Shown: positions 1 to 32,975 of the stretch, in pieces
How the letters are laid out: each line of letters opens with the position of its first letter
How positions within the stretch are numbered: position 1 is the first letter of the stretch
Assembly: GCA_017613435.1 (NCBI GenBank)
Contig: JAGADU010000091.1
Location: 1-32,975, forward strand
From: Lachnospiraceae bacterium
GTDB taxonomy: Bacteria; Bacillota; Clostridia; Lachnospirales; Lachnospiraceae
Length of the DNA stretch: 32,975 nt
Reading direction: 5' to 3'
The notes under the pieces: model-generated
Database searches by the model: none
What the model was told of the DNA's origin: nothing
What the model saw: the letters and a program-made list of their open reading frames with translations, nothing else
Program-made: the position numbers and the translations under genes

Positions 1-666
1 GGTACCGCCGGGTTCGGTCACTTTTACTTCCACTCCACTAACAGGATTGCTGTCCTGATCGATAACCTTAATGTCCAAAGCACCTTTATGAGGCAACTCT
101 CTGATCTGTTCCTCGTGGCTGCTTACAGTATCAGCAGTTACTGTTACTGTCTTATCTCCTGCGGTTACGAGTTCATATCCATCGGGCGCGGTTACACTGA
201 TTGTATATGTACCAAGTTCGGCTGTGTAATCACTGCCGCTCTTGGAATACTCTGTAACTTTACCGTCTGCATTTGTTGTGTATGTCTTCTCTGTGCCGCT
301 GGGTTCAGTTACTTTTACTGTAACTCCGCTTACGGGATTACTATCCTGATCTACAACTTTTATATCAAGTGCTCCCTTGGGTATACGAACTATCTGCTCC
401 ACATGGCTTGTAACATTATTCTCTGTTACATTTACCGTCTTTTCTCCTGCAGTAGCAAGTTCATATCCGTCCGGTGCTGTTACCTGAATTGTATAGGATC
501 CTACTATGGTGGAATATTCACCGTTTGAGCCGCGGGAATATTTCGTCACTTTACCGTCGGAGTCCGTAGTATAGGTTTTCACATTTCCATTGGTTTCGGT
601 AACCTTTACCGTAACTCCGCCAACAGGATTATTATCCTGATCTATGACTTTAATATCCAACGCTCC
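1..666 (-). repeat. Tandem 291-bp coding repeats in the adhesin
   Basis: Repeat units begin (in the minus sense) at 666, 375 and 84, two exact steps of 291 bp (97 codons). The first two units are complete and the third is cut by the window end. Units share GALDIKV, a DQD.NPV stretch, VKVTE, YTIxVTAPDGYE and a TAG(E/D)KTV end. The constant unit length and near-identical wording suggest recent duplication and possible copy-number variation between strains. Confidence 0.85.
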
Positions 667-2358
667 GGTAGGATCATACTTGTTGAAAAACGTTCCCAAG
701 TCAAAATCCGACGCATGCATAAGAACATTTTCGTGATTTTTGTATACAGTCTTGGCATTATCACCCAAATACGTAATATGAGTTACCGTATAAATATACG
801 ATCCGGCATCGTTTTCAACATGAAGCTTAATTGTAATATATCCGTCAGAATTAGTAATATTTCCTTTCGTAATTCCTGCATCGACCTCACTTATCTTATA
901 ATAGAAATCCTTCTGACTTCCTCTGGGTACATAATAAGGAGAATTTGATTTTGAACTTTCTTCAAAAAATGTAAATGAAGGAAAATCAACCTTACTTGTC
1001 GATGAATTGTTTGCATACCATACTTCTTCGGTAGGTATCATAAACTCCGAATCTTCCATTCGGGTTATACCGAATGTATATTCATTAGGCTGAATATCAA
1101 CTGTTAAATCTTTTTGAGTATTAATTCCATCCCATTCATGTGTAACACCCTTAATCAACGAAAAATGCATCTGATTAGGTCCATCGGTAGTAACCTGCTG
1201 GTCACCGCCTCTGTATATATAATGCCATTCTGCTTCATTTTTAGCTTCATCGGCAACTACCCAGCCTGCGGAACCTCCTCCGTTTTGGCTGAATACTACT
1301 TTTTTGCTGTAAGGTGCCAAAAAAACACCTGCAGACCCGGAGATTGTTACTTTTCCCTGAGTCCTCAAGTTCCAAATGACTTTCTGGCATATTTCCTTGT
1401 CAACATTGGTTATTGTCTGATTTCCCGAACCCTCATTTCCTGACCAATATGTACTGGAAGTAATTGTTTTATATGATCCCGAAGGCTGTTTGACCTTAAC
1501 TACGATTTTTTCTATCGTTACGGAATCCGATGTACCTTTTACGGATCCGTCAGAACCGCTGTAATTAAATATAACTACCGTTGATGAATTCTTTTTTATG
1601 GTTATTCCCGAACTTGCAGCCATGCAGCGTTTCAAATCGCTGTCAACATCTATATAAACTACTTTGTCCTCAAATTCATCATCACTTAAATCGATAACAA
1701 CCTGGTTTGAAGAAGTAAATGTTGCATACTGCTTATACTTCAGATAATAATCCGAGTTTTTGGCTTTAGCGGAAATATTATCCGATTCCGTTTTGATTCT
1801 GTCCATAAAATCGGACATCCACTGTGATACATTTGATTTTTCGTTTACCACAATTTGAGGTGAACTGGCAAAAAATGCGGTATCCAATTTAAAATGTGAA
1901 GTCTGATTGGAACTTGGAGTATAATTGTGATTGGAAAACTCGTTATACAACGAAGGGCTTAAATCGAATTTAAAAGTTCCGGCTGTATTTTTGGAAAGGC
2001 GCATTTGTGTCGTTATTTCGCCTATCAGGAAATGAGCTGTGCTTCCATTTTGAATAAAGTCTACATCATTATTACGTACTTCTCCGCCGACCGTTCTGTT
2101 GTTGACAAATTTATTTACGGCCATCGTAGTTTCCATATGTTCATTCTGAGTAAACACATTTGCTATAACGCCGAAATCAACCGCCTGATTCAGAATCGTA
2201 TTGTAATTCATCTGTGCCTTGCTTTCCATTATGGCAGGTTTTTCCTTTGGATCTGCCGCCTTGGCGCGAAAGCTGACTGTCTCAAAGACAGACGGAAAAA
2301 TCAAAACGCCCGAAAGAATTAATGTTGCCACCCTTTTCAGTAATTTGTTGTTTTTCAT
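1..2358 (-). CDS. Secreted surface adhesin with Cna-B/SpaA-like repeats (3' end off window)
   Basis: Open from ATG 2358 to the window edge (786 codons, no stop), so the C terminus and any sorting signal are missing. Residues 1-34 look like a signal peptide: basic start, hydrophobic stretch, then an AKA-A cleavage site. The region around residues 45-80 (DFGVIANVF, then TTMAVNKF) resembles the choice-of-anchor A / putative adhesive domain of Gram-positive surface proteins. From residue 565 a Cna-B/SpaA-like domain repeats with an exact 97-residue period (starts 565, 662, 759), each copy opening GALDIKV and carrying APDGYE. Such domains form stalks, often locked by Lys-Asn isopeptide bonds; the Lys in GALDIKV is a candidate. 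The class B sortase gene lies 71 bp upstream, so this is probably its substrate (inference). An AGGA site lies 11 bases before the ATG. The ligand cannot be read from sequence. Confidence 0.85.
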   Translation of the reverse strand, partial: MKNNKLLKRVATLILSGVLIFPSVFETVSFRAKAADPKEKPAIMESKAQMNYNTILNQAVDFGVIANVFTQNEHMETTMAVNKFVNNRTVGGEVRNNDVDFIQNGSTAHFLIGEITTQMRLSKNTAGTFKFDLSPSLYNEFSNHNYTPSSNQTSHFKLDTAFFASSPQIVVNEKSNVSQWMSDFMDRIKTESDNISAKAKNSDYYLKYKQYATFTSSNQVVIDLSDDEFEDKVVYIDVDSDLKRCMAASSGITIKKNSSTVVIFNYSGSDGSVKGTSDSVTIEKIVVKVKQPSGSYKTITSSTYWSGNEGSGNQTITNVDKEICQKVIWNLRTQGKVTISGSAGVFLAPYSKKVVFSQNGGGSAGWVVADEAKNEAEWHYIYRGGDQQVTTDGPNQMHFSLIKGVTHEWDGINTQKDLTVDIQPNEYTFGITRMEDSEFMIPTEEVWYANNSSTSKVDFPSFTFFEESSKSNSPYYVPRGSQKDFYYKISEVDAGITKGNITNSDGYITIKLHVENDAGSYIYTVTHITYLGDNAKTVYKNHENVLMHASDFDLGTFFNKYDPTGALDIKVIDQDNNPVGGVTVKVTETNGNVKTYTTDSDGKVTKYSRGSNGEYSTIVGSYTIQVTAPDGYELATAGEKTVNVTENNVTSHVEQIVRIPKGALDIKVVDQDSNPVSGVTVKVTEPSGTEKTYTTNADGKVTEYSKSGSDYTAELGTYTISVTAPDGYELVTAGDKTVTVTADTVSSHEEQIRELPHKGALDIKVIDQDSNPVSGVEVKVTEPGGT

Positions 2359-2429
2359 TGTTTTGCCGTTCCTTTTACTTATTTTTCTTCAACGAAAAAA
2401 AACTTAAACACATTTCTGCATTTAACTCC

Positions 2430-3311
2430 CTACCTGATTTCGGAGATTAAATAATCACCGATTTCTTTTGCTACTGCCACCACTCTGGTTGAGTTGGTAT
2501 TACAAGTCGACAATACCAGTAGCTCATCATTTTCAGTAATTTTCTCGTTGGAAAAATAAGCTTTTTCATCCCCAAACGCTTTGATTTTCTCCAGCAGTTC
2601 TTTTCCGGCATTTTCGGTAAAGCCTTTGAAAACGTAAAGGTTATCCGAACCCATTTCCAAGCTTTGGCTCAGAACATGTTCATCGGAATAATAAGAACAG
2701 CATACTATCGAGTATACTTTTATTGAATCAGAAGTATATAGATATATCTTCTTATGAGATTCCAAAAATTCGTGATCCCTGTGCATTTTATGCAAACTTC
2801 CGAACATGGTTCCGTTTTTCATATTATGACCGTACACTACCGTTATCAAGTCATTGAAATCGGAATTCACATAATTTTCGACATATATGCATCCGGGATA
2901 TCCTGTACTGTTGTCAATGTTATGTTTTAAGTAATAATTGTCACTGTCTTCTTTTTTTAAAATCGGATAATCAATTTGAGTATCCGGTATAAAAATATAT
3001 GCTATAACATCAGAATTAATATTCTTGTATGCATCAATAGTTATAACACCGGGAAAATCAGATGGCAACTCTTTTTTTTCGGAAAAATCTTTTTTTCCCA
3101 AAGAACTGTCTTTATCGGAAGCATTTCTTTTATTATCCGCATTATTATTTAAGTTACTCCATGCTTCTTCTTTTATTGCTTCATAATAATCCTGTTGTTT
3201 CGCATTTTTCTTGTGATATTTTATCATGTAAGCAGCGAAAATAACCGTGATTATTACCGCAAGTTCAAAAAATATAACAAGTCCGGGATATTTTTTTATT
3301 ATCTTCCGCAT
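2430..3311 (-). CDS. srtB: Class B sortase
   Basis: This 293-residue transpeptidase would cleave a sorting signal and attach a surface protein to peptidoglycan or to another pilin. Residues 9-31 are a single N-terminal membrane segment, followed by a polar linker to about residue 85 and then the sortase domain. The catalytic triad is visible: His162 in VVYGHNM, Cys270 in LSTC and Arg276 in NSTRVV. The helical insertion between the His and Cys motifs and the YGHNMKNGTMF wording are typical of class B. A GGAAG ribosome site sits 7 bases before ATG 3311. It follows murA after 48 bp and precedes the adhesin by 71 bp, making that adhesin the likely substrate. The family assignment is secure, the substrate pairing is inference. 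Confidence 0.92.
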   Translation of the reverse strand: MRKIIKKYPGLVIFFELAVIITVIFAAYMIKYHKKNAKQQDYYEAIKEEAWSNLNNNADNKRNASDKDSSLGKKDFSEKKELPSDFPGVITIDAYKNINSDVIAYIFIPDTQIDYPILKKEDSDNYYLKHNIDNSTGYPGCIYVENYVNSDFNDLITVVYGHNMKNGTMFGSLHKMHRDHEFLESHKKIYLYTSDSIKVYSIVCCSYYSDEHVLSQSLEMGSDNLYVFKGFTENAGKELLEKIKAFGDEKAYFSNEKITENDELLVLSTCNTNSTRVVAVAKEIGDYLISEIR

Positions 3312-3359
3312 TTTTATCTTCCGTTAACAACTGAAAAATATTATACCGAGAAAGGATTT

Positions 3360-4628
3360 TTAAACTTCCGTTTTGATAATATCCGCACCGAGTTTTCTCA
3401 GTTTCTCGTCAAATATCTCGTAACCTCTTTCGATATATTCGATTCCGTCGATTTCAGATTGCCCTTTTGCTGCAAGCGCAGCCAGAACAAGTGCCGCCCC
3501 CGCTCTTAAATCGGGTGAAGTCATATTGGCTCCCTGATAATAATCCACGCCTTCGATATAAGCCGTGGTGCTCTCGTCCACAACTATATTGCAACCCATT
3601 TTCTTCAATTCGTTGACATACATGAATCTGTTGTCGAAAATCGATTCAACCACGGTCGAACATCCGTCCGCAAGCCCGAGCGCAACCGAAATCTGCGGCT
3701 GCATATCGGTCGGAAAACCGGGATAGGGAAGCGTTTTAACCTGTGTTCTTTTTAATCTGTCCTTGGGACCTATTACTCTCACCCAGTCATCGGATTCTTC
3801 TATTTTGCAGCCGATTTCGCGAAGTTTCGAAGAAATACTGTCAAGGTGAGTGGGAATTACATTGTTAACGGTAACGTCTCCGTGAGTGATTGCCGCGGCC
3901 ATCATAAATGTTCCCGCTTCAATCTGATCGGGAATAACCGCATATGAACCGCCGCGAAGAGAAGGTACTCCGTTTATTCTTATCTTGTCGGTACCCGCAC
4001 CCGTAATGTGTCCGCCGATACCGTTTATAAAGTTTGCGACATCAACGACATGGGGCTCCTTGGCAGCGCCTTCGATAATGGTTTTGCCGGGAGTAAGAAC
4101 AGCTGCAAGCATAATGTTTATGGTAGCCCCTACGGAGACTTTATCCATGTACATTCTTGTTCCGTTCAAAGGTCCTTCGGTACCGTCCACAACGATTTCC
4201 GTCGCCGTAATCTTAACGTCGGCACCAAGGGCTTCGAAGCCTTTTTCATGCATATCAAGCCCTCTTCCGCCGATATTGCATCCGCCGGGAAGAGGGACCC
4301 TTGCCTGTTTGTAACGTCCGAGCAGAGCACCGGCAAAATAATACGATGCCCTGATTTTCTTGATGCTCGGATTATCCACCACGTATTTGTTGATGGTGGA
4401 AGTATTAATCTTAAGCGTGTTGTTGTCAACATACTCAACATCGGCACCGAGATTCTTCAATGTTTCGACCATGATAATCGTATCATTGACCTTCGGAACA
4501 TTCTCTAATGTAATTGTTTCATCCGTAAGAATCGTAGCTGCGAGAATCGGCAGCGCGGCATTTTTGGCACCGCTTATTTCAACCGTTCCGTTTAGCGCAA
4601 CTCCTCCTCTTATTTTGTAAACTTCCAT
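3360..4628 (-). CDS. murA: UDP-N-acetylglucosamine 1-carboxyvinyltransferase
   Basis: MurA transfers enolpyruvate from PEP to UDP-GlcNAc, the first committed cytoplasmic step of peptidoglycan synthesis. The 422-residue length is typical. Lys22-Asn23 in GAKNAALP and the active-site Cys117 in PLPGGCNIGGR are both present; the Cys predicts sensitivity to fosfomycin (the resistant Asp variant is absent). Other family blocks visible are PTDMQPQ and the C-terminal DLRAGAALV. An AGAGG site precedes ATG 4628 by 6 bases. The gene starts 17 bp after the M23 peptidase, so the two are probably co-transcribed. Many Firmicutes carry two MurA paralogs; which one this is cannot be decided here. Confidence 0.97.
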   Translation of the reverse strand: MEVYKIRGGVALNGTVEISGAKNAALPILAATILTDETITLENVPKVNDTIIMVETLKNLGADVEYVDNNTLKINTSTINKYVVDNPSIKKIRASYYFAGALLGRYKQARVPLPGGCNIGGRGLDMHEKGFEALGADVKITATEIVVDGTEGPLNGTRMYMDKVSVGATINIMLAAVLTPGKTIIEGAAKEPHVVDVANFINGIGGHITGAGTDKIRINGVPSLRGGSYAVIPDQIEAGTFMMAAAITHGDVTVNNVIPTHLDSISSKLREIGCKIEESDDWVRVIGPKDRLKRTQVKTLPYPGFPTDMQPQISVALGLADGCSTVVESIFDNRFMYVNELKKMGCNIVVDESTTAYIEGVDYYQGANMTSPDLRAGAALVLAALAAKGQSEIDGIEYIERGYEIFDEKLRKLGADIIKTEV

Positions 4629-4645
4629 CTATTACCTCTTAAAGG

Positions 4646-6217
4646 TTAGTTAATATAATTCAAAGGATTGACGGGCGTTCCGTTTAGGATAATCTCGAAG
4701 TGGAGATGAGGTCCCGTCGAAACACCGGTACTTCCCGATAAAGCAATCTTTTCTCCCTGAGATACGCTCTGACCCGAAGAAACAAGTATCTTACTGAGGT
4801 GGGCATATCTGGTCTGAGAACCGTCGGGATGAGTAATAAGAACCATATATCCGTATCCGCCGCTCCAGCCTGCAGCCGAAACGGTACCGCCGCTCGAAGC
4901 CACAACGGTACTACCGATGGGAATGGCAAAGTCAACACCCTTGTGATCTCTCGAACCGATACCTCCGGGTGAATTTCTTCTGCCGAATCCGCTGGATACT
5001 TTACCGCCGGAAACGGGCTTAATATATGTCGGAGGAACTTTGGTTCCTCTTTCGACTACTTTGGCAACCGCCTCAAGCAGAATTTCTTCTTTTACGATAT
5101 TTCTGCTGACGGAAGTGTCGTTTTTGTATGTTACGTCGCTTACTACTTTTCTGAAGCCCGCCGAAGGCTCGGTAAGCGTAACCTGCTTGGTAGTGTACCA
5201 GTCATTGTTGTCTATGTAAATAATATCGGCTTCGTAACTTTCCTCAACAATTTCTCTTCTGGTCCAAAGAACCGACAATTCGGGTTCGGGAACCGTAATA
5301 ATAAGGCTTTGGCCGGCACGAATCGTGGAATTGGCATCCTTGAGGTAATCGCTGTTAAGTCTGATAAGTTCGTCAATGGAAATATCTTTTTTGGCGGCAA
5401 TTCCGGACAGGGTGTCTCCGGGCTGAACTTCGTATATCTGCTGGGTTTCCTGCATTTCCGTCAAAAGATACAATGCGGTATCGACATCGACTATTTCGCT
5501 CTTGGGAATATATGTCTCTGCTACTTCGACTTCCTCCGCAAAACCGATGCTTGTGATACCCTGAGTAATATCCTTGAAATCAAGATATTCGATAAGTTCG
5601 GCTTCCGTAATGTTTCTTCCGGTAATGTTTTCGGCTCCCGCATTAAACGATATCGAATCATAAGCCACGTTTTTTCTCGTCAGTTTTGCCGTAAGCGTGG
5701 ACATGATTCTGTCCTCGTTTACTTCGGTTTTGACTTCGTATTCCCCGTCCTCGTCATATTTGGCAATTGCTCTGGTCAAAAGCTCGTCAACGTCTTCGGC
5801 TTTTTCGAGGTTTATCGTTGTATTGTTGACTTTAACCATATATGCTCTCGTCATCGTTTCTTTTTGATGATTTTTGAGAGATCTTTTTATCTTTTCGTAA
5901 ACAACGTCATCCTCGTCGACCTGTTTGTAAATGGCTTCCTCACCGATTATTTCCTTGTGAAGATTTTCAATCATGTAAAGGTTTTCCTGCCCCGAAGCAA
6001 GTTCCTCTCTTGCCTGATTGATAAGGTTATTGGCCTTCTCCACGCTTTCGACGGTACCCATTTCCTCCCCGAAAAGCCAGATTGTAAAAAGGTTTTTGCC
6101 TTCGGAAGAATAGGTGGTGAAATTTGGCAACAAAAACAAGCCTAAAACAAAAACGGATAGGCTTGTTATTATGAATGTCGAACAGATGCGTTTATGATGG
6201 TGCGTTAAATTTTTCAT
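4646..6217 (-). CDS. LysM-G5-M23 family cell-wall endopeptidase
   Basis: A 523-residue membrane-anchored peptidase. Residues 10-32 form a membrane segment or signal anchor. Residues 33-255 hold an alpha-helical, charged region without a recognised name. LysM spans about 261-309 (YEVQPGDTLSGIA, IRAGQSL), a G5-like domain about 311-395 (ending VVERGTKVPP), and a LytM/M23 domain about 398-519. All zinc ligands are present: His425 and Asp429 in HKGVDF and His504/His506 in HLHFE, plus the accessory His473. It therefore should be an active glycyl or cross-link endopeptidase that cuts peptidoglycan outside the membrane. It lies between the coiled-coil gene (24 bp) and murA (17 bp). The physiological role (division, elongation or sporulation) is not shown by sequence. 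Confidence 0.93.
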   Translation of the reverse strand: MKNLTHHHKRICSTFIITSLSVFVLGLFLLPNFTTYSSEGKNLFTIWLFGEEMGTVESVEKANNLINQAREELASGQENLYMIENLHKEIIGEEAIYKQVDEDDVVYEKIKRSLKNHQKETMTRAYMVKVNNTTINLEKAEDVDELLTRAIAKYDEDGEYEVKTEVNEDRIMSTLTAKLTRKNVAYDSISFNAGAENITGRNITEAELIEYLDFKDITQGITSIGFAEEVEVAETYIPKSEIVDVDTALYLLTEMQETQQIYEVQPGDTLSGIAAKKDISIDELIRLNSDYLKDANSTIRAGQSLIITVPEPELSVLWTRREIVEESYEADIIYIDNNDWYTTKQVTLTEPSAGFRKVVSDVTYKNDTSVSRNIVKEEILLEAVAKVVERGTKVPPTYIKPVSGGKVSSGFGRRNSPGGIGSRDHKGVDFAIPIGSTVVASSGGTVSAAGWSGGYGYMVLITHPDGSQTRYAHLSKILVSSGQSVSQGEKIALSGSTGVSTGPHLHFEIILNGTPVNPLNYIN

Positions 6218-6241
6218 AAATAAATCGACAGTGCGGTAAAA

Positions 6242-7342
6242 CTAATCAAAAATGCCCAGTGCCAAAAGCACGGTAGCGGCAAGGTTCATTACCCCGAGCA
6301 CTATCGCGAAAGTAACCATAAGCTTCGTGGACTTAAGTTTGGAGTAAAGCTCTCTGTTATGCTTTGTAAGGCCTTCGGTCTGACTCTTGAATTCGTCAAC
6401 AACCACAGCCTGAACGTTACGGTATACCTTCACATTCTCCTTATGTACAAAGTCGTCAGACTGTTTAAACATTTCCATGAGGGCTCTCTTGTCTTCCTCT
6501 TCTTTGATCTGACGGGCTTCTTCTTTTTGCTGTTCTTCGAGAAGTCTTCTTTCTTCCTCCTCGCGTTTGAACATTTCTTCTTCCTCGCTGGGACGGTTAA
6601 TCGTCTCAATGCCGGAACGAATATATTCAAGATGATCGGCGATTTCTCTGTTTTCTCTTCTGATTGCAAGCAAAGCGTTGTCGACGCTTGTCTTAACGCT
6701 TGTCTTTAATTCATCGTTGGAATTCTTGAGTTCTGCCGTTGTATTCTTAATCTCTTCGCTCGAAGACAAAATTCCTTCAATCGAAGAATTCATTGCATCG
6801 GCCGAATTCTTAACCTCGGCTGCGCTCTCTTTGAGATCGTCCGCACTGCTTCTTACAAGATCCGAAGCGTATCTGATGTCATCCGCAGATCCCTTGAAAT
6901 CCTCCGCTATCTGTTTAACTGCGGCAACCGATCCCGAAACTTCCATCGAAGACTGCTTCATCTCGTCAACGGGAACCATCAATGTGTTATTGACCGACTC
7001 GTTCAATGCGCTTCCGACGGTAGAATCGAGGTTGCTTAAAGCTTCGTCGATGGCTGTAATGATTTCGGCCGAAAGCTGCTTTGAAACCTCAGCGCTTTCG
7101 CCTTCTTCGCCCTCCGCATGACTGACCTGAACCTTGTTGATGGATTCGTCAACCAATGCATTGATTTTATCCGTAAGCTCGGAGTTTTTGTAATTGAGTT
7201 TGCGCATATCCTGAAGAATTGCCTCATACTGGGCCACCTGTTCCTGAAGACGGCGCATTTCGTTGGCCTCTGCCTGGGCGTTGGCTTTAATCATCTCCTG
7301 AGCGCTTAATTTCTGTGCAATTTTATCTGTAAAATTATCCAT
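6242..7342 (-). CDS. Tail-anchored coiled-coil protein of unknown function
   Basis: I do not recognise this 366-residue protein. It has no signal peptide. Residues about 10-70 are a coiled coil; about 100-240 is a long Ser/Asn/Asp-rich helical stretch with repeated SSADDL, NSADAM and SSEEIKN units resembling chemoreceptor signalling helices; about 255-295 is a Glu/Arg/Lys-rich helix; and about 343-364 is a single C-terminal membrane segment ending GIFD. The N-terminal bulk should therefore be cytoplasmic. It is the first gene after a strong promoter and is followed after 24 bp by the M23 peptidase, so a scaffold linking the cytoplasm to wall remodelling is possible (inference). An AAGGAG site lies 8 bases before ATG 7342. 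No receptor ligand domain and no conserved CheA-binding hairpin are evident. Confidence 0.85.
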   Translation of the reverse strand: MDNFTDKIAQKLSAQEMIKANAQAEANEMRRLQEQVAQYEAILQDMRKLNYKNSELTDKINALVDESINKVQVSHAEGEEGESAEVSKQLSAEIITAIDEALSNLDSTVGSALNESVNNTLMVPVDEMKQSSMEVSGSVAAVKQIAEDFKGSADDIRYASDLVRSSADDLKESAAEVKNSADAMNSSIEGILSSSEEIKNTTAELKNSNDELKTSVKTSVDNALLAIRRENREIADHLEYIRSGIETINRPSEEEEMFKREEEERRLLEEQQKEEARQIKEEEDKRALMEMFKQSDDFVHKENVKVYRNVQAVVVDEFKSQTEGLTKHNRELYSKLKSTKLMVTFAIVLGVMNLAATVLLALGIFD

Positions 7343-7395
7343 GGATAAAACTCCTTAACCCCTCTTTATAGTTAACCCTAAATCGCATTATTTAA

Positions 7396-7424
7396 ATTTT
7401 ATCATTATTTACGAGATTTGACAA
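7396..7424 (-). promoter_or_regulatory. Sigma-A-type promoter of the coiled-coil/M23/murA operon
   Basis: Read on the minus strand, TTGTCA (7424-7419) and TAAAAT (7401-7396) are separated by exactly 17 bases, about 55 bases before ATG 7342. This is the best promoter in the 375-base gap and would drive the envelope block. Confidence 0.75.
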
Positions 7425-7613
7425 CTTATGTATTCTAAATAATCAATAAAAAAACTACAAAAAAACTCACTTTTTATTTGGAATTTGTCCACAATTGTTC
7501 ATACATTTTTCACATATTAAAAATATACTTTACTTAAAACAACAAGTGATGCCCCTATTCAATTGCGTCACTCCTCATTTTTAGTATTTTTATACTTTTT
7601 ATTCATTTTCTCC

Positions 7614-7650
7614 TAAGAAAGACCCATTCCCCGGGTCTTTCTTATTTTTT
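7614..7650 (+). terminator. Orphan plus-strand intrinsic terminator
   Basis: A perfect 12-bp stem (7614-7625 with 7633-7644, TAAGAAAGACCC arm) with a 7-base loop is followed by a run of T on the plus strand. No plus-strand gene precedes it: everything to the left is minus strand. It may end a short untranslated RNA, or block antisense transcription into the cyclase gene. The rest of the 7343-7717 gap holds an imperfect hairpin at 7546-7571 (GTGATGC/GCGTCAC arms) and AT-rich sequence. Confidence 0.7.
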
Positions 7651-7673
7651 TCCTTTTTTCGGTAATCGCAAAC

Positions 7674-7702
7674 AAAAAACCGCCCCTTTTTCAAGGAGCG
7701 GT
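7674..7702 (-). terminator. Terminator of the asnA-to-cyclase operon
   Basis: On the minus strand an 8-bp stem (7702-7695 with 7686-7679, ACCGCTCC/GGGGCGGT including one G-T pair) is followed by TTTTT. It lies 15 bases after the stop of the diguanylate cyclase gene. Confidence 0.8.
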
Positions 7703-7717
7703 CATTCTCTTTTATGT

Positions 7718-9628
7718 CTATACTCTCTGTGCCTTCATGAGACGCTTGTTTTCATACATTCTGTCGTCAGCTTTTTTGAATATCGTTTCGATGTCGTCGT
7801 ATTCGATTTCTTCGAAATCCGCCATACCCGAAGCGACCGATACCTTGCTTAAATCGGGAATGGGTTCGTTTTGGAGTCTGGCGACTTCGCTTCTGAATTT
7901 CTCAAGCAGTTCGTATCTCTCGTCGTAATCGGAATTCTTGACGATGGCTACAAATTCGTCGCCGCCGACTCTGAATACCGGCGAATGCTTGAATGTATTG
8001 CATATAAGTTCGCTGGAGTTCTTGATATAAATATCTCCGGCGCCGTGTCCGTATGCGTCATTGATCTTTTTAAGATTGTTAAGGTCAAACATAACGGCAG
8101 CAAATCTTGTTCCGTCCTGTGCAAGATAACGGCTCTTTAATTTGCTCTTTTCGTTCTCGTACGCGGTTCTGTTCTTAAGCGAAGTAAGCGCATCCGTCTG
8201 CATGAGTTCCGACAGTTTGTCGTTTAATGCGGTTAACCTGATATTTGTCTTGTAATGCGAAAGCGACTGCGTGATGCAGGATTCGTATTCCCAGTAAACC
8301 CAGTCTCTCACGCCGGACTCGGTATAAACCATGACAAAGTATCCGACTACGAATGAATCGATAAACAAGGGCATGAGGAAATAAATCTCTCCTTCCTCGG
8401 TGCCGTTGTATTCGGGAATAACCTGTTTTTTGGGCATCATGTAATCCGTTTTGATGCCTACGCCGTTCTTTCTGGCCACAACAACCTGCATCTTGTCGGA
8501 ATATTTGGCTACGGGCAGTTTCTCGACTTCTTCATGGGCGATTCTCTCAATCATGGGATCGATCATAATGTAAACCGTCTGAATGTCGGGATGTCCGGTC
8601 TGATATATTGCTTCGCGAAGTTTTTCGGGAAGAGTGGAGAAGCGGCTCGATTCCTGGAAAGCGGCTCTTATGTCGTAAATAAGACCCTTTCTGGTTGCCG
8701 TTTCGTATTGCTTGCCTATGAGGGCGTGGCAGAACAGTCTTCTCATTTCGTCCTCGTTTCTGGGATTCTCGCATCCGCAGCTTTCGCCGGGTTTGAATTC
8801 GCCGTCGATATAGCTTTCTCTCGGAACTTCTTTATTGTCAAACAAGTCAAGCGCAAGCTGAATGCAGAGCATGCCGATTTTGTCATAACGCTGATCGATG
8901 GTCGCAATCGAAGGGAAATATGTCTGTCCGGCTTTTACAAAATCGAAGCCCGTAACCAGAACGTCTCTCGGGCATTCTATTCCCCACTGTTCAAGTGCCA
9001 TCGTGGAAGAAATCGCAAGAAAGTCGTTTGCGAAAATCATTGCATCGGGAAGACTTTCTTTGGTCGTATATTTGTGATGAATGATATCCATTGCGATATC
9101 GGATTCCCAATCCGTATAATATATTTCGTCTTCGGGCAAAACAAAATCTTCATGTTCTTCGGCAAATTCTTTGACTGCCTGAAGTCTCTTGTTGGAATCG
9201 CCGTTGTCTGCGGGTCCCCCGAAAAATACAACCTTACGGACATTGTGCTTGCTGTAAAGATGCTCGCAAAGTTCCTTCATTGCCACACCGTTCTTTACAA
9301 GAATACCGTAAAATCCGGGATGGTTGTCTCCTATACAGATTGTGAGAATTCCCGCCTTTTCGCAATTTTCGTATATTTTTTCTCTTATGGCGGAACTGTT
9401 CAATCCCTGCGAGAAGACTATCGCAAGATCGAAGTCATTCAAATCAGGGAATTCATGAATGGACATTTCGCTTATGTTATTGCTTTCGGGTCTGCCGTAG
9501 GAATTGGCCGCAAGGAAAAAGAAGGTATCTATCGCTTTACCTTTAACCGCCTCGGTATACCCTTTGAGGAAGGATGACAAAATGTCATTACTCCAACTGT
9601 TTGCAAATATCGCTATTTTTTTGTTCAT
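7718..9628 (-). CDS. Diguanylate cyclase with LacI-type sugar-sensor domain
   Basis: A 636-residue cytoplasmic protein, without membrane segment or signal peptide. Residues 1-280 match the ligand-binding fold of LacI-family regulators (AMIFANDFLAISS, DVLVTGFD, PSIATIDQ) but the DNA-binding HTH is absent. A CGC motif follows at about 284-286, then a mixed region to about 475 that could be GAF-like, then a GGDEF domain with an intact RVGGDEF motif (GGDEF at 555-559). It should convert two GTP into cyclic di-GMP under control of a small ligand, perhaps a sugar. The RxxD inhibitory site expected just before GGDEF is not there, suggesting no product feedback. A longer reading from TTG 9694 overlaps the upstream gene; ATG 9628 has GGGAGG 10 bases before it and was chosen. 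Confidence 0.9.
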   Translation of the reverse strand: MNKKIAIFANSWSNDILSSFLKGYTEAVKGKAIDTFFFLAANSYGRPESNNISEMSIHEFPDLNDFDLAIVFSQGLNSSAIREKIYENCEKAGILTICIGDNHPGFYGILVKNGVAMKELCEHLYSKHNVRKVVFFGGPADNGDSNKRLQAVKEFAEEHEDFVLPEDEIYYTDWESDIAMDIIHHKYTTKESLPDAMIFANDFLAISSTMALEQWGIECPRDVLVTGFDFVKAGQTYFPSIATIDQRYDKIGMLCIQLALDLFDNKEVPRESYIDGEFKPGESCGCENPRNEDEMRRLFCHALIGKQYETATRKGLIYDIRAAFQESSRFSTLPEKLREAIYQTGHPDIQTVYIMIDPMIERIAHEEVEKLPVAKYSDKMQVVVARKNGVGIKTDYMMPKKQVIPEYNGTEEGEIYFLMPLFIDSFVVGYFVMVYTESGVRDWVYWEYESCITQSLSHYKTNIRLTALNDKLSELMQTDALTSLKNRTAYENEKSKLKSRYLAQDGTRFAAVMFDLNNLKKINDAYGHGAGDIYIKNSSELICNTFKHSPVFRVGGDEFVAIVKNSDYDERYELLEKFRSEVARLQNEPIPDLSKVSVASGMADFEEIEYDDIETIFKKADDRMYENKRLMKAQRV

Positions 9629-9668
9629 ACTGTTTCGGCCTCCCGAATTGCCCCTTTGCTGTATAAAA

Positions 9669-10874
9669 TCAATCAAAATAACCCCTGTACTCAACTTTTA
9701 TGTCGGAACCGGGAAATAAATGATTGTACAATTCCACAAAATAATCATCCGTCATACTCGCCAAGAAGTCAACCACCATTTCTTCAAAACTTTCGTCACG
9801 GTAACTCCCGATTCGTCTGTACGGCTTTGTAATCTTTTCAATGTAACTTAAATGATGCCTGTAAAATACGGTATCCTCGCTGCCCGACTTGGCTTCTTTT
9901 AACAGTTCGTCATAAAGTTCGTCGAACATCGGATAAATTTTTTCTTTATACACACTTTCTATTTTATCACTTAAATAGATTTTTTGGTAATTTTCTTTTT
10001 TTGCTTTTGAAAAACTATCAAAATAATCGTCATCCATCGCGATAAAATCCCTGCCGTAGCTGTTTTCGATGATGTTTACGATCATGTTGTTGATAATCTC
10101 GGCATTGGTCTTTCCTATGACTTCCGAACCGAATTCGCTCTCCGATTCGATAAAGCCGAGTTTGACGGCATCCTGACGGTCCTTGCCAAGATACGCGATA
10201 ATGTCGGACACTCTCACGACGCATCCTTCGAGCGTTGCGGGAACAAGTGTCTTGATGAAAGCGCTGTTTTCATAGCTTTTCATCATTTTATCGTCAAATA
10301 TTTTAAAATCTTTATACGGAACGGGCTGATATTTTTTGCATTCGAATTCACCGTTGTGGCAAATTATTCCGTCAAGAGTCTGAAGACTCAAATTCAGAGG
10401 AAATACGGTATTCAAAACCCTCGCGGAATGAATGTTGTGATTAAAGTGTTTGCCCGTAGCCCCATAAAGAATTTCGTCGAGTTTTCTTTCTCCCGCATGA
10501 CCGAACGGAGTGTGTCCGATATCGTGTCCGAGAGCCGCCGCCTCTATAAGATCGCAGTTCAAATTCAGCACGCTTCCGATATTTCTGGCAATTCTTGCCA
10601 CGAACTGAACATGGGTGGCACGCCTTGAAACATCGTCGTTTTTGCAAAGGGAAAATACCTGCGTCTTATCCATGTATCTTGCATAATAAGGGCAGTGCAT
10701 GATTTTTTCGCAGTCTCTGACAAAAGCCGGGCGCCAGAGATTCGCCCTGTCATGGTCCATCTCACGTCTTATCGCATCTTCATCCCTGAAAGCGTAAGGA
10801 TTGACTTTGCCGCAAGCTCTGTCTTCGCGAATTCTTTTTTGTAATTCTTCACTGAGATTATGATAAATTGCCAT
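9669..10874 (-). CDS. dgt: dGTPase-like HD-domain deoxynucleotide triphosphohydrolase
   Basis: A 401-residue HD-superfamily enzyme that in this family hydrolyses dGTP or other dNTPs to the nucleoside and tripolyphosphate. The N-terminal block RPAFVRDCEKIMH ... DKTQVF is the dGTPase signature. Metal-binding residues are visible: His88 in RATHVQ, His117-Asp118 in ALGHDIGHTPFGHAGE, and the later Asp in VRVSDIIAYLGKD. It starts 35 bp after the PlsR-like gene and ends 40 bp before the cyclase. Family members differ in substrate, so dGTP specificity is not proven. ATG 10874 is preceded by an AAAGAGGAA site. Confidence 0.88.
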   Translation of the reverse strand: MAIYHNLSEELQKRIREDRACGKVNPYAFRDEDAIRREMDHDRANLWRPAFVRDCEKIMHCPYYARYMDKTQVFSLCKNDDVSRRATHVQFVARIARNIGSVLNLNCDLIEAAALGHDIGHTPFGHAGERKLDEILYGATGKHFNHNIHSARVLNTVFPLNLSLQTLDGIICHNGEFECKKYQPVPYKDFKIFDDKMMKSYENSAFIKTLVPATLEGCVVRVSDIIAYLGKDRQDAVKLGFIESESEFGSEVIGKTNAEIINNMIVNIIENSYGRDFIAMDDDYFDSFSKAKKENYQKIYLSDKIESVYKEKIYPMFDELYDELLKEAKSGSEDTVFYRHHLSYIEKITKPYRRIGSYRDESFEEMVVDFLASMTDDYFVELYNHLFPGSDIKVEYRGYFD

Positions 10875-10909
10875 TATTTCCTCTTTGTCAAAAGAAAACG
10901 GAGTTTCGT

Positions 10910-12196
10910 TTATTCCTCTTTGCCGCTCTCAAGGTTTTCCCTTGCCACGGCAAGCATCAGTTTGATACGGTTTTCCTGATTGACCCTGGTCGCACCCGGA
11001 TCGTATTCGATATCGACCGAATTGATTTTGGGATTGATGCGTCTGACTTTGTTGAGCATGCCTTTTACCGCAACATGGCAGGGAAGACATCCGAAAGGCT
11101 GAACGCAGATGATATTCTCGTATCCGTGTTCCGCAAGTTCAAGCATCTCCGCAGCCAGATACCATCCTTCTCCCATGCTGTTGACGGTGTCTATGATACC
11201 CTTTGCTCTTTTCTTTAAATCCGTAACTCTCTCGGGAGCCGTAAACTGCGGCCATTTTTCGATACCCGAAATGAGAAGGTCTTCGATAAAGAAATAATAT
11301 TTCATTACGATTTCCATAATGATTCTCTTTAAAGGCTTACCCCCGTATGTGCGAAGGTCTTCGAGCGCTCCGTTGGTTTTGTATGCGCCGAATCCGAGAA
11401 CCGTCGGAATCAGATATTCGCAGTCCTGCTCGGTTAAGAATTCTTCGAGATGGTTGTTTCCGGGTACCGAGTATTTAAGATAAAGTTCGCCGATTACGGC
11501 AACTTTTACTTTGGGCACCTTTTTGATCTCAATTTCGGAAAAGGTACGGCATATTTCATCGACGGTTTTTTTCATCGCCGAAACGCTGAAATTCTTTCCT
11601 TTCGAGAATTTCTTTCCGAGTTTCTCTATCCAGTCGTTCAAAAGAGCATCGGTGGCTCCTTTTTCGACTTCGTAGGGTCTGACCTGATTTGACACAAGAT
11701 TGAGAGCATCGCCGTAAACAAGTGCCGCCGCCGCGGAACACAAAGTCAGGGGCGAGAGAAAAATACCCGGAGCGTATTCCATATTCCATGTGTTTGCGGA
11801 AATAAAAGGAACATTGGGATATCCCGCTCTCTCAAATGCTTTACGCATGAGGTTGATATAGTTCGAATCCCTGCATCCGCCGCCCGACTGCGTGATAATC
11901 ATCGCAACCTTGTCGGGATCGTATTTGCCGCTCTCCATGGTCGCAAGCATCTGACCCGTTATGAGCGAACAGGGATAACAGATATCGTTATGAACATATT
12001 TAAGACCCTTTTGAATAACATCCGGACCTTCGTTTTCCATGATGTCAACTTTGTATCCGACTCTTTGGAATACAGGACGTAAAAGCCTGAAATGAATCGG
12101 ACACATCATCGGAGAAAGAATCGTATAATCTTTCTTCATCTTTTTGGAAAACATTATTTTTTTGACGAAATGAGGACTTTGACCGTTATTGCTCAT
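10910..12196 (-). CDS. plsR: BCR/HAD-type reductase subunit, plasmalogen synthase partner (PlsR-like)
   Basis: This 428-residue protein resembles the 2-hydroxyacyl-CoA dehydratase / DUF2229-linked C-terminal part of the roughly 1400-residue activase-related proteins of anaerobes. It has conserved cysteines in MMCPIH, NDICYPCSL, GGGCRDSN and FGCLPCH that suit [4Fe-4S] binding. In Clostridium perfringens a two-gene pls operon of BCR/HAD-type proteins makes plasmalogens by reducing a phospholipid ester; the arrangement here matches that organisation (established family knowledge, assignment inferred). ATG 12196 shares one base with the TGA stop of the upstream gene, with AAGGAGG just before it, so translation is probably coupled. 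A longer in-frame start at 12313 lies inside the upstream gene and was rejected. A dehydratase for another acyl-CoA remains possible. Confidence 0.75.
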   Translation of the reverse strand: MSNNGQSPHFVKKIMFSKKMKKDYTILSPMMCPIHFRLLRPVFQRVGYKVDIMENEGPDVIQKGLKYVHNDICYPCSLITGQMLATMESGKYDPDKVAMIITQSGGGCRDSNYINLMRKAFERAGYPNVPFISANTWNMEYAPGIFLSPLTLCSAAAALVYGDALNLVSNQVRPYEVEKGATDALLNDWIEKLGKKFSKGKNFSVSAMKKTVDEICRTFSEIEIKKVPKVKVAVIGELYLKYSVPGNNHLEEFLTEQDCEYLIPTVLGFGAYKTNGALEDLRTYGGKPLKRIIMEIVMKYYFFIEDLLISGIEKWPQFTAPERVTDLKKRAKGIIDTVNSMGEGWYLAAEMLELAEHGYENIICVQPFGCLPCHVAVKGMLNKVRRINPKINSVDIEYDPGATRVNQENRIKLMLAVARENLESGKEE

Positions 12197-15100
12197 CACT
12201 TGCCCTCCTTTGCGGATTCTATTGCGGCAATAAGACTTCTTAATCTTATTTTGACCGCTCCGAGGTTTGTAACCTCGTCTATCTTGATCTGAGTGTAAAG
12301 TTTTCCCCTGCACTCAAGTATTTCTCTTACCTCATCGGTTGTAAGCGCATCGAGACCGCAGCCGAAAGATACGAGGTGAACCATGTAAAAGCCGTCGTTT
12401 TCGGCAACATATTTTGCCGCAGAAAACAGTCTTTGATGGAAAGTCCACTGGGCAATAATATTCGTATTGAATTTTGCGACTTTATAAGACACGCAGTCTT
12501 CCGTTACGACCGCAAAACCGAGTCCAGCGATAAGTTTGTGAATACCGTGATTGACTTCGGGATCGGCATGGTAAGGTCTGCCCGCAAGAAGAATTATTTT
12601 CTTGTTTTCTTCTTTGGCTCTCTTTATGATTTCATCGCCCTTGGCCCTTACTTTCGAAACATAATTTCCGTATTCGGCATATGCCGCGTTGCAGGCTTTT
12701 TTTATCTCACCCGACGAAAAAGCCGTATTTAATCTGTTTTCAAGAATGGCTTTAATCTTTTCGGGGAATCTGCTCTTTACGTGAGGTCCGACATAATCGG
12801 ATATATAAACGATATTTCCGAAATTGACCGTATTTGCCCCGATTACTTCGGGATAGCCCGAAATTACCGCGCAGTTATAGTTCTTTCTGCCCTTTCGCTC
12901 GTCGAAATGATAAGTCATTCCGGGATAGAAAATGACATCGACACCCATATCAATCAGTGTCTGAATATGACCGTGCATCATTTTCGCGGGGAAGCAGACG
13001 GTGTCGGAGGGAATCGTTCCCTGACCTTTGATATACATCGCTCTGTTTGAAAAACCGGAAGTTTTAACGGTGTATCCGAGCGATTTGAAAAATGCGTACC
13101 AGAAAGGAAGCATTTCATACATATTCATGGCAAGAGGAATGCCGATGACTTTGTTTCTGTCCGATTTATCGGACATGTCATTCTTTTTTGTCACTACTTC
13201 GGAATCGGTTGTTTCCGAAGCGTTTTTCGTTTCGTCTTTTACGTCCGAATATTCCTTAAGCAGGGAAATTTTGTATTCGTACATATTTAACGAATCGTCC
13301 TGCGCTTTTTTCGTTACGGGTTTTTCGCATCTGTTTCCGCCGATGAATTTTCTGCCTCCGCTGAACGTGTTTACTGTAAGCTGGCAGTGATTGTTGCATC
13401 CGTTGCAGGTGACGGATTTAACGTCATACGAGAATGTTTTTAATTCCTCGTCCGAAATGACGCCTTCGTAATCCTTATCGTGCGAGCCGCCTTTTCTCAA
13501 ATACAGTTCTTTGGCGTACAAAGCCGCACCGTATGCGCCCATCATACCCGCAATATCGGGTCTTATGACATTTACGCCCATTTCTTTTTCAAATGCGCGA
13601 AGAACGGCATTGTTTAAGAAGGTTCCGCCCTGTACGACAATTTTTTTGCCGAGCTCGTCCGCGGAATGAACACGGATAACTTTGTAAAGTGCGTTTTTGA
13701 TAACGCTTATCGACAAGCCTGCTGATATGTTTTCAACAGTTACGCCCTCTTTTTGAGCCTGTTTTACGGACGAATTCATAAATACCGTACATCTTGAGCC
13801 GAGATCCACGGGATTGTCTCCGAAAAGGCCGAGATTGGCGAATTCCTCGATTCCGTAGCCCATCGAAGAAGCAAATGTCTGAAGGAACGAACCGCAACCC
13901 GAAGAGCATGCTTCGTTAAGGAAAATATTGTCGATTGCACCGTTTCTGATTTTGAAGCATTTCATGTCCTGTCCGCCGATATCGATAATGAATTCGACAT
14001 CCGGAAGGAAGAATTTGGCCGCGGTAAAATGCGCTACGGTTTCGACTACACCGTATTCGATATTGAGCGCGGCTTTTATCATATCTTCGCCGTAACCCGT
14101 AACGGCACTTGATGCGATATGTGCCTTGGGATAGCGCGAATACATTTCTTTTAAGGAATCAACGACAACGTCTATGGGTTTACCCTGATTTGATTCGTAT
14201 CTAGAATAAAGTATTTCGCCCTTGTCGTTTGTAAGGATAACTTTGAGTGTCGTCGAGCCGGAATCTATGCCGAGGAAAGCCTCGCCTTCATAGGCGCTTC
14301 CCTCTATTCTCTCGACTCTGTCTTTTGCATGTCTTTCGACAAATTCGTTGTATTCGTCATTGTTTTTAAACAAAGGTTCAAGCGAGGAAATTCTGATTGA
14401 ATCCTTCGATTCGGTGATTATCTGCAAAGCCTTGTTAAGATCTACGGCATCGGATGCATACAAAGCCGCACCCATGGCAACAAAAAGAAGGGAATCCTCG
14501 GGACAGGTTCCTTCGCATTTAAGCGCTTTGTCAAACGCAAGTCTTAATTCCGACATGAAAGTAAGCGGGCCGCCGAGATATACGATTTTGCCCTCGATGG
14601 GATGGCCCTGAGCCAGACCCGTAATCGTCTGGTTTACGATGGCTGCGTAAATACTTGCGGAAATATCCTCTTTTCTGGCTCCCTGGTTTAAAAGGGGCTG
14701 AATGTCGGTTTTCGCAAATACACCGCATCTTGAAGCAATCGGATAGATTTTTTGAGCGTCTTTTGCAAGCTCGTTCATCTCATCCGCCGATACCTGCATA
14801 AGAGAAGCCATCTGATCCGCAAAAGCACCCGTACCGCCGGCACAGGTTCCGTTCATTCTGACTTCGAGATTGCCGTTTAAGAAAAGAATTTTGGCGTCTT
14901 CGCCGCCGAGTTCTATAACCACATCCGTATCGGGAAGCTTCTTCGAAATGGCAACTTTTGTCGCATACACTTCCTGCACGAAAGGAATACCCGCCTTTTC
15001 GGCAAGTCCCATTCCCGCGGATCCCGATATCGCACATACCACAGGTTCCTTAATCTCGAATTTGTCGATTAAGCCTTTTAATACTTCTTTGGTTTTTTCG

Positions 15101-15207
15101 GTTATGAGCGTAAAATGGCGCTCATAACTTTTGTGTATTAAATTTCCCTCATCATCGAACACCACGGACTTTATGGTCGTGGATCCGATGTCAATTCCTA
15201 TTTTCAC
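12196..15207 (-). CDS. plsA: Large BCR/HAD activase with two ASKHA domains, plasmalogen synthase (PlsA-like)
   Basis: A 1003-residue protein with two BadF/BadG/HgdC-type ATPase domains (about 1-255 and 310-565). Each opens with a phosphate-binding loop (GIDIGSTT, GIDSGSTT) and carries cysteines for a shared [4Fe-4S] cluster (Cys122 and Cys161; Cys434 and Cys473). A cysteine cluster at 601, 604, 608 and 627 and a DUF2229-like region (about 685-1000) follow. Such proteins use ATP to push low-potential electrons into a dehydratase/reductase partner, here the next gene. The two-gene arrangement matches the anaerobic plasmalogen synthase of C. perfringens, which reduces an sn-1 ester to a vinyl ether. 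Start is GTG 15207, with GAGG 7 bases upstream. Generic acyl-CoA dehydratase activation is the alternative. Confidence 0.78.
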   Translation of the reverse strand: MKIGIDIGSTTIKSVVFDDEGNLIHKSYERHFTLITEKTKEVLKGLIDKFEIKEPVVCAISGSAGMGLAEKAGIPFVQEVYATKVAISKKLPDTDVVIELGGEDAKILFLNGNLEVRMNGTCAGGTGAFADQMASLMQVSADEMNELAKDAQKIYPIASRCGVFAKTDIQPLLNQGARKEDISASIYAAIVNQTITGLAQGHPIEGKIVYLGGPLTFMSELRLAFDKALKCEGTCPEDSLLFVAMGAALYASDAVDLNKALQIITESKDSIRISSLEPLFKNNDEYNEFVERHAKDRVERIEGSAYEGEAFLGIDSGSTTLKVILTNDKGEILYSRYESNQGKPIDVVVDSLKEMYSRYPKAHIASSAVTGYGEDMIKAALNIEYGVVETVAHFTAAKFFLPDVEFIIDIGGQDMKCFKIRNGAIDNIFLNEACSSGCGSFLQTFASSMGYGIEEFANLGLFGDNPVDLGSRCTVFMNSSVKQAQKEGVTVENISAGLSISVIKNALYKVIRVHSADELGKKIVVQGGTFLNNAVLRAFEKEMGVNVIRPDIAGMMGAYGAALYAKELYLRKGGSHDKDYEGVISDEELKTFSYDVKSVTCNGCNNHCQLTVNTFSGGRKFIGGNRCEKPVTKKAQDDSLNMYEYKISLLKEYSDVKDETKNASETTDSEVVTKKNDMSDKSDRNKVIGIPLAMNMYEMLPFWYAFFKSLGYTVKTSGFSNRAMYIKGQGTIPSDTVCFPAKMMHGHIQTLIDMGVDVIFYPGMTYHFDERKGRKNYNCAVISGYPEVIGANTVNFGNIVYISDYVGPHVKSRFPEKIKAILENRLNTAFSSGEIKKACNAAYAEYGNYVSKVRAKGDEIIKRAKEENKKIILLAGRPYHADPEVNHGIHKLIAGLGFAVVTEDCVSYKVAKFNTNIIAQWTFHQRLFSAAKYVAENDGFYMVHLVSFGCGLDALTTDEVREILECRGKLYTQIKIDEVTNLGAVKIRLRSLIAAIESAKEGK

Positions 15208-15246
15208 GATAACGCCTCAAAATATTTTTACACTTAAAGTGTTTTA

Positions 15247-18186
15247 TTACATAAATCTCTTTAAATACTTCAGATAATGGAAACCGATATTCGACCATTT
15301 GAATCCAAGAGACGCCAATACGCCGCTTGTATAGGAGTTGCTTATCGGTATGTTCCTCGATTTGGAAGCAATCGAACTGTAGAAGGAAAGGACCGCAACA
15401 TCCTTGTCCGTGATCTTCTCACGAACCAGTTTGTCGAAGATTTCCCTCGGTACGCTCTTACACTTAAAAAGCAATTTGTTAGCAAGCTTTTCAATGGTGA
15501 ACAAATGAGGATTGTACAAATGATAAATATTGTTGATCCTGTTATGCAAAACGAGTTTTACATATGCGTTTGCGCACTCGTCCACAGCCGTGAAATCCAT
15601 CGGGAATTCCGCGATTTCGGGGCTGTATAAACCTGCTTTGAAAAGGCCTCTTGCCCTTCCGATAAATCCGTTGTCGTCGGCATTCTTTTGGAACATTCCG
15701 TCCGACATTCTCCAGGTCAGATTGCCTATTCTGTAAATATTTACTTTAAGGCCGGCTTCTCTTGCAAGAAGAACGGCTTCCTCTGCTTTGTATTTGGAAT
15801 GAATATAAACGTTTTGTACGTATTTCTGGCCGATATCGAGCACAAATTCATCAAATACCCTGTCGGTCTTCGGAATGGATACCGTACCCACGCCGTTTAC
15901 GGATGCGGTCGATGTGTAATGAAGAACCGCTCTCGCATCCTTACAGAAATTGATTACGTTCTGCGTGCCCCATACGTTCGTTCTTTCGAAATCCTCGTAA
16001 TGACCCGCATGATGAACGTTTGCGGCGGTATGAATTACCGTATCGACTTTTCTGACAAGTATCGAATATTCGACATCGCTTAAACCGAAATGTTCGGCTT
16101 CGATATCACCTTTTACAACCTTGTAATTGAGGAATTTGTATTCCTTGGGGAAGTAACGTCCGAGCGTCTGTCTTAATCTCTCTTCGTTTCTTACAAGGCA
16201 TACGACCTTGACTTTGTTTCTTAACAATTCCCTTAAAATATGTGCACCCAAAAAGCCGGTCGCACCGGTTAGGAATACGCATTTATGCGGATTCTTGTAT
16301 AATACGTTCGAATTCTTTAAAATAATCGAATTGACATCGACTTTGTTTTCTTCTTCGATGAATTCGTTATTGCCTGCCATGTATTTCGCAAGCGATTCAA
16401 CTGTCGGATATTCATAAATTTCCTGAGCGTTGACGCCGATGATTGCGGCAAGTTCGAATGCCGAAAGCGAATCTCCTCCCAGATCGAAGAAATCATCGTA
16501 TATTCCGACTCTTTTTGTAAGTATCTGTTCAAACGCTTCCACGAGTTTTTCCTCTGTGGAATTGGTGGGAGCAACGTATTTGACTTCGTTTTTCTCAAGC
16601 TGGTTTTTAACCATGTCCATGAGTTCGTGGCGCTTGATTTTTAAAGTCGTGGTTCTGGGAAAATCTCTGTGAGTGAAACTTATGAAAGTAATCTTTTTGT
16701 ACGAAGGAAGCGCCTCGTTCATTTTCTTTATGGCAGATTCGATTGCTTTCTTTTTGTCTTTGTCTCCGGGGTTTTCCGGAAGAACAAGCGCGCAGATTCT
16801 GCCTTTGTCGCCGTATACAAATGCGGATTTCACTCCCTCGATAACATTGATTTTTTCTTCGAGTTCTTCGGGATAAATATTTTTGCCGTTGTCAAGAATA
16901 ATGACATTCTTGCTTCTTCCGGTAATAAATACGAATCCGTCCTCGTCGATATATCCGAGATCTCCGGTATAAAACCATCCGTCTTTAATGACTTCGTCGG
17001 TTGCGGCCCGGTTCTTGTAATATCCGAGCATGACAACATCGCCCTTGACGGCTATTTCGCCGTTAACGGTTTTGACTTCCACATGGTGAGGTTTGCCGAC
17101 GGATCCTATTTTGCCTTCAGCGGGGCAGTTTGCGCATACCAGGGGTGCGCATTCGGTTAAGCCGTAGCCCTGGAAAACATTGATTCCGAATACCGCAAAG
17201 CACTCGACGATTTCGGGACGAAGAGCCGCTCCGCCGACTACGACGTTGCAAAGGTTTCCGCCGAATTTATCAAGCAGGGATTTGAATATCGAACGACGTG
17301 CGTCCATTCCGACAAGCTTTGCTGCTTTGACAATGTTTTTGCCGCTTTTGATTTTTCTTGCGGTTTTGGGATCCGATGTCGCATCTTTTATTTTTTTGTA
17401 AAACGCCTCGGCAATCGCCGGAACGATCAATATAACCGAAGGTTTGAAAAGGTTCATGTTTGCCGCGATATTTTCGATGCTGTCGTTGATGCAAATGGTC
17501 GCACCGTAGCATAAAATACCGAGATTGTCCACGGTAAGTTCGAAAGTATGATGAACCGGAAGTACGCTTAATACAACTTTGGGACCCGGAACATTGGATG
17601 CGAAATCAAGGCGGTGAATTTCTTTCAGGTTGCAGATGATGTTTTTCTGGGAAATCATTACGCCCTTGCTAACACCGGTAGTACCGGATGTGAAAAGGAT
17701 CTCACAAAGTCCTTCGGGATCGGTATCAGGAAGCGTGACTTCTTTTGTATTAAACAATTCCCTGTATTCTTTTGCGGACATATCGTAAATGTCTTTTACG
17801 GCTTTGATGTTTTTCTTTGCTTCAACGGCGGTATCCTCAAATTCGCCGTCATAAAGAATGCAGGAGATGTCTCCCGCTTCGAAGAGATACATCATCTCTT
17901 TTTTAAGAAGCATTTTATCAATGGGAACAACTATGTTTCCGCTTATTACAACAGCAAGAAAAGACACAATCCATTCATAGCTTGTGCCGCCCAAAATTGC
18001 GATATGTTCCGAAGAATATCCTTTATTCGCGAATGCCGAAGCAAGTGCGAAAACATCTTTTTTTAATTGGCCGTAAGACCTGTCTTCGATGTTTTCGTCG
18101 CGAAAAAAACGATAAGCGGTGTTTTCGGAATATTTACCGCCGACATCTTCAACGAATTCTTTTATGGAATTGAAATTATCATTCAT
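15247..18186 (-). CDS. Free-standing A-T-R enzyme (carboxylic-acid-reductase-like)
   Basis: A 979-residue, three-part enzyme. The adenylation domain (about 1-535) is closest in wording to long-chain acyl-CoA synthetases (ILFTSGTTGVSKG near 164, YGLTE near 341, YTGDLG near 406). A carrier domain (about 545-605) has the phosphopantetheine serine Ser573 in DLGGDSLS. A thioester-reductase domain (about 633-979) shows the NAD(P)H loop TGATGFLG near 640 and a YxxxK pair at Tyr794/Lys798. It should activate a carboxylic acid, load it on the carrier and release an aldehyde or alcohol. There is no condensation domain, so it is not a peptide synthetase. It sits 39 bp before the PlsA-like gene and 12 bp after the amidohydrolase. 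ATG 18186 (AAGGG upstream) is preferred over in-frame TTG 18195. No phosphopantetheinyl transferase gene is in the window. Substrate unknown; a fatty acid is plausible. Confidence 0.88.
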   Translation of the reverse strand: MNDNFNSIKEFVEDVGGKYSENTAYRFFRDENIEDRSYGQLKKDVFALASAFANKGYSSEHIAILGGTSYEWIVSFLAVVISGNIVVPIDKMLLKKEMMYLFEAGDISCILYDGEFEDTAVEAKKNIKAVKDIYDMSAKEYRELFNTKEVTLPDTDPEGLCEILFTSGTTGVSKGVMISQKNIICNLKEIHRLDFASNVPGPKVVLSVLPVHHTFELTVDNLGILCYGATICINDSIENIAANMNLFKPSVILIVPAIAEAFYKKIKDATSDPKTARKIKSGKNIVKAAKLVGMDARRSIFKSLLDKFGGNLCNVVVGGAALRPEIVECFAVFGINVFQGYGLTECAPLVCANCPAEGKIGSVGKPHHVEVKTVNGEIAVKGDVVMLGYYKNRAATDEVIKDGWFYTGDLGYIDEDGFVFITGRSKNVIILDNGKNIYPEELEEKINVIEGVKSAFVYGDKGRICALVLPENPGDKDKKKAIESAIKKMNEALPSYKKITFISFTHRDFPRTTTLKIKRHELMDMVKNQLEKNEVKYVAPTNSTEEKLVEAFEQILTKRVGIYDDFFDLGGDSLSAFELAAIIGVNAQEIYEYPTVESLAKYMAGNNEFIEEENKVDVNSIILKNSNVLYKNPHKCVFLTGATGFLGAHILRELLRNKVKVVCLVRNEERLRQTLGRYFPKEYKFLNYKVVKGDIEAEHFGLSDVEYSILVRKVDTVIHTAANVHHAGHYEDFERTNVWGTQNVINFCKDARAVLHYTSTASVNGVGTVSIPKTDRVFDEFVLDIGQKYVQNVYIHSKYKAEEAVLLAREAGLKVNIYRIGNLTWRMSDGMFQKNADDNGFIGRARGLFKAGLYSPEIAEFPMDFTAVDECANAYVKLVLHNRINNIYHLYNPHLFTIEKLANKLLFKCKSVPREIFDKLVREKITDKDVAVLSFYSSIASKSRNIPISNSYTSGVLASLGFKWSNIGFHYLKYLKRFM

Positions 18187-18198
18187 ACTTTTCAACCC

Positions 18199-18990
18199 TT
18201 ACGCTTCAAGATTAAACACTCTCTCAAAATTCTTGTGAAGAATCATTTCTCTTACATCGTCCGAAAGATTGAGTTTCATAAATCTCTCGTATTCTTTCTT
18301 CGGATTCCACATCGGGAAATCGCTTCCGAAGAAGAATCTGTCGGGACCGAAATGATCGATAAATCTTTCGGCCGTTGCATTGTCTATCATAAACAGCGAA
18401 CTGGAAGTATCATAGTAAACATTGTCAAGTCGGGGATTGTGGAAGGAATCCTTCCATCTTCTGTATCCTCCGAAATGAGCTCCGATAACTGTCAGACCGG
18501 GAAATGTTTTCGCAACCTTAACCATTTTTTCGGGTGCGGAAAAATCGTAACGATCGTCGCCCATATGAAATAAAACGGCGAGTCCTTCTTCTTCCATTGC
18601 TTTTAAAATCGGAAACATTTTCGGATCGTCAATGTCAAAACGCTGCATGTCGTTGTGGAATTTGACTCCGCGAAGTCCCATTTCCTTGGCACGTGAAAGC
18701 TCTTCCCTGAAATTGTCATAATCCTTGTGCATTGCTGCAAAGCCGATTAAATCGGGATGTTTTGCCACTTCATCGCCGATGAAATTGTTAATGCTTTCGA
18801 CCTGTGCGGGCGCAAGTGCCGACGAACAGACGAGAGCATGGGAAGCCCCGAGTTCTTCCTCGCATTTCAAAAGGCTGTCAACGGAAGCATCCGAGCTCAT
18901 GGAAATGCCGTAAAATTCGCCTATGGATTCCGAAGCCTTAAAAGCGATTTTGGCGGGAAAGATGTGCGCATGTGCATCTATGATTTTCAT
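18199..18990 (-). CDS. Amidohydrolase-2 family metal-dependent hydrolase
   Basis: A 263-residue TIM-barrel hydrolase or decarboxylase of the amidohydrolase 2 type. Metal and active-site residues are visible: His7 and His9 in DAHAHIF, His142 in FHMGD, His172 in GAHFGG and Asp224 in GSDFP. The substrate cannot be told from sequence; the family includes decarboxylases such as ACMSD relatives as well as hydrolases. Its ATG overlaps the lspA stop by 4 bases and its stop lies 12 bases before the A-T-R start, so it is firmly inside the operon. Confidence 0.88.
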   Translation of the reverse strand: MKIIDAHAHIFPAKIAFKASESIGEFYGISMSSDASVDSLLKCEEELGASHALVCSSALAPAQVESINNFIGDEVAKHPDLIGFAAMHKDYDNFREELSRAKEMGLRGVKFHNDMQRFDIDDPKMFPILKAMEEEGLAVLFHMGDDRYDFSAPEKMVKVAKTFPGLTVIGAHFGGYRRWKDSFHNPRLDNVYYDTSSSLFMIDNATAERFIDHFGPDRFFFGSDFPMWNPKKEYERFMKLNLSDDVREMILHKNFERVFNLEA

Positions 18991-19529
18991 TTTTCTTCTT
19001 CTCCTTCTTTGGATTTGCCGAAAACGACATCAAAATCTTTTTCCTTGTAAACAAAGAAAATCGATATGAGCAAAATGGCAAATCCGACGGTAACGAAACT
19101 GTCGGCAACATTAAATACCGGGAAATCGATTATTTCGACATAAATCATATCGACCACGTAACCGTGGAAAAGTCTTTCTCCCCTGAATATTCTGTCTATC
19201 AGATTGCCGATTGCGCCTCCGATTAAAAAAATCAGACATATTCTCGCCAAAATGTATTTTTTTTCAAAAGGCAGTCTCATGTAAACGAATACAAGCGCTG
19301 CGATAACAATGGGTGTCAGGATAATGAAGAAAACCTGATGGTTCTGCAAAAGTCCCCATGCCATTCCTTCGTTTCTCAAAAAGAGAATACGCAAAACTTT
19401 ATTGATTATATAAAATCCTTCAGTGCCCTTTACGTATAAAAGTGTCAGATATTTGGTCCACTGATCGAGTAAAACTATCCCGATTACCGAAAGAATCGGA
19501 ATTATAAATCTTACGAGTGCTTTTTTCAT
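18987..19529 (-). CDS. lspA: Lipoprotein signal peptidase (signal peptidase II)
   Basis: A 180-residue membrane aspartic protease that removes signal peptides from lipid-modified prolipoproteins. Four hydrophobic segments are visible (about 7-25, 66-84, 95-113, 141-161). The catalytic aspartates are Asp112 in GNLIDRI and Asp143 in FNVADS, and Asp22 in LDQWTK is also conserved. The NEGMAWG motif varies slightly from the usual NxGAAFG. A charged C-terminal tail follows. The gene is 30-40 bp after asnA and overlaps the amidohydrolase start by 4 bases. Confidence 0.95.
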   Translation of the reverse strand: MKKALVRFIIPILSVIGIVLLDQWTKYLTLLYVKGTEGFYIINKVLRILFLRNEGMAWGLLQNHQVFFIILTPIVIAALVFVYMRLPFEKKYILARICLIFLIGGAIGNLIDRIFRGERLFHGYVVDMIYVEIIDFPVFNVADSFVTVGFAILLISIFFVYKEKDFDVVFGKSKEGEEEK

Positions 19530-19559
19530 CTGAAAAATAATCCTTCGCTCAAAAAAGTA

Positions 19560-20570
19560 TTACAGAATATTGATTCCGTTTTCTTCGGCAATCTTATATA
19601 CTTCCTCGGGCCAAACCGAAGACTGTACTTCGCCGATGTGAGCCCTCTGCAAAAAGAACATGCAGATTCTGGACTGTCCGATACCGCCGCCGATAGTATA
19701 CGGAAGCTTCTTTTCGATTATTGCTTTCTGGAAAGGAAGATTCATTCTTTCCTCGCATTTGTTCTTCTTTAACTGATAAACGAGCGAATCCTCGTCCACT
19801 CTTATGCCCATCGAAGAAAGTTCGAGAGAGCTGCCGAGAATCGGATAATAAACGAGAATGTCACCGTTTAATTTCCAGTCGTCGTAATCGGGCGCTCTGC
19901 CGTCATGGGGTTCTCCGGAAGCCAAATCGTCACCGATCTGCATAAGAAATACCGCACCCTTTTCTTTGGTGATAAGATTCTCTCTTTCCTTGGGAGTCTT
20001 GTCGGGATACATTTCTTCGAGTTCGGATGTCGTTATAAAGAAAATCTCATTAGGAAGGAAGGGATCCATGAAGTGATATTTTCCGCACATATAGAATTCG
20101 GTCTGTTTAATGGCCATGTAAATTCTGAATACGGTTTCTTTGAGCGTATCAATGTTTCTTTCTTCTTTGTCTATGATTTTTTCCCAATCCCACTGGTCGA
20201 CGTAAATCGAATGAAGATTGTCCGTATCCTCATCCCTTCTTATGGCCGTCATATCGGTATAAAGACCTTCGCCTTTTTTAAAGCCGTATTTCTGAAGAGC
20301 CATTCTTTTCCATTTTGCAAGAGAATGAACAACCTCAACTTCCGCATCATCATGTTCCTTAATACCGAATTTTACGGGTCTTTCCACACCGTTTAAATTG
20401 TCGTTAAGTCCGGATGAAGGCCATACGAACAAAGGTGCCGAAACTCTGGTCAAACCGAGAGCGTCCGACAATGCTCTTTCGAAATAGTCCTTTACTTCCT
20501 TGATGGCAACTTCCGTTTCCTTGATGGTTTGCGGGGAACGGTATCCCTTGGGTACAAAAATATGTTCCAT
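19560..20570 (-). CDS. asnA: Aspartate--ammonia ligase
   Basis: AsnA makes asparagine from aspartate, ammonia and ATP, and is a class II tRNA-synthetase-like enzyme. Family blocks are clear: LTRVSAPLFV, SGLNDNLNGVERPV, LHSIYVDQWDWEK and the C-terminal GGGIGQSRICMFFL. Length from ATG 20570 is 336 residues, fitting the family. An in-frame GTG at 20585 adds five residues; neither start has a strong ribosome site, and ATG was chosen because homologs begin near this point. It is the first gene behind the promoter at 20619-20647 and so heads the long operon down to 7718. No T-box-like leader is visible in the short upstream region. Confidence 0.95.
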   Translation of the reverse strand: MEHIFVPKGYRSPQTIKETEVAIKEVKDYFERALSDALGLTRVSAPLFVWPSSGLNDNLNGVERPVKFGIKEHDDAEVEVVHSLAKWKRMALQKYGFKKGEGLYTDMTAIRRDEDTDNLHSIYVDQWDWEKIIDKEERNIDTLKETVFRIYMAIKQTEFYMCGKYHFMDPFLPNEIFFITTSELEEMYPDKTPKERENLITKEKGAVFLMQIGDDLASGEPHDGRAPDYDDWKLNGDILVYYPILGSSLELSSMGIRVDEDSLVYQLKKNKCEERMNLPFQKAIIEKKLPYTIGGGIGQSRICMFFLQRAHIGEVQSSVWPEEVYKIAEENGINIL

Positions 20571-20618
20571 GTCTCTATACTTCACTTTCTATGAGATTTT
20601 TATAAACATTAGCAATCT

Positions 20619-20647
20619 ATTATATACCAAATCTGCCCAAATTTCAA
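20619..20647 (-). promoter_or_regulatory. Sigma-A promoter of the asnA-headed operon
   Basis: On the minus strand TTGAAA (20647-20642) and TATAAT (20624-20619) are 17 bases apart, a near-consensus promoter about 50 bases before asnA. A GGGCAGATTT motif lies in the spacer, which suggests repression by a bound protein (inference). Confidence 0.82.
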
Positions 20648-20668
20648 TGATTTCACCAATCTGCCCAA
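20631..20668 (-). repeat. Pair of operator-like repeats at the asnA promoter
   Basis: ATCTGCCCAA occurs at 20631-20640 and 20659-20668, exactly 28 bp apart, both inside longer matches (ACCAAATCTGCCCAAATTT and ACCAATCTGCCCAATTT). One copy fills the promoter spacer and the other lies just upstream of the -35 element. Confidence 0.65.
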
Positions 20669-20708
20669 TTTGACAAAATCAAAATCGGATATTGAAAAAA
20701 TCAAGATT

Positions 20709-23700
20709 TTACGTGAGAATGACCTTCATGTCACGCACAAATCTCTCCGCGGTTTCAAGCAGTTCTTCCTCATCCCTCTCCGGCAGGCCGCACAATTTGT
20801 AATTGATTTCGAATCCGGGTATCGAGCCGTTTACGAAACGGATTTTTTGCGGATAGCCGTTGATAAAATCCACGAGTTTGTCGGGATCCACCTTGGCTTT
20901 GGGATACAAATCGATTCTTATTTTTCCGTCAAAGCCCCTGATTCCGGTAATATATTCATCCTTGGCATAACTCTTTAAAAGCGCCAGTCTCAAAAGGAAA
21001 TCCGCCTGCTTGGGAACGTTTCCGAAACGGTCGTTTAATTCCTCAACCATTTCGTCATAGTCAACCTTGCCGCTGATGGACGCTATTCTTTGATACATAA
21101 TCAATTTTTCGTTTTCGTTTATGATGTATTCGGCAGGCATGAAGGCATCGATATTAAGATCGATTCTCGTATTGAAATCTTCCTTGGTTTCTTCGCCCTT
21201 TGCTTCAATAACCGCCTCGTTTAACATCTTGCAGTAAAGCTCGTATCCTACGGCTTCCATATGTCCCGACTGTTTGAATCCGAGCAGATTGCCCGCACCC
21301 CTTATTTCGAGGTCTCTCATGCTTATCTTAAAGCCCGAGCCGAGCTCTGTGAATTCACGTATCGCTTCAAGACGCTTTTCGGCTATTTCGCTTACCACCT
21401 TGTTTTGCTGATACATAAGGAAAGCATATGCGCTTCTGTTGCTTCGGCCGACCCTTCCCCTTAACTGATAAAGCTGGGCAAGTCCGAATTTGTCGGCATT
21501 GTCTATGATAATTGTATTTACGTTTGGAATATCGAGACCGGTTTCTATTATGGTGGTAGAAATAAGCACATCGATTTCACCGCGTATAAATTCATACATG
21601 ATGTCTTCAAGTTCGCTCTCATTCATCTGGCCGTGTGCAAAACGAACCCTGGCATTCGGTACCAAATTGCCGATTTCTTCGGCTACAAGATGTATGTCCC
21701 TCACGACATTATGTACAAAATAAACCTGTCCGTGCCTTGCGATTTCACGGTTAACAGCTTCTCTTATGAACTCTTCGTTGTATTCGAGAATAAAGGTCTG
21801 AATCGGAAGTCTGTCAACGGGAGCTTCTTCGAGAAGGGACATATCCCTGATTCCCGTAAGGCTCATGTGAAGCGTTCTCGGAATCGGAGTCGCGGAAAGA
21901 GCAAGAACATCGACATCCTGACGCAGTTTTTTGATTTTCTCCTTATGACCCACACCGAATCGCTGTTCCTCGTCTATTATCAAAAGACCGAGATTCTTTA
22001 TTTCAACATCCTTCGACAAAAGACGGTGGGTTCCGATTACTATATCAACCTTGCCTTCTTTTAATCTTTTTACGGTAGCTCTCTGTTGCGAGGCACTCCT
22101 GAAACGGCAAAGAAGTTCTATTGAAACGGGATAGTTTTTCATACGTTCCTTGAACGTGTTGTAATGCTGGTCCGCAAGAATTGTCGTGGGCACGAGATAC
22201 ACAACCTGTTTGCCGCCCATAACGGCTTTAAAAGCCGCACGTATCGCCACTTCCGTTTTGCCGAAGCCCACGTCTCCGCAAATTAAACGATCCATGACTT
22301 TGCCGGTTTCCATGTCGTCTTTTACGGCATTGATCGCATCCATCTGGTCATTTGTTTCTTCATAGGGGAACAGTTCCTCGAATTCTTTTTGCCAGACGCT
22401 GTCCTTTTCGTAAATATGTCCTTTGAGTTTCTGCCTTGCCGCGTAGAGTTCGACAAGTTCCCTTGCCGTCTGTTCCACGCCCTCTTTGACCCTGGCTTTG
22501 GTGGCAACCCATTCCTTGCCGCTTAATCTGTTAAGCCTCGGAGCCGCACCGTCAGACGAAGAATATTTGCCTATGATGTCAAAGCTCGTCGCGGGAACGT
22601 AAAGATTGTCTCCCTTGGCGTATTCGACCTTCATATAGTCCTTGGTTATTCTGTCCTGGCTGATTTTCTCTATACCGCGGTAAACGCCGATACCGTATTC
22701 TTCGTGAACGACATAATCTCCGACTTTAAGTTCGTTGTAATCAAAAATCTTCGTTCCCGAATATTTCTTTCCGCGTTTATGTTTTCTGTCGCGGCCGAAA
22801 ATATCCGAATCCGAAAGCAGCGCGAATTTAAGGTTTCTGTATACAAAACCTTTTTTCAGTGTTCCGGCGAAAGTCATTATTTCACCGGGTTTTAAAACCC
22901 TTTGTTTGTTATCGCTGTAAAAAGCGGCGATTCCTTCTCTTGTGATATCATCGGCAATTCTTCTGGCCCTTGTTCTTGATGCCGACAAAACGAGTACTCT
23001 GTAGCCTTCTTTGTGATATTTTTCGAGGTCTTTTATAAGTTCTCCGATTGCACCGTTATAGCTCGGAATACTCGTCGTATTAAAGTTTACGACATAATCC
23101 CCGTCGCATGGCGCATCGTCAAATCCCGTGAGTTTGACACAGGGAAATCCCAAATACTGTTTTTTTACGTTCTCGTATTTTTCAAGCAATTCGAGTTGTC
23201 CCGGAAGAGCATATCCGGCTTCGGCTCTGTGCGTGAAACTGTCCCTGAATTCGTCTTCGCATTCACGGCCCTTTATATCCACTTTCTTCGGCTCGTCTAT
23301 GCAAATCAAGACATTTCTGTTTTTAAAAAGACTTAAAAAGCCTTCGGCCTCGGGATAAAAATATTTCAAAAAGCCGTCAAGGTTTACCCTGTTTGCAAAG
23401 GCATCGACTTTTAATTCGAAATCCTCTCTTTCGAATTTGACCCTGGCTGCCTCCTCTGTTTTGAATGCGGCTCTCAGTTTCTCTTCGTGTTCCTTCGATT
23501 CCTTTGCTATCGCTTTCAAACCTTTTCTTAAAAGTTCGTCGTCTATTACGTTCTCCGTTGCGGGATAAAAAGTCACACTCTTGGTCTTTTCAATCGATCT
23601 TTGACTCTGTGCGTCAAAAAATCTGATGGAATCGATTTCATCGCCCCAGAATTCAATTCTGACCGGATTATCCATGGTCAGATCGTAAACATCGATAATG

Positions 23701-24224
23701 CCGCCCTGAATTCTCATCTGTCCGGGGGATTCCACAATATCGACATTCTCGTAGCCCATGTGTACGAGCTTTTTTCTCAGCGCATTCATTTCGCACATCT
23801 GTCTTAGCGAAAGCGAAACGATATTGTCGCTGAAAACCTCGGGCGGAACCACGGGCGTCATAAGCGCATCTATCGTCGTTACCACCGTAAGTTTTTTGTT
23901 TTCCCTGAAATTGCGGATGGTCCTTAATCTTTCCATCGCAATCTGATTGCCGCAGATGTCGGCCTGATAAAAGCAGATGTCCTTACCCTTAAAATACACC
24001 ACGTCCTTGTCGTACATTCTGCTTTCTTCGTATATTTCGTTTGCGCGGATATCATCGTATGTGATAATGAAACGAACGTCAAAAGAAGCGCCGAATGCGT
24101 GGGATAAGTGTATTCTCTGACTATCCGTCGTACCCGGCACGTAAACCGATTTATTCTCTTTTAAAATTTCATGCGCTTTTGAAAATTCCCTGTTTTCATA
24201 AAGCGGTTCGTAAAAAAATTCCAT
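20709..24224 (-). CDS. mfd: Transcription-repair coupling factor
   Basis: A 1171-residue translocase that displaces RNA polymerase stalled at DNA damage and recruits UvrA. In order: UvrB-like N-terminal region (about 1-350), RNA-polymerase-interacting domain near 500-550 (VGDYVVHEEYGIGVY), then SF2 motor with Walker A GDVGFGKT at 650-657, DEEQ box at 751-754, LSATPIPRT near 777 and GRVGRSNRS, and the C-terminal D7 region. Length is normal. It follows pth by 17 bp. After its stop there is only a weak AT-rich hairpin with TTTTTT. Confidence 0.97.
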   Translation of the reverse strand: MEFFYEPLYENREFSKAHEILKENKSVYVPGTTDSQRIHLSHAFGASFDVRFIITYDDIRANEIYEESRMYDKDVVYFKGKDICFYQADICGNQIAMERLRTIRNFRENKKLTVVTTIDALMTPVVPPEVFSDNIVSLSLRQMCEMNALRKKLVHMGYENVDIVESPGQMRIQGGIIDVYDLTMDNPVRIEFWGDEIDSIRFFDAQSQRSIEKTKSVTFYPATENVIDDELLRKGLKAIAKESKEHEEKLRAAFKTEEAARVKFEREDFELKVDAFANRVNLDGFLKYFYPEAEGFLSLFKNRNVLICIDEPKKVDIKGRECEDEFRDSFTHRAEAGYALPGQLELLEKYENVKKQYLGFPCVKLTGFDDAPCDGDYVVNFNTTSIPSYNGAIGELIKDLEKYHKEGYRVLVLSASRTRARRIADDITREGIAAFYSDNKQRVLKPGEIMTFAGTLKKGFVYRNLKFALLSDSDIFGRDRKHKRGKKYSGTKIFDYNELKVGDYVVHEEYGIGVYRGIEKISQDRITKDYMKVEYAKGDNLYVPATSFDIIGKYSSSDGAAPRLNRLSGKEWVATKARVKEGVEQTARELVELYAARQKLKGHIYEKDSVWQKEFEELFPYEETNDQMDAINAVKDDMETGKVMDRLICGDVGFGKTEVAIRAAFKAVMGGKQVVYLVPTTILADQHYNTFKERMKNYPVSIELLCRFRSASQQRATVKRLKEGKVDIVIGTHRLLSKDVEIKNLGLLIIDEEQRFGVGHKEKIKKLRQDVDVLALSATPIPRTLHMSLTGIRDMSLLEEAPVDRLPIQTFILEYNEEFIREAVNREIARHGQVYFVHNVVRDIHLVAEEIGNLVPNARVRFAHGQMNESELEDIMYEFIRGEIDVLISTTIIETGLDIPNVNTIIIDNADKFGLAQLYQLRGRVGRSNRSAYAFLMYQQNKVVSEIAEKRLEAIREFTELGSGFKISMRDLEIRGAGNLLGFKQSGHMEAVGYELYCKMLNEAVIEAKGEETKEDFNTRIDLNIDAFMPAEYIINENEKLIMYQRIASISGKVDYDEMVEELNDRFGNVPKQADFLLRLALLKSYAKDEYITGIRGFDGKIRIDLYPKAKVDPDKLVDFINGYPQKIRFVNGSIPGFEINYKLCGLPERDEEELLETAERFVRDMKVILT

Positions 24225-24241
24225 AAATACAACAAATTCCG

Positions 24242-24886
24242 TTACGGTTCGGTTTTCGCCGTTTCCGTTTCTGCTTCTGAAATGTCCTGTTTTTCCTTGA
24301 TTTCTTTCTTTTCCTTTTCGGGTTTGCGGTTATAAATATTCATCACTTTTTCGATATCTTCGCCAAGCATCATGACAGCCGCGCCTGCTGCTTTTTCGAA
24401 TGATTCCTTCATAATTTTCGAGTCATCCGAATTAAAATGACCGAGCACATGATCGGCAAGATCCATATTGGGGTTTTTGTCCCCGACACCGACTTTGATT
24501 CGTAAAAAAACCTGACTCGAGAGATGTTCTATGATGCTCTTAATACCGTTATGACCGCCTGCCGAACCTTTATCCCTTATCCGAAGAGTTCCGACACCCA
24601 AAGAAATATCGTCATATATTACTATAAGTTCGCTTTCCGTATCGATTTTGTAATAATCCGAAATTTCCCTGACGGCTTCTCCGGATCTGTTCATATATGT
24701 CTGGGGTTTGACGAGAATGACTTTTTGCCCTTCGATATATCCTTTTCCGACCAATGCTTTATGCTCAGCCTCTCTTATGGGAATATTGTATTTTGCGGAA
24801 AGCACATCCAAACTGTTAAAACCTGCATTATGCCTTGTATTTTCGTATTCTTTGCCCGGATTTCCGAGCCCGACTATTATAAACAT
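24242..24886 (-). CDS. pth: Peptidyl-tRNA hydrolase
   Basis: Pth recycles peptidyl-tRNA released from stalled ribosomes. The fold signature is complete: MFIIVGLGNPG, the catalytic His in NTRHNAGF, KPQTYMNRSG, the Asp in VIYDDISL, and GSAGGHNGIKS. ATG 24886 is preceded by GAGG at 8 bases and matches the family start; a longer reading from 24922 adds 12 residues and lacks support. The last 30 residues are an extra Lys/Glu-rich tail beyond the usual end. Likely co-transcribed with mfd. Confidence 0.96.
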   Translation of the reverse strand: MFIIVGLGNPGKEYENTRHNAGFNSLDVLSAKYNIPIREAEHKALVGKGYIEGQKVILVKPQTYMNRSGEAVREISDYYKIDTESELIVIYDDISLGVGTLRIRDKGSAGGHNGIKSIIEHLSSQVFLRIKVGVGDKNPNMDLADHVLGHFNSDDSKIMKESFEKAAGAAVMMLGEDIEKVMNIYNRKPEKEKKEIKEKQDISEAETETAKTEP

Positions 24887-24929
24887 ATTGTTTTCCTCTT
24901 TTTGAAAACGTTTCTTAAACAAACACTTT

Positions 24930-24938
24930 ATTATACCA
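24930..24938 (-). promoter_or_regulatory. Extended -10 promoter for pth-mfd
   Basis: On the minus strand TGGTATAAT (24938-24930) gives a TGn extended -10 box about 45 bases before the pth start. No good -35 element is present. GGGCAAA sits just upstream, similar to the elements at the asnA and glgC promoters. Confidence 0.6.
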
Positions 24939-24978
24939 CGTTTGCCCTATGTTCTTCCATATTCAAACAAAACAAATT

Positions 24979-25008
24979 GAAAAAGAGAGCCCTGAAGCTC
25001 TCTTTTTC
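24979..25008 (-). terminator. Terminator after spoVG
   Basis: Perfect 12-bp inverted repeat (24979-24990 with 24997-25008; arms GAAAAAGAGAGC and GCTCTCTTTTTC) with a 6-base loop, its T-rich side falling last on the minus strand. It lies about 35 bases after the spoVG stop and before the pth promoter. Confidence 0.8.
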
Positions 25009-25044
25009 GCCTATATTAATCCCCTTATTACTTTTTATATTCTT

Positions 25045-25305
25045 TTATTCTTCGGGCATATTTTCATATGCTTTCAGTACTTCGGTCTGAATATAGGTTC
25101 TTGTTTCGGTCTTAATGGGATGTGCAATATCTCTGTAACCCTCATCTCCGGCCTTTCTTGAAGGCATAGCCGCGAATAAACCTTTTTCTCCCTCGATGAT
25201 TTTGATGTCATGAACAACAAATTCATCATCAAAAGTAATACTTGCGACCCCTTTCAATTTGCCTCCGTCTGTCATTTTACGAACTCTCACATCTGTAATC
25301 TTCAT
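25045..25305 (-). CDS. spoVG: Septation/regulatory protein SpoVG
   Basis: An 86-residue nucleic-acid-binding regulator; start [11 protein letters not shown], then [23 protein letters not shown] and the conserved MPSRK, typical of SpoVG across Firmicutes. In other species it affects sporulation septation, capsule and virulence genes and binds DNA or RNA. GGAGG lies 6 bases before ATG 25305; a longer reading from 25356 overlaps glgD and is unlikely. It is 22 bp after glgD, an unusual partner. Confidence 0.96.
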
Positions 25306-25327
25306 TTTTCCCCTCCTCCGGTTCGTT

Positions 25328-26446
25328 TTATATCGAATATCTGTCGTTCTGTTCAATCAGAATCTTGATCTCACCGTCTCCGACAAAATTCGAATTGGCT
25401 CTGATCGTGTCCCGGCTCTCTACTATGCAGTTTTCAAGATAAGTGTTGTCTCCGATGTAAACATCGTTAAGAATAATTGAATTCTTTACAACACAGTTAT
25501 TTCCGACAAATACATTTTTAAAGATCAGTGAATTCTCAACCGTTCCGTTAATAATGCTTCCGCTGGAAATAAGGCTGTTCTTTATCTTGGCACCCACATT
25601 GTATTTTGCGGGAGGCAGATCATCGACTTTGGAGTAAACATCCGGATATTCCCTGAAGAAATAATTTCTTACTTCTTTCTTGAGGAAATCCATGTTTGTC
25701 TCGAAATAATCCTCGACACTTGCTATATTCTTCCAATAGCTCTCGAGTCTGTATCCGAATATCCTCTTCATATTTTTATATCTTATAAGAATATCGGCGA
25801 CGAAATCGTATCTTCCCTCTTCATTGGCTTTTTCGATAAGCTCTATGAGGAGCCTTCTTCTGATAACATATATACCGCAGGATACGATATTCGACTTGGC
25901 CACAATGGGCTTTTCTTCGAATTCTTCAATACGGTCTTCCTCGTTTAATTTGAGTACACCGTATCTGTCTACATTTTCTCCTTCGGGCATTTCCTTTACA
26001 ACTACGGAAATATCCGCTTTCTTTTCGATGTGATATTCAAGAAGTTTGTTGTAATCCATCTTGTATACACAATCGCCCGAAGCAATTACCACATACGGCT
26101 CGTGGCTCATTTTCAGGAATTCGAGATTCTGATAAATGGCATCCGCCGTTCCCCTGTACCAATTGCTGTTTTCGCTGGTCTCGATGGGCGTGAAAACATA
26201 TAAACCGCCTTGTTTTCTTCCGAAATCCCACCATTTTGACGAACTTAAGTGCTCATTCAGGCTTCTTGCATTGTACTGTGTAAGCACGGCAACTTTCTGA
26301 ATGTGTGAATTGGACATGTTACTGAGCGCAAAATCGATACTTCTGTAACTTCCGGCGATGGGCATGGCCGAAATCGCACGCTTTTGCGCAAGCTCTCTCA
26401 TGCGGTTTGAATGTCCGCCCGCTAAAATAATTCCTATGGCTCTCAT
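25328..26446 (-). CDS. glgD: Glucose-1-phosphate adenylyltransferase regulatory subunit
   Basis: A 372-residue paralog of GlgC. The nucleotide-binding loop reads [11 protein letters not shown] and departs from the catalytic GGQGSRL pattern, and the SGDH of GlgC is SGDC here. In Firmicutes GlgD is a weakly or non-catalytic partner that activates GlgC in a heterotetramer. The C-terminal part (about 285-372) is a left-handed beta-helix with hexapeptide repeats ([19 protein letters not shown]). Its ATG overlaps the glgC stop by 4 bases. Confidence 0.95.
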
Positions 26447-27717
26447 GCTTCATCACCTGCCTTAATCAATGTCTTGCCGCTTGCCAGACACATATTGTCC
26501 AAATCATCCGCTTTGATATGACCGGAAATAACCGAGTTCTTTCCGACACTTACGCCGTCGGGTAAGACAGTCTTTTCTCCGACGGTAACAAGCCCGTGAT
26601 TGTAAATATGAGGATCGGTTTCGTTATCGACTTCTTCGCCCACACCAAGTTTAACGTTGTTTCCGATCTCGACATTTTCCGCGATGATGGCTTTGTTGAT
26701 TTCACAATTGCTTCCGATAAAGGTATCGTTCATAATTATGGAATCGCGAACCACTGTTCCTTCTTCGATTGTAACCCCACAACCGATGATAGAATTGTAT
26801 ACTTCCCCACAAATAACTGTTCCTTCTCCAATAAGGCACTTTTCAATGACCGTATTGTCAGCAATATACTGAGGCGGAAGAGTGTCGGATTTGGTATAAA
26901 TCTTCCAATACTCTTCGTAGAGATTAAACACGGGAACGATATCGATAAGTTCCATATTCGCTTCCCAATACGAATGGAGCGTTCCGACATCCTTCCAATA
27001 TCCGTTGTACTCATAAGCGTACATCGGAGCGTTATTGGAATGACAATAAGGAATGATATGTTTTCCGAAATCCAAATTCGGCTGATCCGATTTGGCAAGG
27101 AGTGCTTCCTTTAAAGTCTTCCAGTTAAAGATATAAATACCCATGGAAGCAAGATTGCTTCTGGGATTCTCGGGTTTTTCCTCAAAATCCGTTATCTTTC
27201 TGTTTTCGTCCGTGATTACGATACCGAATCTCTTTGCTTCCTCCAACGGAACGGGCATCGCAGCTATGGTAACTTCGGCTCCGTTCTTTTTGTGGAAATC
27301 GAGCATTACCTCGTAATCCATTTTGTAAATATGATCTCCCGAAAGAATCAGAACATAATCAGGATTAAAACTTTCCATATAATCGATGTTCTGATAAATC
27401 GCATTGGCGGTACCCGTGTACCATTCGGTATCGGTACTCTTCTCATACGGAGGCAGTACCGTCACGCCGCCGATATTCCTGTCAAGATCCCACGGAATAC
27501 CGATTCCGATATGAGTGTTAAGTCGAAGCGGCTGATACTGTGTCAAAACTCCCACAGTGTCCACACCGGAATTGATGCAGTTGCTTAACGGAAAATCGAT
27601 AATTCTGTACTTTCCTCCGAAAGAAACCGCCGGTTTGGCAACCTTAGCCGTCAAAACACCCAGTCTGCTCCCCTGACCGCCTGCGAGTAACATTGCAATC
27701 ATCTCTTTTTTAATCAT
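26443..27717 (-). CDS. glgC: Glucose-1-phosphate adenylyltransferase catalytic subunit
   Basis: GlgC makes ADP-glucose from ATP and glucose-1-phosphate, the committed step of glycogen synthesis. The loop [12 protein letters not shown] (residues 12-23), [26 protein letters not shown] and FEEKP are intact, followed by a left-handed beta-helix. The 424-residue length is standard. ATG 27717 has an excellent AGAGGTGAT site; the longer reading from 27789 crosses the promoter. No other glycogen genes are in the window. Confidence 0.97.
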
Positions 27718-27766
27718 GTGATCACCTCTCAAGCATGTTTTTGATTGTCCCCCAACAATACAATTT

Positions 27767-27775
27767 ATTATACCA
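27767..27775 (-). promoter_or_regulatory. Extended -10 promoter of glgC-glgD-spoVG
   Basis: On the minus strand TGGTATAAT (27775-27767) is an extended -10 box about 50 bases before glgC. A TGGACAAA element sits about 8 bases upstream in the place of a spacer. The short leader has a 5-bp hairpin (ATTGT/ACAAT). Confidence 0.65.
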
Positions 27776-27780
27776 CGCAC

Positions 27781-27822
27781 TTTGTCCATTTTGTACTAAC
27801 CGCTTAAGGTTTTGTCCATTTT
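27781..27822. repeat. Direct repeats upstream of glgC
   Basis: TTTGTCCATTTT occurs at 27781-27792 and 27811-27822, exactly 30 bp apart. Read on the glgC strand this is AAAATGGACAAA; the nearer copy abuts the extended -10 box. Confidence 0.6.
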
Positions 27823-27897
27823 TTCTTTGTGTTTTTTCGTCATATTCAATATATTAACCATAATTCCACAACCCTTTTTGTATATTTTGTCTAATTT

Positions 27898-27918
27898 GCC
27901 CGATTTTTCGCCCGATTT
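27898..27918. repeat. Direct repeats in the glgC-murC intergenic region
   Basis: GCCCGATTT occurs at 27898-27906 and 27910-27918, 12 bp apart, about 60 bases before the murC -10 box. The minus-strand reading AAATCGGGC resembles the other repeats. The remainder of the 325-base gap (27718-28042) is AT-rich without a gene. Confidence 0.55.
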
Positions 27919-27975
27919 CTCTTTTAATTTTTCACAAAAGGAATATTGAGACTTTTATTTTGAATTATCGGACTT

Positions 27976-27981
27976 TATAAT
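27976..27981 (+). promoter_or_regulatory. Possible -10 box of murC
   Basis: TATAAT at 27976-27981 lies 61 bases before the murC ATG. No convincing -35 element is found at 16-18 bases spacing. Confidence 0.4.
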
Positions 27982-28042
27982 ATATTGTGTCCTTAAATGC
28001 ATGTATTTGCATATATTCGGTATAGTTTTCAGGGAGTTTGTG

Positions 28043-29419
28043 ATGGAAATCGATTTTAACAAATCGCAACATATCTATTTTATGGGTATCGGCGGAATAA
28101 GCATGAGCGGACTCGCAGGAATCCTTTTATCAAGAGGGTTCAGGGTTTCGGGTTCGGACAGAGCACCTTCGGATCTTACCGATATGCTTGAAAAAGAAGG
28201 AGCAAAGATTCAGATAGGTCAGCGTTCTTCGAATATCACGGACGACATCGATTTGGTCGTTTATACAGCGGCAATCCATCCCGACAATCCCGAATACATA
28301 AAATGTAAGGAATTAAACCTTCCCATGATGAGCAGAGCCGAATTCCTCGGGCAGCTCATGAAAAACTACGAATCATCCATAGCAATCAGCGGAACTCACG
28401 GAAAAACCACCACTTCTTCGATGGCCGGAGAAATCCTGATGGCTTCGTCATTGGACCCCACCCTTTCAATCGGCGGCATATTACCCAGCATCAACGGAAA
28501 CATACGTATAGGAAACAGCGAATATTTCCTTACCGAAGCCTGCGAATACACCAACAGCTTTCTTTCGTTTTTCCCTAAATACGAAATTATTTTAAATATA
28601 GAAGAAGACCATTTGGACTTTTTCAAAGATCTGAACGAAATCAGAACGTCCTTCAAGCGTTTCGGAGAGCTTCTCCCCAACGACGGTGTTCTTTTGATAA
28701 ATGCCGACATAAAAGACTACGGCGAACTCACAAAGGATTTAAAATGCAAGGTTGTAACTTTTGCAAAAGGTTCAAACGGAGATTATTATTTCTCGGATCT
28801 TCATACATCGAAAGAGGGTTATTCAATCTTCACATTCAACACTCCTTCGGGCAGGACGCAGGAAGTAACCCTGCGGGTTCCCGGCGAACATAATGTTCTT
28901 AATGCCGTTGCCGCACTGGCTTTAGCCGATATATTAAATCTGGATTTAACTATTTCCGCCAAGGCTTTGTTCTCATTTGAGGGAGCAAAAAGACGTTTTG
29001 AATACAAAGGAAATCTCAAAGGCATCAATATCTTCGACGACTATGCACACCATCCCACGGAAATCAAAGCAACGCTTCAGGCCGCTTCCACATATCCTCA
29101 TAAAAATATGTGGGTTGTCTTCCAGCCCCATACCTATTCAAGGACAAAGGCTTTCATGGATGAATTCGCAGAAGCCTTATCGCTTTCGGACAACATAGTT
29201 CTTACGGATATTTATGCAGCCAGGGAAACGGACAATCTCGGAATATCCTCCGAGGATCTTAAGAACAAAATCATCGAAAAAGGCAAAAATTGTTATCATT
29301 TTCGAACTTTTTCCGATATTGAAAATTTTTTATTACAAAATTGTATCCCCGAGGACATGTTGATAACCATGGGGGCCGGAGATGTACTAAAAATCGGAGA
29401 AAGCCTGCTCGGAAGTTAG
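28043..29419 (+). CDS. murC: UDP-N-acetylmuramate--L-alanine ligase
   Basis: MurC adds L-alanine to UDP-MurNAc using ATP in the cytoplasm. N-terminal Rossmann loop GIGGISMSGLA, ATP loop GTHGKTTT at 117-124, the MurC-type EACEYTNSF, and FDDYAHHPTEI are all present; length 458 is normal. ATG 28043 has GGGAG 6 bases upstream; an in-frame ATG at 28001 adds 14 residues and has no ribosome site. It is divergent from glgC and is a lone plus-strand gene ahead of the dnaD operon. Confidence 0.97.
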   Translation: MEIDFNKSQHIYFMGIGGISMSGLAGILLSRGFRVSGSDRAPSDLTDMLEKEGAKIQIGQRSSNITDDIDLVVYTAAIHPDNPEYIKCKELNLPMMSRAEFLGQLMKNYESSIAISGTHGKTTTSSMAGEILMASSLDPTLSIGGILPSINGNIRIGNSEYFLTEACEYTNSFLSFFPKYEIILNIEEDHLDFFKDLNEIRTSFKRFGELLPNDGVLLINADIKDYGELTKDLKCKVVTFAKGSNGDYYFSDLHTSKEGYSIFTFNTPSGRTQEVTLRVPGEHNVLNAVAALALADILNLDLTISAKALFSFEGAKRRFEYKGNLKGINIFDDYAHHPTEIKATLQAASTYPHKNMWVVFQPHTYSRTKAFMDEFAEALSLSDNIVLTDIYAARETDNLGISSEDLKNKIIEKGKNCYHFRTFSDIENFLLQNCIPEDMLITMGAGDVLKIGESLLGS

Positions 29420-29475
29420 TTTTCCACATTATCCACATTTTTTTCGAAAAAAACAAACGAAAAAGCTGTGGATAA
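29420..29475. other. DnaA-box-like cluster between murC and dnaD
   Basis: TTTTCCACA (29420-29428) is directly followed by TTATCCACA (29429-29437), a perfect DnaA box; a second perfect box lies inverted at 29467-29475 (TGTGGATAA). Between them is a palindrome of seven T, CG, seven A (29438-29453). The two inverted boxes extended by one base make a 10-bp stem followed by TTTTT, so a weak murC terminator is an alternative reading. Confidence 0.55.
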
Positions 29476-29627
29476 TTTTTATTTACATAATAATTTTCAG
29501 ACCCCTTTGTTTTGTCGGGGATAATGAGTTTTTAACTCTTTATGTAAACGTGAAATTTGGAAGTTTTCAACATTGTCAACATTTGCTCAAACCACTGCAA
29601 ATAGGGCGTTTGACACATATTTAACGC

Positions 29628-29656
29628 TTTACATTTTGTTGATTTCATCATATAAT
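29628..29656 (+). promoter_or_regulatory. Sigma-A promoter of dnaD-dnaC-prs
   Basis: TTTACA (29628-29633), a 17-base spacer and TATAAT (29651-29656), 42 bases before the dnaD ATG. AAATAGGGCGTTT at 29599-29611 lies just upstream. Confidence 0.8.
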
Positions 29657-29698
29657 TACCCTTGCTTGAAAAGCTAACGGCTTAGGGGGATTTATATA

Positions 29699-30742
29699 AT
29701 GAGTATCATAAAGTTATACGCGGAAGAATACGATCCGGGTGTCACTTTGATATCTAATGTTTTTATCGATTATTTGCTTAAAGATGCCAATGATGCGCAG
29801 CTGAAAGTATATCTGTATCTGGTCAGACACATAAGCAATCATAAACCATTTGACATATCAAACATCGCTGACGAATTTAATCACACTCAATCAGATGTAA
29901 TCAGATCTTTGAAATATTGGGAACAGAAACAAATCATCAGTCTCGAATACGATGCTTCGGGTTCAATTACCGGAATCGAGCTTCATAAAATCGACGAAGA
30001 TCTTGTCAATCCCAGAGAAAATATCCGAATGTTCGCAATTCCTTCAAACAGAAAGGAAGGCACTCAGGCGGAAAGCACTTCATCGGTTCCCGAAACGAAG
30101 TTCTCCGCTTCCGATTTTGTGGAAATGTCCAAAGACGGCGACTGGATTTCCATAAAAATAGTTGCCGAGACTTATCTCGAAAGGACATTGAGCTCGAACG
30201 ACATGCAGATCCTTGCCCATATTTACAAGGATTTCGGTTTTTCGCCTTCGGATGTTGATTCGCTCTTCGACGCATGCCTCACGGAAGGCAAAAAATCAAT
30301 GCGTTCCATCAAAAAAGCTGCCGAAGAAGAATATTTCAAGAGAAACATCAATCCTTCCGTAAGCGCAATAATGAACGCTCTCGGAAAACAGGGCGTACCC
30401 GCTTCGGAAGAAATGAATTACATCAACAGATGGCTTGAAGATATGGATCTGGAGCTTATACTCGAAGGATGCAAAAAAGCGTGTCTGGCTACCAGCACCA
30501 ACCGTTTCAAATATGCCAACGGTATCTTCAATAATTGGAAAACAAGCGGTATCAACAATATAGAAGACATGGCAAGAGAAGAAGAATCTTTCAGAAGAAG
30601 CAGGGAAACCTCCAAGAAGCAGGTTGCGGCGTGCCGCGCATCTTCAGCCAAAGCAGTCTCTTCTTCCACCGACATTTACAGGCAGTACAAGCACGGTAAT
30701 TACGATTTTGATGCCTTAGAGCGCGAAATCAGAATGAAGTAA
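29699..30742 (+). CDS. DnaD-domain replication initiation protein
   Basis: A 347-residue protein of the DnaD/DnaB primosomal family. Residues about 10-100 look like the winged-helix N-terminal domain. Two C-terminal DnaD-type helical domains are suggested: about 150-215, and about 235-290 with the YxxxIxxxW signature at Tyr272-Trp280 (YANGIFNNW). Such proteins remodel origin DNA and recruit the helicase loader, which is encoded next (11 bp downstream). An AGGGGGA ribosome site precedes the ATG. Its C-terminal tail is Ser/Arg-rich. DnaD versus DnaB role is not decidable from sequence. Confidence 0.92.
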   Translation: MSIIKLYAEEYDPGVTLISNVFIDYLLKDANDAQLKVYLYLVRHISNHKPFDISNIADEFNHTQSDVIRSLKYWEQKQIISLEYDASGSITGIELHKIDEDLVNPRENIRMFAIPSNRKEGTQAESTSSVPETKFSASDFVEMSKDGDWISIKIVAETYLERTLSSNDMQILAHIYKDFGFSPSDVDSLFDACLTEGKKSMRSIKKAAEEEYFKRNINPSVSAIMNALGKQGVPASEEMNYINRWLEDMDLELILEGCKKACLATSTNRFKYANGIFNNWKTSGINNIEDMAREEESFRRSRETSKKQVAACRASSAKAVSSSTDIYRQYKHGNYDFDALEREIRMK

Positions 30743-30753
30743 AGGAGTTTGCC

Positions 30754-31725
30754 TTGTCACTCACAAACGCTCAATACGAATCGATTATGCACATATACGA
30801 CCGTCGTCAGATGGAGCGTTACCGTCTTATCGAGCAAAGAAAAAAAGAAATATACGAAAAGATTCCCAAGTACAGGGAAATCGACAATAAAATCGCTTCC
30901 GAAAGCATAAAAGCGGGACTTGCTTCGCTTTCGGGAAATTCAGCTTCCGATTCCGCATCGCTTACGGATACAATCGAAGATTTAAAAAGACAAAAAGGTC
31001 TTCTTTTAATCGGAGCCGGATATTCGATCAATTACCTTAATCCCGATTATGTCTGCAAGGACTGCAGAGATACGGGTTATATAGGAAACGAAATATGCCA
31101 CTGTTTCAAACAGGCCATGCTTGATTTGACCTACAGACAGTCGAATGCGAAAATGCTTCTTAAAGAAGAGAATTTCGACACTCTCTCCCATGAATATCAC
31201 ACAGGAGAAGAACTGACGAAATTCATCGAAGCCGAAAAAGCCGCACGAAATCTCGTTGCGAATTTCGACTGCATTCACGGCAATATTCTTTTTAAGGGAA
31301 CCGCGGGAACAGGCAAATCGTTTTTGTCCAACTGCATAGCCAACGAACTCATTCAAAGAGGCTGTTCGGTTATATATTTTTCGTCGGTTTCGCTTTTTGA
31401 GAAAATATCTTCATACACCTTCAACAAGGATAAAAACAATACGGACAATCCTCTGAAGGATATATACACGTGCGATCTTTTGGTTATCGACGATTTGGGT
31501 TCCGAGCTTACGAATCAGTTTGTCTGCTCGCAACTTTTTTCCGTTGTCAACGAAAGACATTTAAGAAACAAATCAACGGTAATTTCCACCAACCTTGATT
31601 TGAGCGAATTAAGCGCAAGATATACCGAACGCGTTTTCTCGAGATTGTATTCCTATTACGATATTTACGATCTCTCCGGAAATGACGTTCGTATCTATAA
31701 AAAAAGAATAGAAAACAGAAAGTGA
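30754..31725 (+). CDS. Replicative helicase loader (DnaC/DnaI family)
   Basis: A 323-residue AAA+ ATPase that delivers the DnaB/DnaC-type helicase to the origin. A zinc-binding N-terminal module has Cys101, Cys104, Cys115 and Cys117 (CKDCRDTG ... CHC). Walker A GTAGTGKS is at 182-189, Walker B LLVIDDLG at 242-249, and an arginine-finger region (RVFSRL) follows. The start is TTG 30754 with AAAGGAG 6 bases upstream, as is common in the operon. Its stop overlaps the region before the PRPP synthetase start. Confidence 0.94.
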   Translation: MSLTNAQYESIMHIYDRRQMERYRLIEQRKKEIYEKIPKYREIDNKIASESIKAGLASLSGNSASDSASLTDTIEDLKRQKGLLLIGAGYSINYLNPDYVCKDCRDTGYIGNEICHCFKQAMLDLTYRQSNAKMLLKEENFDTLSHEYHTGEELTKFIEAEKAARNLVANFDCIHGNILFKGTAGTGKSFLSNCIANELIQRGCSVIYFSSVSLFEKISSYTFNKDKNNTDNPLKDIYTCDLLVIDDLGSELTNQFVCSQLFSVVNERHLRNKSTVISTNLDLSELSARYTERVFSRLYSYYDIYDLSGNDVRIYKKRIENRK

Positions 31726-31736
31726 GGACCTTTGAA

Positions 31737-32924
31737 ATGCCCGAAAAACGTGATGAAATTCGCGACTTAAATTCTATCCCGGTAGGATCTTTGGGATTAA
31801 TCCCCCTTGAGAGCTGCAGGGAACTCGGAGCGAAAGTAAACGATTATCTCGTTAAATGGAGAAGAGAACGCGAACATCAGCATAAAGATTCTCTTCCTTT
31901 TGACGGATACGAAAGGGATTCATATATTTTAAAATCCAAAACACCCAGATTCGGTACCGGCGAAGGAAAAGGAGTAATCGACGAATCCATCAGAGGATAC
32001 GATTTATTCTTCCTTGTGGACGTCTGCAACTACTCTCTTACATACAAACTTCGCGGACAGATAAATCACATGTCTCCCGACGATCATTATCAGGATTTAA
32101 AGAGACTTATTGCCGCAGTCGGCGGAAAGGCCAGAAGAATAACGGTCATCATGCCTTTCCTTTACGAAAGCAGACAGCACAAGAGAACATCTAGAGAATC
32201 TCTTGACTGCGCACTCGCTCTTCACGAACTTTGCAACATGGGTGTTGACAATATCATCACATTCGACGCTCACGACCCCAGAGTTCAAAACGCAATTCCC
32301 TTAAACGGATTCGAAACGGTTCAGCCTACATATCAGTTTATCAAAGGTCTTGCAAAAAATGTTCCGGATATCAAATTCGATGCGGCTTCTCTTATGTGTA
32401 TAAGCCCCGACGAAGGAGCTATGTCCAGAGCAATATATATGGCAAACATTCTCGGAATCGAAATGGGTACTTTCTACAAACGCCGTGATTTCACACGTGT
32501 GGTAGACGGAAGAAACCCCATTGTCGCACACGAATTTCTCGGTTCAAGCGTTGAAGGAAAAGACATGCTCGTTCTTGACGATATGATTTCTTCGGGAGAA
32601 TCGGTTCTCGAAGTTGCAGCAGCGCTTAAAGAAAGAAAAGCCAACAGAATATTTATCCTCACGACATTCGGTCTTTTCACAAACGGTCTTGAACAGTTCG
32701 ACAAGGCTTATGAAGACGGCATCATTTACAGAGTTCTTACAACAAACCTTGTATATCAGACACCCGAACTTCTTGAGCGTGAATGGTATATCAACTGCGA
32801 CATGAGCAAATACATCGCTTACATCATCGATACCCTCAACCACGACGCATCGATAAGCGATCTGCTCAATCCCACGGACAGAATTCAAAGACTTCTCGCA
32901 TCTCGCGAAAACGCGGAACAATAA
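31737..32924 (+). CDS. Divergent ribose-phosphate pyrophosphokinase
   Basis: PRPP synthetase makes phosphoribosyl pyrophosphate from ribose-5-phosphate and ATP. Recognisable blocks: MPFLYESRQHKR, FDAHDPRVQNAIP, CISPDEGAMSRA, the flexible-loop KRRD and the PRPP loop VLVLDDMISSGES (about 277-289). At 395 residues it is about 80 longer than the usual 315-residue enzyme, with an N-terminal extension and an insert near 45-85. Several motifs are altered (FDAHDP for the usual DLH block, DDMISSG for DDMIDTG). ATG 31737 has GAGGA 8 bases upstream; GTG 31722 overlapping the loader stop is less likely. It ends the operon at a strong terminator. Confidence 0.9.
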   Translation: MPEKRDEIRDLNSIPVGSLGLIPLESCRELGAKVNDYLVKWRREREHQHKDSLPFDGYERDSYILKSKTPRFGTGEGKGVIDESIRGYDLFFLVDVCNYSLTYKLRGQINHMSPDDHYQDLKRLIAAVGGKARRITVIMPFLYESRQHKRTSRESLDCALALHELCNMGVDNIITFDAHDPRVQNAIPLNGFETVQPTYQFIKGLAKNVPDIKFDAASLMCISPDEGAMSRAIYMANILGIEMGTFYKRRDFTRVVDGRNPIVAHEFLGSSVEGKDMLVLDDMISSGESVLEVAAALKERKANRIFILTTFGLFTNGLEQFDKAYEDGIIYRVLTTNLVYQTPELLEREWYINCDMSKYIAYIIDTLNHDASISDLLNPTDRIQRLLASRENAEQ

Positions 32925-32940
32925 AAAAGCAATAAAAAAA

Positions 32941-32974
32941 TCGGCAGGGAATTTTCCCTGCCGAATATTTTTTT
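32941..32974 (+). terminator. Terminator of dnaD-dnaC-prs operon
   Basis: A 9-bp GC-rich perfect stem (32941-32949 with 32956-32964, TCGGCAGGG/CCCTGCCGA) with a 6-base loop and a run of seven T, 16 bases after the prs stop. Confidence 0.93.
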
Positions 32975-32975
32975 A

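Follow-up and report, generated by a model that had tools for sequence, protein, structure and literature searches.

Our analysis identifies a discrete, co-inherited three-gene cassette of gut Clostridia, in which the gene for a stand-alone LACS-like adenylation-carrier-thioester reductase (ATR) is accompanied by genes for paralogues of PlsA and PlsR, the two halves of anaerobic plasmalogen synthase. The cassette lies in a 32,975-nucleotide stretch of DNA from a Lachnospiraceae bacterium (assembly GCA_017613435.1, contig JAGADU010000091.1), which we refer to as the window. Judging from sequence, we assign a probability of roughly 0.45 to a reading in which a long-chain aldehyde made by ATR would serve a specialised PlsAR pair in the synthesis of vinyl-ether or ether lipids. 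We found no published description of the unit in the titles and abstract openings of a literature largely without subscription journals. Beyond a preliminary description of the locus, the present work reveals an altered PlsR motif, an exchange of partners involving an iron alcohol dehydrogenase (Fe-ADH), and the status of the linked pair as an additional copy in a majority of the genomes examined.

Locus organization

The minus strand of the window shows the gene order asnA-lspA-amidohydrolase-ATR-PlsA-PlsR-dgt-GGDEF, where asnA and a few other short gene names are putative labels. The ATR gene (15247..18186) starts with an ATG at 18186, yielding a protein of 979 aa, or alternatively with a TTG at 18195 (982 aa). 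A gap of 39 bp (15208..15246, from the gene coordinates) separates it from the gene for the PlsA paralogue (12196..15207; 1003 aa), which uses a GTG at 15207 as its start codon. The gene for the PlsR paralogue (10910..12196; 428 aa) follows with an ATG at 12196 that overlaps the PlsA stop codon by one base (TGATG) and is preceded by GGAGGG. The coordinates thus agree with the preliminary description, which had placed ATR 39 bp upstream of the PlsA-like and PlsR-like genes on the same strand with no terminator in between. The terminator scan agrees as well, giving no minus-strand match inside the 39-bp gap; its 19 minus-strand matches across the region represent a modest excess over the 12.5 ± 3.4 expected by chance. 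Rfam and tRNA scans of the whole window returned no matches. Upstream of ATR, an Amidohydrolase_2 gene was recognized by domain scan (18199..18990, minus strand), which we judge from the neighbourhoods of its relatives to lie outside the unit.

Two further features of the window are worth recording. Just 3' of dgt (7718-9694), a periplasmic-binding-protein-like sensor region is fused to a GGDEF domain, and downstream of a sortase gene, a frame for a surface-protein-like product made of repeated modules runs off the end of the window (1-3311).

Properties of the ATR protein

The domain scan resolved ATR into AMP-binding, PP-binding and NAD_binding_4 domains, with no condensation domain. To assess its catalytic potential, we examined active-site residues of the ANL, carrier and SDR families, including, in the R domain, Ser/Tyr/Lys and the NAD(P)H-binding motif. 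Among the homologue rows reaching the respective site, the A-domain motifs are kept in 47/47, the carrier Ser in 46/46, the R-domain Ser in 43/43, and the R-domain Tyr and Lys in 44/44. With intact catalytic residues in its A, T and R domains, ATR would qualify as a carboxylate reductase of the A-T-R type. It falls outside the carboxylic acid reductase equivalog NF041592, for which it scored 155 bits at a cut-off of 1300.

By sequence, the PDB entry nearest to the R domain is the AusA reductase (4f6l), and further PDB matches of ATR include McyG, over the A-carrier stretch, and 4-coumarate ligases. Among the ligase models, the A domain scored best with long-chain-fatty-acid CoA ligases (244 bits, below the cut-off of 476). 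The substrate would be a carboxylic acid, most likely a long-chain fatty acid, although the score below cut-off and the matches to McyG and 4-coumarate ligases leave room for aryl acids. The product is probably an aldehyde, given the unchanged A, T and R motifs, the AusA-like R domain and the Fe-ADH neighbour of five of the 45 listed loci, all lacking the pls genes, against 0 in the other 40 stretches. At a separate locus (L195, 4907-10899), a relative of the ATR A domain adjoins a 1442-aa NRPS-like protein, whose C-terminal part aligns with the carrier-reductase half of ATR; this ligase and NRPS-like pair is a candidate lipopeptide-aldehyde pathway.

Conservation of the unit

Within a sample of 299 genomes from the same family, a nearly full-length ATR of at least 36% identity was detected in four (the window's own genome, G106, G089 and G278), and the match in a fifth (G054) spans positions 41-909 at 28% identity. 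PlsA homologues, counted at E<=1e-60, were present in 287 of the 299 genomes, so that PlsA is common and ATR rare. G106 carries ATR-PlsA-PlsR among different neighbours, and in G089, ATR is followed by PlsA at the contig end. The most distant ATR, that of G278 (36%), has neither pls genes nor Fe-ADH within the 14 kb examined, only 1.2 kb of which lie upstream. Samples of the order and the class, which overlap each other and the family sample, contained ATR (E<=1e-110) in 1 of 392 genomes (the window's own) and 2 of 391 genomes (the window's own and one A-domain-only match), respectively.

When one genome was scanned for each species, with 80 of 106 confirmed matches listed, 45 ATR loci were obtained (L091-L135, 47-88% identity; including G106 as L108 and G089 as L116); ligase-only matches (L136-L170) were excluded from all ATR counts. 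The contig ends inside ATR in four of these 45 (L124, L131, L134 and L135). PlsA lies directly 3' of ATR in 37 of the 41 listed loci whose contig continues, the exceptions being L103, L125, L126 and L127. The 37 comprise 35 loci with measured spacing, L116, in which only the N-terminus of PlsA (188 aa) precedes the contig end, and L100, in which PlsA is found on the other strand of an apparently inverted contig end. The spacing between ATR and PlsA ranges from 11 to 107 bp (median 18; 35 loci), and PlsR, with starts estimated from alignments, follows PlsA, overlapping with it, in all 32 listed loci where it is reached. A tblastn recheck without ORF filter reproduced which loci contain PlsA, PlsR and Fe-ADH and which lack them. 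The flanks of the unit vary: one group shares lspA-amidohydrolase-dgt, another has thioredoxin-type genes 3' of PlsR, and many loci stand alone. The association of ATR with the pls pair is thus conserved far past close relatives, as the preliminary description had envisaged.

The amidohydrolase, by contrast, did not hold up as the pathway member that had been suggested. It adjoins ATR in only 15 of the 45 listed loci, in 14 of which lspA is visible, while the fifteenth begins inside it. Moreover, G120, a genome from the window's genus, features an empty site, with the amidohydrolase gene and dgt 3 bp apart and none of the three genes in between. Since the amidohydrolase stays in place there and otherwise follows lspA synteny, we reject it as a unit member and regard it as a bystander. 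The same empty site indicates that ATR, PlsA and PlsR are present or absent as a block.

Two side observations concern the surroundings of the unit. In one clade (L106, L107, L108, L111 and L119), thioredoxin-like and thioredoxin-reductase-like genes lie 3' of PlsR, possibly as a supply of reductant or as a matter of plain synteny. Furthermore, the window's own assembly contains a second lspA-amidohydrolase-ATR arrangement (G000:C84:1-3374, L031) of ~78-80% identity, which is cut by the contig end after the first 686 aa of ATR; it probably stems from a sister species in the metagenome-assembled genome (MAG), or else from a duplication.

An alternative neighbour of ATR

In five of the 45 listed loci (L103, L125, L126, L127 and L135), ATR adjoins an Fe-ADH gene and lacks the pls pair, while Fe-ADH occurs in 0 of the other 40 within the stretch examined. 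These stretches extend at most 10 kb per side and are often shorter, so that a more distant Fe-ADH would be missed. The five Fe-ADH proteins are 53-83% identical to that of L125; their genes lie upstream of ATR in four loci and tail-to-tail with it in L103. L135 is counted here because it has Fe-ADH upstream and the only PlsA of its genome shows 49% identity. None of the five genomes contains an ATR-type PlsA, the copies found elsewhere in them being 42-49% identical. All NCBIfam matches of Fe-ADH (lactaldehyde reductase, ErcA and others) stayed below cut-off. An Fe-ADH of 26% identity is also present at L165, a ligase-only locus outside the 45. The presence of an alcohol/aldehyde dehydrogenase beside ATR is the strongest indirect indication that ATR releases an aldehyde.

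In the ATR tree, L103 falls inside the pls-linked clade, next to L101 (SH-aLRT 99), so that the partner was exchanged at least in this case, provided that the MAG is sound. The locus itself (L103:9995-14189) encodes an ATR 63% identical to that of the window, with a convergent Fe-ADH gene, in a MAG labelled Paludibacteraceae (Bacteroidota), reflecting either horizontal transfer or misbinning.

Placement of the PlsA and PlsR paralogues

The PlsA paralogue (reductase/dehydratase half 1) was assigned by domain scan and trees, and contains two ASKHA activase domains, matching BcrAD_BadFG, together with DUF2229. Window PlsR alone, the HGD-D-like second half, matched no family above cut-off and gave a weak DUF2229 signal; in L042, a fused homologue, HGD-D was matched by the PlsR half. 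The unit thus displays the PlsA/PlsR architecture of two activase domains, DUF2229 and an HGD-D-like partner, with the HGD-D match coming from L042 and not from window PlsR.

All three trees were quick searches with SH-aLRT support only. In an 89-row PlsA tree, from which duplicates, partial genes and L063 had been removed beforehand, the 33 ATR-linked rows (33/33) form one clade with SH-aLRT 100, with the fused and other split copies outside. A 46-row tree of chosen rows with named references, rooted by choice on Paraclostridium as a 28% homologue, places this clade inside the plasmalogen-synthase family, together with PlsA of plasmalogen-forming taxa: split copies such as those of Fusobacterium and Subdoligranulum lie on the ATR-linked side, and Listeria, Collinsella and Acetoanaerobium fall into the fused group. 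Single-domain dehydratase activators (4eht/1hux) match only the second ASKHA domain of the PlsA-like protein. The two-domain architecture, this restricted match and the tree position lead us to reject an identity as an acyl-CoA dehydratase activator of the HgdC type, and the activase pair groups with the PlsA family, as initially proposed. Neither of the two outcomes that the preliminary description had named as speaking against it, a neighbourhood confined to close relatives and an activase pair grouping with true acyl-CoA dehydratase activators, was thus obtained in the genome co-occurrence search and the activase grouping.

The groups in the ATR tree match those of the PlsA tree, although its root is unsure because it was placed on a very long branch (L034). 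Distances of ATR and linked PlsA correlate with r 0.94 (32 rows; reached in 0/999 permutations). A correlation is likewise seen between ATR and the other PlsA of the same genomes, a mix of fused and split forms (r 0.85, 21 rows; 0/999 permutations), so that part of the co-evolution signal reflects shared ancestry and vertical descent. The linked PlsA proteins are closer to each other than the other, fused copies in some pairs of genomes (L118-L108, 81 vs 61%; L121-L106, 84 vs 61%; L133-L111, 77 vs 63%) and no closer in others (L109-L114, 80 vs 81%; L109-window, 71 vs 72%). The former pairs hint at some horizontal movement, or at a slower change of the linked copy. Genome labels, including Oscillospiraceae, are the depositors' own.

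A second copy of PlsA accompanies the linked one in 31 of 40 genomes, as read by eye from a table with copies split over contigs counted once; the 40 are the 45 listed ATR genomes minus the five with Fe-ADH and include L124, L131 and L134, whose contigs end inside ATR. No other PlsA was found in the remaining 9 of the 40, nearly all of which are MAGs, so that the linked pair may also perform the ordinary reaction there. Additional family members were noted in passing: the other split PlsA-PlsR pair of the window's genome (L065:9478-14555, G000:C146) lies directly 3' of a patatin-like phospholipase gene, and PlsR-like proteins with no activase gene in view are encoded at L219:3807-5111 (G188) and, cut by the contig end, at L220:2323-3363 in the window's own genome.

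A modified motif in ATR-linked PlsR

The unit has kept 13 Cys residues of PlsA and three of PlsR (C73, C108 and C370) that are conserved in the family and are presumed to be Fe-S ligands. ATR-linked PlsR proteins, defined in the window by the motif C370-L-P-C373 and by D110, carry changes flanking two of these three residues, with C108-R-D110 in place of the C-R-A found elsewhere and C370-L-P-C373 in place of C-L-P-N; the per-position substitution counts exclude two divergent G311 rows. The sequence QPFGCLPC occurs in 32 of 33 ATR-linked PlsR proteins (31 of 32 rows plus G089), with CLPS in the remaining one. Position 373 is Asn in 56/56 other PlsR tree rows and 6/6 named references; in the seventh, Paraclostridium, the motif is not alignable. 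The 56 rows consist of 35 fused and 19 split copies that show CLPN, together with L192 and L203, which show CIAN; the latter motif in L203 was read from the alignment, the pattern search having caught another stretch. The family-type motif C-[LI]-[PA]-N, an observation of this analysis and not a published criterion, is absent from ATR-linked PlsR. CLPS is also found in L088 (G188:C11), a PlsR homologue without an activase. The C-L-P-C motif, which adjoins a predicted Fe-S ligand, thus appears near-diagnostic for ATR-linked PlsR. Comparisons with PDB sequences using window PlsR, a 46-row profile (one match, E 0.81) or a fused homologue returned nothing useful. With its altered PlsR motif and its usual status as a second copy, the linked PlsAR pair looks specialised.

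Possible function of the unit

Based on its motifs, ATR would convert an acid and ATP to an acyl-AMP and then to a thioester on its own carrier domain, from which the R domain may release a free aldehyde at the expense of NAD(P)H. In the weakest step of this scheme, the aldehyde would form a hemiacetal with the hydroxyl of a glycerolipid, which PlsAR would, most simply, dehydrate to a vinyl ether; further reduction could give an alkyl-ether lipid. The linked PlsAR pair may act in parallel to the other PlsA present in most of the same genomes. A more specific version, less probable than the general reading and offered tentatively, posits a second anaerobic route to vinyl or alkyl ethers that would start from free fatty acids and combine the ATR aldehyde with a redox-neutral hemiacetal dehydration, in place of ester reduction, by a PlsAR whose cluster site has been remodelled; Fe-ADH would send the same aldehyde to the alcohol in a sister lineage. 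The extra Cys373 could then provide the cluster with its fourth ligand or capture the aldehyde as a thiohemiacetal. As to the fate of a fatty alcohol, wax-ester synthases of the WS/DGAT family were found in 0/22 genomes, which shows little, because 14 control genomes were equally silent.

Alternatively, linked PlsAR may be an ordinary ester-reducing plasmalogen synthase, or an alkyl-ether former of the Ger type, with another lipid preference, beside which ATR acts on free fatty acids, for example by recycling acids or aldehydes from turnover, without feeding it directly. We consider this unlikely, albeit a serious contender. It would account for the retention of the family Cys residues and both activase domains and for the nine genomes in which the linked copy is the only PlsA found, and PlsA and Ger are not yet separable by sequence (PMC13274423). 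However, the nearly invariant, ATR-linked changes to C373 and D110, located beside two predicted cluster ligands of PlsR, argue for a joint, altered chemistry, as does the persistence of the ATR linkage across varied surroundings.

It is less probable still that the product of the unit is a small compound outside the membrane. In this case, PlsAR would reduce or dehydrate a fatty or aryl acyl group or aldehyde, carrier-bound or released, to an unsaturated or alcohol-type natural product, just as Fe-ADH would reduce it in the sister lineage. ATR is indeed NRPS-like: its carrier-reductase half resembles the terminal modules of NRPSs, and one relative of its ligase half lies beside an NRPS; Fe-ADH replaces PlsAR in some loci, and the distribution of ATR in the family is patchy. 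However, the characterised family members PlsA and Ger act on glycerolipids (PMC12838417; PMC13274423), and among the 22 largest neighbour clusters, part of them annotated, neither transporter nor condensation genes accompany the unit repeatedly except within groups of local synteny. A neighbourhood due to chance or position, with no functional link, would fit the lspA-region synteny of about a third of the listed loci (15/45), but is hardly credible in view of the gene order kept among unrelated flanks, the single PlsA clade, the matching ATR and PlsA trees, the G120 empty site and the distance correlation of r 0.94.

The formation of plasmalogens and alkyl-ether bonds in anaerobes is only now being clarified. 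The unit connects one clade of PlsA paralogues with a defined partner enzyme, with a PlsR motif that is near-diagnostic, and with an aldehyde as the predicted intermediate. Our findings suggest an undescribed, aldehyde-based synthesis of ether lipids in certain bacteria from the gut of grazing animals, making the unit a candidate source of rumen ether lipids. It may also provide a molecular test of the early finding that long-chain aldehydes are incorporated into plasmalogens by anaerobic bacteria; aldehydes, not alcohols, were reported to be used for this purpose (Goldfine and Hagen 1972, cited by PMC9702350).

Relation to known systems

ATR shares its A-T-R logic, the Ser/Tyr/Lys residues and the NAD(P)H-binding motif with carboxylic acid reductases (CAR) and with the terminal R domains of NRPSs such as AusA. 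Unlike CAR, whose NF041592 cut-off lies far above its score, it has a LACS-like A domain, and the search for a condensation domain found none. By description, it also resembles ElbD of Myxococcus, which comprises FAR-, ACS-, ACP- and acyltransferase-like domains and likewise combines acid activation, a carrier and a reduction within a single ether-lipid enzyme; in elbD mutants, an i15:0 aldehyde is missing (PMC9131029). Unlike ElbD, which is aerobic, works with CarF and has the order reductase-ligase-ACP-acyltransferase, ATR has no acyltransferase domain and carries its reductase at the C-terminus.

By description, the PlsA-like glycerol ester reductase Ger, which forms alkyl ethers, has two activase domains and belongs to the same family as the unit's PlsA (PMC13274423). 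Two activase domains are present in window PlsA and in all six homologues scanned, so that this feature is not diagnostic of Ger. The same source gives no agreed sequence signature for PlsA and Ger and describes extra PlsA homologues in Bacillota that lack a clear role (PMC13274423).

The closest known counterparts of the linked pair are the split PlsA-PlsR of Clostridium perfringens (CPE1194-1195) and the single-ORF forms of Enterococcus and other facultative anaerobes, with which it shares the order Act1-Act2-Red1 plus Red2 and the conserved Cys residues. The original plsA/plsR paper is reportedly that of Jackson et al. 2021. Window PlsA is ~46-52% and window PlsR ~35-42% identical to fused copies, with values of 46% and 35% for Listeria and 44% and 39% for Collinsella. 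For comparison, a recent study gives 48-55% (PlsA) and 41-42% (PlsR) identity between facultative-anaerobe homologues and C. perfringens, and treats both split and single-ORF forms as established plasmalogen synthases (PMC12838417). The known enzyme acts by ester reduction, turning an sn-1 ester into a vinyl ether. Unlike PlsA-PlsR proper, the pair in the unit is bound to an ATR gene, forms a separate clade, usually represents a second copy and has exchanged CLPN for CLPC and CRA for CRD.
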